From contig NZ_LXYR01000001.1 of NCBI RefSeq assembly GCF_001650195.1, positions 196,358 to 260,357 of the forward strand: a stretch of 64,000 bases of DNA, read 5' to 3'. Each line of letters begins with the position of its first letter. The stretch's first letter is position 1. Positions 1-64,000 of the stretch are shown here, piece after piece. Both the position numbers and the translations under genes were made by a program. This DNA is from Phormidesmis priestleyi BC1401. Lineage in GTDB: Bacteria; Cyanobacteriota; Cyanobacteriia; Leptolyngbyales; Leptolyngbyaceae. The notes beneath the pieces are model-generated. The model was not told where the DNA came from and searched no databases. It worked only from the letters and a program-made list of their open reading frames with translations.

Positions 1-707
1 CGCCATCCTGCACCCGGCAAATAAACCTCAGCCCAGGCGTGAAGATGTCGATCGCCTTGATCAGGGTCGCCTTCTTGATAGCCGCTGACAAACCGCGCCG
101 CAAGTCCGATCGCTCGACACACTTCGATGAAGAGAACCGTCAAGTCTCGACACGATCCCTGTTTTTCTGACCAAGTGATTCCCGGTGATAGAGGCGCTCC
201 GGTTTCGCGCACTAGATAGCGACAGGTTTCGTAAATGCGTTGATTGAGAGTTCCTAAGAAGTTGATAGTGTCACCCGAAACTGCGTGGTTGATGTCTTGA
301 GCAAGCTGAAGGGCGATCGGATCGACGGACGTTCCATAAAGGACATTTTGTCCGGTCAGATAGGGCTGAAGCTGCAACAACAGCGACGCGGGATAATCGA
401 TCGGAAGCCGTGCCGCCCAAGGTTCCATCAAATAGTTAAACGGATTTGACTCGTGAGTTTCAATCTGCGACTGCGCCTGAACGTGCAGAGAGTCAGTCTT
501 CTCAGGCGGAAACCACACTTTGATTAGAGCATTGCCATCGAGATCGACAATCTGCGATCGCGAACTCGGCATCGGAGTCACTTGCAGCGAGAACAGTTTG
601 AGCGTTTGCCAGCCATTCGATCGCGGACGCAGCCGCACCAGATGAGGCTGCAACGTCACAGGCTGACCATATTTATAAGTCGTAGTGTGTGAAATTTGGT
701 AAAGCAC
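1..707 (-). CDS. Transglutaminase-like cysteine protease-fold protein, 3' end missing
   Basis: Reading the minus strand from a GTG at 707 gives an open frame that runs off the window edge (235 codons seen). The N-terminus (VLYQISHTTTYKYGQPV, then LQPHLVRLRPR) is typical of the bacterial transglutaminase N-terminal beta domain. The papain-like core follows, with the catalytic Cys in GSCRDLT (about residue 186) and the His in HLHAWAEVY (about residue 223). The catalytic Asp would lie beyond the edge. It follows the ATP-grasp and alpha-E genes on the same strand, 147 nt after the alpha-E stop, with a palindromic repeat in the gap. This trio is a recurring bacterial cluster predicted to make or process peptides or isopeptides. 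The substrate is unknown. The family assignment is firm; the function is inferred. Confidence 0.85.
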   Translation of the reverse strand, partial: MLYQISHTTTYKYGQPVTLQPHLVRLRPRSNGWQTLKLFSLQVTPMPSSRSQIVDLDGNALIKVWFPPEKTDSLHVQAQSQIETHESNPFNYLMEPWAARLPIDYPASLLLQLQPYLTGQNVLYGTSVDPIALQLAQDINHAVSGDTINFLGTLNQRIYETCRYLVRETGAPLSPGITWSEKQGSCRDLTVLFIEVCRAIGLAARFVSGYQEGDPDQGDRHLHAWAEVYLPGAGW

Positions 708-743
708 GAAAAAAAGCAACCAGAAACAAAACCCACAAACCCC

Positions 744-772
744 GTGGAGACGTTCCACCGGAACGTCTCCAC
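744..772. repeat. 29-bp dispersed palindrome, copy 1
   Basis: A perfect 13-bp inverted repeat, GTGGAGACGTTCC, with a 3-nt loop (ACC). The flank reads ACCCC before the left arm, so relative to the consensus ending in ACGGGG this copy is inverted. It lies between the alpha-E and transglutaminase genes, which run the same way. It is the only one of five copies not between convergent genes. Confidence 0.85.
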
Positions 773-854
773 GCTATCGGGTAAACCAACAGCCACCGCA
801 TTCATTCACAAATTCGATCGAGCACCCAATTCGACCATTTCATCCCTCATCTTT

Positions 855-1808
855 TCAATGAACAGGTTGCGATGCAAAAAAGGTCTCAAAGACATTCTTG
901 CCCACTTCATTCATACGACGCTGTAGACTATCTAAAAATTCGTGCAGCCCGACCTGAACGATTTCATCGATCGTCAAATAATCCAAGTCCGATCGCAATC
1001 GTCCTAATGTACGCTCCGCAGGATTGCACCACGTCCCGATCGGAGTTCCTGTAATTTCATGCAGCGATCGCTCCCCTTGCTGAATGCAAAACCGAATCGA
1101 TCGCGGAAAATCTCGCTCTAAGACCAAAAACTTTGCCACCGACATTGGCGTAATCCGATGCAACCCCTGTTTGCGATACATCTCGTAAGCACTCGCCGAT
1201 CGCAGTAATGCCATCCACTGCAAGTCATCCAGCATCGTGCCTACATCTTTGACCGACGGCAGCAAAATAAAATACTTTACGTCCAGAATCCGGGTCGTTT
1301 TGTCGGCTCGTTCTAAAAGTCTGCCAATTTGTCCAAAATGCCAGCCTTCGTTGTGAGTCATCGTCGCATTGGTGATGCCAGCAAACAGGTGACTAGCGAG
1401 TTTCACTTCACTAAAAAATTCTGGCAACTGAGACGGGGCGGTAGATTGAGCCGCCTCTTTGACCATGAAATAAAACGCATTCACCTGTTGCCACATTTCA
1501 GACGAGATGATTTCTCGCACCGATCGAGCATTTTCCCGCGCCGAATTTAAACACGACAAAATCGAATTGGAATAATTGCGGTCAAACGTGAGAAACCGGA
1601 TTACATTCTCAGCGGTCGCCTCTCCATAGCGTTCTTTAAACAGAGGCAAATCTCCAGTCGTTAAGACTAACGGCTCCCATTGTTGGGTGACTCCGATCGG
1701 AGAATCCAACAGCAAATTCAAATTAACGTCTATAAATCGAGCAATATTTTCTGCCCGCTCAATATAACGGTTTAGCCAATAAATCGAATCAGCAACACGA
1801 CTCAGCAT
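855..1808 (-). CDS. Alpha-E domain protein (DUF403)
   Basis: The 317-residue protein opens with MLSRVADSIYWLNRYIERAEN, the hallmark start of the alpha-helical alpha-E (DUF403) family. It continues as an all-helical protein with conserved RLLERADKTTRILD and QWMALLRSASAYE segments. It starts with ATG 23 nt after the ATP-grasp gene stop, so the two are almost surely co-transcribed. The alpha-E family has no established biochemical activity. Its constant company with circularly permuted ATP-grasp and transglutaminase proteins led to the proposal that it serves a peptide-synthesis or peptide-modification pathway. Full length for the family, no disruption. Confidence 0.9.
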   Translation of the reverse strand: MLSRVADSIYWLNRYIERAENIARFIDVNLNLLLDSPIGVTQQWEPLVLTTGDLPLFKERYGEATAENVIRFLTFDRNYSNSILSCLNSARENARSVREIISSEMWQQVNAFYFMVKEAAQSTAPSQLPEFFSEVKLASHLFAGITNATMTHNEGWHFGQIGRLLERADKTTRILDVKYFILLPSVKDVGTMLDDLQWMALLRSASAYEMYRKQGLHRITPMSVAKFLVLERDFPRSIRFCIQQGERSLHEITGTPIGTWCNPAERTLGRLRSDLDYLTIDEIVQVGLHEFLDSLQRRMNEVGKNVFETFFASQPVH

Positions 1809-1831
1809 AGAAACTTTTGTGATTTACTCGG

Positions 1832-3265
1832 TTATTTAGAAACGACCCACGTATCTTTGCTGCCGCCACCCTGCGAGGAGTTGACGACGAGAGATCCTTT
1901 CTTGAGCGCCACGCGAGTCAACCCACCCGGATTGACATAAATCTCTTTGCCATAGAGCACATAAGGACGCAAATCGACGTGACAACCCTCAAACCGATCG
2001 CCAATCAGGGACGGCACACGAGACAGTGAAAGCGTCGGTTGAGCAATGTAATTGCGAGGCTGTGCCTTGATCTTTTCGGCAAACTCGTCGCGCTGCGCCT
2101 GCGTCGAATGAGGACCGATCAGCATTCCATATCCACCCGACTCGTTAGCGCATTTGACGACCAACTGATCTAAATTGGCTAAGACATGGCTTTGCTGCTG
2201 CGGCTCCCAGCAGAGATACGTCGGCACATTGGCAAGAATCGGCTCTTCGTCCAAATAGTAGCGAATCATCGCCGGGACAAAGGCATAAATGACTTTATCG
2301 TCCGCAACTCCGGTTCCTAGGGCGTTGGCAAGTCCGACTCGTCCGGCTCGATAGACCTCCATCAACCCCGGAATCCCCAAAAGAGAATCGGGACGAAACG
2401 CCAACGGATCGATAAATTCGTCATCAATGCGGCGATAGACGACATCGACACGCTTTAAGCCTTTCGTCGTCCGCATTTGCAGATAGCCGTCTGATACGAC
2501 TAAATCGCGCCCTTCGACCAGTTCGACTCCCATTTGCTGTGCGAGAAACGACTGCTCAAAGTAAGCCGAGTTGTAGATTCCAGGAGTCAGCAGCACAACC
2601 GTGGGATCGGGCAAATGATCGGGAGCCAGATTTAGCAGCGTTTCGAGCAAATGACTGGGATATTCTTCGACAGGCTGAATCTTCATCCGCTCAAAGACGA
2701 GAGGCAGCGTGCTTTTCATCACCCGCCGACTTTCTAGCACATAAGACACCCCCGACGGACAGCGCAGATTGTCTTCTAAGACATACCACTCACCCGCCCG
2801 ATCGCGTACTAAATCCGTCCCGGTGATGTGGCACCAAATACCTTCTGGTGGTTTGACTCCGACACACTGTTTGAGAAACCCCGTTGCCGAGTAGATTAAT
2901 TCTGCCGGGATCACACCATCGCGAATGATTTTTTGCTCTCCATAAATATCAGCTAAGAACTGATTGAGAGCATAAATGCGCTGTTTTAAGCCTTTTTCTA
3001 GCTTTGCCCACTCGGCTGCCGAGACAATACGAGGAATGATATCAAACGGAAAAATTCGCTCGGTGCCCTCTGTGTCACCATAAACATTAAAGGTAACTCC
3101 CATTTTGAATAGCGCAATTTGAGCCGACTGCTGCCGTCGCTGCAATTCTTCCATCGACAGCGAATTGATGCGATCGACTAATAGAACCGCATCCGATCGA
3201 GGCGTTCCTTGCTCAATGAACAGTTCATCATAGAAATCTCCAGGATTATAGTCATCCAAATTCAC
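1832..3265 (-). CDS. Circularly permuted ATP-grasp type 2 protein
   Basis: This 477-residue protein belongs to the circularly permuted ATP-grasp family (DUF404/DUF407). Diagnostic segments are [11 protein letters not shown] near the start, [19 protein letters not shown] in the middle, [12 protein letters not shown], and the C-terminal glycine-rich [10 protein letters not shown] followed by [13 protein letters not shown]-grasp enzymes of this type are predicted amide or peptide ligases; the substrates are not known. The start is GTG at 3265, because the first nearby ATG (3255) is out of frame and homologues begin just before YNPGDFYDE. It is the promoter-proximal gene of the operon with alpha-E and transglutaminase, and is divergent from the zinc-ribbon gene at 3443, with 177 bp between them. 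Confidence 0.92.
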
Positions 3266-3442
3266 AGCGATCGCCCAATGAGTTTAACCGTCATCTTCTT
3301 ATGAATAGAGTTGCCCCTGACTTTAAACTGTAGCGGCAACTACATTAATCTATTTTTAGAACCGCGATCGCTGTGAAGAAATATAGCGATCGAGTGACTC
3401 GTCGCGTCTGATTGGTAGAACAAACTATAGAGAACCCAGGAC

Positions 3443-3964
3443 ATGATTATGGCTTACCAGTGTGATTTAGAAACCGGACAGCGGCTCTATCTCGAAAATC
3501 GAGGAACGCAAACGGTTGTGAGGTTGACGAGTGGCAGCGATCGACAGCAGCAAAGTCAGCAGAGCAATTTTGAGACGGGCAACTGGCGATCGCCGCCCAA
3601 AGTATTTCGCACTGCTACCGAGATTATTTTGAGAATTGACTCTGCCCAAAAGCAATCCTTCCTCAGTCTGCAAGCCCAGCGCATCGGGATGCTGAATACC
3701 TCACCTGACCTGACAGATGCAGACGTATTGCCACTTCAGTCAACCGAGTCGATCGCCTCGTCATTTAAGCCCATAGAGCCGATGAAGCCGATGCAGATGG
3801 GCGATATGCAGATGCAGCCGATGGAAATGAAGATGGGCACAATGCACATGAAAATGGGCGCACCCGATGCCCAATCGACTCATCGCTTTTGTGCTCAGTG
3901 CGGAGAGTCAGTGCGAGAGAGCGATCGTTTCTGCTCTCACTGCGGCACAAAACTAGCCGACTGA
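3443..3964 (+). CDS. Zinc-ribbon protein with methionine-rich linker
   Basis: A 173-residue protein (or 171 from the second ATG at 3449, where MAYQCDLETGQ resembles cyanobacterial homologues as I remember them). The N-terminal 85 residues form a beta-rich conserved module (MAYQ..GTQTVVRLTSG..SPPKVFRTATEIILRI). Residues 114-138 are strikingly Met-rich: 11 Met in 25 residues, mostly as MQM, MEMKM and MHMKM. The C-terminus is a zinc ribbon with CxxC pairs at residues 150/153 and 164/167. The Met cluster could bind soft metals such as Cu(I), but this is speculation. Divergent from the ATP-grasp operon. Function unknown; the zinc ribbon is clear. Confidence 0.75.
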   Translation: MIMAYQCDLETGQRLYLENRGTQTVVRLTSGSDRQQQSQQSNFETGNWRSPPKVFRTATEIILRIDSAQKQSFLSLQAQRIGMLNTSPDLTDADVLPLQSTESIASSFKPIEPMKPMQMGDMQMQPMEMKMGTMHMKMGAPDAQSTHRFCAQCGESVRESDRFCSHCGTKLAD

Positions 3965-3987
3965 AGGTTGAAGTACGCTACAAACCT

Positions 3988-5118
3988 TTAATAGTCCACC
4001 CCGCGCTTGAGGTCGATGCCCTTTTCCGCATAGTGTTTGTGACAGATCATCTCAGAGTGAACGGTCGCCAGATCAAAATAGGCAAGCGGATTTTTACACC
4101 GTCCCGTAATAATAATTTCAGTGTCGCGAGGTTTGCGGAGCAATGCCTGCACGATCGGTTCTTCGGGCAGCAGCTCTAAATCTACTGTCGGATTGAGTTC
4201 ATCCAAAATAATCGTTTTATAAAGTCCTGACGCGATCGCGGCTCGTGCAATTTCCCAAGCGCGCTCTGCCTCGACATAATCGAGTTCTTGCTGTTGACCG
4301 CGCCAAACGATCGCATCGCGACCCGATCTCTGATGATCGACCAAACTGGGATAAATCTGACGCAGAGCCGCGATCGCCGCATCTTCGGTATAGCCCGCCC
4401 CGCCTTTGAGCCACTGCATAATCAGAACTCGATGCGATTTGTCTTGTCCGATGCCCTTTCCGATCGCTTGCAGAGCTTTGCCCAACGCGCTCGTCGATTT
4501 GCCTTTGCCAGACCCCGCATAGATTTCGATGCCAGCGATGCCCTGTTTTGCCATTGGGTGATAGAGCGGTCGCATTTCTGAATGCAGATCGGCAATGTCA
4601 ATCAAGCCTTGAGGCGCACCGCGACCCGTCGCAATAATCTCCATGTGGTCAGGCTTGCGCTTGAGAGTGCTCACCACTTCATCGATCGGCAACAGTCCCA
4701 AATCTAGTACAGGATTCAGTTCATCCATCACCACGACAGAATAGAGACCCGACGCGATCGCGCCTTTTGCCACATCCCATCCGCGCTGAGCTTCTTGGCG
4801 ATCGAACTTGGTAATCTCGTCTGCCCCAAAATGTTCGGCTCTGCCCGTGCGAACCTGATCGATCAAGTGAGGAAACCCGCGCTGAAGTGCCTGAATCGCC
4901 GCATCTTCGTCATAGGTGCGTCCGGGTCCTTTGAGAAACCGCAGCAGAAGCACACGGGTTTGAGAAAAGTTGTGAATGCCCAGACCGATCGATCGCAGCA
5001 CCACCCCCAGAGCCGCCTGAGATTTTCCTTTTCCAGCACCATCGTAGACGTGAATCTGCCCAATCATCCGCTCCGATCGCGCTTGAGCCGTCCGAATGCC
5101 AATGCCCGTTCTGGTCAT
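3988..5118 (-). CDS. Tandem CobO/BtuR-type P-loop ATPase (corrinoid adenosyltransferase-like)
   Basis: The 376-residue protein contains two copies of the CobA/CobO/BtuR fold. Walker A motifs are GAGKGKS (residues 27-33) and GSGKGKS (202-208). Each is followed by the family DELNP box (about 132-136 and 306-310), a TGR (164-166 and 338-340) and an LHSEM or VHSEM motif. Single-domain relatives of about 180-200 residues adenosylate cob(I)alamin or cobyrinate diamide; here the whole enzyme is duplicated and fused. Both halves keep the P-loop, so both may be active. The role could be corrinoid adenosylation or a diverged ATPase function; no other cobalamin genes are nearby. ATG start; an internal ATG at 5067 is possible. 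Confidence 0.85.
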   Translation of the reverse strand: MTRTGIGIRTAQARSERMIGQIHVYDGAGKGKSQAALGVVLRSIGLGIHNFSQTRVLLLRFLKGPGRTYDEDAAIQALQRGFPHLIDQVRTGRAEHFGADEITKFDRQEAQRGWDVAKGAIASGLYSVVVMDELNPVLDLGLLPIDEVVSTLKRKPDHMEIIATGRGAPQGLIDIADLHSEMRPLYHPMAKQGIAGIEIYAGSGKGKSTSALGKALQAIGKGIGQDKSHRVLIMQWLKGGAGYTEDAAIAALRQIYPSLVDHQRSGRDAIVWRGQQQELDYVEAERAWEIARAAIASGLYKTIILDELNPTVDLELLPEEPIVQALLRKPRDTEIIITGRCKNPLAYFDLATVHSEMICHKHYAEKGIDLKRGVDY

Positions 5119-5237
5119 AGCCGTTTGTGTCCTGCGTGCAGTCTTAGTTTAGCGAAGTTGACCCTGTTAGGTTAGCAGGTAAATAGGCAATCGACGCTAT
5201 ATGTAGCGGTCAAATTACAAAACGTGCTTAGGGGTAG

Positions 5238-5618
5238 TCAAGAACGAGGTACAAGTCCAGGGTCTAGTGACACAAGCTGATACCCCGCCTCGGCAGGTGC
5301 CACGACGGAAATAAAAATCAATGGCTCCTCACCCGTGTTGACTACACCGTGAACCCGCCCGATCGAAGCGATCACCACATCTCCGGCAACGATCGGCTGC
5401 GTCTTGCCTGATTTGTCTAGATAATAGTCTCCAGTTCCGCTCAAAATAGTCCAGGTATCTTGCCCGTGAGGATGAATATGCGCCGGGATTTCTTGATTAG
5501 GCTTGATATACCAAGCGACTATGGTCGCATCTCTAGATTCCGTCACCACTGAGCGAATCGGCTCTCCGTCGGTTGGCTGGAAAAAGTCAGAACTGTTAAA
5601 TATCCGAGTCACACTCAT
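5238..5618 (-). CDS. Small cupin-domain protein
   Basis: A 126-residue single-domain cupin. Motif 1 is visible as IPAHIHPHGQDTWTILSGTG, with the two His metal ligands, and motif 2 as GDVVIASIGRVHGVVN, with a third His. The single cupin barrel fills the whole length. Such small cupins are metal-binding sugar isomerases, dioxygenases or sensors, and nothing here chooses between them. It lies 40 nt downstream of the orphan gene at 5659-6141 on the same strand, and may share its transcript. Confidence 0.8.
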   Translation of the reverse strand: MSVTRIFNSSDFFQPTDGEPIRSVVTESRDATIVAWYIKPNQEIPAHIHPHGQDTWTILSGTGDYYLDKSGKTQPIVAGDVVIASIGRVHGVVNTGEEPLIFISVVAPAEAGYQLVSLDPGLVPRS

Positions 5619-5658
5619 CTTTGGGTTACCACTTACAACAACGTCAGTTCAACAAGAT

Positions 5659-6141
5659 TCAATCGCTTTGCATATCACAAAAACCAAGTATGATTCTCTC
5701 TGCTGATGCACGGCTACCCACAAAAACACCTTGCAGACGTTCTCCCGAAGTATGCACATAAAAAAGATGTTTTCTTATGCGATGTACATCTTCATCTTTA
5801 GATACTAAATTACAGAAAAAATAATCTCCCTCCAAAACTCCATCTTTAATTAAGTACCGAAATGTCTTTACCTTACCTTGTGAATCCTCGACCTCAGACT
5901 GAATTTCACCACTAATTCTTCGCCCTCTCTGCCGAAGGCACATGGTACATTTATTTTGGTTTTTAAGGTTGCACTTTCCATTTTCAGCAGCAACCCGTTG
6001 TGTAAAGCCGTGCCAGTTCTTTTTAAGCTTGCGACCTTTACTCAAAAAATTAAGCTGAATAGAATCAGCTTTCGCGACAGCAATGCCACTTAGCAGTCCA
6101 AATGCTCCTGTGATGATTGCAGCAATAACCTGAGAGTCCAT
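5659..6141 (-). CDS. Unrecognised membrane-anchored protein, AT-rich
   Basis: A 160-residue protein of unknown family. Residues 4-24 (VIAAIITGAFGLLSGIAVAKA) form one hydrophobic, probably membrane-spanning, segment. A soluble domain follows with Lys-rich stretches and paired cysteines (KCTMCL). By eye the gene is clearly richer in A+T than its neighbours, with long A/T runs and few CGATCG words, which suggests recent acquisition. One transmembrane segment plus a small sensor-like domain is a common layout among accessory and defence-associated proteins, but no motif supports that here. The ATG start at 6141 is clear. The frame is intact. Confidence 0.6.
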   Translation of the reverse strand: MDSQVIAAIITGAFGLLSGIAVAKADSIQLNFLSKGRKLKKNWHGFTQRVAAENGKCNLKNQNKCTMCLRQRGRRISGEIQSEVEDSQGKVKTFRYLIKDGVLEGDYFFCNLVSKDEDVHRIRKHLFYVHTSGERLQGVFVGSRASAERIILGFCDMQSD

Positions 6142-6499
6142 GTGATTTTTTGACTATCGAGACAACTATTTGAAGCTAAACAGCAGAAAATACTTCACAA
6201 AATTCAAAATATCATTTCATCAACAATCTCACGCTGACTGTATCGTAGGCATCAGTGCGTGACTGTCGGCTACACTCTTACCGAGAACTATACGGGATAA
6301 TAGGGCATAGTGCTCCAATTGGCTAGCAAGGGGAATCAATGGCAAGGACAGTTCACACTTAAGCTAAGCCATATTGAAAAATTATCTCTTTTCTCAAACT
6401 TTGTGTGCAAATGAGCCGACAACCCGTAAAATCGTCTGTGATCACGGTGCTGATTTGCTTTGCGAAGATCAGAGCGATCGTCCTTCTCTTCTTTTGATC
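6142..6499. other. Intergenic region between the orphan gene and fraC
   Basis: 358 bp separating divergent genes, so it should hold promoters for both. It is AT-rich. I see no strong hairpin, repeat or RNA gene. The frame leading into fraC is open from a TTG at 6374, but that stretch does not resemble the FraC family. Confidence 0.5.
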
Positions 6500-7042
6500 A
6501 TGGCTTCTTTTGATGTTTTGCCGCTGCGAGCGATTCTGTTTCAACTTTTGTTTTTGGTGACGGCGATCGCCCTAGAGTCGATGGTGTTGCGAAACCGTTT
6601 AGAAATCGGACGCAAAACGAGCATTCAGTTTGCAGCGACCACCAATCTGCTGTCAACCGTGATCGGCTGGATGCTCTTCTTTATTGCCGAGCCACTGTTG
6701 TCAGATGAGTGGCGATCGCAGCTAATCAGCTACATCTTTTTTGATCTCACCACCAATCCCCCGCTTTTAATCGGACTCGCGTTTGTTAGCTTTATCGCCA
6801 CATTTTTAGTCAAACTTGAAGGCATCACCTGGCTAGAGCTGCTGTTGAGCATCAAAAAAGATGCAGAGACCGAAGCCAGAGCCACCGCAAAGTTTCAGGG
6901 AAAACACGGACGGCGCGCCGCCTTTGCAGATGTGCCCAATCGCCCCTTAGCGGTTTTGTGGGCAAACGCAATTAGCTTTAGCGCCATCACCCTGCTGATT
7001 GGGGTTCGCCTCTTGTTTGATCAGGCTCTTGGCAACTCCTGA
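6500..7042 (+). CDS. fraC: Filament integrity protein FraC
   Basis: From ATG 6500 the product is 180 residues, matching the roughly 179 residues of Anabaena FraC. It starts VLPLRAILFQLLFLV and has three hydrophobic segments: about 8-28, 45-65 and 82-105. A charged cytoplasmic stretch (SIKKDAETEARATAKFQG) and a last hydrophobic segment near residues 150-172 follow. In Anabaena, FraC is an integral protein of the septal junction region needed to keep filaments intact and for cell-cell exchange. It is first of three same-strand genes (fraC-fraD-fraE), with 30 nt to fraD. The upstream open frame back to TTG 6374 is rejected as it adds non-family residues. No clear Shine-Dalgarno is seen. Confidence 0.85.
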   Translation: MASFDVLPLRAILFQLLFLVTAIALESMVLRNRLEIGRKTSIQFAATTNLLSTVIGWMLFFIAEPLLSDEWRSQLISYIFFDLTTNPPLLIGLAFVSFIATFLVKLEGITWLELLLSIKKDAETEARATAKFQGKHGRRAAFADVPNRPLAVLWANAISFSAITLLIGVRLLFDQALGNS

Positions 7043-7072
7043 TTCATTGTCTAGTCCTTTTCGATCGGCATC

Positions 7073-8074
7073 ATGATCACCATTCTTGACCAAATTCGGA
7101 AACGCTTAAAGGCTCCTGGCTGGGCATCTTGGCAGACATTTATCAGCCTGAGCGTGTTTTCGGTGATTGTGGCAGGCATCACCAACTCGCCCATTCAGAT
7201 CATTATTGCTAACCTTGGCTGGCTGTTTTTAGTGATCGGGATTTGGTGGTTTACCTATGACCCGATCGTCAAGAAAAAGCTGACGTTTAATGGGCTGTTT
7301 ATCGGACCCTGGATCGTTGGAGCGATCATGTGTCTCTGGCTCTTTGGCAGTTGGAACGGTGCGCCGACTCCGGCTTCTTTTATTAGTTGGCCTCCTGTTT
7401 CAGCCCTGATCTGGTCAACCCGTCGCTTTATTAAAGGTGACCCTGACAAGAAAACGCCGACCTACACCGTTCCAAAGCCGGACGATCGTCAAGACATCGT
7501 GTTGATGCTCTTGAGCAACTTAATCATTAGCTGCTGGTTTCAACTGCATTTCTTGCTGCAAGACTGGCTGATCGCCTATCCGACTATTCGATCGGATGAC
7601 TTTAGCCGCAGTGCCTTTGTAGTGGAGCTATATCCCGAAAACACATCAAACACGGGCGGCATCACTTTATTAAATGCCGCCGAACAAAGCTTGAAAACTC
7701 GATTAGAAGGCAAGCCCTGGGCAGACGTAGAGCGCTGGCTTTCTCCAGAACAGTTGAATCAAGAAATACCCAGACTCGCTGCTGACGCGCAAAAGCAGAT
7801 GCCGCGATCGTCTGAAAATAACCTGTGGGATCTGCGAGGGCGGGTGTTGCCTGACAGCCAATACACTTTAGAACTGCAAGCCATCTGGCAGGGACCGAGC
7901 GCCAGAACAGAAGGCTATTACATCACTAAGGCGTGTCAGATTTCCCAAGGTCGAAAACTAGGTCCCCCTGCCACTGTTGACCCTGGATCGTCCGCTCCAT
8001 CGCCTCGGTTGGGCACAGTCAAATGTGAGGCACCGAGTCAGCCTCGACCGATTCCTCCGCAAACGCAAACTTAA
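7073..8074 (+). CDS. fraD: Filament integrity protein FraD (DUF5357)
   Basis: The 333-residue protein is close to Anabaena FraD in length (about 343). The N-terminal half has four to five membrane segments, including FISLSVFSVIVAGI, IIIANLGWLFLVIGIWWF, LFIGPWIVGAIMCLWLFG and IVLMLLSNLIISCWFQLHFLL. The C-terminal half (about residues 170-333) is soluble, starts LIAYPTIRSDDFSRS and ends in a Pro-rich tail. FraD is a component of septal junctions, its soluble part facing the periplasm. Position second in the operon, between fraC and fraE, supports the call. Start ATG 7073. The gene also occurs in filamentous species without heterocysts, so it says nothing about differentiation. Confidence 0.85.
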   Translation: MITILDQIRKRLKAPGWASWQTFISLSVFSVIVAGITNSPIQIIIANLGWLFLVIGIWWFTYDPIVKKKLTFNGLFIGPWIVGAIMCLWLFGSWNGAPTPASFISWPPVSALIWSTRRFIKGDPDKKTPTYTVPKPDDRQDIVLMLLSNLIISCWFQLHFLLQDWLIAYPTIRSDDFSRSAFVVELYPENTSNTGGITLLNAAEQSLKTRLEGKPWADVERWLSPEQLNQEIPRLAADAQKQMPRSSENNLWDLRGRVLPDSQYTLELQAIWQGPSARTEGYYITKACQISQGRKLGPPATVDPGSSAPSPRLGTVKCEAPSQPRPIPPQTQT

Positions 8075-8085
8075 AGAGATGAGTA

Positions 8086-8886
8086 ATGACCCAAACCGTA
8101 GTTAGCATCGGCGGCACCCTCGGTAGAGTAGGAACGATCGCTACCAATGTTTTTCGAGAAGTGATCCGCGATCGTATCCTTTATCTGATCGGATTTTATG
8201 CGCTGGCACTGATGTTAGCCGGACGACTCTTGCCCGAAATCGCCGCCACCACTGAGAAAAAAATTCTGCTCGATCTGAGTTTGGCAACGATGAGTGTGTT
8301 GGGTTTGGTGATTGCCGTCTTTGTCGGAACTGGGTTAGTCAACAAAGAAATCGAGAAGCGCACCGTCTTTGTCTTGATCGCCAAACCCGTCAGCCGCACC
8401 GAGTTTATCATCGGCAAACACTGGGGACTGTCTGCGGTGTTGGCGGTGCTGGTGGCGGCGATGACCGCGATCGCGATCCTCATTCTGTTGTTCTATCAAG
8501 TCCCTTTCTCGTTGCGGGATATTTTAATTTCTTCTAGCTTTTTGTTTTTGCAGCTATCGCTGATCACGGCAGTGGCGATCGGGTTTGGCGTTTTCACCAG
8601 TTCTCTGTTAGCGATTCTGTTTACGTTTGCTGTTTATTTTATGGGGCAGCTCAGTCGCGATTTAGTCACGTTGGGCAAGTTGGCGAAAAATCCTTCGATC
8701 GAGTCGGTCACGCGAGGACTTTATCTCGTGCTGCCCGATCTCGCCCGACTCGATTTGAAGAATCAAGCTGCCTATCATTTAATTCCCAATGCAGATGTGC
8801 TGATTGGCAATGCGCTCTACGCGTTGGTTTATATAGTTTTAGTGTTGACGATCGCGTCGCTTATTTTCTCGACTCGCGAATTTTAA
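8086..8886 (+). CDS. fraE: FraE, ABC-2 type transporter permease
   Basis: A 266-residue ABC-2 family permease with six hydrophobic segments, beginning RVGTIATNVFREVIRDRILYL and ending in a cluster of membrane helices before ISTRE-like polar residues. FRE(V/A) at the start and NKEIEKRTVFVLIAKPVSR in the second loop are typical of ABC-2 permeases. In Anabaena the third fra gene encodes such a permease and its loss fragments filaments. The partner ATPase is not in this window. It starts 11 nt after fraD with a good ribosome site (AAAGAGA before ATG), so the three genes form one operon. Confidence 0.85.
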   Translation: MTQTVVSIGGTLGRVGTIATNVFREVIRDRILYLIGFYALALMLAGRLLPEIAATTEKKILLDLSLATMSVLGLVIAVFVGTGLVNKEIEKRTVFVLIAKPVSRTEFIIGKHWGLSAVLAVLVAAMTAIAILILLFYQVPFSLRDILISSSFLFLQLSLITAVAIGFGVFTSSLLAILFTFAVYFMGQLSRDLVTLGKLAKNPSIESVTRGLYLVLPDLARLDLKNQAAYHLIPNADVLIGNALYALVYIVLVLTIASLIFSTREF

Positions 8887-8924
8887 GATCCTAATGCGAT
8901 CGATTGGGTCATAGCGGAATCGTC

Positions 8925-8953
8925 GTAGAGACGTTCCAGAGAAACGTCTCTAC
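8925..8953. repeat. 29-bp dispersed palindrome, copy 2
   Basis: GTAGAGACGTTCC, loop AGA, then GAAACGTCTCTAC; one mismatch in the 13-bp stem. It is followed by GGGGCATCGGGT. It lies between the converging fraE and lipoprotein genes, where its hairpin could end transcripts from both sides. Confidence 0.85.
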
Positions 8954-8964
8954 GGGGCATCGGG

Positions 8965-9420
8965 TCAGGATGTTTTTAACGTTCGTTCCAAAATGCTTTT
9001 GGCAGGTTCTACGATCGCCCACTTGCCGTCGGGCTGTTTGCGAAGGGCAGCAAATTGTAGGGTGTCGCCACTGCCGATCGGGTCGCCTTGACGCAAGGTT
9101 CCTAGTTTAGGAGAATTTAACCCGCACAGCCGAAACTTATAGGCGGGAATTTCTGCCGTTGAGAAGAACACGCAGCCGCGCTGATCGATTTGCGCTTCTC
9201 CATCAAACGGGGCGTACGCAGAACTGCCTTTGAGCGCGATCGAGATGTCTCCTAATCCGCCCGTGACTCTATAACCCGCGATCGTGTCGCCAGGTTGCAG
9301 TTCCCATTTTTGAAAAAGCTGAATGTCGATCGGGGTTGGTTCTGACGTTTGAGACTGACATCCACCGAGCAGAAGGAGTATCAGCCCTGCGCTAGCGAAA
9401 CCAGAACTTATACCCTGCAT
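8965..9420 (-). CDS. Unrecognised lipoprotein, last gene of a coupled operon
   Basis: From ATG 9420 the 151-residue product opens with a textbook lipoprotein signal: MQGISSGFASAG, a Leu-rich core and the lipobox LLGGC (Cys about residue 20). The mature part is a small beta-rich domain (GDTIAGYRVTGGLGDISIAL, GEAQIDQRGCVFFST) of unknown family. I prefer ATG 9420 because GAGGG sits about 8 nt upstream; in-frame starts at 9435 and 9465 would spoil the signal peptide. The start lies inside the end of the previous gene (29-bp overlap), so translation is probably coupled. Confidence 0.7.
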   Translation of the reverse strand: MQGISSGFASAGLILLLLGGCQSQTSEPTPIDIQLFQKWELQPGDTIAGYRVTGGLGDISIALKGSSAYAPFDGEAQIDQRGCVFFSTAEIPAYKFRLCGLNSPKLGTLRQGDPIGSGDTLQFAALRKQPDGKWAIVEPAKSILERTLKTS

Positions 9421-9784
9421 ACTGATTACCCTCATAGAGAACCACAATCCACGTTTGCGTCTCAAACCCTAGAGTATAGACTTCTCGTTCAGCCATTGAC
9501 CCCGATCGCACCTGCAAATTCGGCAACTTACACGAAGGCTCACGCACAATTTCCCGGATTTTATCTTTCTGATCGCCTTCCGCGACGGTCAGCAGTTTTG
9601 CAACCTGCTGTTTAGACAGTTGCCCCTGAGAAGGTGGCGCTGATGGGCAGGGTTCGGCAACGGCTTTTGCACCCAAAGAAGGCAACCCTCTCAAATCAAC
9701 AAACAGTCCTAACGATAGCAAAATGGCTCCGCCTGCTAATAGCTGCTTGCGGTTAAAGCGTCTTGACAGGTTGAGATGCGTCAT
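9392..9784 (-). CDS. Unrecognised exported protein, middle gene of a coupled operon
   Basis: A 130-residue protein. Residues 1-45 have a basic N-terminus (RRFNRKQLLAGGAILL) and a hydrophobic core, a likely signal peptide or anchor ending near AKAVAEP. The mature part has three Cys and ends with the aromatic-rich YEGNQYAGYKFWFR. No family is recognised. The ATG overlaps the previous stop (ATGA, 4 bp) and has a strong ribosome site, GGAGGAAAAC, within the previous gene. Its own end overlaps the lipoprotein start. The three overlaps in a row point to a tightly coupled operon whose products may act together at the envelope. Confidence 0.7.
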   Translation of the reverse strand: MTHLNLSRRFNRKQLLAGGAILLSLGLFVDLRGLPSLGAKAVAEPCPSAPPSQGQLSKQQVAKLLTVAEGDQKDKIREIVREPSCKLPNLQVRSGSMAEREVYTLGFETQTWIVVLYEGNQYAGYKFWFR

Positions 9785-10731
9785 AGTTTTCCTCCGAGCA
9801 ATAGCCCTAGCGTAATCAGCAGCAGCCGATAGATGAAAACGGGACTCGACTTAGGCACACAAAACGCCAGATAGCCCGCTAACACAGCCGGAACAAACAG
9901 CAAGAGCGAAATCGGCAACCCCAGGAAAGGCAAATGTCCCACCAAAAACTTTAGCCCAAGGTGTAGCCCCGCGGCAGCAACCGTCCAGATTACGGCATCG
10001 ATCGCGATCGCTCCTCGCGTCTGCGGCAGTTGCAGTCGGGGCTGAAGTCGCCTCCAATAATAGCGAAGTGTGCGACGACGCGGAGCCACCGCCACTCTAG
10101 GACAGGGAGAGGTCGAAAATCTAGGGATGTCTGAAGGGCTAGGTTGCGCTACGGATGGAGGGTTTTGGCGATGAGCCGATGGAATTTTAGTCTCTTCAGA
10201 TAAAGACTCTGCCATAGCCTCCGGTTGAAATGGACGACGATCGAGCAAAAATGGCGGGATGTCGAGAACAGGAGATGGGACAGTCTGCTTCACCGTTGCC
10301 TCAGCCAGACACAGTGGATGAGCGGCGTGAGCGATCGTCCGCAGTTCTTGCATCTCTGACTGAATGCCGATCGACTGTTGATTAATCTGGTCTGCCTGAG
10401 TTTTTAACTGCCGTAACTCTTGCTCTAATCGCTGAAATCGCGCCACGATCGACGGCTGAGTTGGCTCCCAGGTTAGCTTGACTTGAGTCGACGCGATCGG
10501 TTTAGCTTGAACGGTGGTTTGTGGCTTAGTCTTAGCGGTGGCGGCTCGACGCTTGCGGGTGGGAGTAACTTCTTGCACAGCTTCGGGTGCAGCATCGGCA
10601 AGAGAACGATCGCTCTCGGCTCGATCAAGATCAACGGCGTGCTTTTTTGATTTAGAGGAGCGAGAGGGATGACCATCAAGCTCGATCTGATCAGGCTGAA
10701 TCAATTGGCTTTCTGATTTCAGTTCTCTCAT
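9781..10731 (-). CDS. Coiled-coil protein with C-terminal membrane helices, first gene of a coupled operon
   Basis: The 316-residue protein has three parts: a polar, low-complexity N-terminal region (1-95, rich in Lys, Ser, Ala and Thr); a heptad-like coiled coil at about 98-135 (RFQRLEQELRQLKTQADQI); and, after a Pro-rich linker, a C-terminal block from about residue 240 with three hydrophobic segments. No family is recognised. The ATG at 10731 has GGAG nine bases upstream. It is the first of three overlapping genes. A twin dyad at 10768-10803, some 40-70 bp upstream, probably controls it. Confidence 0.65.
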   Translation of the reverse strand: MRELKSESQLIQPDQIELDGHPSRSSKSKKHAVDLDRAESDRSLADAAPEAVQEVTPTRKRRAATAKTKPQTTVQAKPIASTQVKLTWEPTQPSIVARFQRLEQELRQLKTQADQINQQSIGIQSEMQELRTIAHAAHPLCLAEATVKQTVPSPVLDIPPFLLDRRPFQPEAMAESLSEETKIPSAHRQNPPSVAQPSPSDIPRFSTSPCPRVAVAPRRRTLRYYWRRLQPRLQLPQTRGAIAIDAVIWTVAAAGLHLGLKFLVGHLPFLGLPISLLLFVPAVLAGYLAFCVPKSSPVFIYRLLLITLGLLLGGKL

Positions 10732-10767
10732 GTTGGCTCCTTAGGCTAGCGGATTCAACGATTGATA

Positions 10768-10803
10768 TAGTATAATGGTACTATTTATAGTATCCACGTA
10801 CTA
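10768..10803. promoter_or_regulatory. Twin operator-like dyad
   Basis: Two copies of the inverted repeat TAGTA-N6-TACTA, at 10768-10783 and 10788-10803, are exactly 20 bp apart (two helical turns). Each sits in a direct repeat TATAGTAT (10766-10773 and 10786-10793). The site is 37-72 bp upstream of the coiled-coil gene and within the divergent spacer shared with the response regulator at 11031. Two in-phase dyads suggest a cooperatively binding dimeric regulator. The regulator is not known; the adjacent NarL-type protein is one candidate. Confidence 0.55.
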
Positions 10804-11030
10804 ACATATCACGTCAAGGACTGTAAACGATCGCAGAGTCTAAAAAGGCTTCACTTCATTCAATTTATTTTTAAGACAAGATGATCGCCCTGAGTAGAGT
10901 TAAAATAATTAGAAAAGTTTGATAGCTCACAAACGCTGTTTAAGCATAAATACTCATTAACTTCTCTTGGTTCTATCAATGCGAACTTGATCTACTCTAG
11001 TGATTAGGTTTGCAATCGACGGGTTTTCTA

Positions 11031-11687
11031 ATGCCACTGACCATCCTTGTTGCGGACGACGACCTGAGCACACGACTCTTGATAGGCGACTATCTTGAAG
11101 CTTCTGGCTATTCTATTCTTTCGGCTGAGAATGGCAAGGAGGCGCTTAGGATGGTCGAGGCATATCAGCCTCATCTGATCGTGACAGACATCACAATGCC
11201 CCAAATGGATGGCTATGAGTTGGTTAGACAGGTTCGACGGCGACCCTCTTTGCGTCTATTGCCCGTCGTCTTTCTCACCGGACGCACTGACCCCAGAGAG
11301 CGGGTTTTGGGCTATCAGCTTGGCTGCGATATTTATTTAGCAAAGCCGTTTGAGCTGTCAGAGCTAGGGGCAGTCGTTCGCAATCTGCTAGAACGATCGC
11401 AGATGATCGAGTCAGAATGGCGATCGCGGGTGCAGGCAGGCGAAGTCAATGAAGCCCCTGCTCAAGCATCGATCTACGCGCCGATGATCGTGATGGACTT
11501 TACAGGTCGTGAAAAAGAAGTGCTGTATTTTTTAAGCGAGGGGCTGTCTAACAACCAAATTGGACACAAGCTGCACCTAAGCCCGCGCACAGTCGAGAAA
11601 CACGTCAGCAGTTTGCTCAGAAAAACAGACACGAGCAATCGAGCCGAGTTAGTCCGGTTTACGATGGAGCATCATCTAGTGAATTAG
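11031..11687 (+). CDS. NarL/LuxR-type response regulator
   Basis: From ATG 11031 the product is 218 residues. The receiver domain (about 1-120) has the acidic pair at residues 10-11, the phospho-acceptor Asp53 in VTDITMP and the conserved Lys in LAKPFEL. The C-terminal LuxR-type helix-turn-helix (about 155-215) includes LTGREKEVL-like FTGREKEVLYFL, LSNNQIGHKL and SPRTVEKHVSSLLRK. It is a DNA-binding transcription regulator activated by phosphorylation; no histidine kinase gene is adjacent. The earlier in-frame TTG (11010) is less likely. It is divergent from the coupled operon at 9-10.7 kb and precedes an ABC exporter gene on the same strand by about 125 bp. Confidence 0.92.
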   Translation: MPLTILVADDDLSTRLLIGDYLEASGYSILSAENGKEALRMVEAYQPHLIVTDITMPQMDGYELVRQVRRRPSLRLLPVVFLTGRTDPRERVLGYQLGCDIYLAKPFELSELGAVVRNLLERSQMIESEWRSRVQAGEVNEAPAQASIYAPMIVMDFTGREKEVLYFLSEGLSNNQIGHKLHLSPRTVEKHVSSLLRKTDTSNRAELVRFTMEHHLVN

Positions 11688-11784
11688 CTGAGAGTTTCCT
11701 CTAGTCAGCCCAAAATTTAGAACAGGGACACCCCTCTAGAAGCAAGGCAGTCTCTCTATATTTGCTTGCCCTTACTGAATTTGT

Positions 11785-11811
11785 TTGTAGTATAGTGTAG
11801 CATATGTAGTG
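11785..11811 (+). promoter_or_regulatory. Three phased TGTAG repeats before the ABC exporter gene
   Basis: TGTAG occurs at 11786, 11796 and 11805, about one helical turn apart, with TATAGT (11791-11796) as a possible -10 box. This fits a promoter with repeated regulator contacts, but the evidence is only pattern-based. Confidence 0.3.
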
Positions 11812-13680
11812 ATGAATATTGCGAGCACGCTGCGCGATGTCAGTCGATCGTCAGGGGGATTTATGACTCAGTTTTTAAGCATCATTTATTACTTCCGCAA
11901 TTATTGGAAGGTTTCAGTTTTCAGCATTGCGATGGTCAGTCTCTTCGAGATTATTGATTTATTTGTCCCTTATGCGGTGGGTCAGATTCTCAACGTCTTG
12001 TCAGGGCAGGAAGTCGATCGTCCCGTTCAAGCCATCATTACTACCGCCTCGCAGGTAACCGGGTTTGCAGCCGATAAAATGCTGTCTCTCGCAGTCTTGC
12101 TGATTCTCGTGTGTCTCGTCTCAGTCGGACGCGCTCCGATCCAACCCTGGCTAGGTGCCTGGTTTCAGTGGGACACCGCCTTTCGCGCTCGACGAGACCA
12201 CGCTGAAAAAGCGTTAGAGAAAGTGTTGACGCTGCCGTTAGAATTCTATGACGAGAATAATTCTGGGCGAATTGCTGCCAGAGTTGCAAAAGGCATTTCT
12301 AACCATACCTGGACCTATCCAGAAATCACGGGGCAACTGTTGCCGAAGTTTTTTCGCGTCGTTGGCATTTTTGTTGTGATTTGGTTCATCGATTGGCGCA
12401 TTGCCCTACTGCTGTTGATTTCATTCGCCTGCATTGTCAGCTTTAGCCTCACAGGGTTAAAACGACTCTCTGATCAAGAGGCGCGGCTCGACAAATATAT
12501 GGAAGACACCGAGAGCCGCAATTCTGAGATTATCACCAACATCAAAACGGTGAAGGCATTTGCAACCGAGACATCGGAGTTAAAACGGCAAAGACAACGG
12601 CTCGATCGCGAGTTTAAAGTGCTTGATTATCGCATTCACTTAGGCTACGTGCAGTTGGGAATGTGGGAGCGCTCGATCGTGCAATCCTGCGTTTTCCTCG
12701 TGTTGGCGCTGACGGTAATGGCAACGGTTCAAGGCAAAATCTCGCTAGGACACTTCATCACAACGCTAACGATCTCCAGCATGGCGTATGCCGAAGTAGA
12801 GCCGATTACTCAACTCGCCGAAGTGTTTGCCCGTCGCTATGCGTCGATGATTCGCTTCCACGAGTTTATGCAGCTTCCGGTGGGCACCGATGCCAGCACA
12901 CTTGCCAAAAATCCTGAAGCGGTTCCGACTTACCAGTTCACCGGAAAAGTCGAGTTTTCTCACCTCACCTTTGGCTATGACTCAGAGCGCCCGGTGCTGA
13001 AAGACATCAACTTATTGATCGAACCGTATCAGACGATCGCGCTGGTTGGTCGATCGGGTTCCGGCAAATCTACGTTAGTCAAACTGCTGTTTCGCTATTT
13101 TGAACCCAATCAGGGATCGGTGCTAATCGACGGTCAAGATATTCGCCGATTGGATGTGACGGGCTATCGAAAACGACTAGCGATCGTGCATCAAGAAGTC
13201 GATGTCTTCAATGGCACTCTTTTGGATAATCTCGTGTATGGCAACCCCAACGCCAGCCCTGATCAGGTGCGCGAAGCCTGTCGCATTGCCCAGGCAGATG
13301 AGTTTATTCGTCAAATGCCGATGGGATATTCGACGATCGTCGGTGAGCGAGGAGTCCGATTGTCAGGCGGACAGCGACAGCGACTTGGCATCGCTCGTGC
13401 GCTGATTGTTGACCCCGATGTGCTGATCTTTGACGAAGCTACGTCGAGTTTAGATTATGAATCGGAGCGATCGATTCAAGTGGCGATGCGATCGATTCTC
13501 GGCACTCGCACGCTGGTGATTATTGCTCACCGTCTCAGCACGATTCGAGAAGCGGACAAAATCGTTGTGTTGGATCAGGGCAGCATTGTCGAGGTCGGGA
13601 GTCACGAGGAGTTGGTGCATCAAGGTGGCATCTACCAGCGATTGCACTCGTTGCAAGAAACTGGAGAATTGCTTGCTTAA
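11812..13680 (+). CDS. ABC exporter, fused membrane and ATPase domains
   Basis: A half-size ABC exporter of 622 residues (605 if the ATG at 11863 is used, which has a better ribosome site, GGGGG six bases upstream). An N-terminal six-helix membrane domain (about 20-330) is followed by an ATPase domain with Walker A GRSGSGKST, signature LSGGQRQRLGIARAL, Walker B VLIFDEATSSLD and the switch His in IIAHRLST. Such proteins work as dimers exporting lipids, drugs or peptides; the cargo cannot be read from sequence. No partner gene is adjacent, so it is probably a homodimer. It converges with the HEAT-repeat gene downstream. Confidence 0.9.
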   Translation: MNIASTLRDVSRSSGGFMTQFLSIIYYFRNYWKVSVFSIAMVSLFEIIDLFVPYAVGQILNVLSGQEVDRPVQAIITTASQVTGFAADKMLSLAVLLILVCLVSVGRAPIQPWLGAWFQWDTAFRARRDHAEKALEKVLTLPLEFYDENNSGRIAARVAKGISNHTWTYPEITGQLLPKFFRVVGIFVVIWFIDWRIALLLLISFACIVSFSLTGLKRLSDQEARLDKYMEDTESRNSEIITNIKTVKAFATETSELKRQRQRLDREFKVLDYRIHLGYVQLGMWERSIVQSCVFLVLALTVMATVQGKISLGHFITTLTISSMAYAEVEPITQLAEVFARRYASMIRFHEFMQLPVGTDASTLAKNPEAVPTYQFTGKVEFSHLTFGYDSERPVLKDINLLIEPYQTIALVGRSGSGKSTLVKLLFRYFEPNQGSVLIDGQDIRRLDVTGYRKRLAIVHQEVDVFNGTLLDNLVYGNPNASPDQVREACRIAQADEFIRQMPMGYSTIVGERGVRLSGGQRQRLGIARALIVDPDVLIFDEATSSLDYESERSIQVAMRSILGTRTLVIIAHRLSTIREADKIVVLDQGSIVEVGSHEELVHQGGIYQRLHSLQETGELLA

Positions 13681-13722
13681 TGAATGATGCGGTTGAGCGA
13701 TCGTGCGTTATTTCAAAATGGC

Positions 13723-13751
13723 GCGAAGACGTTCCACCGAAACGTCTCTAC
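13723..13751. repeat. 29-bp dispersed palindrome, copy 3
   Basis: GCGAAGACGTTCC, loop ACC, GAAACGTCTCTAC, followed by GGGGATTGG. The left arm has diverged at its outer bases. It lies in the 118-bp gap between the converging ABC exporter and HEAT-repeat genes. Confidence 0.8.
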
Positions 13752-13798
13752 GGGGATTGGTAACCTTATGCTCGATCGCATTCATGAATGAATTGAAT

Positions 13799-14464
13799 TT
13801 AAACGTCCGTTAGCTTTTGAAGGGAAAAAGTAGCAGACTGGCTGACATTAGAATTTGAATCTTTCTCTAAGTATTTCAGAGCGGCAATGCTCTTCTCACT
13901 AGGCAGATGACCCAACGCTTCGGCGAGACGTTGACGCACTAACCAGTCTTCAGATTGAGCAAACCGCAGAATTTGATCGACCGCATCCACGGCTTTGATT
14001 TCGCCAAGAGCCGCGATCGCTGCCTGCTGCACGACGACTTCTTCACTGTCAAGCGCTCGAACTAACACATCTCTGGCACGGGGATCTTTGAGATTGCCCA
14101 ACGCCACAGCCGCGCTAAACCGCACCAGCCAGTCGGTGTCTTCATAAAAGGCTCTGACCAATGGCTCAAACGCTCGGATATCTTCGAGATAGCCAAGAGC
14201 ACCTGCGGCATCGGCACGAATGCCATAATCTTTCTCAGTTTCTAAAATTCTGACCAGAATGGAATAGCACTCCTCAGTAGGCTTGATTCCTAGCGCAAAG
14301 ACTGCCATTGAGCGAATTTGGAGGCTCTCGTCGTTCAGCACTTTCTTAATCAACGGCACCGCGTCTTCGGCGGAAACGTTTCGTAGAGAAGCCAGCGCTA
14401 TCATGCGATCGCGAGAGCTTTCGCTATCCAATTGGCTCGAAATTTGCTCCAGGTTAGAATTCAT
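13799..14464 (-). CDS. HEAT-repeat protein (NblB/CpcE-like)
   Basis: About 221 residues of six to seven HEAT/PBS-lyase-like repeats, e.g. AVFALGIKPTEEC, AAGALGYLEDIRAFEPLV, SAAVALGNLKDPRARDVLV, AAIAALGEIKAVDAVDQIL and RQRLAEALGHLPSEKSIAALKYLE. The length and layout resemble NblB (phycobilisome degradation) and CpcE/F-type bilin lyases. In cyanobacteria many such proteins handle phycobiliproteins, but others are plain scaffolds and no phycobilisome gene is nearby. ATG 14464 (MNSNLEQ) is chosen over an in-frame GTG three codons earlier. Confidence 0.8.
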   Translation of the reverse strand: MNSNLEQISSQLDSESSRDRMIALASLRNVSAEDAVPLIKKVLNDESLQIRSMAVFALGIKPTEECYSILVRILETEKDYGIRADAAGALGYLEDIRAFEPLVRAFYEDTDWLVRFSAAVALGNLKDPRARDVLVRALDSEEVVVQQAAIAALGEIKAVDAVDQILRFAQSEDWLVRQRLAEALGHLPSEKSIAALKYLEKDSNSNVSQSATFSLQKLTDV

Positions 14465-14565
14465 ATTTTTCACAAATCTTTATATTTCTGATTATATTGT
14501 AGACAATCACACCGATTCCTATCAAGGGAGTGATTTCCGTCTAACCGTTGGGTGTAAGTACTATG

Positions 14566-15135
14566 TCACCACACCTTCTGCAAATTCAGCACAAAACCTG
14601 GCAGTATGGTTTCACCGGATAGCGCAGTCGGAGCTTCTAATTGTTCTACAGCCTCACCTGAGCGATAAATTTCTACTCGCTTGGTTTTAGAGTCAAGCAG
14701 CCAGCCTAGAAGAACGCCATTGTTGAGGTATTCCTGCATTTTTTCTCGAAGTTTCTCGATCGAGTCACTGATAGACCGCAATTCCACTACAAACGCAGGG
14801 GCTAACGGCGAGAATTCCTCGTGCTTTTGCTCGTCAGTAAGGTTCTCCCATTGAGCGGTGCTGACCCAGGCAGCATCGGGCGATCGTACCGCTCCATTCG
14901 GCAGAGTGAACCCTGTAGACGAGTCAAACACAATGCCTGAGTTGGTGCGATCGTTCCAGTTCCAAAGTTGAGCCGTCAGACCGGAGTTTTGCTTCCCCGT
15001 CCAAGAATAAGTGGGGGGCATGATGATTACCTCTCCGGTCGCAGTCATTTCTAGCCGCAAATTTTGGTTGACGTGACAGAGTTCGACAAATTCTGTCAAG
15101 GTTAGTCGAGGAATTTTGAGTGCGATCTCGTTCAT
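14566..15135 (-). CDS. Uma2 family endonuclease-fold protein (DUF820)
   Basis: The 189-residue protein has the Uma2/DUF820 pattern: LTLTEFVELCHVNQNLRLE near the start, then GEVIIMPPTYSWTG, SPDAAWVSTAQW, AFVVELRSISDS and KLREKMQEYLNNGVLLGWLLD. The fold is PD-(D/E)XK nuclease-like and the family is greatly expanded in cyanobacteria. Its physiological role is unsettled and many copies may be mobile. It starts 12 nt after the uvrB stop with a good ribosome site (GAGGTGAA), so it is probably read with uvrB. Confidence 0.9.
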   Translation of the reverse strand: MNEIALKIPRLTLTEFVELCHVNQNLRLEMTATGEVIIMPPTYSWTGKQNSGLTAQLWNWNDRTNSGIVFDSSTGFTLPNGAVRSPDAAWVSTAQWENLTDEQKHEEFSPLAPAFVVELRSISDSIEKLREKMQEYLNNGVLLGWLLDSKTKRVEIYRSGEAVEQLEAPTALSGETILPGFVLNLQKVW

Positions 15136-15147
15136 ATTTCACCTCTG

Positions 15148-17151
15148 TTAGCTGCGCCGCCCCAGCATTTTGTCCCGAAGATGTTTAATCTTGTCTCGAT
15201 ATTTTGCAGCCTCTTCAAACTCCATGTTTTTGGCAGATTCTTTCATCTGCGCTTCGAGTTGAACGATCAGGTTTGGAATATTTTCGAGCGGAATTTCGTC
15301 TGCTTTTTCATAGACTTGATCGAGTTCCTGCGCGTTGAGCCGGCGCGAGACTTCTAAGAAAGACAGAATTGAATTGCCCGATCGCTTGATGATCGAATAG
15401 GGAATAATCCCGTTTTTCTCGTTGTGTTCTTGCTGAACGGCGCGACGCTCCTTAGTCACTTTAATCGCTCTCGCCATGCTGTCGGTCAGATTATCGCCGT
15501 AGAGAATCGCCTGACCATCAACGTGACGCGCCGCCCGTCCGATCGTTTGAATCAGCGATCGTTCTGATCTCAAGAAGCCTTCTTTATCAGCATCCAAAAT
15601 CGCGACGAGCGACACTTCGGGTAAGTCGAGACCTTCTCGCAGCAGGTTAACGCCGATCAGCACGTCAAACAGACCTTCTCGTAAATCTTGAAGGATTTCG
15701 ATGCGCTCGATCGAGTTGATCTCCGAGTGCAAATAGCGAACTCTGATGCCCCGTTCTTGAAAATATTCGGTCAAATCTTCTGCCATGCGCTTGGTCAGAG
15801 TCGTCACCAAAACCCGCTCATTTTTGGGAATCCGCTCTTGAATTTCGCCGAACAAATCGTCCACCTGTCCCTGAGTCGGGCGGACAAAGATTTCGGGATC
15901 GAGAACACCTGTCGGTCGAATCACCTGCTCGGCGATGTGATCTTCAGAAAGCTTAACTTCCCACTCTCCAGGGGTAGCAGACACAAAAATACACTGATTT
16001 ACCTTCTGCCAAAACTCTTCATTTTTGAGAGGGCGATTGTCTGCCGCACTCGGCAACCGAAAGCCGTGATCAATCAGCACCTTTTTGCGCGATTGGTCGC
16101 CGTTATACATCGCTCTGATTTGGGGCAACGTGACGTGAGATTCGTCAATCACCAGCAGCCAATCTTTAGGAAAGTAATCGATTAAGCATTCCGGTGAGTC
16201 TCCTGCCGAACGTCCTGCTAAGTGACGAGAATAGTTTTCAACGCCATTGCAGAAACCGACTTCTCGCAGCACTTCTAAGTCATATCTCGTGCGTTGGTCA
16301 AGGCGTTGCGCTTCGAGCAATTTTCCGTCTTTTTCGAGTTCCTCTAGGCGTTCTTTGAGTTCAGCGTCGATCGCATCACACGCCGATTCGAGTCGATCTT
16401 CTGGTGTGACAAAGTGACGAGCGGGATAAATATTCACCGCTTCCATGCTTTGCAGAGTTGCCCCCGTCACTGGATCGATATAGCGAATTGCATCGATTTC
16501 ATCGCCAAAGAACTCGACGCGAATAATCCGATCTTCGTAAGCAGGTCCAATCTCCAACACATCGCCTTTGACTCGGAATTTCCCCCGACCCAAATCGAGA
16601 TCATTGCGGCTATATTGCACCGACACCAAATCTCGCAAGATCTGACGCTGATTGACCTCCTCGCCCATCCGCAGCGGAATCGCCGCATTCAAATATTCAC
16701 TCGGAATTCCTAATCCGTAGATGCAGCTAATCGAGGCAACGACAATCACATCTTTGCGCTCAAACAGCGATCGGGTCGCCGAGTGCCGCAGCATATCAAT
16801 TTCGTCGTTGATCGAAGCCGTCTTCTCAATAAACGTATCGCTAACGGGAATGTATGCCTCTGGCTGATAGTAGTCGTAATAACTGATGAAATATTCAACC
16901 GCGTTGTCCGGGAAGAATTCGCGCAACTCATTGCAAAGCTGGGCTGCCAGAGTTTTGTTGTGCGCCAATACTAACGTCGGTCTACCCAAATTTTCGATTA
17001 CACGCGCGATCGTGTGAGTTTTTCCGGTTCCCGTTGCGCCGCGTAGAGTTTGATATTGAGTTCCGGCTTCGATGCTTTTAACGAGAGTGGCGATCGCGCT
17101 GGGTTGGTCGCCTGTCGGTTCAAACGGGGCTTGAATGTGAAAGTCTGCCAT
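15148..17151 (-). CDS. uvrB: UvrABC system protein B
   Basis: A full-length UvrB of 667 residues, the damage-verifying helicase-like subunit of nucleotide excision repair. Seen are: [11 protein letters not shown] and Walker [11 protein letters not shown]; the beta-hairpin region [12 protein letters not shown]; helicase motifs [29 protein letters not shown] and [36 protein letters not shown]; and the C-terminal UVR motif ([28 protein letters not shown] region) that contacts UvrC. ATG 17151 is the standard start. The gene pairs with a downstream Uma2 gene; uvrA and uvrC are not in the window. Confidence 0.98.
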
Positions 17152-17353
17152 GTCTAGATAGAAGTCCAGATTTGTTGATTTTGGCTCAAACTCTTGTCTA
17201 GTCGCTGAGAGTCAGGCAACCTAATTTTCTCTAGTGTAACGATCTTAGGGAGTTGATCGCTGGGTGGAGTTTTTGGATACGATCGCTGCCAATTCTCAAA
17301 CTCAACTTCTGTCTAAATGCGCGTCCCGTAACTGGAATCGGCTAGTGATGTTC

Positions 17354-17623
17354 CTACAGTTGACCAAGCAACACACTGTATTCTGCATGAGAACCAACCC
17401 AGAACCAAATCACTGTGCCATCATCTAACTGACCGACTGCTCGGTAGTCTCTGTTGATTCGTACAGAGTAAATTGGCAACTTGGGATGAACTTTCTTAAA
17501 TCGCAAGCTGGGATAATTGGGATCTTGCTTGAATTGCCGATACGCTTTGCGGGTCTGGTCTTGAACCTGCTCCGGTAAGGCAGCAACCATTTTACGAAAT
17601 TGAGCAGTGGTTCGAGATTTCAC
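17354..17623 (-). CDS. RelE/ParE-like toxin
   Basis: An 89-residue basic protein with the RelE/ParE-type layout: an N-terminal helix (TTAQFRKMVAALPEQVQDQTRKAYRQF), NPNYPSL-like DPNYPSLRFKKV, then the beta strands YSVRINRDYRAVGQLDDGTVIWFWVGSH. The conserved R..R..DYRA..  pattern is characteristic. RelE-like toxins cleave mRNA on ribosomes and ParE-like ones act on gyrase; sequence alone does not decide which. The GTG start overlaps the upstream antitoxin stop by 4 bp (GTGA), the usual antitoxin-first coupled layout. Confidence 0.82.
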   Translation of the reverse strand: MKSRTTAQFRKMVAALPEQVQDQTRKAYRQFKQDPNYPSLRFKKVHPKLPIYSVRINRDYRAVGQLDDGTVIWFWVGSHAEYSVLLGQL

Positions 17624-17838
17624 AATGTCTCTGGATCTAAGTCCTGAGTTTTGCCTGCACGATGCTCAGCCATTGCCTCGGCAGCAAGTTTAGCCAACAA
17701 ATCTGGGGAACGCGCAAAGGACTCGTCCCACTGCTGATCCTCTTCGAGTTCTTCCATGATCAGGGTGGCGATCGCATCTTGCTCTTTGGTCGGCAAAGTT
17801 TTTAGTCGGGCGATCGCTCGTTCAAGTAATTCGGTCAT
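17620..17838 (-). CDS. Antitoxin partner of the RelE-like toxin
   Basis: From ATG 17838 the product is 72 acidic residues (MTELLERAIARLKTLPTKEQDAIA, then IMEELEEDQQWDESFA), ending EHRAGKTQDLDPETL. The helical N-terminus and C-terminal GKTxxLDPE are common in small cyanobacterial antitoxins paired with RelE/ParE-like toxins. It immediately precedes and overlaps the toxin gene. The in-frame TTG five codons earlier is less likely. DNA binding and autoregulation are expected by family analogy only. Confidence 0.78.
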   Translation of the reverse strand: MTELLERAIARLKTLPTKEQDAIATLIMEELEEDQQWDESFARSPDLLAKLAAEAMAEHRAGKTQDLDPETL

Positions 17839-17952
17839 GACTACACCACTCAAGTAAGGTCAGCTTTCTTCATTATGCTTTTTGTCTCAGCCATTATGAT
17901 GCTCTACGATTCTGTACAGCATCTTTCTAGAAACAGCTTTCATAGAAATAGC

Positions 17953-18168
17953 TCAACTAAATGCTTCTCGCTCACTTGCAACTTCTAACCAACCTCCGAT
18001 CGCATCTTCAAGCATCTCTAATAAATGCTCATAACTCTCCCCCCAAGTGTGACATCCCGGAAGAGCAGAGACAGAGGCGCACCATACATCATCTTCTTGC
18101 CAAATAAGTACCTTGATTTTCATCAGGGTATCGCTTACGAGAAATTCAGTTACGTCGATCGCTCTCAT
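17953..18168 (-). CDS. Lone HicB-like protein (UPF0150 fold)
   Basis: 71 residues; the core from Met16 (ATG 18123) is a typical partial RNase-H-like HicB fold: MKIKVLIWQEDDVWCASVSALPGCHTWGES in pattern, then EHLLEMLEDAIGGWLEVA. HicB proteins neutralise the HicA mRNA interferase, but no HicA-like gene precedes or follows it here. It may be a solitary antitoxin, a remnant, or a regulator. It lies close to the RelE-like pair and next to a MITE, in a small accessory patch. Start uncertain between 18168 and 18123. Confidence 0.72.
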   Translation of the reverse strand: MRAIDVTEFLVSDTLMKIKVLIWQEDDVWCASVSALPGCHTWGESYEHLLEMLEDAIGGWLEVASEREAFS

Positions 18169-18617
18169 TCAATATTTTTACTTTGAGCAGGAGAACAGCA
18201 CGGGCATTTCAAAATCTACGTCCTCAAACCTGTCTAGTTGACTTTCGACCTGAGGCTATAGACGAGAGTTAGTACAGATGTACTATAAAGCGAACCACGC
18301 AGAAGAGACCCAATAGTAGGGCGAACGCATACATTTCTCAACACGCTATATCTAGCGAATCTAGACTTCGGTAACACTAAAGTGAAGGCAGACATTCTCA
18401 ACAAGCACTTGTTGATGAGAATATTCGTAATAAATTGCCTCATATCTCGCCTTATTGAGATATTAAGAAACGTATGCGTTCGCCCTACGTCCACAAGCCC
18501 CGAACTAAAAACAATTCAGAGTTTCACCTTATAATGGTTGTTCCCTAAGTTTCTCTGAGCTAACCACAAGACGAGCTTAGGCATCTAAGATCACAGCAGA
18601 GGGCTTCAGATAGGGTT
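18169..18617. other. Intergenic region before obgE holding a MITE
   Basis: 449 bp without a convincing gene. Most of it is the MITE-like element at 18316-18488. The rest is AT-rich leader DNA before obgE; a weak frame through the element on the minus strand is not coding in appearance. Confidence 0.6.
18316..18488. mobile_element. MITE-like element with about 25-bp terminal inverted repeats
   Basis: The 173-bp element begins GTAGGGCGAACGCATAC and ends in its exact reverse complement; the similarity continues inward (ATTTCTCAA versus GTTTCTTAA), about 25 bp in all. Inside is a second inverted repeat around TCTCAACAAG and TTGTTGATGAGA (about 18396-18422). There is no transposase frame. I see no clear target-site duplication. 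The layout fits a non-autonomous transposon (MITE). Confidence 0.75.
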
Positions 18618-19649
18618 ATGCAATTCATCGATCAGGCAGAAATTCAGGTTCAGGCGGGTGACGGAGGCGATGGCATCATCGGCTTTAGACGCGAGAAATA
18701 TGTCCCCGCAGGTGGACCATCAGGCGGAAACGGCGGCAGAGGCGGGTCTGTAATCCTCCAAGTGAGTGAAGACCTGCAAACCTTGCTAGACTTCCGCTAC
18801 AACCGTCTTTATAAAGCAGAAAACGGACAGAAAGGCGGAAACAATAAACGGACGGGCGCATCAGCCGACGATTTGATTATTGAAGTTCCCTGTGGCACCG
18901 TCATCTACGACACTCAGACCGACGAACCGATCGGCGATCTCACCGAAAACGGTCAAACATTTTGCGTTGCCAAAGGCGGTCGGGGCGGTGCCGGAAACCA
19001 CTGCTTCCTCAGCAATCATAATCGCGCTCCCGAACGAGCCTTGCCCGGTCAAGAAGGCGAAGGTCGGTTTCTGCGATTAGAACTCAAATTGCTGGCAGAA
19101 GTGGGAATAATCGGCTTACCCAACGCCGGAAAATCGACGCTGATTTCGGCACTGTCAGCGGCTCGTCCCAAAATTGCCGACTATCCGTTTACGACGCTGA
19201 TCCCCAACTTGGGCGTGGTTCGCAAACCCACCGGAGACGGCACCGTGTTTGCTGACATTCCTGGATTGATTGAAGGGGCACACACTGGCTTAGGGTTAGG
19301 ACACGACTTTTTGCGGCACATCGAACGGACTCGCTTGCTGCTGCACCTAGTCGATGCCACCGCCGAAGACCCGATCGCGGACTATCACACCATCACTCAA
19401 GAACTGCACGCCTATGGGCGCGGCTTGCCCGATCGTCCTCAAATCATCGCCCTCAACAAAACCGATGCTGTGGATGTCGATCGAGACTTGGGTGCGATCG
19501 TGGCTCAACTCCAGACCCTCACAAGTTCCCCAGTCTTTATAATCTCTGCCGTCACCCGCGCAGGGTTAGAGCCATTGCTCAATCAAATTTGGCAACAGCT
19601 AGACGCGATGAAGGCAGCCGAGGAGGTTGAGCAAGCTATCTTGGTTTGA
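18618..19649 (+). CDS. obgE: GTPase ObgE/CgtA
   Basis: 343 residues, standard for Obg. The Gly-rich Obg fold (1-158) begins [20 protein letters not shown] and contains [14 protein letters not shown] and KGGRGGAGN. The G domain follows with GLPNAGKST (G1), [12 protein letters not shown] (G2), [10 protein letters not shown] (G3), NKTD (G4) and a G5-like ISAVT. Obg is an essential ribosome-associated GTPase tied to 50S assembly and stress responses. ATG 18618 has AGGG just upstream. Its stop is 3 nt from the converging beta-lactamase-like gene stop, leaving no room for a terminator. Confidence 0.98.
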
Positions 19650-19652
19650 GCG

Positions 19653-21185
19653 CTAGTTCGGTTGAGCCACTCTCGTTCCCAACGGTGAACTGCCTTGTGG
19701 AGTCGTTCCAGAAGGCACAGGGGGTTGGGTTGGCTGACTCGGATTGGTAGCCCCTTGAGGCGGAACAGGTTGACTGAAATATTGATAGGTGAGACGAGAC
19801 ACCTTGCGAATCAACTCTTCAGCGCGCTCATCATCACGCGGGCGCTTGACCAGTGCCCCAATCAGATAACGCTTACCGCTAGGCATATCAACCACGCCGA
19901 CATCTCCGATTAGAGTGCCAATGCTGCCCGTTTTGTGGGCGATCGTCGCTCCTTCACCCAAGCCAGTTGGCAGCAGCGATGAATTGGCGGTGCGACGCAT
20001 GATGTCTAACAGACGATCGCGCGATCGTAGAGACATAAGTTTGCCATTCGTGACTAGCCCTAATGCCGTGACCAGATCTTGCGAACTGCTAGTATTAGTG
20101 CCTGCGATATCCGGTAATGGGTTGCGAATAGCGGTGCTGGTCAAGCCCCACGACTGAAAGCGCTGAGTCAAGACATCTTTGCCGCCTAAGCGATCGATCA
20201 GCATATTGGTTGCAGTGTTATCGCTGACGGTGATCATTTTAGTCGCCGTTTCTAATGCGGTGAATTGGGTTCCGGGGGGCTGATATTGCATCTCACCAGA
20301 CTCGGTGGCGATTAGATCAGGGCGCATTGTCAGCAGTTCATCAAGATGAATCTTGCCCGCATCCACATCTTGAAAAAACGCCACTAAGACTGGAAGTTTA
20401 ATCGTGCTAGCACAGGGCAAGGCAACCGAGGCATTGATGTTGAGAAACGCATTTGTATCTAAATCGACGAGCATCACACTAGAGTTCAGTTGGGGCTGTT
20501 GAGCCACTAAAGTTTGAATGTCGTTCTTCAAAGGCAAAATTTCTTGCCCTAGAGTCAGTGCCGATGCCTGTTCTAAAGGAGTTGCCGGAACGGTTGCAGT
20601 TTGTTCAGTCTTGTCTGACTGAGAAGCTCCGGCTGCAAAGTAACGAGCGGGGTCCCAAGCCGACAGAATGGTTCCGGCGAGAACTCCCAAGCCGACTCCC
20701 AAAATCAGTAGGCGAGTGCCGTAGACTAGAGCAGTGCCCGATCGAGTACGAGGACGGGGCGGAGTGCTGACCGTGCCAGCAGACAGCATAGAAACCTTGC
20801 GAGGCTTGCGGCGGCGTCGATTTGTATTTGCCGCTGTGGGGTTAGGGACGGGCTTAAGACGGCGGCTTTCAGCAGGAGAACTTGCCCCGTTGCGGCGGCG
20901 ATCGCGCAGGTCTTTCAGGCGCTCTCCGCTACCTAGTTTTTCGTCGAACTTTAAGGGTGGGCGTGGAGCGCGGGAGCCAGCTTTCTGCCCGTTGGGAGCC
21001 GGAGAAACAGGTGGCTTTCGACCTCGTGAAGGCATTTCTGGTTTGCGCGATCGACCGTCTGCGGGACGTTGACGAGACGCTTTGACAGAGCGAGGAACTG
21101 GCACAAAACGCATAGACGCATCTTGCTGATGAGTTGAAGAACTGTCCTCAGACGGCAGAGTTGGGTCGTTGCCAGATTCCCACAT
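19653..21185 (-). CDS. Membrane-anchored class A beta-lactamase-like serine hydrolase
   Basis: 510 residues. Residues 1-150 are a disordered, very basic region (many RKP, SRG and RRR). One membrane helix (about 152-175) follows, then a periplasmic beta-lactamase/transpeptidase-like domain with the active-site S260-T-I-K263, the SDN triad 321-323 and KTG 418-420. The Omega-loop region (about 352-366, IRNPLPDIAGTNTSS) lacks the ExxLN that supplies the deacylating Glu in true class A enzymes. So penicillin hydrolysis is doubtful; a cell-wall binding or peptidase role is possible. Start ATG 21185 with AGGGAG upstream. Confidence 0.85.
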   Translation of the reverse strand: MWESGNDPTLPSEDSSSTHQQDASMRFVPVPRSVKASRQRPADGRSRKPEMPSRGRKPPVSPAPNGQKAGSRAPRPPLKFDEKLGSGERLKDLRDRRRNGASSPAESRRLKPVPNPTAANTNRRRRKPRKVSMLSAGTVSTPPRPRTRSGTALVYGTRLLILGVGLGVLAGTILSAWDPARYFAAGASQSDKTEQTATVPATPLEQASALTLGQEILPLKNDIQTLVAQQPQLNSSVMLVDLDTNAFLNINASVALPCASTIKLPVLVAFFQDVDAGKIHLDELLTMRPDLIATESGEMQYQPPGTQFTALETATKMITVSDNTATNMLIDRLGGKDVLTQRFQSWGLTSTAIRNPLPDIAGTNTSSSQDLVTALGLVTNGKLMSLRSRDRLLDIMRRTANSSLLPTGLGEGATIAHKTGSIGTLIGDVGVVDMPSGKRYLIGALVKRPRDDERAEELIRKVSRLTYQYFSQPVPPQGATNPSQPTQPPVPSGTTPQGSSPLGTRVAQPN

Positions 21186-21357
21186 TGAGATAGCTCCCTG
21201 TTGATGAACGTGATTGAATGGACGAGTTTTGAACGGTTATTACAGGTGCCCTTTACCGCTGTAGGACAACCAATCTGGAAGAAGACTTTGCCGCTGGATG
21301 TAGGGATTTTACATTGAGTTAGGCAAATTGTTTAGTAGGAGTCAGAAGATTACCCCA

Positions 21358-22119
21358 CTACTCGTCTCTTTGGTTAAGTGCCCACTCGCCCTGACGTAAG
21401 ATGCCTCTCAATAAAGCGACTTCGGGGGCTGATGGGTAAGCGCGATTGAGGAGCCGTCTAAATTTCTCCATGCGGCTGTTGGCGGTGTGAGGGTGAAGAT
21501 AGCCGATTTTGAGCAAGAGTCGTTCAAGATGTTGACAATAGGCTTCAATTTCGTCTAAAGGTGCAGGGTTCAAGGTTTGGGTATCGGGTGCAAAAGATCG
21601 GACTTCTGACCTCTCGCTGTCAAGTGCTTGAGACAGTTCATAACAGCAGATTGCGACTGCCTGCGCCAAATTTAACGATGGATAAATCGGGCTAGACGGA
21701 ATATAGACGAACCGTTGAGCAAACTTGAGTTCCTCGTTGCTGAGTCCCCGTTCTTCGGCTCCGAAGATCAGGGCAGTTTGTCCGTCTGTTTGAAAATCTT
21801 CTAATAGCCAAGGCAAGGCATCTCTGGGATGTTCAAGAGGCATATCCAGCGATCGAGTTCTGACCGTAGTGGCGATCGCTCGGTGACATCCTCTCAGCGC
21901 ATCTGGCAGCGTCTTCGCAACTTGCGCGGCTGCTAACACGTCATTGGCATGGACTGCCATTTGTCGCGCCTCTGCTGATCGGGGATCGCATTGAGGATTC
22001 ACCAAAATCAGATGATATAGCCCCATGTTTTTCATAATGCGGGCGATCGAGCCAACATTCAGCGCCCCGGCTGGCTCTACTAAAATAATGCGGACTCGAT
22101 CGAGGGCAGATTCAGTCAT
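21358..22119 (-). CDS. trmJ: TrmH-family RNA methyltransferase (TrmJ-like)
   Basis: 253 residues with the SPOUT knot motifs: [25 protein letters not shown] in the first part, [15 protein letters not shown] (motif 2) and [18 protein letters not shown] (motif 3). This is the TrmJ-like group, which 2'-O-methylates position 32 of tRNA, judging by motif wording and length; other RNA targets are possible. The C-terminal extension ([18 protein letters not shown]) is also TrmJ-like. It is divergent from the DUF2256 gene with 87 bp between starts. Confidence 0.85.
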
Positions 22120-22206
22120 GGCAGAGAAGTTCGAGGAATTCTGACAGGCGCTTTAATTTTGCGTTCTAATTTAGAAAGCTCAACACGTTTCAACATTCTC
22201 TCAACT

Positions 22207-22362
22207 ATGGGACGCGATCGCGCTAAGTCTGATTTACCGACAAAAGTGTGCCCGGTTTGCGGGTTGCCGTTCACCTGGCGCAAAAAATGGGAGAAAAACT
22301 GGGACGAGGTGAAATATTGCTCAGAACGGTGCCGCCGTCGCCGCTCTAATGCAAAAGAATAG
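22207..22362 (+). CDS. DUF2256 small zinc-finger-like protein
   Basis: From ATG 22207 the product is 51 residues: [18 protein letters not shown], then [26 protein letters not shown]. The two Cys pairs (CPVC and CSERC) should bind one zinc; the Trp- and Arg-rich surround is the DUF2256 signature. Function unknown. The open frame reaches further upstream, but homologues begin at MGRDR. The gene converges with the M23 peptidase gene. Confidence 0.88.
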
Positions 22363-22403
22363 GGACACATCAAAACCATGCCCCTTTCTAGACCTGGTGG
22401 ATT

Positions 22404-23063
22404 TTAAGGCAAGCTCGATACCGACTGTGAGCCTTTTTGCTCGGCATACATCGCCCTAAGCACCATTGCAGGATCAACTAACTGACGAGCATATTTCAAA
22501 CCCCAGTGTAAATGAGGTCCAGTCGTGCGTCCGGTCATGCCAACACGACCAATTCGAGCACCCGCAGGAACCATCTGTCCTTGCCAAATTTGAATGCCAC
22601 CCGTGCGATCGCTTAGATATTTGCCATTGCCATCGGTTTCGACACGACCATTCATGTGGCAATAGACGTGCTCCCAGTCACCGGATTGGATCACGATCGA
22701 GGTGCCGCAAGCGGTGTTGTCAGAGACTTCAACTACTTTGCCTGTCCACCAACTGCGAATATAGCTGCCTTCGGGGGCTGCCATATCTAACCCTCGGTGA
22801 AACTCTTGATTGACGGCTCCATCGGGCGATTGTCGATAGCCAAACGGAGACGTATAGCCCTGAAAATTTTCGACGGGGAAGGATGCACCTTGCCACGCGC
22901 GCGCGACGGCTGCTTGAGTTGATCCAGGTTCTAAAGCAGTTGCGTTGCCTTGACTCCATCCGAGTAAGAGAGCGGTCACAAAGCCCAATCCTACGAGTAG
23001 AACCAGGTATTTTTTGAAGGCGGATCTGAGTCGGATCATGAATGATTTCAGGGCTTGCTGCAT
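22404..23063 (-). CDS. M23-family metallopeptidase (LytM-type)
   Basis: 219 residues. An N-terminal hydrophobic segment (about 16-37) acts as signal or anchor. The peptidase domain shows YTSPFGYRQSPDG, the zinc ligands in HRGLDMAAPEG, VEHVYCHMNG-like EHVYCHMNG and HLHWGLKY. M23 enzymes cut peptidoglycan cross-bridges; many non-enzymatic members activate amidases, but the full H..D..HxH set is present here, so activity is likely. ATG 23063 follows AAGGAGCGAAGGA. Confidence 0.9.
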   Translation of the reverse strand: MQQALKSFMIRLRSAFKKYLVLLVGLGFVTALLLGWSQGNATALEPGSTQAAVARAWQGASFPVENFQGYTSPFGYRQSPDGAVNQEFHRGLDMAAPEGSYIRSWWTGKVVEVSDNTACGTSIVIQSGDWEHVYCHMNGRVETDGNGKYLSDRTGGIQIWQGQMVPAGARIGRVGMTGRTTGPHLHWGLKYARQLVDPAMVLRAMYAEQKGSQSVSSLP

Positions 23064-23281
23064 TCCTTCGCTCCTTGAGAGGGTTGTTAGGGGAGATTAA
23101 GCGATCGGGCATCCCAATCCAGGGTTTGGCTTGGCTGCTGTGACCAAGGCTCATTTAAGCACAAAAATCTTGGTGCGTCCTGGAATTTTACCCTCACCTC
23201 TTTCTCAAGGTAGTTGGCAAATCACGGAGACTTTACTGAATCTTTAAGGTCTGGCTATGGAAATATGCGGAGACCAGTCTT

Positions 23282-24001
23282 CTAGAAGGCTAATTTAGCG
23301 AGACCTAGATAAGAAATTCCGATCGGAGTTATGTCAAAACGGCAGGGCAACACCTCTAAACCAAGGGCGATCGCCTCTCGCAATAACTGACCATAGACCG
23401 GATCGGCACCGTCTCCGGGCGCAAATTGGTCACAGTCACCACGATTGATAAAATACAGCATCACCGCTCTTGACTGGGGCAACAGAGACATCAGTTCTCG
23501 CAGATGTTTTTGTCCGCGTGTGGTTACGGTGTCGGGAAATACGGCGATCGTCTGATTCGTCCAAGTAGTGCTTTTGACCTCGACGTAAATGGAACGATCG
23601 CGATCGTCCATTAACAGAAAGTCGATGCGGCTTTTCTCCTGTCCGTAAGCAACTTCACCTCGAATATCGTGATAACTGCCCAATTCTGGAAACAGATTTT
23701 TCTCAAGAGCCAGCTTGACAACTCGGTTGGGCAATGCCGTGTTCACCCCCACCCAAACCGGATAACCATTGTCATTCACCTCAATCATTTCCCAGGTGTA
23801 AGGAAGTTTGCGCGTCGGGCTATCGCTGCGAGACACCCGCACAGGCTGACCAGGAAGATAAAGTCCCGTCATCGGTCCGGTGTTGGGGCAGTGAGCCGTG
23901 ATCACCTCTCCTGATGCCAGCTCAATATCGGCAAAAAATCGTTTGTAGCGCTTGAGCAAAATGCCCGAATAGAGCGGAGGATATTGATAAATCAGGGACA
24001 T
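23282..24001 (-). CDS. sfsA: SfsA, sugar-fermentation stimulation protein homologue
   Basis: 239 residues with the SfsA layout: KRYKRFFADIELASGEVITAHCPNTGPM pattern near the start, then RKLPYTWEMIEV, SRIDFLLMDD, IYVEVKSTTW and FPDTVTTRGQKHLRELM. The E-x-K core and D-D residues match the nuclease-like fold of the family. E. coli SfsA was named for an effect on maltose use; the molecular role remains unclear. The ATG at 24001 lies 11 nt beyond the coaBC stop on the same strand, so it may be the last gene of the DUF2555-coaBC-sfsA unit. Confidence 0.93.
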   Translation of the reverse strand: MSLIYQYPPLYSGILLKRYKRFFADIELASGEVITAHCPNTGPMTGLYLPGQPVRVSRSDSPTRKLPYTWEMIEVNDNGYPVWVGVNTALPNRVVKLALEKNLFPELGSYHDIRGEVAYGQEKSRIDFLLMDDRDRSIYVEVKSTTWTNQTIAVFPDTVTTRGQKHLRELMSLLPQSRAVMLYFINRGDCDQFAPGDGADPVYGQLLREAIALGLEVLPCRFDITPIGISYLGLAKLAF

Positions 24002-24012
24002 AGATGAATTTC

Positions 24013-25236
24013 TCAGACATCCTCTGGCGGAATTTCTTGTACAAAGTCTATCAACTGATGCGCCATTTGCAACTTGCTGCCCAGCGGACTATGGACTTGA
24101 CGACCCGATCGATCCAAAAACACTGCCTGATTCGTGTCTACCCCAAACCCGCTGTCGGGTTGGTCGATCGGATTTGCCACGATCGCGTCCAATCCTTTGC
24201 GCTGCAATTTCTCTAAGGCGGGCGTGATGATGTCTCCCGATTGAGCCGCAAACCCGATTAGTCGCTGATGAGGATGTTTGAGCGTTGACAACTCTGCCAC
24301 GATATCGGGCACTTGAGAAAGCGACAGGCGATCAGGCAATTCTCGTTTAGAGAGTTTTTCGGCACTGTAAGCAGCAGGTTTAACATCCGCAACCGCCGCC
24401 GCCATCACAATCCAATCTGCATCCGGGAGACATTCACGCATGGCTTGCTGCATCTCAAACGCGCTCGTTGTTGAGATCAGACGAATGTTGCGAAGCGGAG
24501 CCAGTAGATGCGCCTCGATCGGAGCATGAACCAACGTCACGATCGCCCCGCGATGCAAAGCCGCCTGCGCCAATGCCACCCCCATTTTGCCTGTTGAAGG
24601 ATTGCCGATAAAGCGCACCGGATCGAGAAATTCTCGTGTGCCTCCAGCGCTGATTAAGACTCGCTTTCCAGTCAAATCCTGCTTGCCCTGAGTGTGCAGC
24701 AGCGAATAGATTTGGGGCAACAGTTCTTCGGGTTCTGCCATCCGCCCGGTGCCGACGCGATCGCACGCCAAAACGCCCTCCCCCGGATTGGCAACGTGAT
24801 AGCGAAAATCGGTCTGAATCTGTCGCCAATTGCGCTGCACACTCTGCTGCTGCCACATATCGGTGTTCATCGCGGGGGCAAGCAGCACGGGGCACGTCGA
24901 AGCCAAAACGGTGTTAGTCAGCAGATTATCTGCCATACCGTAGGTTAACTTTGCCAACGTGTTAGCAGTGAGGGGCGCAATCACAAAGACTTCTGCCCAT
25001 TCACCCAGCGCAATGTGAAGCGGACGATCGTGCGTCGGTTGCCAAAAAGAATCGTCTGTGTGAGCAGAATGGCGACTGAGCGTGGCAAACGTCAACGGAG
25101 TCACAAACGCTTTGGCAGAGTTAGTCAAAATCACCTGCACCTCTGCCCCATCTTTTGCCAGCGTCGAGACAACCGCACAGACTTTGTAGGCAGCGATGCC
25201 GCCGCCTACCCCGATCAAAACGCGTCTACCCTGCAC
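24013..25236 (-). CDS. coaBC: Phosphopantothenoylcysteine decarboxylase/synthetase CoaBC
   Basis: 407 residues, a fusion of the flavin decarboxylase CoaC (about 1-190) and the synthetase CoaB (about 190-407). Seen are the N-terminal [10 protein letters not shown], the CoaC pieces [13 protein letters not shown] and APAMNTDMW, and the CoaB start [21 protein letters not shown] with NPSTGKMG. It carries out the second and third committed steps of coenzyme A synthesis. The start is GTG 25236, 3 nt after the DUF2555 stop, implying coupled translation. Confidence 0.96.
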
Positions 25237-25239
25237 AAT

Positions 25240-25452
25240 CTAAGCTTCGTCAAACGACTCTAGATCTAATAGATAGAGATAGGGTTCGACCAATATAGGG
25301 CGCTGGAATGCGATCGCGCGCAGCAAATGCCAGTCGTTTAACCCGTCAAACACGTTGTCATAGTTGTCTTGCTCTAGTCGCGTAGCCAGTTCTGCTACGT
25401 CAACTTCGGTCAATTTAGAAACCGCTACCTGTTCGATATGTGAAGTGGTCAT
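25240..25452 (-). CDS. DUF2555 small cyanobacterial protein
   Basis: 70 residues with the DUF2555 core TEVDVAELATRLEQDNYDN, then FDGLNDWHLLRAIAFQRP and PYLYLLDLESFDEA. Function unknown. The family sits directly upstream of coaBC in many cyanobacteria, as here (3-nt gap). ATG 25452 with GGAG upstream. Confidence 0.88.
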   Translation of the reverse strand: MTTSHIEQVAVSKLTEVDVAELATRLEQDNYDNVFDGLNDWHLLRAIAFQRPILVEPYLYLLDLESFDEA

Positions 25453-25587
25453 ACTCCGCGCCTCCCTAGCTGTTCTCGCATATTAGCCAACTTCAACTAC
25501 ACTAACCCATCTTTTCGCACGAAATTTTACCTAGACCTTGGGGAGGATGCAAAACTGTAGCGTTTCAGGTTGTTTGATGAATAATTC

Positions 25588-26226
25588 CTAACCGATGGTT
25601 TTTTGAATAAATTGCTGCATTGCACTCAGGACTAGCGGTGAAATTTCGTGTCCCATATCAAATTCTTTATAGGTAATGGTGGCATTTAGAGTTGAGAGAC
25701 GATCGTGAGCACTTCGAGCCGCCGAGAGAGGAACCACAGAGTCTTGTCGCCCATGCACCATCAAAATAGGAGGATAAACAGACTCTTGAGGCGAGACGGC
25801 TCCGTGCAGATAGCCACTCAGCACCATCAATCCCGCCAAAGGCAAATGCAGCCCGACATCAAGCGTCATTGCGCCTCCTTGAGAAAACCCACCCAATATC
25901 GTTTTGGATAACGGAACTCCGGTGCTGGCTTCGAGGGAGATCAGCCAGTCGGTTAGCAGTTGTCGGCTGGTGACTAAATCGGATTGCATACTGATGTCGC
26001 CGCCAAAGGTCAAATTTTCTGACAAGTCGTACCACATCTTGCCGCCAATGCCTTGGGGGTGAGGAAAGGGAGCATCGGGCACCACAAACTGATCGTTAGG
26101 CAGTTCTAGCATTGAGCATAGAAACGCTACGTCTTGAGCGTTTGCACCCCAACCGTGCAGGATAACAATTAAGCCAGTCGGGGGTTTACCAGATTTTGGA
26201 GGAATCGCGATCGCGTTTAGAGACAC
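25588..26226 (-). CDS. Carboxylesterase/phospholipase-type alpha/beta hydrolase
   Basis: 212 residues, the full abhydrolase_2 length. The oxyanion-hole segment ILHGWGANAQD is followed by PDAPFPHPQGIGGKMWYDL, the nucleophile elbow GGFSQGGAM, the Asp region ILMVHGRQDSVVPL and the terminal His in DMGHEIS. This family hydrolyses short esters, acyl-thioesters or lysophospholipids in the cytoplasm; the precise substrate is unknown. The start is GTG 26226. It stands alone on the minus strand. Confidence 0.88.
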   Translation of the reverse strand: MSLNAIAIPPKSGKPPTGLIVILHGWGANAQDVAFLCSMLELPNDQFVVPDAPFPHPQGIGGKMWYDLSENLTFGGDISMQSDLVTSRQLLTDWLISLEASTGVPLSKTILGGFSQGGAMTLDVGLHLPLAGLMVLSGYLHGAVSPQESVYPPILMVHGRQDSVVPLSAARSAHDRLSTLNATITYKEFDMGHEISPLVLSAMQQFIQKTIG

Positions 26227-26303
26227 AGGTTTTATCGAGTCATCAACGTTACCAATCTACGACAATCAGGGTGTTGCTTCTTCACTCTTTGGGTGTCAAA
26301 AAA

Positions 26304-26561
26304 TTAGTAGGCAGCAATGGGAATGGAGACTCCTCCCCGTCGTTCTGCGATTTCGCGATCGAGTTCTTCGCGGCTAAGGAGCGGTTCTCCTGATGCCACG
26401 ATTTGAGCGCGAAGTTCGCGGAGCTTTTTACCTAGTGAGCTGGGTTCAGCTTTGGCAGGTTCTTGCTGGTTGGGCAGTGAGTCAATGAACGCTAGAACTT
26501 GCTGCTGTTGTTCTGAGTCCAGCTTTTGCAATTTTTCGACGACTAATTCTTCGATACTCAT
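26304..26561 (-). CDS. DUF2281-like small protein, antitoxin-type
   Basis: 85 residues: MSIEELVVEKLQKLDSEQQ, then VLAFIDSLPNQ, a variable linker and a helical C-terminal part (GEPLLSREELDREIAERRGG). The N-terminal half matches the DUF2281 pattern, and the tail resembles antitoxin C-termini that pair with PIN or RelE-type toxins. No toxin-like gene follows; the next gene on this strand is an esterase. So it is either a solitary antitoxin-like protein or a remnant. Confidence 0.6.
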   Translation of the reverse strand: MSIEELVVEKLQKLDSEQQQQVLAFIDSLPNQQEPAKAEPSSLGKKLRELRAQIVASGEPLLSREELDREIAERRGGVSIPIAAY

Positions 26562-26763
26562 CGCATCTGTCAGAATAGGATTGCTTTTATTCTACGATTT
26601 AGGACTGTTATTTTCTCAGAATTTAACTTGTTAGTAGAAACTAGATTTGATGAAAGGTAATCTTCAGGTCGTCGCGTTGCAGTTCCCAAAGGGTAATCGC
26701 CCATTCTTCCAGCGCTTCCCTTATTCTGAAAGATGCGATTTAACGACTGAGGACTTTAGATTC

Positions 26764-28317
26764 ATGGCACGTCTAGCACTGCTGAGTGTATCTGACAAAA
26801 CAGGACTGATTGATCTAGCACAAAGCCTAGTCGAAAAATTCGGGTTCGACATTATCAGTAGTGGTGGCACCGCGACCGCATTAAAAGAAGCGGGTTTGCC
26901 CGTCACAAAAGTTTCTGACTACACGGGAGCGCCTGAGATCTTGGGCGGACGAGTGAAAACGCTGCATCCACGAATTCATGGCGGCATCTTGGCGCGGCGT
27001 GATTTGCCTGACCATTTGGCAGACTTAGAGGCGCAGAATATTCGCCCGATCGACCTTGTGGTGGTCAATCTTTATCCGTTTGAGCAAACGATCGCGAAAC
27101 TTAATGTGACGTTAGCAGATGCGATCGAGAATATCGATATCGGCGGTCCGGCTATGCTGCGGGCATCGGCTAAGAATTTCGCTCATCTCACGGTGTTGTG
27201 CAATTCGAGTCAATATGATGCTTATCTCCAAGAGTTGAGACAAAACGCTGGAAACGCGTCTCTCTCGTTTCGTCAAAGCTGTGCGTTGCAGGCATTTCAG
27301 CACACGGCGAGCTACGATCGTGCCATTTCAGCCTATCTAGAAAAACAAGCTTCAGAACGCGACGGACTTCCAACCAACTTCACCTTGACGGGACATCAAC
27401 TGCAAGCGTTGCGCTATGGCGAAAATCCGCATCAACCTGCTGCCTGGTATCAAACGGGAGCTACGCCCACAGGCTGGGCATCTGCGACAAAGCTTCAGGG
27501 AAAAGAACTGAGCTACAACAATTTAGTTGATCTAGAAGCTGCCCGACAAATCATTGCTGAATTTGCCGCTTTGGACAATGATCCAGCCGCGACGATCATT
27601 AAACATACAAACCCCTGTGGATCAGCGATGGGATCATCGTTATTAGAGGCATACGAGAAAGCATTTAATGCAGACTCGACCTCGGCATTTGGCGGAATTG
27701 TGGCATTCAATCGCTCGATCGACACCGCAACTGCAACAGCTTTAACCAAAACCTTTTTAGAGTGCATCGTTGCTCCAGGAATCGAGGCTGAAGCTCAAGA
27801 AATTCTGCAAGCTAAATCGAAGCTGCGAGTGTTGCTGCTGCCAGATTTGCTAAGTGGTGCAAAAGAAACGGTAAGGTCGATCGCCGGAGGATTTCTCGCT
27901 CAAACCTCAGACGATATCGTAGCTGACCCAACTCAGTGGCAAATACCCACCGAGAAAAAACCGACTTCAGCCCAGCTTGCAGAACTGCTGTTTGCTTGGA
28001 AGATTTGTAAGCACGTCAAATCTAACGCGATCGTTGTCACCCAAAGTCGCACGACGATCGGAGTCGGGGCAGGGCAAATGAATCGAGTCGGATCGGTTAA
28101 ACTCGCCTTAGAGCAAGCAGGTGAAAAATCTAACGGATCGGTTCTTGCCAGTGATGGATTTTTCCCGTTTGATGACTCTGTGCGATCGGCGGCAGCAGCA
28201 GGAATTGCGGCAATTATTCAACCGGGTGGAAGTCTGCGAGATCAAGAGTCGATCGACGCAGCCAATGAGTTAGGCATCGTCATGGTGTTCACGGGCATAC
28301 GGCACTTTTTACATTAA
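26764..28317 (+). CDS. purH: Bifunctional purine biosynthesis protein PurH
   Basis: 517 residues from ATG 26764. The N-terminal IMP cyclohydrolase (1-200) begins MARLALLSVSDKTGLIDLA and holds ISSGGTATALKEAG and GGRVKTLHPRIHGGIL. The C-terminal AICAR formyltransferase has KELSYNNLVDLEAA, IIKHTNPCGSAMG, AFGGIVAFN and SDGFFPFDDS. It makes the last two steps to IMP. GAGGA lies upstream of this ATG; the open frame extends back to TTG 26647 but adds non-family residues. It ends 7 nt before the DUF4079 gene. Confidence 0.97.
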   Translation: MARLALLSVSDKTGLIDLAQSLVEKFGFDIISSGGTATALKEAGLPVTKVSDYTGAPEILGGRVKTLHPRIHGGILARRDLPDHLADLEAQNIRPIDLVVVNLYPFEQTIAKLNVTLADAIENIDIGGPAMLRASAKNFAHLTVLCNSSQYDAYLQELRQNAGNASLSFRQSCALQAFQHTASYDRAISAYLEKQASERDGLPTNFTLTGHQLQALRYGENPHQPAAWYQTGATPTGWASATKLQGKELSYNNLVDLEAARQIIAEFAALDNDPAATIIKHTNPCGSAMGSSLLEAYEKAFNADSTSAFGGIVAFNRSIDTATATALTKTFLECIVAPGIEAEAQEILQAKSKLRVLLLPDLLSGAKETVRSIAGGFLAQTSDDIVADPTQWQIPTEKKPTSAQLAELLFAWKICKHVKSNAIVVTQSRTTIGVGAGQMNRVGSVKLALEQAGEKSNGSVLASDGFFPFDDSVRSAAAAGIAAIIQPGGSLRDQESIDAANELGIVMVFTGIRHFLH

Positions 28318-28324
28318 ACCAATT

Positions 28325-28840
28325 ATGCTAAGTCTTACAACCTTCCTCGCACACGGAGAACTCTCGATGCCCTTGGATAAGATTCCAGAATCGGTTAAGG
28401 TCTATAGCCAGTTTGCGCATCCTGCTTTAATGTGGGTGCTGTTTGGATTGACGATTTACGCCCTGTATTTGGGTGTACAAATCCGTCGAACTCGCGCCGC
28501 GGAAGGCGATCTCAAGAAAGAACTGATTAAAGGAAAGTTCAATCTTAAGCATTATCAAATTGGGTCAGTGGTGTTGGCGCTGATGGTGGTGGGTTCGATC
28601 GCTGGCATGGTGGTCACCTACATCAACAATGGCAAGCTGTTTGTTGGGTCTCACCTACTAGCAGGGCTGGGAATGACGGCGTTGATCGCGCTGTCGGCTG
28701 CTCTGTCGCCGTTTATGCAGAAAGGACAGGATTGGGCACGCTACACGCACATTTCTTTGAATGTGGTGATTATGAGTTTGTTTGGTTGGCAAGCGCTGAC
28801 GGGTGTGCAAATCGTGCAGCGAATTATTAGCAAAATGTAG
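28325..28840 (+). CDS. DUF4079 membrane protein (cytochrome b561-like)
   Basis: 171 residues with four hydrophobic segments, spaced like a b561-type four-helix bundle: PALMWVLFGLTIYALYLG, QIGSVVLALMVVGSIAGMVV, LLAGLGMTALIALSAAL and HISLNVVIMSLFGWQAL. Conserved His residues near the helices (FAHPALMW, GSHLLAG, YTHISLN) could bind haem, which is inferred. It is 7 nt after purH, but the functional link is unclear. A terminator follows at 28873. Start 28325; an alternative ATG at 28367 keeps all four helices. Confidence 0.82.
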   Translation: MLSLTTFLAHGELSMPLDKIPESVKVYSQFAHPALMWVLFGLTIYALYLGVQIRRTRAAEGDLKKELIKGKFNLKHYQIGSVVLALMVVGSIAGMVVTYINNGKLFVGSHLLAGLGMTALIALSAALSPFMQKGQDWARYTHISLNVVIMSLFGWQALTGVQIVQRIISKM

Positions 28841-28872
28841 GACTCGATCGAGGGTTTGATTTTGAAACGGTA

Positions 28873-28906
28873 AACCCCCAAATTTTGACTTGGGGGTTGT
28901 TTTTTG
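28873..28906 (+). terminator. Rho-independent terminator after DUF4079
   Basis: AACCCCCAA (28873-28881) pairs with TTGGGGGTT (28890-28898), followed by GTTTTTTGG. It lies 33 bp after the DUF4079 stop and ends the purH transcript. Confidence 0.85.
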
Positions 28907-28936
28907 GGATTGGGTAATAGGGTGCGATCGTCGGGA

Positions 28937-28965
28937 AGAGAGACGTTCTACCAGAACGTCTCTAC
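28937..28965. repeat. 29-bp dispersed palindrome, copy 4, overlapping the clpB stop
   Basis: AGAGAGACGTTCT, loop ACC, AGAACGTCTCTAC, followed by GGGGATTTT. The two arms pair except at one or two outer bases. On the minus strand the right edge reads CCCCGTAG, and that TAG (28962-28964) is the clpB stop codon. Confidence 0.85.
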
Positions 28966-31589
28966 GGGGATTTTTTGTTGAATGACAACTTTTTATCGGT
29001 CAAATCAACCAGGATTGTGTCGCCATCGACGAAGGTGTTTTCTAACAGTTTGGTAGCGATCGGGTTCTGCAATTCTCGCTGAATGGCACGCTTTAACGGA
29101 CGAGCACCATAAACTGGGTCATAGCCCAAATCAGCAATGTAGGTTCGAGCCGCTTCGGTGAGTTCGATGATGATTTTTTTGTCGGCTAACATGGCTTGAA
29201 TGCGTCTCAGTTGCAACACGACGATTTCGCCCAACTCAGCCCGACTGAGCGGATGGAAGAGAATCGTGTCATCGATCCGATTCAGAAACTCAGGACGAAA
29301 ATGCTTTTGGAGGGCAGTCATCACCCGACGCTGCATCTCGTCGTATTTAGAATCATCCCCAGCGACATCGAGAATGTGTTCACTGCCGATGTTGCTTGTC
29401 ATCACAATCACGGTGTTGCTGAAGTCGATCGTTCTGCCTTGTGAATCCGTAATTCGCCCGTCGTCTAACACTTGTAGCAAAATGTTAAACACGTCGGGGT
29501 GGGCTTTCTCGACTTCATCCATCAGCACGACTGAGTAGGGTTTGCGACGCACCGCTTCTGCCAGTTGCCCGCCTTCTTCATAGCCGATATATCCGGGAGG
29601 CGCACCGATTACGCGCATCACAGAGCTTTTGTCCATATATTCAGACATATCCATCCGCACCATTGCGTCGTCAGCATCAAAAAGAAACTGCGCGAGTGCT
29701 TTGGCAAGCTCGGTTTTGCCAACTCCGGTGGGACCCATAAAGAGGAATGATCCGATCGGGCGACCGGGATCTTTCATGCCCGATCGAGCGCGTCGAATGG
29801 CGGCTGACACGGCTTCAACGGCATCGTGTTGACCGATGACTCGATGGTGCAAATGGTGTTCTAGAGTCAGAAGTTTTTGTCGCTCTGACTCCAGCAACCG
29901 ATTCACCGGAATGCCTGTCCACTTGGCAACGATTTCAGCAATATCAGCCTCAGACACTTGTTCTCTAAGCAGTGTTGAGCCGTTATTCTGCATTTCTAGT
30001 AGTTGAGCTTCTTGTGCCTCTAGACTGTGCTGAACGGTGCTGAGGCGATCGTATTTTAGCTTGGCAGCCGTGTTGAGGTCGTATGCCCGTTCCGCTTGCT
30101 CAATTTGCACTTTAAGCTGTTCTTCTTCTTCTTTGAGGTGGTTAATTCCCTCTAAAATTTGCTTTTCATTTTGCCATTGAGAACTCAGCCCTTGATGCTT
30201 TTCGCCCAATTCGTCAATTTCTTGCTGAATGCGCTCTAAGCGGTCTTTTGAGGGACGAAACGCGGTTCCTGTCGATGTCGTTTTACCTTCGCCTTCAAGA
30301 GAAAGTTTCTCCATTTCTAGCTGCATCAGACGACGATCGATAGTTTCTAACTCAACAGGTTTTGAGGTGATCTCCATTTTGAGTTTGGCGGCGGCTTCGT
30401 CTACTAAATCGATCGCTTTGTCGGGCAAGAAGCGATCGGCGATATAGCGACTTGAAAGCGTGGCAGCAGCGACTAAAGCGGAATCGGTAATTTTCACCTG
30501 ATGGTGAACTTCATAGCGATTCTTGAGTCCCCGTAGAATCGAGATCGTGTCTTCAACAGACGGCTGCTCGACTAACACTTGCTGAAATCGCCGTTCTAAG
30601 GCGGCATCTTTCTCGATGTATTTGCGATATTCATCGAGCGTGGTCGCACCAATGCAGCGCAGTTCGCCTCGCGCCAGCATCGGTTTTAACAGGTTTCCCG
30701 CATCCATGTTGCCTTGTGATGCCCCCGCTCCAACCACCGTGTGAAGCTCGTCGATAAAGAGAACGACTTGCCCATCGGAATTGATCACTTCTTTGAGAAC
30801 AGCGCGGAGACGGTCTTCAAATTCGCCGCGATATTTAGCCCCCGCGATCAGAGACCCCATATCGAGCGAGATCAGGACGCGATTTTTCAACGATTCGGGC
30901 ACGTCGTTGTTGACGATGCGCTGGGCGAGTCCTTCAGCGATCGCGGTTTTCCCGACTCCCGGTTCGCCAATCAGCACGGGGTTATTTTTCGTCCGGCGAG
31001 ACAGCACTTGAATCACGCGCCGAATCTCTTCATCTCGTCCAATCACGGGATCGATCTTTCCAGCTTTTGCCTTTTCGGTGAGGTCTTGTCCAAATTTTTC
31101 TAGCGCCGAGTAGCGAGATTCAGGGCTTTGATCGGTGACTTTTTGACTGCCGCGCACCTCTTTAATCGCGGTTTCCAAAGTCGCGGTGTCGAGATTAAAG
31201 GCTCGAAGTAGTTTCATCCCCAATCGAGGATCGTTAGCAAACCCGATTAAGAAATGCTCGATCGAGATAAAGTCATCTTGCCAATTGTTGCGCGCTAACT
31301 CAGAGCGATCGAGCAGCGTATCTAAATAGCGACCCAAATAAAGCTGCTCAGTGTTGCCGACCTTGGGCTGTCGTTTAGCGTAGTCATCGACCTGCTGCCC
31401 CAACTGCTGCACATCGACCCCTGCCTTCGTCAAGATCTTATTTGCCAACCCGTCTTTCTGCTCTAAGACGCTGGTAATCAGATGCTCAACTTCTAAATTT
31501 TGGTGTTTATAGCGACGGACAACATCCTGTGCTTGGACGATCGCCTCCCATGCTTTATCGGTAAATTTGCTTGGGTCAGTGGGTTGCAT
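28962..31589 (-). CDS. clpB: ATP-dependent chaperone ClpB
   Basis: 875 residues, full length. The N-terminal Clp repeat domain is followed by AAA-1 (Walker A GEPGVGKT), the M-domain coiled coil (about 400-530, with EGEGKT and many Glu/Lys heptads), AAA-2 (Walker A GPTGVGKT) and the C-terminal domain. It lacks a ClpP-binding loop as expected, so it is a disaggregase working with DnaK. The last residues (FNKKSP) and the stop codon come from DNA at the edge of a palindromic repeat. ATG 31589. An SLH porin gene lies upstream. Confidence 0.98.
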
Positions 31590-31676
31590 GTTCTCCAGTC
31601 GGTCTTTCTAAATCGGCTTCTCTGAATCCCATTGTAGCCTTTAGTGATGGGCTGTTCGCTGTTATTGATGAGCTTT

Positions 31677-33281
31677 CTAGAACTCAAACCCAAACCGGAC
31701 TAGCCACTCCCAAATCGTCGGACTTGCGCGATTGTTAGGGTTAGAAACAATTAGAAATCCGGGGCTAATGTTGAGGTGATCGCTCAACGCTAAACCGAAA
31801 TAGCCTTCTAGATTTGTTTGGGTGGCGTTGCCGATTTTATGCTCGATAAACGGCTGACCCAGGGCAATTCCTGCTCTAGATCCTGGGATCAGAAAACTTC
31901 GCACAGCAAACCCCAGCGCCCAACTTTTGGGACTGAGGTCTAAATCTCGCCCTAGAGCTGTGTTGAAGCCGTTATAAGAGCCAAATCCTAATCGTCCAAA
32001 TACGCCAAACGGACGATCGAGCGCCCATTCTGCATTAATGCCCGCCGCGTTGATGGTGCTGCCATTAATTTCTGCGTGAGTATATTGCAGCCGCACGGTA
32101 ATCGGCTGTTTAGGAAGCGTATATTCAACTTCTAGAGTGCCCTGATAGCGATCGCCAAACAAGCCCCCGCCGTTGTTCGTCTTAGCAGGATTTGCGGCAT
32201 CGGTGGCGGCATAGAGTCCGCGCAAAATCAGGTTGTCGCGAACAGTCCAGGAGACAGCAGCCCCCGCACCGCCCGGACGATCGATTTCGTTTTGCACAAT
32301 TAAAGGATTATTCGCAAAAAAGCTAGAGTTGAAGTTATCGCCTGACTGATTCGCGAAATTGTTGCGATCGACAAAATCACTGGGCGGAAGCTTAGACCCG
32401 ATCGCGACTTCAAGATTTGAGGACGGCTGAAACACGTAATAGAGCTTTCTCAAGCGCACTTGGGGATCGACTTCCACATAGTCTAAACCGCCGCCATCTG
32501 CCAAAACTCCTGTGGTTCCCAGCAGGTTTTGTCCGCGATTTTGAGCCGTCGAAACCGCATCTCTGCCGTTGTTACCTGCTTCTAACTGACTGACCAGACG
32601 ATCGCGACCGTTAAAGCTGGTGATTAGATTCAATCGAGTTCGAGATGCCAGACTCAGCGAATCTTGAGAGCCATTGGTGACGGCAAAAATGGTTTGTCCG
32701 TTGAGTTTGGTGGTGGTTGAAAATTGGCGATCGGTCAACTGAATATTGCGGCCTGTGATGGTGTCGAGTCGGGTTCGTAAATCCTTCAGTGCATTCCCAT
32801 TCGCAACGTTGAGTCGTCGAATGGTCAAGATGTCTTGTCGAGCGGTGCCGCCAACATCTCCCGCGAGAAGCTGTTCTTCAACTTTACCGAGCACTGCACT
32901 TAAAGCCGCACTAAACTCAAACCGAGTCAAAGGACGGTTGCCGCGAAACGTGCCGTCTGGATAGCCAACAATTACGCCATAGCGCTCGACGAGCGCTTGC
33001 AGCGCTTGAAATGCCCAGTCACTCGGCTTAATATCGGATAGCTGCGAGACTGACGTGACTTGCGCCATCGGATCATCGTCAGGACGGTCGGGTGTGGCGA
33101 TGATGTCGGGGGTCGCGATCGCAGAAGGTTCGGCAACCATCTCAAGGCTTTGTGAGGCATCCCCAACAGAAATCTGCGAAATTTCCTGTTTGACGCTTGC
33201 TTCATTTGCCCACACTGCTAGAGGCTGGGCGAAAACGCCGAGGCTGCCCAAACCGATCGCCAACCATTCAATCTGCTTCAC
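31677..33281 (-). CDS. SLH-domain iron-uptake porin
   Basis: About 534 residues from GTG 33281, which follows GAGGAG and yields a good signal peptide (MKQIEWLAIGLGSLGVF in effect, cleaved near VWANEA). Then comes an SLH domain (about 80-140, SDWAFQALQALVERYGVIVGY and RPLTRFEFSAAL), a short coiled coil, and an OprB-like beta-barrel to the terminal Phe (VRFGFEF). Cyanobacterial porins of this type reside in the outer membrane, anchor to peptidoglycan through the SLH domain and mediate iron and solute uptake. An earlier in-frame ATG at 33323 exists but spoils the signal peptide. Confidence 0.9.
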   Translation of the reverse strand: MKQIEWLAIGLGSLGVFAQPLAVWANEASVKQEISQISVGDASQSLEMVAEPSAIATPDIIATPDRPDDDPMAQVTSVSQLSDIKPSDWAFQALQALVERYGVIVGYPDGTFRGNRPLTRFEFSAALSAVLGKVEEQLLAGDVGGTARQDILTIRRLNVANGNALKDLRTRLDTITGRNIQLTDRQFSTTTKLNGQTIFAVTNGSQDSLSLASRTRLNLITSFNGRDRLVSQLEAGNNGRDAVSTAQNRGQNLLGTTGVLADGGGLDYVEVDPQVRLRKLYYVFQPSSNLEVAIGSKLPPSDFVDRNNFANQSGDNFNSSFFANNPLIVQNEIDRPGGAGAAVSWTVRDNLILRGLYAATDAANPAKTNNGGGLFGDRYQGTLEVEYTLPKQPITVRLQYTHAEINGSTINAAGINAEWALDRPFGVFGRLGFGSYNGFNTALGRDLDLSPKSWALGFAVRSFLIPGSRAGIALGQPFIEHKIGNATQTNLEGYFGLALSDHLNISPGFLIVSNPNNRASPTIWEWLVRFGFEF

Positions 33282-33392
33282 TGTCTCACTCCTCACCGAG
33301 ATGTTGTCTGCCTGACTAGACATCACAACAAGCCCACAATCACTCCATCAGGAGTATAAGCGCTCGGTGAGGTTAGGAGCGAGAAGTTCTTT

Positions 33393-33434
33393 AAGTCCCC
33401 TAAATTCCTCCCTTTTGGAAGATTTAGGAGACTT
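33393..33434. repeat. Hairpin repeat between gloA and the porin gene
   Basis: AAGTCCCCTAAAT (33393-33405) pairs with ATTTAGGAGACTT (33422-33434), one mismatch. It resembles the widespread cyanobacterial AAATCCCCC/GGGGGATTT hairpin repeats. It ends 3 nt before the gloA stop and could also end the gloA transcript. Confidence 0.6.
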
Positions 33435-33437
33435 TTC

Positions 33438-33839
33438 TTACGCAGCAGACTCTAGCGGTTTTTGCTGAATCAACTCGACTTTATAGCCATCGGGATCTTC
33501 GACAAATGCAATCACCGTCGAGCCGTGCTTCATCGGTCCAGGTTGGCGCGTGACTTTGCCGCCCCGATCGCTAATCTCTTGGCACGTCGCGTAAATATCA
33601 TCGACTCCGATCGCGATATGCCCATAAGCGTCACCCAAACTGTAGTGATCTTTGCCCCAGTTATACGTCAGTTCAATTACAGTATTGTCTGATTCGTCGC
33701 CATAGCCGATGAATGCCAGTGTAAACTCACCGCCCGGATAATCTTTTTTCCGCAGCAGCTTCATGCCCAAAAACTCACAGTAAAACTTCAGCGATTCGTC
33801 TAAATTACCGACTCGCAGCATGGTGTGTAGTAGTCGCAT
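33438..33839 (-). CDS. gloA: Lactoylglutathione lyase (glyoxalase I)
   Basis: 133 residues, standard for Glo[21 protein letters not shown] carries the first metal ligand (His5); IELTYNWG the second (Glu), [11 protein letters not shown] the third (His) and [11 protein letters not shown] the fourth (Glu). [19 protein letters not shown] is typical. It isomerises the methylglyoxal-glutathione adduct to lactoylglutathione, detoxifying a glycolysis by-product. ATG 33839. Divergent from enolase. Confidence 0.95.
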
Positions 33840-33908
33840 GATCCGTTCTCCCGTTTTTTAAGACTCTTGCTCATTCTGACAAAACTCACAGGATCTCAAT
33901 AATCTTGA

Positions 33909-35303
<1,395 letters not shown>

Positions 35304-35314
35304 TAGATTCACGA

Positions 35315-35347
35315 AAAAAGTGGGGACAGCGTTTGCCATCCCCACTC
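35315..35347 (-). terminator. Terminator of ftsH
   Basis: On the minus strand AGTGGGGA (35347-35340) pairs with TCCCCACT (35327-35320), followed by a run of six T (35320-35315). It lies just past the ftsH stop, between the converging eno and ftsH genes. Confidence 0.8.
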
Positions 35348-35372
35348 AGCCTATAAGATTTGAATCCTGAAT

Positions 35373-37259
35373 CTATAGTTGAGGAACGTAGCGTTCTTTC
35401 TCAGGAACTACGGTGTATTCAGCCATAATCTGACGGAACTCATCACCGTCGATCGTTTCTTTCTCAATCAACAGATCGACTAAGCGATCGATGACTTCAC
35501 GATTCTCGCGCATGATGCGACAGGCTTCTTGATAGCAGTGGGCGACAATCTCACGCACTTGACCATCAATTCGAGCCGCAATCACCTCAGAATATTCCGA
35601 TCGGTTTGTCCAGCCGCCGCCTAAAAAGACTTCGCCCTGCTGACTTTCGAGCGACAGTGGACCCAAATCAGACATCCCATAGCGAGTCACCATCTGACGT
35701 GCCATGCCCGTCACTTGCTGCAAGTCGTTTCCGGCTCCCGTCGTGATTTCTGCATCGCCAAAGATCACTTGTTCAGCCGCCCGTCCACCCAAAGCACCTT
35801 GAATTCGCGCCATGATTTGAGAGCGAGAAATCAGCCCTTGATCTTCTGAAGGAGTAAACCAGGTCAACCCTTGAGCCTGTCCACGAGGAACCAGCGTCAC
35901 TTTTTGCACAGGGTCGTGATCTTTGACCAACGTACCAATCACCGCGTGTCCAATCTCGTGATAAGCAATTAAGCGCTTGCTCTTGCTGTCTACAAGCGGA
36001 GTGCCTTCCATGCCTGCAACCACTCGATCGATCGCTGCATCAATCTCTAGCATGGTCATCGCTTCTTTACGACGACGAGCGGTGAGAATGGCGGCTTCGT
36101 TCAACAGGTTGGCGAGGTCAGCCCCAGAGAATCCAGGGGTGCGACGAGCAATCACTTCAAGAGAAACATCGTCAGAGATTTTCTTGTCGCGAGCGTGGAC
36201 ATTCAAGATTTCCAGACGACCCTTGATATCAGGGACATCGACCTGGACTTGGCGATCGAAGCGACCCGGACGCAGCAGCGCAGAGTCAAGCACATCAGCT
36301 CGGTTAGTTGCCGCGATGATGATAATGCCCGTGTTACCTTCAAAGCCGTCCATCTCGGTCAGCAGTTGGTTGAGGGTTTGCTCTCGCTCGTCGTTACCGC
36401 CGCCGATGCCTGCGCCCCGTTGACGACCCACTGCGTCAATTTCATCGATAAAGATGATGCAAGGGGCGTTCTCTTTAGCTTTTTTGAACAGGTCACGAAC
36501 GCGAGATGCACCCACGCCAACGAACATTTCAACAAACTCAGATCCAGAGATGCTGAAAAAGGGAACTCCGGCTTCACCTGCGATCGCTTTTGCCAGCAGA
36601 GTCTTACCTGTTCCAGGAGGTCCGACGAGCAAAACGCCCTTCGGAATCCGGGCACCGACTGCCGTGAATCGCTCAGGCTTTTTGAGGAAGGTAACGACTT
36701 CTTGCAGTTCTTCTTTGGCTTCTTCGATGCCTGCTACGTCATCAAACATCACGCCTGTCTTGGCTTCCATCTGGAACCGAGCGCGAGACTTACCAAAGCT
36801 CATCGCCTGTCCAGGACCGCCAGGGACATTGTTTGAGCGACGAAACAGGAAGAACAATCCGCCTAAAAGCAGAACGGGGAAGACTAGATTTCCGAGTAGA
36901 CCCCAGACTGCGCCATCATTGCGGGCAGGGTGAGAGTCTAAGCTAATGCCAGAGCTTCTCAGGCGGGTGACGAGTTCGGGAGCGTTACCCGGCAGGTCAA
37001 CGCGCAAACGCTGTAGACGATTGTCCAGTTCAGGATCGACCGCTTCGACAATGGCAGTGCGCCCACCATCATAGAGATCAACGCTCTTGACCCGATCGGC
37101 ATCTAAATATTCTAAGAAGCGCCCGTAGGTCATGCGGGTACTGGCGGTGTTTTTGCCCACGGTGGCAGGAGTTGGGGCAAATGACCCTTGCCATAGGAAA
37201 AACCCAATCACTAAGGCGGGCAGTGCCCACAGCAGTATGGTTCTCCAGGAAGCTTTCAT
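35373..37259 (-). CDS. ftsH: ATP-dependent zinc metalloprotease FtsH
   Basis: 628 residues. Two membrane helices (about 6-25 and 116-136) flank a periplasmic segment. The AAA module has Walker A GPPGTGKT and Walker [12 protein letters not shown], with pore motif FVGVG and arginine fingers in RPGRFDRQ. The zinc protease site is HEIGH with a third ligand (Asp) further on. FtsH hexamers degrade membrane proteins, in cyanobacteria including photodamaged D1; several paralogues exist and this one cannot be numbered from sequence alone. ATG 37259. Confidence 0.97.
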
Positions 37260-37527
37260 AAACTGGCAACCTCTAAGTACGTCAACAATGATTAAATCTG
37301 AAGTTAAATCTCAATTGTAAATAAAAGTGGAATTTCTTCAGCAGCAATCACTTTCCCCATGCTAAAGGAATCAGGTTACCTTTGCATAAGAGTGATTTCT
37401 CATTTAGACCGTCGATCGACAGGCTTCCAAACTTTTAATGAGAAGTATCTTAATCAAATTTAACCTAATTGTGAGCGTTCAGACAATCAACCTGAGATGC
37501 GGGGCGATAGTGATTTCCCCACTTTCT

Positions 37528-38982
37528 TTAGGATGCCGTCTCTGCAAGGGCGATCGCTTGCTGCAATCGCTGCCGATCCATGCCGCGCTGATTTAAAATC
37601 AGCCAAGACTGCACTAAATCAGGTCCTTTGAGGGCACCCGTCAGAGCCGCCCGGAGCGATTTCATCAAAAAGCCTTTCTTGATATTTTTGTCTTTGACGA
37701 CTTGCTTAACGATTTCCTGAATCGTTCCATCGGTCAACGGTTCGGCAGGAATTGCGTCTAACACGGCGGTTAATGCCGCTGCCAAGCCATCTTGATGAAG
37801 CTGTGTGGTGGCTTCTTCGTCAAACCCGACATCTGCAATGAATAAGTAGCGGGTCATCTCGATCGCTTCGTCAAGGCGAGCCAGACTTGCCCCAATTACG
37901 GCTGAAATTTGGTCTAGCCAAGGGCGATCGCCCACCGGATCAAATTTATAACTTGCTTCTTGCCAGTAAGGAATCAGCAGATTTGTGAGGTGATCAACGG
38001 GCATCGCGTGTAAATATTGCCCATTAATCCAGTTGAGTTTGTCCCAATCGAACTTAGCTCCGGCTTTGTTGACCCGATCGAAGCTAAAGTTTTCTGCCGC
38101 TTGAGACAAACTAAAAATCTCTTGGGTTGAGTCTGGAGGCGACCAGCCCAGCAGCGTCATATAGTTAACTAGCGCTTCGGGCGTGTAGCCCATTTTTTTG
38201 AAGTCTGCGATCGAGGTGACTCCATCTCGTTTTGAGAGTTTTGCCCCCGCCGAGTTGAGAATCAGCGGTGTATGTCCAAATTCTGGAACGGTGGCTTCAA
38301 GCGCTTCGTAAAGCAGAATTTGCTTGGGCGTATTGCCGATATGATCTTCTCCGCGAATCACCTGAGTAATGCCCATGTCAATGTCGTCCACGACGACGAC
38401 AAAGTTATAGAGCGGCTGACCGATATCATCGCCTTCAGACGCACGGGCAATCACCATATCGCCGCCCAAGTCGCGACCTTTCCAGGAAACCGTTCCGCGC
38501 ACCAAATCATTCCAGGAGATTTCTCGATCGTTCTCAATTTTGAATCGGACTACAGGCTTGCGTCCCTCAGCCGCAAACGCAGCTTGCTGATCGGGGGTCA
38601 GATTGCGGTGGTGATTGTCATAGCGAGGAGCCTCATTTTTAGCTTTCTGTGCGTCTCGCATCGCGTCAAGTTCTTCGGGGGTTTCATAGCTGCGATATGC
38701 CAACCCCTGATCGAGCAACGTTTGGATTGACTGGCGATACAGATCCATCCGCTTTGACTGAAAAAATGGACCTTCATCCCACGTCAGCCCCAGCCACGTC
38801 ATCCCTTCTAGAATGTTGTCTGTAAACTCAGGGCGCGATCGCTCCACGTCAGTATCTTCAACCCGCAAGATAAATTGCCCTTGTTTGTGACGAGCAAACA
38901 GCCAATTGAATACAGCAGTTCTTGCTGTACCAATGTGTAGATTTCCGGTTGGGCTAGGAGCAATGCGAACGCGAACTGTCAT
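37528..38982 (-). CDS. gltX: Glutamyl-tRNA synthetase
   Basis: 484 residues from ATG 38982 ([21 protein letters not shown]). The class I motifs are HIGT and KLSKR ([10 protein letters not shown]); the anticodon domain follows. Cyanobacterial GluRS is usually non-discriminating, charging tRNA-Glu and tRNA-Gln, which Gat then amidates; this is known for the family, not shown here. No Shine-Dalgarno is seen: the 12 bases before the ATG are pyrimidine-rich (CCCTCACCCTT). The leader contains two crossing inverted repeats and the tRNA-Asp gene lies upstream on the same strand. Confidence 0.97.
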
Positions 38983-38987
38983 AAGGG

Positions 38988-39079
38988 TGAGGGATGAAGG
39001 GCGAAAAAGAAAAAGGATGAAGCCCAAACGATGTCGAATGAATTTTAGTTCATCCTTCATCCCTCATTCTTCATCCTTT
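38988..39079 (-). promoter_or_regulatory. Structured gltX leader with two crossing inverted repeats
   Basis: TGAGGGATGAAGG (38988-39000) pairs perfectly with 39054-39066; AAAGGATGAAG (39012-39022) pairs with 39069-39079. The order 1-2-1'-2' would give a pseudoknot or mutually exclusive hairpins in the gltX leader, one arm ending 5 nt from the start codon. It may merely be degenerate GGATGAAG repeats. Confidence 0.45.
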
Positions 39080-39086
39080 CTCTTAA

Positions 39087-39160
39087 CGGGACTGACGGGG
39101 TTCGAACCCGCAACTTCCGCCGTGACAGGGCGGTGCTCTAACCAATTGAACTACAGTCCC
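39087..39160 (-). tRNA. tRNA-Asp (GTC)
   Basis: On the minus strand the 5' arm GGGACTG pairs with CAGTCCC, followed by discriminator G (39087). The D-arm shows AGTTCAATTGGTTAGAGC, the anticodon loop CCTGTCACG gives anticodon GTC, and the T-arm is GCGGGTTCGAACCCCGT in pattern. CCA is not encoded. gltX follows on the same strand 104 bp away. Confidence 0.97.
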
Positions 39161-39295
39161 TCATTTCTAAGGGCACTTTTTTATTAGCGCAGTCTCTATT
39201 GTGCCGATCGGGCGGCTTTTTGTCAAACAAATCGTTCTAAACATTCTTTGGATTGTGGATTGAGTAACTTCCGGGAATTGCATATTCTCGGATAA

Positions 39296-39377
39296 CCCTC
39301 ATCCCCAACCCTTCTCCCTAGGGAGAAGGGAGCTAAGATCTCGATCCCTCTCCTTGGGAAGAGGGTAAGGGTGAGGG
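39296..39377. repeat. Dispersed hairpin element, CCCTCATCCCCAACCC type
   Basis: 82 bp. Inside is a perfect palindrome, CCCTTCTCCC/GGGAGAAGGG, with a 2-nt centre, then a second hairpin, CCCTCTCC..GGGAAGAGGG. The two ends, CCCTCATCCC and GGGTGAGGG, are near-complements. The same pattern, about 90 bp long, recurs inside the element at 52913-53066. This type is common between genes in many filamentous cyanobacteria. Confidence 0.75.
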
Positions 39378-39443
39378 CAAATTCGGGTCTTACTTTAATC
39401 TTCAACCCTCTGAGCCGTCACGATCGATCCAATTCAACCGACT

Positions 39444-39656
39444 CTAATGAATGCTGTGATAGTCGGCATCCATCCAGCAGCGAGGCAGCGTTTCGCCAGA
39501 GGGAAACAGCAAGGTGTCTTTGCTAATCGGTTCGGGGTCTTGTTCTTCTTGCCCAGACTGAATGCGACCGTGAATCTCGTTTTGCACCGGGTTAAAGAGT
39601 TCTTCTAAATCTAAAATTTCAACTAAGTTTCCAGTTTGTTTTTCTTGTAAAAGCAT
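39444..39656 (-). CDS. Small conserved cyanobacterial protein
   Basis: 70 residues: MLLQEKQTGNLVEILDLEELFNP, then an acidic stretch (GQEEQDPEP) and the end LPRCWMDADYH. The pattern LFPSGETLPRCW is familiar from small cyanobacterial proteins of unknown role. ATG 39656 with a purine-rich upstream (GAGAGCCGGA). No function suggested. Confidence 0.65.
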   Translation of the reverse strand: MLLQEKQTGNLVEILDLEELFNPVQNEIHGRIQSGQEEQDPEPISKDTLLFPSGETLPRCWMDADYHSIH

Positions 39657-39793
39657 TCCGGCTCTCCCATAACAAATTATTTGATGACGTTTTCAAGATG
39701 CGATGTTTAGCTGCCTATTCTCATCTATCGTAGGGACGGTTAAGGCAGAAGAGATGGGGGGATAATGGCGGTGAGCCTCCAGGAATAGACGAT

Positions 39794-40984
39794 ATGAGAA
39801 CGATCGCTGAAATTAACGACAAAATCACGCGGCGACAAGCGATCGTGCAAACCGTAGAAGAATTGAAAGCACGAGTCGTAGAGGTCGGAGTCACTCAGGC
39901 AGCCAAAGAAGTCGATGTGATCACGACTGGCACCTTTGAGCCAATGGAGTCATCGGGCGCAATTCTCAACTTGGGACAGACCGATCCGCCGATCAAAATT
40001 CGGCAATGCTGGATCGATGGAGTCTCTGCTTATGCCGGGTTTGGAGCCGTCGATCTCTACATTGGAGCCTCACAGATGGTTGAGTATTCCAGCATGGGTG
40101 AGGCAGCAGACGGTGACGAATCGCGAAGTACTATTCGCGGCGGTGGGCACGTAATCGAAGATTTGATTGCGGGTAAATCGGTGCATCTGAGAGCGATCGG
40201 ACAGGTGACAGACTGCTATCCTCGCGCTTCATTTGAGACAACGATTTCTCGCGATCGCATCAATCAATTTTATCTGTTCAATCCGCGCAATCTCTATCAA
40301 AACTTTATCGTTGGCGTGAATGGCGGCGATCGTCCTCTGTTTACTTATTTAGGTCCGCTTCAGCCCCAGTTAGGCAATGCGGTTTACTCCAATCCTGGCG
40401 CGATTTCGCCTTTGTTAAACGATCCCGACTTACAGCTAATCGGCATCGGGACGCGGGTTTTTTTGGGAGGCGCGATCGGATACGTCACTTGGGAAGGGAC
40501 GCAGCACTTTCCATTACAAAAACGACTGCCCAACCGGACTCCGATCGGACCTGCGGCAACGTTGGCGCTGATTGGCGACGCAAAACAAATGGATGCCCGA
40601 TGGGTGAGAGGCTGCTATTTCAAAGGTTATGGTGCGTCTCTAATGCTGGGAGTTGGCATTCCGCTCCCGGTGCTGACTGAGGAAGTCGTCGCTCACTGTG
40701 CCGTGCAGGACAAGGATTTAGTCGCGCCAGTCGTCGATTTTTCGATTCCTCGTCGCGTTCGTCCGACGTTTGGGCTGGTGAGCTATGCCCAACTCAAGTC
40801 AGGCAGGTTGGCGATCGATGGCAAATCGGTTCGGGTTGCGCCGCTTGCGAGTCTTTATCTATCCCGCCAAGTCGCCCTAGAGCTAAAGCAATGGATCGAA
40901 GCCGGGACGTTTATGCTAAGTGAAGCTGTCGCACCGATCCCCAACGATCGGGTGTTCATTCCGCAAGATTTGCGAGGTAGTTGA
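39794..40984 (+). CDS. Homocysteine biosynthesis protein, DUF39 (HcyBio)
   Basis: 396 residues, the whole DUF39 domain: RTIAEINDKITRRQAIVQT, AAKEVDVITTGTFEPMESSGA, NLGQTDPPIKI, IRGGGHVIEDLI and LIGDAKQMDARWVRG. In methanogens and some bacteria this protein, with a ferredoxin-like partner, is needed for homocysteine formation by sulfide addition to aspartate semialdehyde. No partner with CBS or 4Fe-4S domains is seen next to it, so activity alone or with a distant partner is unproven. The next gene starts within its stop codon (TGATG). Confidence 0.85.
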   Translation: MRTIAEINDKITRRQAIVQTVEELKARVVEVGVTQAAKEVDVITTGTFEPMESSGAILNLGQTDPPIKIRQCWIDGVSAYAGFGAVDLYIGASQMVEYSSMGEAADGDESRSTIRGGGHVIEDLIAGKSVHLRAIGQVTDCYPRASFETTISRDRINQFYLFNPRNLYQNFIVGVNGGDRPLFTYLGPLQPQLGNAVYSNPGAISPLLNDPDLQLIGIGTRVFLGGAIGYVTWEGTQHFPLQKRLPNRTPIGPAATLALIGDAKQMDARWVRGCYFKGYGASLMLGVGIPLPVLTEEVVAHCAVQDKDLVAPVVDFSIPRRVRPTFGLVSYAQLKSGRLAIDGKSVRVAPLASLYLSRQVALELKQWIEAGTFMLSEAVAPIPNDRVFIPQDLRGS

Positions 40985-41844
40985 TGTTTGCCAACGTTCG
41001 CGAGACCACTCTTTATTTCGATGTGGAAGGATCGGGACTCGTGCCCGATCGTGCTCAGATGCGGGAGAAACCCGTCGCGTTTTTGGTTCATGGCGGTCCG
41101 GGAGCCGATCACAGCAGCTATAAGCCAACTTTCTCGTCGCTCAGTCGGAAGATGCAGCTCGTTTATTTTGACCATCGGGGGCAGGGACGATCGGCGCGAG
41201 GCGACAAATCGACCTACACGCTCGATAACAATGTCGAGGACATGGAAGCGCTGCGACAGCATTTAGGACTGGGCAAAATTATCGTAATTGGTGGCTCCTA
41301 TGGCGGCATGGTGGCATTGACTTATGCGACTCGCTATCCGCAAAACGTGTCTCATTTAATTGCGATCGCCACCGTTCCCGATTCTCGCTTTTTGAGTCGC
41401 GCTCAAGAAATCTTAAAAGAACGAGGCACTGACGAACAGAACGCGATCGCGCAATATCTGTGGAATGGCAACTTTGAAACCGAAGACCAGTTGCGGGACT
41501 ATTTTCGGCTGATGCGATCGATGTATTCCGTTACCTACGATCCCAATGCTAAACAAGAAAGCTGGGATCGCACCATTCTCTCAGTCGATGCAATTAACGT
41601 CGCGTTTGGTGGCTTTCTCCGCTCCTATGACATTCGTGCTGAGTTGCCCAAAATCACCGCTCCGACCCTCGTGATCGCCGGACGGCATGACTGGATCTGT
41701 CAGCCAGAATTTTCAGAAGAGATTGCCAACGCGATTCCCAACTCAGATCTGCGGATTTTTGAAAACAGCGGGCACTCAATTCGAGCCGACGAACCGCAGG
41801 CTTTGTTAGATGCGATCGCCGGGTTCATCGTCTACAAAAAATAA
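40984..41844 (+). CDS. Proline iminopeptidase-like alpha/beta hydrolase
   Basis: 286 residues from ATG 40984, which overlaps the DUF39 stop by one base. HGGPGADHSSY, VYFDHRGQGRSARG, the nucleophile elbow GGSYGGM, the Asp region VIAGRHDWICQPE and the His in GHSIRADE are seen, all typical of the proline iminopeptidase group of alpha/beta hydrolases. The cytoplasmic substrate is unknown. The coupling to DUF39 could be incidental or indicate a shared thiol or amino-acid metabolic step. Confidence 0.87.
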   Translation: MFANVRETTLYFDVEGSGLVPDRAQMREKPVAFLVHGGPGADHSSYKPTFSSLSRKMQLVYFDHRGQGRSARGDKSTYTLDNNVEDMEALRQHLGLGKIIVIGGSYGGMVALTYATRYPQNVSHLIAIATVPDSRFLSRAQEILKERGTDEQNAIAQYLWNGNFETEDQLRDYFRLMRSMYSVTYDPNAKQESWDRTILSVDAINVAFGGFLRSYDIRAELPKITAPTLVIAGRHDWICQPEFSEEIANAIPNSDLRIFENSGHSIRADEPQALLDAIAGFIVYKK

Positions 41845-41860
41845 ATCTTTCAATAAATAA

Positions 41861-41882
41861 GGGGCAGATAGCCATCTGCCCC
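41861..41882. terminator. Hairpin between converging genes
   Basis: GGGGCAGAT, loop AGCC, ATCTGCCCC, perfect 9-bp stem, between the hydrolase and Pro-rich genes. T runs on either side are weak, so termination is probable but not certain; both strands could use it. Confidence 0.65.
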
Positions 41883-41911
41883 CCATTCTCAGCCAATTGA
41901 TTAAACGGTCT

Positions 41912-43000
41912 CTAACCTTCTGCTACCGGATTCTGCTTTTTGACAGGTTTGGGTAACGGGTCTTTTCGCACAGGTGCAGGGCTACTTGCCGCTGTGCTAG
42001 AAGTCGGTCGCGGACTCCGATTAAAGCTGCCGCCAGGACGAGGTGCAAAATCTCGTCTCGGACGATCGCCTTGATCGAACGAAGATTTAGATCGCTTTTT
42101 AGGCGGAATCATCCCGATCGGGCTGCTTTGATGAATGACTAGATTGTCGCCTTGCCGACGCACTTGCAGATCCCAAAAATAGCCGACGACTTTTCCAGTC
42201 AGGCTGCCTTCGAGCTTGAGCTTAAAAGACTTGATGCGATCGCCATCTTTTTTGCGAGGAGCCTGCTGAATCTTCACCACGATCGAGTTGTCTTCTGGCG
42301 ATTGAAAAATTACTTCTCCTCGAATCGAGAAATAATCGTTATCGACTTCCGACGACGGCTGATAAGAGATGGTTGGCTGCTCTTCGCTCGTCTCTTCAGA
42401 CTCTGACTTATTCAGCTTTTCTGGCTCCCACACCCCGACGATTTGGGCGTGCAGATCTTGCTCTTTTTCACGAGTGCGAGGATAAACCACCCACAGATGG
42501 TCTTGCTCTAAATCGAGATGATTTCTCACCAGACTCATGACCCGACCCAAAAGCACCGCCTGAATGTCAGTGCCGTCAGTTGTCGTTAGAGTTCCGCGAG
42601 TAAACTGCTCGTCTTCGGCTGTATAGCGACCCCGCAATAGCCCGATCGCTCGATATTGCATGGGTTCGCTCGGTGCCGGAATTGGCTGCTGACGCAAGCC
42701 GTCTAACTCAGATTGAGTCGGGGCTGCGTCTGCGGTCACAGCCGGAACCGTGGGTGCAGGGGCGGCAGCAACAGGCTCAGGCTTTTTAGGCTCACTGACT
42801 TCTGGAGGCGCAGCGGGTCGAGCGATCGGGCGCATCAACGGAGGTCGAGCCACGGGTTGTGCATCTGAACTGTTGGATGGTTCGGGCACGTGGCTGCTGT
42901 CGATCGCACCTGTTTGAACGTTGGTCGCCCACTCATCGGAAGATTGCTGGGATGAGGGAGGCTTAGGTGGCTGAAGAGGGCGGTTAGGCAAGGGACTCAT
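41912..43000 (-). CDS. Pro-rich cyanobacterial protein of unknown function
   Basis: 362 residues. Residues 1-110 are Pro/Ala-rich and disordered, 110-315 form a conserved globular part (YRAIGLLRGRYTAEDEQFTRG, VVYPRTREKEQDL, YFSIRGEVIFQSPEDN, VGYFWDLQVRRQGDNL), and 315-362 are a basic, Pro-rich tail. There is no signal or membrane segment. I recognise the conserved middle as a cyanobacterial hypothetical but know no function; the tails suggest protein or nucleic-acid contacts. ATG 43000. Confidence 0.72.
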   Translation of the reverse strand: MSPLPNRPLQPPKPPSSQQSSDEWATNVQTGAIDSSHVPEPSNSSDAQPVARPPLMRPIARPAAPPEVSEPKKPEPVAAAPAPTVPAVTADAAPTQSELDGLRQQPIPAPSEPMQYRAIGLLRGRYTAEDEQFTRGTLTTTDGTDIQAVLLGRVMSLVRNHLDLEQDHLWVVYPRTREKEQDLHAQIVGVWEPEKLNKSESEETSEEQPTISYQPSSEVDNDYFSIRGEVIFQSPEDNSIVVKIQQAPRKKDGDRIKSFKLKLEGSLTGKVVGYFWDLQVRRQGDNLVIHQSSPIGMIPPKKRSKSSFDQGDRPRRDFAPRPGGSFNRSPRPTSSTAASSPAPVRKDPLPKPVKKQNPVAEG

Positions 43001-43533
43001 AGGCTATCATCGTCACAGGCTGAGGGCAGAGAATGGCAGTCAGACTATTGTACTGAATGCATTCGGACGGGAGGCGAATCCGAAAGCTTTTACCCGTTTT
43101 ACGGAAAAAACATTCGGGCGTTGTTTTCTGACTCGATCGATTTGAAGATCTTGCTGGGTTTTATCCTCAACAAGGGTCAACCTTTAAACTCATTCTTAGC
43201 ATTTAGGGCATGAGTGCAGCAATAGCAGTATGCCCATAATACTGATTTCTCACGGGCTTCAAACCAATGCTCAAGTAACAATTTTAAGACTTCCCTAGTT
43301 TCTGTTAAATCGATATCTTCGTTAAGTTTCTAGGACACTATCAAGTAACGAAGTGTAAACTATAAGAAGTGATCATTGTTAACACTTTGGTCTGTAAAGA
43401 TCTTTATGAATCAGTGTGAACCCTTCAGGTCGGGTCACCGTCAAGTTTTCTAAATAAATGAGACTCTACCAGTAGATCGGTTACAGAGACGCTTTATTTT
43501 TTAACTCCCCGTCCTATTTTCAGGACTCTACCG
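43001..43533. other. Intergenic region before the efflux operon
   Basis: 533 bp between divergent genes. AT-rich towards 43300-43480, with an inverted repeat GGGCAT/ATGCCC at 43206-43235 and TTGTTAACACTT near 43376. Probably promoters for both sides; no RNA gene or small coding gene is apparent. Confidence 0.5.
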
Positions 43534-44934
43534 ATGCAAATTCCTTTGTTTGGCAAAGTTGGTAAAAAGCCCGCCGCCTGGATAATTGGGCTGCTAGCAG
43601 CAGGAGTGATCACTGTGCCCATAGTCACCTATGGAGTTCTAAAACGAGGAACTCCAAAGCAAGACTTAGCCGAGCTAACGGTGCCTGTAAAGTCAGAGAC
43701 CGTGACCGTGCGAATTACGGCAAGTGGCACGATCGCGCCCGTCCAAACCGTAAATCTGAGTCCTAAAACTTCTGGACGAATCGCTGAACTGTTTGTCGAA
43801 CAGGGCGATCGCGTGCAGGCAGGACAAGCGATCGCGCGCATGGAAAGTTCTGAACTGCAAGCCCAACGCGCTCAAGCCGTTGCCAATGTGCAAGAAGCCC
43901 AGCAGCGACTCGCCCAACTGCAAGCCGGAACGCGAGTTGAAGAAGTCAGGCAAGCCGAATCTGAGGTGGCTCGTGCGAGAGGAGAAATCGATCGCGTGCG
44001 TGGACAGGTTGCCGATGCTCAATCTTTACTAGAGTTTTCCAGATCTCAAACTCGCCGCCAGCAAGAGCTTGCAGGTCAGGGAGCGATTTCGACCAACTCG
44101 CTAGAAGAATTTTTGCGCAAAGAGCAGAACGCCAAGCAAACCCTCAACCAGGCGCAGGCACAACTGAGCCAATCTCAAGCGCAATATAATCAGACCGTTC
44201 AGCAGCTAGAACAGCGTCGCAACGGCTCGACTCGTGAGGAAATCGGTCAAGCAGAAGCACGAGTGGCATCGACAGTGGCTCAGGTGACGCAGGTTGACAC
44301 CAACATCGCAGACACGATAATTCGCGCCCCCTTTGCTGGACTGATCACGCAGCGCTATGCCAGCGTTGGGGCATTTGTGACTCCGACGACTTCTGCCTCA
44401 TCCACGACTTCGGCGACCTCGACCTCGATCGTGGCGCTTGCCAGTGATCTCGAAGTTCTGGCAAAAGTCCCGGAGGTGGATATTGGACAAATTAAGCCAG
44501 GGCAGGAAGTCGAGGTGAAGGTCGATGCGTTTCCTGAAGAGACATTTAAGGGGCGAGTTCGTCTGATCTCACCTGAAGCGGTAGTTGAGCGAGATGTCAC
44601 GGCATTTCAGGTACGAATCCAACTGCTGTCAGGTCGAGAAAAACTCAAGTCGGGCATGAATGCAGATCTGAGTTTCTTGGGCAATCAGCTTAAATCGGCG
44701 ATGCTTGTGCCAACCGTGGCGATCGTCACCAAAAAAGGACAAACGGGTGTGTTGGTTCCTGACGCAAAAAACCAGCCTCAGTTTAGACCCGTGACGATCG
44801 GCACTAATCTCAACAATCAAACCCAAATCATGGACGGTGTGAAAACAGGGGATCAGGTATTTGTGCAGCTTCCAGATGGCAAAAAGCTGGACGAAATCAT
44901 CAAAGATAAACCGGGAGCCACTAAAAATAATTAA
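43534..44934 (+). CDS. HlyD/MacA-type periplasmic adaptor
   Basis: 466 residues. A short cytoplasmic start and one membrane helix (about 14-35) are followed by the lipoyl half VQTVNLSPKTSGRIAELFVEQGDRV pattern, a long coiled-coil hairpin (about 115-245, rich in AQA and QLEQ), the second lipoyl half (TIIRAPFAGLITQRYASVGAFVTP) and beta-barrel domains. An unusual run of Ser/Thr (about 287-303) follows the second lipoyl half. It links an inner-membrane ABC pump to an outer-membrane TolC-like channel, which is not in the window. First gene of an adaptor-permease-ATPase operon. Confidence 0.9.
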   Translation: MQIPLFGKVGKKPAAWIIGLLAAGVITVPIVTYGVLKRGTPKQDLAELTVPVKSETVTVRITASGTIAPVQTVNLSPKTSGRIAELFVEQGDRVQAGQAIARMESSELQAQRAQAVANVQEAQQRLAQLQAGTRVEEVRQAESEVARARGEIDRVRGQVADAQSLLEFSRSQTRRQQELAGQGAISTNSLEEFLRKEQNAKQTLNQAQAQLSQSQAQYNQTVQQLEQRRNGSTREEIGQAEARVASTVAQVTQVDTNIADTIIRAPFAGLITQRYASVGAFVTPTTSASSTTSATSTSIVALASDLEVLAKVPEVDIGQIKPGQEVEVKVDAFPEETFKGRVRLISPEAVVERDVTAFQVRIQLLSGREKLKSGMNADLSFLGNQLKSAMLVPTVAIVTKKGQTGVLVPDAKNQPQFRPVTIGTNLNNQTQIMDGVKTGDQVFVQLPDGKKLDEIIKDKPGATKNN

Positions 44935-44946
44935 AGGTGCATCGCA

Positions 44947-46164
44947 ATGGACTGGCTAGAAAGCGGAAAAATGGCAGTCAAAACGCTAACGGCGAATAAA
45001 CTGCGAACAAGTTTAACCATGCTAGGAATGGTGATTGGCAACGCGTCAGTGATTGCCATGATTGGCATTGGACAAGGAGCACAGAGATTAGCATCAGAGC
45101 AGTTTGAGTCGTTAGGTCCAAACGTTTTGTTTGTGTCTCCTGGCTCTAGCCAAGCGAGACAGCGAACGACAAACTTGCCGAGAACGCTGGTCTGGGACGA
45201 CGCGAAAGCGATCGCGTCTCAAGTGCCCTCAGTCAAAGGAGTCGCGGCTCAACGTCAGGCACAACTGCCCCTCATCTATGGCGGACGCAATCGCAGTTCT
45301 TTAATCACTGGAACTACGCCAGAGTTTCTCTCAGTGCGTGACTTTAATGTCGCAAAAGGTCGCTTTCTCACCAATTTGGATCTAGAGCGAAACAAGCGAG
45401 TTGCGGTGCTAGGTTCTCAGATTGCCACTGACTTTTTTGCTGGAAAAGACCCGATCGGACAGCAAATTCGCATTCGCAATGTCAGCTTTGAAGTGATCGG
45501 CATTATGCAGTCGAAAGGCTCGTTTTTGGGCAGCAATCAAGATGATGCAGTCTATGTTCCGTTGACGACGACTGCCAGCGTTTTAACTGGGCGGACTTCT
45601 CCCTATGGCTTAGATGTCTCAATTATCTCAATTTCTGCCAAAAATGAAGCGAGTGTCCCCGCTGCCGAGTTTCAGATCACAAATCTGCTGAGGCTGCGTC
45701 ACAAAATCATCAATGAAGATGATTTCACCGTCCAAACTCAAAAAGATATTCTGCGAATCGTCGGCACGATCACAGGTGGATTGACGGCAATGCTGGCAGC
45801 GATCGCCGCAGTCTCTCTGTTGGTCGGCGGCATCGGCATCATGAATATCATGCTGGTCTCGGTGAGCGAACGCACTCAAGAAATCGGACTGCGGAAAGCG
45901 ATCGGGGCCGCCGAAAACGACATTCTGATCCAGTTTATGATTGAGGCGGTGTTGCTTTCAGCCGCAGGTGGCGTGATCGGCACGGCGGTTGGAGTCGGTG
46001 GGATCTTGTTAGTCGGAGCTTTTTCGCCCTTAAGTGCCAGCGTTTCACCAGTTGCGATCGCTCTTGCTGTGAGCGTGTCTGGCTCGATCGGGCTGATCTT
46101 TGGCGTGATTCCGGCGCGACAAGCGGCAAAACTCGATCCGATCGTGGCACTCAGAAGCGCCTAA
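44947..46164 (+). CDS. MacB-like ABC permease (FtsX family)
   Basis: 405 residues with the MacB/FtsX layout. One N-terminal helix follows ALTANKLRTSLTMLGMVIG; a large periplasmic domain (about 45-275) lies between; three helices end the protein: LTAMLAAIAAVSLLVGGIGI, AVLLSAAGGVIGTAVG and VAIALAVSVSGSIGLIFG. The conserved IGIMNIMLVSVSERTQEIGLRKAIGA and PARQAAKLDPIVALR are textbook. It begins 12 nt after the adaptor gene. As in MacB it couples cytoplasmic ATP use to periplasmic efflux; the cargo is unknown. Confidence 0.93.
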   Translation: MDWLESGKMAVKTLTANKLRTSLTMLGMVIGNASVIAMIGIGQGAQRLASEQFESLGPNVLFVSPGSSQARQRTTNLPRTLVWDDAKAIASQVPSVKGVAAQRQAQLPLIYGGRNRSSLITGTTPEFLSVRDFNVAKGRFLTNLDLERNKRVAVLGSQIATDFFAGKDPIGQQIRIRNVSFEVIGIMQSKGSFLGSNQDDAVYVPLTTTASVLTGRTSPYGLDVSIISISAKNEASVPAAEFQITNLLRLRHKIINEDDFTVQTQKDILRIVGTITGGLTAMLAAIAAVSLLVGGIGIMNIMLVSVSERTQEIGLRKAIGAAENDILIQFMIEAVLLSAAGGVIGTAVGVGGILLVGAFSPLSASVSPVAIALAVSVSGSIGLIFGVIPARQAAKLDPIVALRSA

Positions 46165-46188
46165 CCCTACTACGATTCATTCTTTGCT

Positions 46189-46908
46189 ATGCCAAATCCC
46201 CTTATTGTTCGTCTCGAAGAAGTCACCAAAGTTTACGGCTTTGGTGAAACCGAAGTTCATGCATTGGCGGGTGTCGATTTGCTGATCGAACAGGGCGAAT
46301 ATTGCGCCATCATGGGTGCGTCTGGGTCAGGCAAATCCACCATGATGAATATTATTGGATGTCTCGATCGTCCCACTGCTGGACGCTACTATCTAGACGG
46401 CGCAGATGTTTCTCAAATTGCCGACAAACAGTTGGCACACACCCGCAATTTAAAGCTGGGGTTTGTGTTTCAACAGTTTCACTTGTTACCGCAGCTATCT
46501 GCTCTAGAGAACGTCATGCTGCCGATGATCTACGCTAACGTTCCAACAGAGGAACGCCGCAAACGAGCAACCGAGGCATTGATTCGCGTCGGGTTAGAAA
46601 ACCGACTCAACAATCGACCAAATCAACTATCGGGGGGACAACAGCAGAGAGTCGCGATCGCCCGCGCGATCGTCAACAATCCCGTTCTTTTGCTAGCAGA
46701 CGAGCCGACCGGGGCGCTAGACTCTCAAACCACCAAAGAAATTCTGACAATTTTTACCGAACTCAACGCGTTCGGCATGACGGTTGTGATGGTGACTCAC
46801 GAACCCGATGTAGCACGATGCACCGATCGAGTTATCTGGTTTAAAGATGGTCAGGTGATGCAACCCTATCTCTCTCCAGCCGATTTAGGAACCGTAACGG
46901 CGGCTTGA
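46189..46908 (+). CDS. MacB/LolD-like ABC ATPase
   Basis: 239 residues: [18 protein letters not shown], Walker [11 protein letters not shown], signature [15 protein letters not shown], Walker [13 protein letters not shown], and the switch His in VMVTHEPD. It is the ATPase of the adaptor-permease-ATPase operon. The order adaptor, permease, ATPase is also that of the heterocyst glycolipid exporter devBCA, but the permease looks MacB-like and nothing else here points to heterocysts. The stop is 11 nt from a converging gene. Confidence 0.94.
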
Positions 46909-46919
46909 TTCTTTAAGCT

Positions 46920-47336
46920 TTACCAACACCCTGAACTAGAGTGAATTGACACTGATCGACCGCTTGCCAGCCCCAACGTCAACTGATTGCACGATCGAGA
47001 TGGATGAAAAGGCACATTCGGAATCAGCAGACCTCGAATGGTGGTGGTCTGACGGTTAGGAGTCACGATCACCGTTTGAGGATAGCTGACTGAAGAGGTA
47101 GAGCTAAACCCAAAACTGTCGTAGGTATAGGTCGGCGCAACGATAATGATCGATTGAGGAACACCAAACTGATCGATATAGTTGGTCTGAGAGTAAATCG
47201 GCGTGTAAGTGGTTGGAGTCGGAACCGCTTTGACCGGGGAACCTCCAATATCACCCGGCGACGCGATCGCGCCTCCCCCATGAATCGGGATCGCGAAAAC
47301 CGACAAGGCAACTATTAGAAACAGACGTTTTAACAT
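46920..47336 (-). CDS. Unrecognised small secreted protein
   Basis: 138 residues. A signal peptide (MLKRLFLIVALSVFAIPI, cleaved near AIA/SPG) precedes a low-complexity mature part rich in Thr, Ser, Pro and Tyr (VPTPTTYTPIYSQTNYI), ending with two Cys, one at SCNQ and one at the second-last residue. No family is recognised. It lies 77 nt downstream of the molybdopterin oxidoreductase gene on the same strand. Confidence 0.6.
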   Translation of the reverse strand: MLKRLFLIVALSVFAIPIHGGGAIASPGDIGGSPVKAVPTPTTYTPIYSQTNYIDQFGVPQSIIIVAPTYTYDSFGFSSTSSVSYPQTVIVTPNRQTTTIRGLLIPNVPFHPSRSCNQLTLGLASGRSVSIHSSSGCW

Positions 47337-47413
47337 AGCTCTTACTGAGGTTGGTGTTGAGCAACAGCACCCTGATCTGAATCTAGCGCGATTTGACGAT
47401 CGTTGCCATCTTC

Positions 47414-48466
47414 CTAAGTCTGTAATGTGACCTGAATGTTTAGAATTCCTGAACTGCCATCTTTGCCGTTGCTATCTTCGAGCGGCTGCTGTTGACGATC
47501 GGATGTTGCCCGCGCCAATAAGGTGTAATTTCCAGGCTGCTGAGGTTTCCAGAGATAGCGCCATAGCGTCCACTCATGGGGTGAATTGGGGCGGTTTTGG
47601 TTGGCTCGACTCCAGGAAATGCCGTTGTCAGTGCTGACCTCGATCGTCTGAATTGAGCTAGAGCGATCGAGGGCGACTCCTGCTAATAAAATGCCTTTTT
47701 GCCAACCCGACTCTCCATCTCGACTGACGTTAACTTGATGTTGACGATTCCACACCCGTGTGTCTTGCACCTGCCGCATCAGCGCATGAGTCGGAATTTC
47801 TGCCGTGTTTGACCAGCCCTGGTTCTCCCAAAATCCCGTTTTTGGTTTTGTGATTGCCTCAATCTCAACAATCCATTTGGGCTGTTTTTGCCCATAATGT
47901 CCGGGCACAATCAGCCGCATCGGATAGCCATGAGCAGCCGTCAGAGGCTCTTTGTTCATCTGATGGACGAGTCGCACATCGGCGCGCATAATGTCAGCTA
48001 CAGGCAAAGTGGTTTCATACCAATCAGCCCCCTTGAGGGCAAATTCCTGCACATCAGAGCGAACATTCGCCTGTCTCAGAAACGGCAGAAGCGGCGTTCC
48101 TGTCCACAGGGCATTGCCAATCAGATTGCCGCCTGCGGGGTTGCCGATGCACTCCATTGTCAGGTGAAAGTCTTCTTGCGGCGCTTGCAGAACATTCTCA
48201 AGTGTCAAAGTCAGAGGCTTTTCGACGGCTCCTTTGATCTTAAGTTGCCACTTATCTGCTTCGACTGTAGAAGGCAGCGCATAGGACTGGACATAAAATT
48301 CGTCTAGCGGCGTAATTAGATGATCCGGCAGCGGGGTTTCTGGATTTAGCAGACTCAAGAGAAAGAGCGGCTCGATCGTCCTGCTCTGACAGCCCCCAAT
48401 CAAGCTAACCGCAACCAATCCGCCAGAGGTCTGGAGGAGGTGTTTAAGAAGTTTTCGACGATTCAC
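47414..48466 (-). CDS. Molybdopterin oxidoreductase, sulfite oxidase-like lipoprotein
   Basis: 350 residues. The start carries a twin-Arg-like NRRKLLKHLL and a lipobox with Cys26 (LIGGC), suggesting folded export and lipid anchoring. The sulfite oxidase domain follows: DEFYVQSYALP, MECIGNP with the molybdenum-ligand Cys106, GADWYETTLP, AHGYPMRLIVPGHYG, then the C-terminal dimerisation domain (VSTDNGISWSRA, WRYLW). YedY/MsrP-type and sulfite oxidase-type enzymes reduce or oxidise S compounds; which applies is open. Start GTG 48466. Confidence 0.87.
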   Translation of the reverse strand: MNRRKLLKHLLQTSGGLVAVSLIGGCQSRTIEPLFLLSLLNPETPLPDHLITPLDEFYVQSYALPSTVEADKWQLKIKGAVEKPLTLTLENVLQAPQEDFHLTMECIGNPAGGNLIGNALWTGTPLLPFLRQANVRSDVQEFALKGADWYETTLPVADIMRADVRLVHQMNKEPLTAAHGYPMRLIVPGHYGQKQPKWIVEIEAITKPKTGFWENQGWSNTAEIPTHALMRQVQDTRVWNRQHQVNVSRDGESGWQKGILLAGVALDRSSSIQTIEVSTDNGISWSRANQNRPNSPHEWTLWRYLWKPQQPGNYTLLARATSDRQQQPLEDSNGKDGSSGILNIQVTLQT

Positions 48467-48641
48467 AAGTTAGAAAGGCGACACAGTGCTTTATTGATTG
48501 TCCAACATCCTGAGCAGAACTGGGTCGATCGCTGAACTGCCTGCAATCTGCTTGCTTTTGGAGGGTGGAATGCTAAATTTGTAAGGCGCATTTCCGGTTG
48601 GTCGCTTAAAATCCTGCACTTACACGTTTGCCCCTACTGCT

Positions 48642-50120
48642 ATGCACTCACCGCTTCCTGATGGCACCGTGATTCAAAACCGATATCGCATCGAGCGCGT
48701 GTTGGGGCACGGAGGGTTTGGCAGAACCTATCTGGCGATCGACACCAATCGCTTTAGTGAGCTGTGTGTGCTCAAAGAATTTGCGCCTCAGGATCAAAGC
48801 GCTGCCAATTTACGCAAGGCAGAAGACTTGTTTACACGCGAGGCAGGCGTACTCTATCAGCTTCGCCATCCTCAGATTCCTCGTTTTCGAGAAATGTTTC
48901 GGGTGCATTATCTCGATCGAGAACTCCTATTTCTCGCCCAAGACTATATTGAAGGCACCACCTACGAAGCCTTGATGGATGCGCGACAGGGGCAGGGCTT
49001 TAGCGAGGCAGAAATTTTGCAGCTTCTGCATCAGATTTTGCCTGTGTTGACCTACATTCACAGCGCCGGAATCGTGCATCGAGACATTGCGCCTGACAAT
49101 ATTATTTTACGATCGCCCGATCAAAAACCCGTCCTAATCGATTTTGGGGTGGTCAAAGCCCTCGCCAACAAACTCGCCCAACCCACCAATCACACGCTTG
49201 TCGGCAAACCAGGTTACGCTTCCCCTGAGCAACTTCAGGCAGGCACCGCAAATCCGAGTAGCGATTTGTATGCGCTGGCAGTCACTTGTGTCGTGCTGTT
49301 AACTGGACGAGACCCCAAATCGCTTTATGACCCAGTGGCACTGACGTGGATCTGGCAGCGCCATGTCACAGTGAACCCTGAGTTAGCGTTTGTTCTCAAT
49401 CGACTGTTGAGTTATAAACCGAGCGATCGCTACCCTTCGGCAGACGATGTTTTAGCAGTTCTTTCGCCCATCCAGATCCAACCTGCCCCCGTTGCTCAAC
49501 CTATGGCATCAGCGCCAACCTCGCTGACGCAGCAAAATACGCTGGCGTTGGTGGGGCGCAGACGGGCAACGACTGTGGTAAAGGCGAGGTCGTCAGGACA
49601 AGTTGCTTCTCGACAGGCTCAACGATCGCCGCTCAATGCCATTCTCTATTCCCCGGTCTGGATGGTCAAAGGAACGGCTTATTTGATCGGAGCTATCTTG
49701 AAAGGAGTCTTCGGAGTCGTCAAATTTACGGTGTTTGGAGTTTTTAAACTGGTCTATCGACTTGTGATTTTCGGGCTTGTGATTGGGCTAGTGACGTGGG
49801 CAGTGCCGCAAATTTTGGCGTTAGTTCCCAGCATTGCACCCGCTTTAAAACTCGCCCAAGGTTCAAAGCCTCAAAGTAATCAGTCTCAAAGCACGGATCT
49901 AGAAACTCGCTGTAAAGAATTGGGGCTTGACTACGCTGCTTTTGTACGATCGGTCAATGACCAGTTCTATATCAAATATCCCAATCAAAAGGGCAAGCTC
50001 TTGAGCAGTGACGACAAAGACCAAGCAATGCGAGATGAGTGGAATGCGATCGCTGACGAATTATTGAAGAAATCGGCAAAGGGAAGCGGTTCCGACGGAC
50101 TCTCACCTCGCGATCTATGA
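48642..50120 (+). CDS. Membrane-anchored Ser/Thr protein kinase
   Basis: 492 residues. The kinase domain (about 14-275) has GHGGFGRTYLA (Gly loop), Lys45 in CVLKEF, HRDIAPDN with catalytic Asp148, DFG at 167-169 and an APE-like SPEQ. HRDIAPDN in place of HRDIKPEN is seen in many cyanobacterial kinases. A basic linker and one or two hydrophobic segments (about 335-400) follow, then a short C-terminal domain, ELGLDYAAFVRSVNDQFYIKYP. Target unknown. ATG 48642. Confidence 0.9.
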   Translation: MHSPLPDGTVIQNRYRIERVLGHGGFGRTYLAIDTNRFSELCVLKEFAPQDQSAANLRKAEDLFTREAGVLYQLRHPQIPRFREMFRVHYLDRELLFLAQDYIEGTTYEALMDARQGQGFSEAEILQLLHQILPVLTYIHSAGIVHRDIAPDNIILRSPDQKPVLIDFGVVKALANKLAQPTNHTLVGKPGYASPEQLQAGTANPSSDLYALAVTCVVLLTGRDPKSLYDPVALTWIWQRHVTVNPELAFVLNRLLSYKPSDRYPSADDVLAVLSPIQIQPAPVAQPMASAPTSLTQQNTLALVGRRRATTVVKARSSGQVASRQAQRSPLNAILYSPVWMVKGTAYLIGAILKGVFGVVKFTVFGVFKLVYRLVIFGLVIGLVTWAVPQILALVPSIAPALKLAQGSKPQSNQSQSTDLETRCKELGLDYAAFVRSVNDQFYIKYPNQKGKLLSSDDKDQAMRDEWNAIADELLKKSAKGSGSDGLSPRDL

Positions 50121-50705
50121 AATGTCTTCAAAATCGTAAACTCGTCTAGTTAATCGTTCTGCTAATTCATATACCCAACAGACAAGTAATATTACCCTGC
50201 GTTAACTATTGAAAACGTACTGAGTGTAGCAACCTACAAACGATAACCCTAAAGGACGTTTTCTGAACAGTCTGTAACGTTTGATGTCTCGGTTCATTCA
50301 AAGCAAGAAACAGAGCCACTCGTAAGTTTTTCAATCTCTCGATTCGTTCCGCTGCTAGAGGGAGCAGAAGTCTATAGAATAGTACTCTTTTGCGCTATCG
50401 ATCGAGCAAAGACATTGACTCCGCTAAAGTCAAGCTTTACAGAATCTTCAGCACGCAGTTCCGGTTAGATGAGATCGTGGAGAGCCTGCCCAGTTTCTGC
50501 ATCGGTTGCAACTTCACCAGTTATTTGATGAATTCTATAGGTCATAGTCATACCGCTCTTACTTTAGAACAGAAGCTGATCAGTTGATGGAGCTTCAGAG
50601 GTTAAACAGTAAAAAGACTCGTTACATTAGAACTCAAAATTAAACAAAGTTCCCGAAAAATTTACCTTTAGGTAGCTATATTGATTTTACGGTCTTTTAT
50701 TTTTA
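50121..50705. other. Intergenic region, no gene seen
   Basis: 585 bp, AT-rich, between two same-strand genes. A 65-codon frame at 50390-50587 lacks a ribosome site and family features. No strong hairpin, tRNA or repeat. It probably holds the promoter of the 50706 gene; a small RNA cannot be excluded. Confidence 0.45.
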
Positions 50706-51539
50706 ATGTTAGATCCAGCAGTGCAGTCTTTAAAAGGTTCGATCGTCAGGCTGGGTAGCGTAGATTTGCAAGTGGCTTATTCACCGGGGCAAGCTCCTGC
50801 GATCTTGCTGGTACATGGGGGCTTAGGCAATCGCTTTAACTGGCAAAACCAGTGGGAATTTTTGCAGTCGCGCGATCGGGCTGTTCTCGCTTACGATCTG
50901 GCGGGGCATGGCGAGTCTGGGCGCTATCGTCGCTATTCGGTGGGCAGACATCGCCGCGATTTGACTCGGCTCTTGCATCACTTCAGTCTTGAGCAGCCGA
51001 TTTTGTGCTGTCACAGCTATGGCGTAACGATTGGACTAGAGTGGGCAGCGCGTCACCCAACCACAGCGATGATCGCGATCGCAGGCGGCACTCACAATCT
51101 CACGCCCTGGTGGGAAGTTCCGCTGATGAAGTTTTTTGCGGCGGGCGGATACCAGATTTATCACTCATCTCCGATTCAGCAGTTGATACAGCGAAGTCCT
51201 TCAGAAAACTCAAATCCCTCGTCTGATTTGCCGTCACACGCACACCCCTATGAAGCGATCGAGTCGTTTTGGGGCTATGACGGTCGAAGACACGCGCTGA
51301 CTTGTCCGACGGTGGTGATTACAGGAGGACGCGACCCCGTGTTTCCGCCAATGATGGGCGACCAACTCGCCGCTCACCTATCGAGCAGCGTTCATTTGAC
51401 GGTGCCCGCTTCGGGTCACTCGGTTATGGTTGAAGCGCCCAACCTCGTCAATCAGGCACTTTGGCAACTGCTGCACCGGGGCGAACTCGTTGAAAGTTGG
51501 GTCGATTTGGTGAGCAACGGCTGGGTGACCGATCGCTAG
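50706..51539 (+). CDS. Alpha/beta hydrolase
   Basis: 277 residues with ILLVHGGLGNRFNW (oxyanion hole), VLAYDLAGHGESG, the nucleophile elbow CHSYGVTIG, an Asp in VITGGRDPVFPP and the His in GHSVMVEAP. A standard small cytoplasmic alpha/beta hydrolase; the substrate is unknown. ATG 50706. It converges with pepP, 35 bp away, with no obvious terminator. Confidence 0.85.
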   Translation: MLDPAVQSLKGSIVRLGSVDLQVAYSPGQAPAILLVHGGLGNRFNWQNQWEFLQSRDRAVLAYDLAGHGESGRYRRYSVGRHRRDLTRLLHHFSLEQPILCCHSYGVTIGLEWAARHPTTAMIAIAGGTHNLTPWWEVPLMKFFAAGGYQIYHSSPIQQLIQRSPSENSNPSSDLPSHAHPYEAIESFWGYDGRRHALTCPTVVITGGRDPVFPPMMGDQLAAHLSSSVHLTVPASGHSVMVEAPNLVNQALWQLLHRGELVESWVDLVSNGWVTDR

Positions 51540-51574
51540 TTTCTCCCAGCCGCTCTACTATCCGTGCAGAGAGA

Positions 51575-52885
51575 TTAGGGTCGCTCCATTGCTTCGATCG
51601 CTTTGGGCACCGCAGCCGTCAACACTTCATTTCCGGTGTCGGTCACTAGCACATCATCCTCAATGCGGATGCCGATGCCACGCCAGCGATCGGGCACTTC
51701 TGGCTGTCCTTCAAATGGCTTAAAGTCCGGTCGAATATAGATTCCCGGTTCGACTGTTACGACTTGCCCCGACTGGAACGACTGCCAGGTTTCGCCAATC
51801 TGTCGCACCCCAACATCGTGGACATCTAGCCCCAACCAGTGACCCGTGCCGTGCATAAAAAAGGGCTTATATTTTTCTTCTTTGATGATTTCTTCGAGGT
51901 CTCCTTGCAGCAATCCCAGCCCCATTAGCCCTTCGACGATCGTCCGCACGGCGGCATCGTGAAATAGATTCCAGGGATTGCCGGGTTGCACCTGCTCGAT
52001 CGCCTTCAACTGCGCCGTTAAAACTAATTTATACAGAATGCGCTGCTCGTCGGTGAATTTGCTGCCCACGGGATACGTCCGCGTGATGTCGGAGTTGTAA
52101 TAGTCGTAAGAGCAACCTGCATCGACTAACAGAATTTCTCCATCTTGCATTTGGCGACGGTTTTCGGTGTAGTGCAGAATGCAGGCGTTTGCGCCCGATG
52201 CCACGATCGAGGGATATGCCGCTCCTAACCCGCCTCTGAGCAGAAACAGACGCTCCATCTCCGCCTGAATTTCATACTCATAGCAGCCTGGTTTTCGCAT
52301 CTCTAACGCCAGGTTATGCGCCTCTGCCGCGATCGCAACCGCTTTTCGCATCCGCTCTAGCTCACCCGCGCTTTTCACCTGCCGCAAAGGATGCAAAATC
52401 GGTCCCGGATCTTCAATGGCGATCGGTCCTGTGCCTTTCTTCTCGTAGGTGGACATCAACCGCTGCCAGAGATTGAGAACTGTGTTGTTGAAGCCTCGAT
52501 CGCGCCCCAAATGGTAATAGATGCGATCGGCTTTCTCGACATATTGCGTTAACTTCTCGTCGAGTTCGGCGATCGGGTAGGCTTCATCTGCCCCATATTT
52601 TTCTTTGGCAGCGTCTACTCCAATGCGATAGCCTGACCAGGTTTCTTTATCGGCATCTTTGGGTCGGACAAACAGCACAAACTTGTGGGTTTCATGGTGA
52701 GGCGCAAACACCGCAACCGCATCCGGTTCATCAAAGCCTGTCAGGTAGAAAAAATTGCTGTCTTGCCGAAAGTTATATGCCACATCGTTGTGCATTACAG
52801 CGGTCGGCGCACTGCGAAGAATGGCGGTGCCTGACCCAATTTTGGTCATAAACTGTTCGCGACGCTGACGATAATCTGACTGCAT
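51575..52885 (-). CDS. pepP: Xaa-Pro aminopeptidase
   Basis: 436 residues, the length of PepP. An N-terminal creatinase-like domain (DYRQRREQFMTKIGSGTAIL, FRQDSNFFYLTGFDEPDAV) precedes the pita-bread peptidase domain, with metal ligands in LLVDAGCSYDYYNSDITRT (two Asp), HGTGHWLGLDVHD (His), TVEPGIY (Glu) and IRIEDDVLV (Glu). It removes N-terminal residues preceding proline. ATG 52885. A mobile-looking element lies directly upstream. Confidence 0.93.
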   Translation of the reverse strand: MQSDYRQRREQFMTKIGSGTAILRSAPTAVMHNDVAYNFRQDSNFFYLTGFDEPDAVAVFAPHHETHKFVLFVRPKDADKETWSGYRIGVDAAKEKYGADEAYPIAELDEKLTQYVEKADRIYYHLGRDRGFNNTVLNLWQRLMSTYEKKGTGPIAIEDPGPILHPLRQVKSAGELERMRKAVAIAAEAHNLALEMRKPGCYEYEIQAEMERLFLLRGGLGAAYPSIVASGANACILHYTENRRQMQDGEILLVDAGCSYDYYNSDITRTYPVGSKFTDEQRILYKLVLTAQLKAIEQVQPGNPWNLFHDAAVRTIVEGLMGLGLLQGDLEEIIKEEKYKPFFMHGTGHWLGLDVHDVGVRQIGETWQSFQSGQVVTVEPGIYIRPDFKPFEGQPEVPDRWRGIGIRIEDDVLVTDTGNEVLTAAVPKAIEAMERP

Positions 52886-52912
52886 AAGGAAAATTGAAGA
52901 GTGAAGGACAAA

Positions 52913-53066
52913 ATGCGATGTGCCACTGATTTCCCCTCCTCACGCAGTGGGGCGAAGCCTCCCAACCCTTCTCTCCAACGAGAAGAGCTTTCAGCCCGTT
53001 CCGGTTCCCTCTCCCACTGGGAGAGGGCTGTCTTTGCGGGTGTTTCAGGAAAGTCGCACATCGCAT
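52913..53066. mobile_element. 154-bp MITE-like element with 15-bp terminal repeats
   Basis: The ends are inverted repeats, ATGCGATGTGC(C/G)ACT (52913-52927 and 53052-53066, one mismatch). Inside lies a hairpin-rich body like that at 39296-39377: CCCAACCCTTCTC..GAGAAG and CCCTCTCCC..GGGAGAGGG. The flanks GAAGGACAAA (left) and GAAGGGCAAA (right) are a near direct repeat and may reflect the insertion. No transposase. It sits between pepP and the metallo-beta-lactamase-fold gene. Confidence 0.65.
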
Positions 53067-53103
53067 AACGAAGGGCAAAAGGAGTTTCCACCCTTCACCC
53101 TCT

Positions 53104-53871
53104 TTAGAATTTGTAACTCAAAACTTGAATCGCCATCCCATTTTTGGGCAAATCTGCTTTTTGAATTGAGATGGAGTCTCCGCCTTTTCGCACCGCAACC
53201 CCGCTCATCAGCTTGAGGAAGGCATCGAGACCCACCAGATCACACTGATCTTTAGCCGCCTGGGTGCGATATTGCGTTGGAATCACCAGTTTAGGATTCA
53301 GCACGTTAATCGCTTGTTTGGCTTCTTCAGGCGTGTAGGCTTTCGGTCCGCCGCCCACTGGGACAAACAACACGTCTGGGCTTCCTAGCAGAATTTTTTG
53401 CTCAAGCGAAATAGGTGCGGCAGCTCCACCCAAGTGAAGAACGGTTACCCCTCCCTGAGTCCAGCGCCAAGCCACGTTGCTGCCAAACTGCTTGCCCCCG
53501 ACCCGATCGTGGTCAGCGCTGATTCCCTGAATCTTGATTCCGTTGACATTATAGGCTCCTGCTTCATACAGCAAGCGAGGATTTCCGGGCACTAGCTCGA
53601 TCGCGCCTTCATCCAAAAGCTGACTGCTGATCAGCACCAAATCAGCATTGACTTTTGGCGCACGATATCCGGCTGTGCAACCCAGACTCCGAAATGGATT
53701 GACGAGAATTTTCTGCCCGCTTCCGGTAAACAAAAAGCAAGTGTGTCCTAGATATTGCACCGAGAGTGAGCCAGTCTGCGCTTGAGCAGAGTCAAACCCG
53801 GAGATCACACTTGTCCCAACTGCGGTGAGCAAGCTGGCTCCGGCAAATTGCACAAACTGTCTTCGTTTCAT
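53104..53871 (-). CDS. Exported metallo-beta-lactamase-fold protein without the HxHxDH motif
   Basis: 255 residues. MKRRQFVQFAGASLLTAV is a twin-arginine signal; the mature part starts near AQTG. The fold is that of UlaG-type metal hydrolases (VQYLGHTCFLF, ILVNPFRSLGC, ISADHDRVGG, VLHLGGAAAP, VPVGGGPKAYTPEEA, VIPTQYRT). Where hydrolases carry HxHxDH there is ISSQLLDEG (residues 81-89), so the usual zinc site cannot form. It is thus probably non-catalytic or metal-altered. Related cyanobacterial proteins that I recall share this replacement. Confidence 0.8.
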   Translation of the reverse strand: MKRRQFVQFAGASLLTAVGTSVISGFDSAQAQTGSLSVQYLGHTCFLFTGSGQKILVNPFRSLGCTAGYRAPKVNADLVLISSQLLDEGAIELVPGNPRLLYEAGAYNVNGIKIQGISADHDRVGGKQFGSNVAWRWTQGGVTVLHLGGAAAPISLEQKILLGSPDVLFVPVGGGPKAYTPEEAKQAINVLNPKLVIPTQYRTQAAKDQCDLVGLDAFLKLMSGVAVRKGGDSISIQKADLPKNGMAIQVLSYKF

Positions 53872-53927
53872 AAAGCCTCACAACGATGGTTAGAGATTAG
53901 AGATCAGCAAGAATTGGGCAAGCCCTC

Positions 53928-54527
53928 TCATTTCTGACCCCTAATTTCCTGCAAAAAGTTCCTCAGTAGCTGCTTCCCCGATGCCGTGAGCACACTTTCT
54001 GGATGAAACTGCACCCCCTGAATGTGAGGATACTGCCGATGACGCACGCCCATAATGGTCTGATCATCTACCCAAGCTGTGATCTCTAAGACTTCTGGGC
54101 AAGACTGCCGCTCGATTACCAGACTATGATACCGAGTTGCGGTCATCGGGTTATCGAGTCCGTTAAAAACGCCTGCATTGGTGTGATGCACTTCAGAGGT
54201 TTTGCCGTGCATTAACAGTGGGGCAGCGACGATCGTGCCTCCAAACACCTGCCCGATGCTTTGATGCCCCAGACACACGCCTAAAATTGGCATCGCCGAA
54301 CCCAGTTGCCGAATCAAGTCGAGCGAGATACCTGCGTCGTCGGGTCGTCCCGGTCCAGGTGAAATGACGACTCCTGCTGGGTTAAGTTGGCGCACTTGGT
54401 CGATCGTGATTTGGTCGTTTCGATAAACTTGAATGTCTGCTGCTATAGGAAACTCAGCCCCTAATTCACCTAAATATTGCACTAGATTATAGGTAAAGCT
54501 GTCGTAGTTGTCGATGACGAGAATCAT
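53928..54527 (-). CDS. Glutamine amidotransferase, anthranilate/aminodeoxychorismate synthase component II
   Basis: 199 residues, a class I glutaminase: VIDNYDSFTYNLVQYLGELG, ISPGPGRPDDAG, nucleophile Cys85 in GVCLGHQ, and His/Glu in QFHPESVLT. It supplies ammonia for anthranilate (TrpG) or 4-amino-4-deoxychorismate (PabA); one protein often serves both, so no symbol is given. It ends a cluster of DUF3285, ybeY and dgkA, 61 nt behind dgkA. ATG 54527. Confidence 0.93.
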   Translation of the reverse strand: MILVIDNYDSFTYNLVQYLGELGAEFPIAADIQVYRNDQITIDQVRQLNPAGVVISPGPGRPDDAGISLDLIRQLGSAMPILGVCLGHQSIGQVFGGTIVAAPLLMHGKTSEVHHTNAGVFNGLDNPMTATRYHSLVIERQSCPEVLEITAWVDDQTIMGVRHRQYPHIQGVQFHPESVLTASGKQLLRNFLQEIRGQK

Positions 54528-54588
54528 TTGAAAGCATAAGGGACGAAACTTATTTCATCCTCTCACACTCTTTGAGTTGCCTCAGCAG

Positions 54589-55050
54589 TCACGAATGAAA
54601 CGCTTGGATGAAGAGAAAGAGCTTAGGCAACAGCAGAAATCCAGCGACTAATAGAGCCGCGATCGACGACACCAAAACCGCTGCTGCCGCGCAATCTTTA
54701 GCGATTTTAGCGAGTTCGTGATAAGACTGCTTGACCGTCAAATCGACCACGGACTCGATCGCGGTATTGAGTAATTCCATCGCTAACACTGCCCCGATCG
54801 TTAACCCAATCACTGCCAGTTCAACCACGCTGAGACGCAAAAAAACGCCCAGGCTGATTGCTAGAGCGCCCACAAAGACATGAATTCTAAAATTGCGCTG
54901 CGTTTGAAAGGCGTAGCTGAGTCCCATCCAGGCATATTTGAAGCTCGTCCACAGCGTTGGAGCCACTTGCCACGCCAAATCACGAGTAGGCTTGAGAGGC
55001 ACCACTTTAGCTGGGCGCTTTGGGGGTTGGCTAGGAAGTTCTTGGGACAT
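54589..55050 (-). CDS. dgkA: Diacylglycerol/undecaprenol kinase
   Basis: About 153 residues from ATG 55050 (the frame is open to 55086). The domain has an N-terminal tail, then FKYAWMGLSYAFQTQRNFRIH, two membrane segments, the catalytic signature MELLNTAIESVVDLTV and a last helix (VLVSSIAALLVAGFLLLP). This is the prokaryotic DgkA family: in many bacteria it phosphorylates undecaprenol for cell wall synthesis, in others diacylglycerol. It follows ybeY by 135 bp on the same strand. Confidence 0.92.
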   Translation of the reverse strand: MSQELPSQPPKRPAKVVPLKPTRDLAWQVAPTLWTSFKYAWMGLSYAFQTQRNFRIHVFVGALAISLGVFLRLSVVELAVIGLTIGAVLAMELLNTAIESVVDLTVKQSYHELAKIAKDCAAAAVLVSSIAALLVAGFLLLPKLFLFIQAFHS

Positions 55051-55185
55051 AGTTAGCGGGGGAACAGAATAGGCGATCAGCCGCAAAATTAGCGCGATGG
55101 ACTCAGCAGAAGGCGGTTTATTGCTTCATTTTGCGACAAGTCAGCTTAGAAAACTGTATTACAAGACTTGTTCAAAAATATTAAA

Positions 55186-55707
55186 TTAATAAGAAGAGAT
55201 CGGCACGGCTAACCCGATCGCGACAAGCAAAACCTGCTGCTGATTCAACATTCGGGTCAAGCTCTCGTCGTCGGGATGATCCCACCCTAAAAGATGCAGA
55301 AGCCCATGTGCTGACAGCCAAGCAAGCTCGGTTTGCAGCGGGTGCCCTTGCTGCTGTGCCTGTCGGGTGGCGGTGTCGATCGAGATCACGATATCTCCCA
55401 GATACAGCGCTTCAAGCTCATCGACGGGCTGAGGAGAGTCTACTTCGAGTGCCGCAAACGCCAGCACGTCGGTCGGCTGATCTTGATGGCGATAGTGGTG
55501 ATTGAGGGTTTGAATCTCCCGATCGTCGGTCAGCCGCAAACTTAATTCATAGGCTTCATGAAGATGCAGAGGTAAACCGTCTTCGACATCGATCGGGTTG
55601 AGAAGCTTTAGCCAATGACGAAACCAAATCTCCCAAGTTTCCACCGAAACGAGAGTCTGAGCGCGATCGGCTAAAAAACACTCTTGGACGCTGACTTCAA
55701 CCTGCAT
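55186..55707 (-). CDS. ybeY: Endoribonuclease YbeY
   Basis: 173 residues. The metal-binding signature HGLLHLLGWDH gives His134, His138 and His144; RHQDQPTDVLAFA and YLGDIVISIDTA are also standard. YbeY processes 16S rRNA ends and takes part in ribosome quality control. ATG 55707 is preceded by AGGAG. It lies 8 nt after the DUF3285 stop, in the DUF3285-ybeY-dgkA-pabA/trpG order known in cyanobacteria. Confidence 0.95.
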   Translation of the reverse strand: MQVEVSVQECFLADRAQTLVSVETWEIWFRHWLKLLNPIDVEDGLPLHLHEAYELSLRLTDDREIQTLNHHYRHQDQPTDVLAFAALEVDSPQPVDELEALYLGDIVISIDTATRQAQQQGHPLQTELAWLSAHGLLHLLGWDHPDDESLTRMLNQQQVLLVAIGLAVPISSY

Positions 55708-55715
55708 GGAGTCTC

Positions 55716-55910
55716 CTAACGAGTGATGTAAGCAAGCCCGACCAAGGCAGTCAGAAGCCCGATCGTGGTCAAAGCAAAGTGGTAGATTGAGGTGCCGCGT
55801 TTGCGTACCATGTTTCGCATCGCCAGCTTGACATAGCTTGGCTTCTTCTCTTTAGAGTCAGAGACTGGAGACTCAGCCGGAATTTCGGAGATCGGAGAGG
55901 GATTGCTCAT
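55716..55910 (-). CDS. DUF3285 small membrane protein
   Basis: 64 residues. A polar, acidic N-terminus (1-24) precedes the conserved KPSYVKLAMRNMVRKRG and one membrane helix (about 43-62, FALTTIGLLTALVGLAYI). The DUF3285 family is found in cyanobacteria upstream of ybeY. Role unknown; the basic segment beside the helix suggests a peripheral membrane or ribosome contact, which is a guess. ATG 55910. Confidence 0.9.
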   Translation of the reverse strand: MSNPSPISEIPAESPVSDSKEKKPSYVKLAMRNMVRKRGTSIYHFALTTIGLLTALVGLAYITR

Positions 55911-56040
55911 AAAATTTGAAGTGTTACAGCTTACAAAACGATTAAGATTGCCAATACCCTAAAGGGATGGTCACTCATCAATGTAACAATTTGCGGACAC
56001 TCTGCTCCTTCGGTTCATTGTTCTTTTGCACAGTTTTCTC

Positions 56041-56538
56041 ATGTCTCGTCTTGCCAGCACCATTGAAGCGATTCTCTATCTAAAGGCGCAACCGTTGTCG
56101 ATCGCTGAGATTGCCGAGGCGGCGGCGTGCGATCGTGACTCTGCCGAAGAAGGACTTTTAGAGTTAATGGCAGACTATGCTCACCGAGATAGCGCGTTAG
56201 AAATTGTAGAAACGCCCAACGGTCATGGCTTACAGCTACGAGAAGCCTTTCAACATCTCGTGCAAATTATGGTTCCGGCAGATTTGGGGATCGGTGAGTT
56301 GCGAACTCTAGCGGCGGTTGCGATTAAAGGTCCAATCGCCCAAACCGATCTGGTAGACCTGCGAGGATCGGGTGCCTATCAGCACGTCCAGGAGCTAGTT
56401 TTGCAGGGATTTGTTCGCAAACGACGGCAGTCAGACGGGCGATCGTATTGGATTCAGGTCACAGATAAATTTCATCAATATTTTCAACTCAATCAGTTGC
56501 CTCAGAGCTTCGAGAAGCTAAAAAACAAGCAGGAATGA
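56041..56538 (+). CDS. scpB: Segregation and condensation protein ScpB
   Basis: 165 residues from ATG 56041. Two winged-helix domains: the first with STIEAILYLKAQPLSIAEIAE and the second with ELRTLAAVAIKGPIAQTDLVDLRGSG and RKRRQSDGRSYWIQVTDKF. ScpB dimers bind ScpA and SMC to condense and separate chromosomes. A TTG at 56026 is in frame but unlikely. scpA and smc are elsewhere. Confidence 0.92.
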   Translation: MSRLASTIEAILYLKAQPLSIAEIAEAAACDRDSAEEGLLELMADYAHRDSALEIVETPNGHGLQLREAFQHLVQIMVPADLGIGELRTLAAVAIKGPIAQTDLVDLRGSGAYQHVQELVLQGFVRKRRQSDGRSYWIQVTDKFHQYFQLNQLPQSFEKLKNKQE

Positions 56539-56695
56539 CCATACGGCTGAATTGAGAATCGCTGTGACGTGAATCGAAGTTTCCCGATTATGTTCTGAAA
56601 ATCCCAGCGAATCGAATCAGACGGATAATTATAGAGGACGGTGAGAACCATCATTTTTTGGCGATCGCAACTCGGAGACACCACACATCTCTACT

Positions 56696-57517
56696 TTAGA
56701 CAACTCCCCAAATTTTGACGGTGCGATCGTCGCTACCACTGACTAATAAAGGGCGATCGCCACTCACCGCTACGGCGGTCACTAAGCTCGAATGTCCTTG
56801 CAGTAAGCAGACTTCTCGCGCCGCGTGTAAGTCCCAAATCTTGATAGTTTTGCGACTTCCACTAATCAGATGTCTGCCCTCATTCACCGTCACCGACGCA
56901 ATACTTCTTGGCTGCTTTTGAGAAGGGGTTACCACTTCCTCGGTTCTTAGACTCCACGATTTCACCACCTGCTGTTTAGTTCTAATCGTGAAACTGTCTT
57001 CGTCAGCATCGATCGAGATCGCGAACACGATCGACCAGGTGTTAACGCTAAACAATTCCTCACCCGCCTGCAAATCCCAAACTTTGACCACGCCATCGCG
57101 GCTGGCGCTGATTAGAATCTCTTGATCAGGGCGATAGATAAAATGACGCGTGGCGATCGCGATCGCCGTAATTCCCGCTGCGTGTCCCGTCAGGGTAGCC
57201 AGACATTCAAACAGCGCATAGGGGCTGTAGTCGTCTAACGCTTTTTTTGCCTTGAGTTCCGATCGCGCTTGCAGCAGCAAATACGCTACTTTTTGCACCT
57301 CAAGGGACGAATCTTGCAAGCCCTGAATCAAAAAACCTAGCCCCGCCTTAGACGTTTTTCCTTCGCGAAGTGCGGCAATGCGCTGGTCTGCCCGATCGCT
57401 CGCAAACCGTCGTCGAAGTCCGTCTAGTCCGCCTAGCACGACACTTCCTGCCGGAACTGTCACCTGACCGCCCAGCACCGCGTCATCGTTTTGAGGTTGA
57501 TTCACAGGACTGATCAC
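56696..57517 (-). CDS. HEAT/WD40 repeat protein
   Basis: 273 residues. Residues 20-85 hold a HEAT-like helical region (RRFASDRADQRIAALREG and KAGLGFLIQGLQDSSLEVQ). WD40 repeats fill 105-273: the clearest are SASRDGVVKVWDLQAGEEL, ISGSRKTIKIWDLH and VSGSDDRTVKIWGVV. Only about four repeats are seen, fewer than the seven of a closed propeller, so it may be a partial blade set or pair with itself. Start is GTG 57517. A short distance separates it from the divergent sat gene. Confidence 0.82.
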   Translation of the reverse strand: MISPVNQPQNDDAVLGGQVTVPAGSVVLGGLDGLRRRFASDRADQRIAALREGKTSKAGLGFLIQGLQDSSLEVQKVAYLLLQARSELKAKKALDDYSPYALFECLATLTGHAAGITAIAIATRHFIYRPDQEILISASRDGVVKVWDLQAGEELFSVNTWSIVFAISIDADEDSFTIRTKQQVVKSWSLRTEEVVTPSQKQPRSIASVTVNEGRHLISGSRKTIKIWDLHAAREVCLLQGHSSLVTAVAVSGDRPLLVSGSDDRTVKIWGVV

Positions 57518-57666
57518 AAACCCATTCTACTGTCTGCGGTTCCTAGAGCAAGTCAACGCTTTGAGCCGCTAATTTTACCGTTCTCGATCCTAATCCTGCT
57601 ACCCTCAATAAAGGCTCCTTTTTGCGTAAAGGAAGGAGATTTCTACATCCCGCAACCCTGCAAATT

Positions 57667-58857
57667 ATGAGTCACCCCGACAGCATTGCTCCCCACGGTG
57701 GGCAGCTAATCAATCGCATCGCAAGCCCCGCCCAACAAGCCGAATTTCTCTCAAAAGCCGACCACCTGCCTAGAGTGCAGCTTGATGAACGGGCAGCTTC
57801 TGATCTGGCACTAATTGCGATTGGTGGCTTTAGCCCGTTAACTGGCTTTCTAGAAAAAGCCGACTACGATCGGGTCGTCAATGAGATGCATTTAACGAAT
57901 GGGTTGCCTTGGTCGATTCCGATCACGCTGCCTGTCACAGAAGAGGTTGCCGAGCCTCTCAAAGAAGGAAGTCTAGTGCGATTAGATGATCGTGACGGTC
58001 GCTTTATCGGGGTGCTCGAACTCACGCAGAAATATGCCTACGACAAGGTTCACGAGGCGCTTCATGTCTACCGCACCAACGAAGAAAAACATCCCGGTGT
58101 GGCAGTCGTCTATAAGCAGGGAGCGATCAATCTAGCGGGTGCAGTGTGGATGCTTCAGCGAGAAGCTCATCCTCAGTTTCCGACGTATCAGATTGATCCG
58201 ATCGAGTCGCGCACTCTATTTAGAGAAAAAGGGTGGAAGACGATCGTCGCGTTTCAGACTCGCAATCCGATTCACCGCGCTCATGAATACATTCAAAAGT
58301 GTGCCCTAGAAACCGTAGACGGGCTATTCCTTCATCCGCTGGTTGGAGTCACTAAAGACGATGATATTTCGGCTGATATTCGGATGCGCTGCTATGAAAT
58401 CATGCTGGAACATTACTTCCCGAAAGATCGGGTCATTCTTGCCATCAATCCTGCCGCGATGCGCTACGCCGGACCCCGTGAAGCTATTTTCCACGCCTTG
58501 ATTCGCAAAAACTACGGCTGCACCCATTTCATCGTGGGACGCGATCACGCCGGGGTGGGCGACTATTACGGCACCTATGACGCACAGCATATCTTTGACG
58601 AATTTGACCCCGATGCACTAGGTATTAAGCCGATGAAGTTTGAGCACGCGTTTTACTGCAAGCGCACTCTCAGCATGGCAACAACTAAAACTAGCCCCAG
58701 CACTCCTGAAGAGCGGGTTCACCTCTCAGGCACCAAAGTCCGGGAGATGCTGCGTCGCGGCGAGCTACCACCTCCAGAGTTTTCTCGCCCTGAAGTCGCA
58801 GCAGAACTTGCCAAGGCGATGCAGGCTCCAACTCCGGTTTGGGCTGACGGAATCTAA
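57667..58857 (+). CDS. sat: Sulfate adenylyltransferase (ATP sulfurylase)
   Basis: 396 residues from ATG 57667. Visible are [30 protein letters not shown], the ATP-binding [29 protein letters not shown] and [14 protein letters not shown]. It activates sulfate to APS, the first step of sulfate assimilation. The frame is open back to 57622 but the extra residues lie outside the family. No ribosome site stands out. Other sulfur genes are not adjacent. Confidence 0.97.
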
Positions 58858-58929
58858 ACCATGAAGGATGAGGGCTAAGACGTGTTTTGAAAGTCCTATG
58901 GTGAGTGATTTATCAAGTAGGGTAAAACT

Positions 58930-59661
58930 GTGGTCAGAAAGATTTTCTTGCAGGTGATGACCGTGATAGTGCTGGGGCTGAGTGGGCTGGGATTGTCCCC
59001 GATCGCCCTCGCGGATAGCTCGAATTACGAAGTGCGATCGCACCATAACCCCGACGGAATTGGCAAAGTCTACTTAGGGCGAGAAATCGCGCATGTTATG
59101 GGATATGAAGGCGCTAACTGGCTAGAGCGCTATCGACGCGACGGTGAGGAGCAACCCCAAAAAGTCATCAATGACCTGAATCTCAAGTCAACAGATGTCG
59201 TCGCTGACATCGGCGCTGGAACAGGCTACTTCAGCTTTCGGATTGCGCCCCGTGTGCCAAAGGGCAAAGTGCTGGCAGTCGATGTCCAGCCAGAAATGAT
59301 TGAGATTCTAACGACGCTGAAAGCCAAAAATCACCTCTCAAACGTCGAGCCTATTTTAAGCAGCACAATGGATGTAAATCTCCCGGCTGAAAGCGTCGAT
59401 GTGGCGCTAATGGTCGATGCTTATCATGAATTTGAGTATCCCCAAGAGGTGATGACCTCGATCGTCAAAGCCCTAAAACCCAAAGGCAGAGCCGTCTTAG
59501 TCGAGTATCGCGCTGAAAATCCTCTGATTCTAATCAAAGGACTTCACAAAATGACACAAACGCAGGTACAGAAAGAAATGGAAGCCGTCGGACTGACCTA
59601 TCTCGAAACCAAAAACGATTTACCGCAACAGCACCTGATGATTTTCGAGAAGCAAAATTAG
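58930..59661 (+). CDS. Exported SAM-dependent methyltransferase
   Basis: 243 residues from GTG 58930. Residues 1-28 form a signal peptide (KIFLQVMTVIVLGLSGLGL, cleavage after ALA), then YLGREIAHVMGYEGANWLERYRR, motif I VADIGAGTGYFSF (93-104), acidic motif II VLAVDVQPEMIEIL and a VALMVDAYHEF post-motif. A class I methyltransferase with a signal peptide is unusual, as SAM is cytoplasmic; relatives exist in several bacteria. It may act on a substrate during export or not be fully exported. Confidence 0.8.
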   Translation: MVRKIFLQVMTVIVLGLSGLGLSPIALADSSNYEVRSHHNPDGIGKVYLGREIAHVMGYEGANWLERYRRDGEEQPQKVINDLNLKSTDVVADIGAGTGYFSFRIAPRVPKGKVLAVDVQPEMIEILTTLKAKNHLSNVEPILSSTMDVNLPAESVDVALMVDAYHEFEYPQEVMTSIVKALKPKGRAVLVEYRAENPLILIKGLHKMTQTQVQKEMEAVGLTYLETKNDLPQQHLMIFEKQN

Positions 59662-59692
59662 CCCAAATCGAACAACAAATTCACCCAATGCC

Positions 59693-59721
59693 GTAGAGAC
59701 GTTCCACCGGAACGTCTTCCT
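59693..59721. repeat. 29-bp dispersed palindrome, copy 5
   Basis: GTAGAGACGTTCC, loop ACC, GGAACGTCTTCCT; the right outer end has decayed. CC precedes the left arm, matching the inverted orientation. It lies between the converging methyltransferase and ugd genes. Confidence 0.8.
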
Positions 59722-59753
59722 CCTGTTGAGTGCCTCGCCGATTTAGCGTCACA

Positions 59754-59796
59754 AAAAAGCCCGTGGAAGCTCGATCGAGCATCTCCACAGGCTTTC
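59754..59796 (-). terminator. Terminator of ugd
   Basis: On the minus strand a stem formed by AAAGCC..GTGG and CCAC..GGCTTT, with an inner GCTCGATCGAGC palindrome, is followed by a run of six T. It lies 19 bp after the ugd stop. Confidence 0.75.
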
Positions 59797-59814
59797 TATT
59801 TCAACAAACGAGCC

Positions 59815-61224
59815 TTAACGACCAATCCCAACATAGCGGAACCCAGCTTCTTCAATCACCGCTTGATTTAAGAAGTTGCGACCGTCAATCATGATCGGGG
59901 AGTGCATTAGCTGTGCCATCTTGATATAGTCCAGCGTTTGGAACTGCTGCCACTCAGTCACCAACACCAACGCATCACAGCTATCGGCTAGTCGCTCGGC
60001 ATCTGTTTCGACAATTACATCTGACAGACCGTGGCGCATCCCAGTCTGCGAGATGATCGGGTCGTAGGCTTTGACCTTGGCACCTAGGCGCGTCAAATTC
60101 TCAATTAAAGACAGCGAAGGCGCATCGCGCAAATCATCGGTGTCAGGCTTAAAGGTCAACCCCAACAGACCGATCGTTTTGCCCTTCAAGATTTTGAGAA
60201 CTTGCTGAAGTTTCTCAACGACGATCAGCTTTTGACGTTGGTTGACACTCACCGCCGCTTTTAAAAGCTGCGTCTCAAACCCATAGTCATCAGCCGTGTG
60301 AATCAGTGCCGACACGTCTTTCGGGAAGCAAGACCCACCCCAGCCTAGACCCGCTTGCAGAAATTTGCTGCCGATGCGAGAGTCTAGCCCGATGCCTTTG
60401 GCAACTTGAGTTACATCTGCACCGACTCGATCGCAGATATTCGCCACTTCATTAATAAAGCTGATCTTAGTCGCGAGAAACGCATTCGCCGCGTATTTGA
60501 TCATCTCTGCCGAGCTTAGATCCGTCACCACCATTGGCACAGGAGGCTGAGTTTTATCTTCAGCAAATTGCCGCTCAATGATTGGCGTATAGAGTTCTTG
60601 CATCAGCGCGGCTGCACGAGAGCTATTGCCGCCCAACACGATACGATCGGGGTTAAACGTGTCATGCACCGCCGACCCTTCGCGCAGAAACTCTGGATTG
60701 CTGACGACATCAAAATCGTAGTCTTCGCTGACGGTTGCTGGGATCACAGCGTCTTGAATGCCCATTCCTGCGAGTACAGGTTGAGCCATGAGTCCTTTGC
60801 GCTCTGCAACGCCGTCGAGGACGAGCATTCTCACCCAGTCACCCGACCCGATCGGCACTGTCGATTTGTTGACGATCACTTTATAGCCGCCGTTTAGATG
60901 AGACCCAATGCCACGAGCAACCGCTTCCACATAGCGGGTGTCGCTTTCTCCCGTCGGCAAGGCAGGAGTTCCCACAGCGATAAACAGAACTTGCCCATGC
61001 TCGACCCCGGCTGCCAGATCCGTTGTAAATGTCAATCGTTGCGATTGAATTGACCCTTGCATGATCTCCGAGAGTCCCGGTTCAAAAATCGGTGATTGCC
61101 CAGACTGCATTAACTTTACTTTGGCTTCATTATTGTCCACACAGATCACTTGGTGTCCAACGTGAGCCAAACAAGCCCCGGTCACTAACCCAACATATCC
61201 TGTACCAATGACACAAACCCGCAT
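59815..61224 (-). CDS. ugd: UDP-glucose 6-dehydrogenase
   Basis: 469 residues from ATG 61224 with GAGGAG upstream. The NAD-binding MRVCVIGTGYVGLVTGACL start, AVGTPALPTGESDTRYVE, NPEFLREGSAVHDTFNPDRIVLG and the catalytic Cys in GWGGSCFPKD are seen, and LGLTFKPDTDDLRDAPS in the C-terminal domain. It oxidises UDP-glucose to UDP-glucuronate. The downstream-facing neighbour 112 bp upstream uses that product, so the two form a pathway pair on one strand. Confidence 0.96.
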   Translation of the reverse strand: MRVCVIGTGYVGLVTGACLAHVGHQVICVDNNEAKVKLMQSGQSPIFEPGLSEIMQGSIQSQRLTFTTDLAAGVEHGQVLFIAVGTPALPTGESDTRYVEAVARGIGSHLNGGYKVIVNKSTVPIGSGDWVRMLVLDGVAERKGLMAQPVLAGMGIQDAVIPATVSEDYDFDVVSNPEFLREGSAVHDTFNPDRIVLGGNSSRAAALMQELYTPIIERQFAEDKTQPPVPMVVTDLSSAEMIKYAANAFLATKISFINEVANICDRVGADVTQVAKGIGLDSRIGSKFLQAGLGWGGSCFPKDVSALIHTADDYGFETQLLKAAVSVNQRQKLIVVEKLQQVLKILKGKTIGLLGLTFKPDTDDLRDAPSLSLIENLTRLGAKVKAYDPIISQTGMRHGLSDVIVETDAERLADSCDALVLVTEWQQFQTLDYIKMAQLMHSPIMIDGRNFLNQAVIEEAGFRYVGIGR

Positions 61225-61336
61225 AGAAGCTCCTCGAATAAGGGGGACAATAAAAGACAGCGAACACAACGTTTGACAAATCTGCACCTAGCGTTCCCTC
61301 AGATAGGGACAGGGCAACTGAGGGAACGCACTGCTC

Positions 61337-62302
61337 TTAGTGAGCCACAACCGACTCAGGCTCGGTCGGAACGTAAGACCCAATACGACTCTGAAAATCT
61401 GCGATCGTCCGCTCTAAGCCCTCTTGAAGCGGAATTGTCGGCTGCCAGCCGAGATGAGTCTTGGCACGGGTGATGTCGGGCTTCCGACGACGGGGATCAT
61501 CTTGAGGAAGTGGCTCAAACTTCACATTTGCTGACGGGTTGACCATCTTCTGAATCGCTTCAGCAAGTTGCAGAATGGTGTACTCGTCTGGGTTGCCCAA
61601 GTTTACAGGACCGATAAAGTTGCCATTCATCAAGCGCATCAAGCCTTCTACTAGATCGGAGACATAGCAGAAACTGCGGGTTTGCGACCCATCGCCATAG
61701 ACCGTCAACGGCTTGTTGCGAAGCGCCTGAACGACGAGGTTGCTGACCACTCGACCATCGTTTTCTAACATCCGCGGACCATAGGTGTTGAAGATTCTGG
61801 CAACCCGAATATCGACCTCGTTTTGGCGGTGATAGTCAAATGCCAGAGTTTCTGCAACCCGCTTACCTTCGTCATAGCAACTGCGAATGCCGATCGGGTT
61901 AACACTCCCCCGATATTCTTCTGACTGAGGATGCACTTCTGGGTCGCCATACACTTCTGAGGTTGAGGCAAGCAAAAATCGAGCATTGACTCGTTTTGCC
62001 AAGCCCAACATATTTAGCGTCCCGATTACATTGGTCTTAATCGTCTTGACGGGATTGAACTGATAGTGAACCGGGGATGCAGGGCAAGCTAGGTGATAAA
62101 TCTGATCAACTTCTAGTCGAATCGGCTCTGTAATATCGTGGCGAATCAACTCAAAGTAGGGGTTATCAAGCCATTGAAGAAGGTTACGCTTATGTCCTGT
62201 ATAGAAGTTATCTAAACAAACTACTTCATGTCCTTCAGCCATGAGACGATCGATGAGATGGGAGCCAATAAAGCCAGCACCACCAGTAACAAGAATTCGC
62301 AT
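61337..62302 (-). CDS. UDP-glucuronate decarboxylase (UDP-xylose synthase-like)
   Basis: 321 residues, an extended [47 protein letters not shown], the catalytic [10 protein letters not shown] and [11 protein letters not shown] (YxxxK). The PASPVHYQ and RSCYDEGKR patterns are typical of UXS enzymes that turn UDP-glucuronate into UDP-xylose, rather than of epimerases. With ugd next to it, a UDP-xylose or related nucleotide-sugar route for polysaccharide is likely. ATG 62302. Confidence 0.9.
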
Positions 62303-62656
62303 AGTTTCAGTAAGCTATTAGAGCTGCAAACGGGCAAGACGGGTTGGAGGGATTCTCCATTCAAAGCTGCGGTAAATGATTTTTCCATTCCATGCCAAAA
62401 GCGTACCCAGAAGCGATGCCGATATACAGAACGCGGACTAGGTAAAACGACTTGATTCCTTCCACACATAGACTCTGGAAGGATTGACATTTGCACTAGG
62501 ACTTTAACAAAAAGCTTGTTTGAAACGGAACCCCAGCGATAAGACTTCATTGAATCTTAAAGTTAGAGTGTTGATTGGGCAGAAAACATAATCCCCCAAA
62601 ATCAAGAGACTTGGGGGACTGCCAGAATCAATGGGATGAGGCTTCACGACTCTTAG
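62303..62656. other. Intergenic region between lepA and the decarboxylase gene
   Basis: 354 bp, with the lepA hairpin at 62593-62617 and the probable promoter of the decarboxylase-ugd pair nearer 62310-62560. No gene is recognised. Confidence 0.5.
62593..62617 (-). terminator. Probable terminator of lepA
   Basis: CCCCCAA (62593-62599) pairs with TTGGGGG (62611-62617), 7-bp stem, about 40 bp beyond the lepA stop. The following T run is weak, so it is a probable rather than certain terminator. Confidence 0.55.
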
Positions 62657-64000
62657 CTAGTCCTGCGTGATTCGCAACACCGCCATGAAGGCTTCTTGAG
62701 GAACGTCTACGGTTCCGATCGATTTCATGCGCTTCTTGCCCTTTGCCTGCTTTTGCAGCAGCTTCTTCTTTCGAGAAATGTCACCGCCATAGCATTTTGC
62801 CAGCACATCTTTGCGAATGGCAGAAATGTGCTCACTGGCGATCACCTTGCTGCCGATCGCGGCTTGAATCGGAATTTTGAACTGGTGGCGAGGAATCAAC
62901 TCCTTCAGCTTCTCAGTTAACGCCCGCCCCACTGCGTAAGCTTTATCTCGATGCACGATCGTCGCTAATGGATCGACGGGATCGCCATTGATCATAATGT
63001 CCAGCTTCACGAGAAAGTTTTCGCGGTAGCCGATCAGTTGATATTCCATGCTGGCATAGCCGCGCGATCGAGACTTCATCAGATCAAAAAAGTCTGTCAC
63101 CACTTCTGCCAGAGGCATCTCATAAATCAGCGTCGTGCGTCCTGGAGTCAGATATTTCATGTCTTTAAAGATGCCGCGCCGCGTTTGGCACAACTCCATC
63201 AGCGTGCCGACATAGGTTTCTGGCGTGATGATGTCTAGCTGAACGTAGGGTTCTTCAATCTTTTCGCGCTGCTGCGGGTCGGGCAATTTGCTGGGATTAT
63301 CAATGTAAATAACGTCGCCTTTGAGCGTCGTCACCTGGTAGACAACCGAGGGCGCAGTGATAATCAAATCCAGGTTATATTCTCGCTCTAGCCGCTCTTG
63401 CACGATCTCCATGTGCAGCAGCCCCAAAAAGCCACACCGAAAGCCAAAGCCCATCGCACTTGAGGTTTCTGGCTCGTAGTGAAGGGCGGCATCGTTGAGT
63501 TTGAGTCTCTCTAACGCCTCGCGCAGTTCAGGAAACTGATCGGCATCGATCGGAAACATCCCGCAGAAGACCATCGGTTTCGCTTCTATGTATCCAGGAA
63601 GCGCTTCAGTCGCAGGCTTATTGGCAAGAGTAATGGTGTCGCCTACACGAGCATCTTCGACCGCTTTGATCGAAGCTGCTAAATAGCCGACTTCACCCGC
63701 ATGAAGGTCATCGACTTTAACCTGAGTCGGAGATAGAACACCCAATTCATCAATAACAAACTCTTTGCCCGATGCCATTAGCCGCACTTTATCACCCTGC
63801 TTCAACCGACCATCCATCAGCCGAAAATAGACGATCACGCCCCGATAAGGGTCATAGTAGCTATCAAAAATTAAGGCACGTAACGGCTGATCGACCGTGT
63901 TGGCAGGCGGCGGCACCAGACGGACGATCTCCTCCAAAATTTCTGGAACGCCGCGCCCTTCTTTTGCCGATGCCAAAATTGCATTGCTGCAATCGAGTCC
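62657..64000 (-). CDS. lepA: Elongation factor 4 (LepA), 5' end missing
   Basis: An open frame of 447 codons reaches the window edge; the frame at the edge reads [21 protein letters not shown], so the N-terminal GTPase domain lies beyond. Seen are the LepA beta-barrel ([14 protein letters not shown]), [28 protein letters not shown] and the C-terminal KRMKSIG with [15 protein letters not shown]4 back-translocates stalled ribosomes or helps initiation under stress. Its full length would be about 600 residues. Confidence 0.96.

Follow-up and report, generated by a model that had tools for sequence, protein, structure and literature searches.

A conserved LexA-type candidate operator in front of a putative envelope operon in Phormidesmis priestleyi and related cyanobacteria

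Introduction

The LytM factors EnvC and NlpD activate amidases. For Nostoc PCC 7120, the main text of PMC3091678 gives the box of cyanobacterial LexA as RGTACNNNDGTWCB and its footprinting consensus as AGTACWNWTGTACT. According to the same text, the SOS response cannot be initiated by a non-cleavable LexA, and a review passage gives the cleavage of Nostoc LexA as RecA-independent (PMC5101192). In Nostoc punctiforme the ParM-derived actin and ParR-like partner of the FcmBC system set the cell shape, as outlined in the text of PMC12645912. The accessible text of that paper contains 0 mentions of lexA, and a literature search (without supplements and with few subscription papers) turned up no cyanobacterial link between LexA and either LytM factors or FcmB.

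Here, a pair of short inverted repeats in the genome of Phormidesmis priestleyi BC1401 is compared with these systems. The pair is found in a window of 64,000 nucleotides, which is the whole stretch of DNA analysed, between an operon for a coiled-coil protein and a lipoprotein and a divergent gene for a NarL-type regulator. The original prediction described it as a cooperatively bound operator with the neighbouring regulator as its candidate binder. The best reading of the sequences presented below is a LexA-type operator through which the sensing of damage or stress would be coupled to the control of envelope and shape.

Results

Twin dyads in the divergent spacer

Both predicted TAGTA-N6-TACTA dyads are present exactly where they had been placed, with a start-to-start distance of 20 bp (Table 1). 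A TA precedes each dyad, by which TATAGTAT occurs twice. The two had been called identical, which holds for the 5-base arms but not for the 6 central bases. The exact pattern occurred 3 times in the window, where 100 dinucleotide shuffles predict 0.01, and at 10 places in the 5.55-Mb genome, where the reversed control pattern gave 0. The dyads are therefore not a product of composition, and the suspicion that they were too regular for chance was borne out. The better description of the motif is a pair of 6-base half-sites, TAGTAC-N4-GTACTA, of which the twin dyads are a degenerate pair; each site combines an intact half, GTACTA, with a half that departs at one base, TAGTAT.

Table 1. Coordinates of the operators, predicted promoter elements and genes in the window.
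Feature	Position	Strand	Remarks
Gene C, lipoprotein	8965..9447	-	start codon uncertain; lipobox LLLGGC, then degenerate LytM/M23 fold (predicted)
Gene B, 130 aa	9392..9784	-	single N-terminal hydrophobic helix; invariant cysteines C46 and C85; C-terminal domain weakly BamE/BLIP-like
Gene A, 316 aa	9781..10731	-	N-terminal half of low complexity and rich in lysine/threonine; coiled coil probable (by eye)
Probable ribosome-binding site of gene A, AAGGAG	10737..10742	-	from sequence
Operator 2 (promoter-distal), TAGTATAATGGTACTA	10768..10783	.	around the expected start of operon transcription; conserved in relatives
Alternative -10, TATAAA	10784-10789	-	inferred from sequence
Operator 1, TAGTATCCACGTACTA	10788..10803	.	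over predicted -10 and promoter spacer; second site in some relatives
Predicted -10, GATACT	10789..10794	-	17-bp spacer; inside operator 1; inferred from sequence
Predicted -35, TTGACG	10812..10817	-	TTGAC here in 7 of the 24 loci listed (own and L121-L126)
Response regulator (Response_reg + GerE)	11010..11687	+	divergent; no consistent link to the operator
Third motif copy (exact), TAGTACAGATGTACTA	18270..18285	.	precedes an Obg-like GTPase gene (named from translation) by 332 bp

The third copy is located in a gene-poor stretch (window 18270-18490) before the Obg-like gene. Beside it, an inverted repeat with AGGGCGAACGCATAC as one arm and, about 150 bp away, the complement as the other resembles, by eye, the remnant of a small mobile element. 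Small genes which from their translations resemble toxin-antitoxin pairs or remnants of these were noticed at 17354-18168, where a HicB-like protein (Pfam) is encoded at 17953-18168. At 3988-5118 of the window a single ORF contains two CobA/CobO/BtuR stretches, as in a fused or duplicated corrinoid adenosyltransferase.

Conservation of the motif upstream of the operon

Protein A was searched against 39 genomes and matched in 25 of them, including that of P. priestleyi BC1401. Gene B was present in 21 and gene C in 15 of the 24 loci from relatives, some of which stop at contig edges. With at most two mismatches, TAGTAC-N4-GTACTA was found in 23 of these 24 loci, at 15-109 bp from the nearest downstream codon at which gene A could start; taking the nearest such codon biases the distances towards small values. 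When the windows were placed independently of the motif, it was recovered from 8 of the 25 upstream regions exactly, from 20 with at most one mismatch and from 24 with at most two. The corresponding means in 200 shuffles of the 25 regions were 0, 0 and 0.4 (maximum 0, 0 and 3), and 57 control windows gave 0, 0 and 1. Among 180 half-sites of the same composition the motif ranked best, the runner-up reaching 0, 5 and 7 regions, and alternative spacings of 0 to 10 yielded at most 2 regions at one mismatch or fewer and 9 at two or fewer. The locus L144 (the match in G036) had no site, and neither gene B nor gene C was found there; it is probably a spurious match to gene A and was retained in n = 25.

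A second set was collected from 62 named GTDB loci found with protein B, 25 of which had gene A as recognised by a C-terminal regular expression. The motif was present in 24 of these 25, the exception starting at a contig edge, and within the search window in 21 of the other 37, among which some may have a gene A since it was called by a C-terminal pattern; neither count has a shuffle control. The sets obtained with protein A and protein B are not independent, since 12 of the 25 contigs, matched by their length, are common to both. The closest named relative found was Phormidesmis priestleyi ULC007 (locus L145).

Conservation in relatives, on which the original prediction had been staked, was thus found, and the element belongs to the coiled-coil/lipoprotein operon as had been proposed. 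The twin dyads are almost certainly a real, conserved operator. An element acting as RNA hairpins, or the chance product of AT-rich DNA, is extremely improbable: the dyads do lie near the expected transcript start and their arms could pair as short stems, but the half-sites are conserved as sequence with their N4 spacing, shuffled sequence fails to give the motif, and operator 1, being over the predicted promoter, would not be transcribed.

The conservation pattern also bears on the divergent gene. A gene for a NarL-type regulator (at least 57% identity) adjoins the operon in only 8 of the 24 loci from relatives, and the operator therefore follows the operon and not the regulator. It is very improbable that the dyads bind this regulator, as originally suggested, and that it controls both itself and the operon; the divergent layout seen here and in some members of the clade would agree with such a role, but the motif remains where the regulator is absent and also fronts other, unrelated operons.

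Placement on the predicted promoter

In the clade with twin sites, the motif overlaps a conserved predicted promoter with a TTGAC element and a -10 element. The distance from TTGAC to [G/A]ATACT is 18 bp in the P. priestleyi BC1401 locus and 19 bp in L121-L126 (counted by eye). Operator 1 lies over the predicted -10 and operator 2 over the region of the expected transcription start, a placement on the putative promoter that is the geometry of a repressor.

A second site with at most three mismatches was found in 19 of the 38 loci examined, compared with 6.0 in shuffles. The spacing was exactly 20 bp in 9 of these 19 two-site loci, and the remaining spacings were 8, 14, 14, 15, 18, 19, 21, 28, 30 and 31 bp. 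Cooperative binding in helical phase is accordingly plausible for the clade with the 20-bp spacing, but as a general rule the phasing was rejected, given that only 9 of the 38 loci have it and that single sites or other spacings are found elsewhere. In the genus Phormidesmis two imperfect sites may stand in for one perfect site.

Products of the A-B-C operon

The operon is located on the minus strand and begins at 10731, with gene B overlapping gene A and gene C overlapping gene B. No Pfam or NCBIfam family was detected at threshold for protein A. Towards the C-terminus, in windows starting at residue 240 or later, it has hydrophobic segments, and this is the region that relatives match most often. 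The model of protein B gave a weak structural match in which BamE tied with BLIP-like folds (best Z 7.2, rmsd 3.0, 71 aligned), and its best Foldseek E-value was likewise weak (0.014).

The model of protein C (pLDDT 86) displays a predicted LytM/M23 fold: LytM/M23 proteins were the top Foldseek matches (best E 5.8e-4) and VIA-align gave Z up to 10.4 against LytM/M23 structures. Peptidase_M23 was reported by Pfam in just 1 of 31 members (E 0.25). HxGxD is the zinc-ligand motif of M23. At its position, mapped by eye, protein C reads GGLGD or similar, with Gly66-Asp67 invariant in 31 sequences, and HLH is replaced by a variable xLx; the catalytic motif appears to have been lost. A membrane-anchored coiled coil together with a putatively non-catalytic LytM factor recalls the amidase activators EnvC and NlpD, and by this analogy the A-B-C operon may control septal or lateral wall cleavage.

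Other genes preceded by the box

Exact copies of TAGTAC-N4-GTACTA numbered 38 in the 39 genomes, compared with 10 for the reversed control. Thirty of the 38 were inspected; 22 precede seven gene families and 8 precede other or no clear genes. The 22 were distributed among actin-like genes (n = 9), genes for a DUF2721-type membrane protein (n = 5), operon A (n = 2), a B-C paralogue (n = 2), dnaB (n = 2), recN (n = 1) and an exonuclease III-like gene (n = 1), where the families were named from translated starts, Pfam being applied to the own-genome copies only, and the actin site L105, which lies within an over-extended frame, was tallied as upstream. The exact sites outside the inspected thirty are 6 operon-A sites already tallied and 2 from P. 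priestleyi BC1401, one at an actin-like gene and one at 18270 of the window. Pfam families beside exact or one-mismatch sites in the latter genome were ALP_N (25.2 bits, cut-off 26.3), DUF2721, DnaB, SmpB and NurA. The genes gyrA, dnaX, smc and sbcD, named from translated starts, are also near sites in this genome and are not claimed as targets.

With two mismatches allowed, the P. priestleyi BC1401 genome contained 161 forward matches, i.e. fewer than the 364 of the reversed control, and single loose matches therefore mean little. They were rejected as regulon members, and membership was judged instead by recurrence across genera. At this threshold the box was found upstream of the actin-like gene, which is ParM-like and has the strongest copies, in 22 of 23 loci, 10 of them exact (shuffle mean 1.1, maximum 3). 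This set comprised L277-L299, with L300 omitted because its match ends early; six distant actin paralogues (L301-L306) were tallied apart and had the box in 1 of 6. The dnaB gene was preceded by it in 19 of 30 loci (shuffle mean 1.5, maximum 5), and recN, with moderate recurrence and varying distances, in 10 of 30 (shuffle mean 1.0, maximum 6). Upstream of recA no clear box was detected: 6 of 30 loci had one at two mismatches or fewer and 0 at one or fewer, scattered over 27-308 bp (shuffle mean 1.5, maximum 7), and none was found before the recA of P. priestleyi BC1401. Since recA is without a clear box, no canonical SOS regulon is evident from these counts. In a separate scan of 30 recA loci, the gene of L236 was not located by motif, and L085 contributed 228 bases only to the upstream counts.

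Downstream of the actin-like gene and in the same direction, mutually similar small proteins are encoded in 15 of 19 loci; these 19 are part of the 23, with no such gene at the own locus L277 and another frame in L282, L286 and L287. We noticed that the small partner is ParR-like in most loci, as in fcmBC. A probable paralogue of gene B in P. priestleyi BC1401 (L057, 1501-2116) has a one-mismatch box 213 bp upstream, and B-C paralogue operons of other genomes also have the box. The pair smpB-ruvB was considered as a target and rejected, as in L037 the only frame of at least 80 aa listed after smpB encodes, by translation, an anti-sigma-factor antagonist-like protein and not RuvB; smpB is possibly a single-genome match.

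LexA as the candidate binder

A LexA match at E of at most 0.001 was found in 37 of the 39 genomes and one over the TIGR00498 cut-off in 36. The genome of P. priestleyi BC1401 has two matches over this cut-off, with the main lexA on contig C13. Many sites of relatives, the perfect versions among them, fit the published LexA box, and the two sites of P. priestleyi BC1401 are each off by one base in one half-site. Upstream of lexA itself, the box was present at two mismatches or fewer in 21 of 30 regions (shuffle mean 1.7, maximum 5), and in all 21 its end lay 18-46 bp from the lexA match. This lexA box usually has one GTTC half-site rather than GTAC, and 7 of the 21 read TGGTAC-N4-GTTCTA. In P. 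priestleyi BC1401, TGATACAAATGTTCTA is located upstream of the main lexA and CAGTACACCTGTTCTT upstream of the second copy. Most of the lexA genes thus carry a variant of the box, as would be expected for autoregulation.

Four genomes with operon A and a single lexA match (G008, G011, G012 and G025) keep the box, so that the main LexA would suffice and a second LexA as the sole regulator is unnecessary. The NtcA consensus is GTA-N8-TAC, and NtcA was rejected as a binder on spacing. We regard the twin dyads as a probable operator of a LexA-type repressor, the main LexA being the likeliest one.

Another dimeric regulator is an unlikely binder. Such a protein would run an envelope and cell-shape regulon of the actin-like, A-B-C, DUF2721-type and dnaB genes, and three observations speak for it, namely the symmetric GTAC/GTAC box, which is unlike the usual GTAC/GTTC box of lexA, the recA genes without a clear box, and the strongest targets being envelope and shape genes instead of repair genes. 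However, both half-sites are permitted by the LexA consensus in the main text of PMC3091678, the lexA promoters of the clade share the architecture at a nearly fixed distance, and recN, dnaB and, in the P. priestleyi BC1401 genome, the NurA gene are among the boxed genes.

The scissile bond of the main LexA was Ala-Gly in 20 of 30 genomes and Ala-Thr in 10 (L005, L082, L083, L089, L093, L095, L097, L098, L099 and L100), and the second LexA of P. priestleyi BC1401 (L006) has Ala-Ser at this position. The catalytic Ser motif was matched in 31 and the Lys motif in 24 of the 31 sequences listed. The main LexA of P. priestleyi BC1401 is among those with Ala-Thr instead of Ala-Gly, which makes a classical RecA-triggered cleavage doubtful here. 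Together with the RecA-independent cleavage of Nostoc LexA given in the review passage (PMC5101192), this indicates that the trigger may not be RecA.

Discussion

The regulation of the operon may be depicted as follows. LexA dimers would occupy the pair of imperfect sites side by side, at a distance of about two helical turns in the clade with the 20-bp spacing, and the bound LexA would block RNA polymerase. Inactivation of LexA by DNA damage or other stress would release it from the operators, and the derepressed operon would supply protein A as a membrane coiled coil, protein B as a small exported product and protein C, a LytM-type and probably non-catalytic lipoprotein that in turn would direct peptidoglycan hydrolysis or division. 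That an fcmBC-like actin operon is preceded by the same box hints at a regulon in which cell shape and envelope are adjusted along with genes for replication and repair.

A wider reading is put forward tentatively, as possible rather than probable. In Leptolyngbyaceae-type filamentous cyanobacteria, LexA might have turned from a recA-centred SOS repressor into an envelope-and-shape repressor with the fcmBC-like actin operon, the A-B-C operon, the B-C paralogue, dnaB and a few repair genes as targets. This would amount to a cell-morphology checkpoint that has no SulA-type inhibitor at its core and is read by a LexA with a scissile bond altered in part of the clade. If true, a single repressor couples damage to the genome, or stress, to the shape of the cell and the remodelling of its wall in multicellular cyanobacteria, and a function may be hypothesised for a conserved envelope operon without a Pfam family at threshold. 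It would also provide a control logic for the FcmB-like actin family, whose mode of action is called unclear in the text of PMC12645912, and a testable answer to the role of LexA in cyanobacteria whose recA it seems not to control.

Compared with the LexA box of Nostoc PCC 7120 as presented in the main text of PMC3091678, the box described here is alike in its GTAC/GTWC half-sites, N4 spacing, dyad symmetry and presence before lexA. It differs in that twin sites 20 bp apart occur in one clade, in that an envelope operon and an actin operon are among the candidate targets, and in that recA is without a clear box in this clade. No such envelope targets are listed in Table 3 and the main-text passages of PMC3091678, and the terms 'dnaB', 'recN', 'cell wall' and 'M23' are absent from its main text.

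The boxed actin-like gene resembles FcmBC of PMC12645912 by description, being ALP_N-like just under the cut-off and followed by small genes, whereas fcmBC transcription is tied to the sigma factors SigJ and SigC in the text of that paper. Protein C resembles the non-catalytic LytM factors of the EnvC, NlpD and DipM type in being a lipoprotein, the usual metal-ligand motif appearing by eye not to be kept, and its predicted fold aligned with FtsEX-complex EnvC (Z 9.3, rmsd 2.0, 89 aligned), DipM (Z 9.3, rmsd 2.3, 95 aligned) and LytU (Z 10.4, rmsd 2.6, 97 aligned). It differs from these factors in that no LysM or coiled coil was seen in its short chain, the probable coiled coil of this system being located on protein A.
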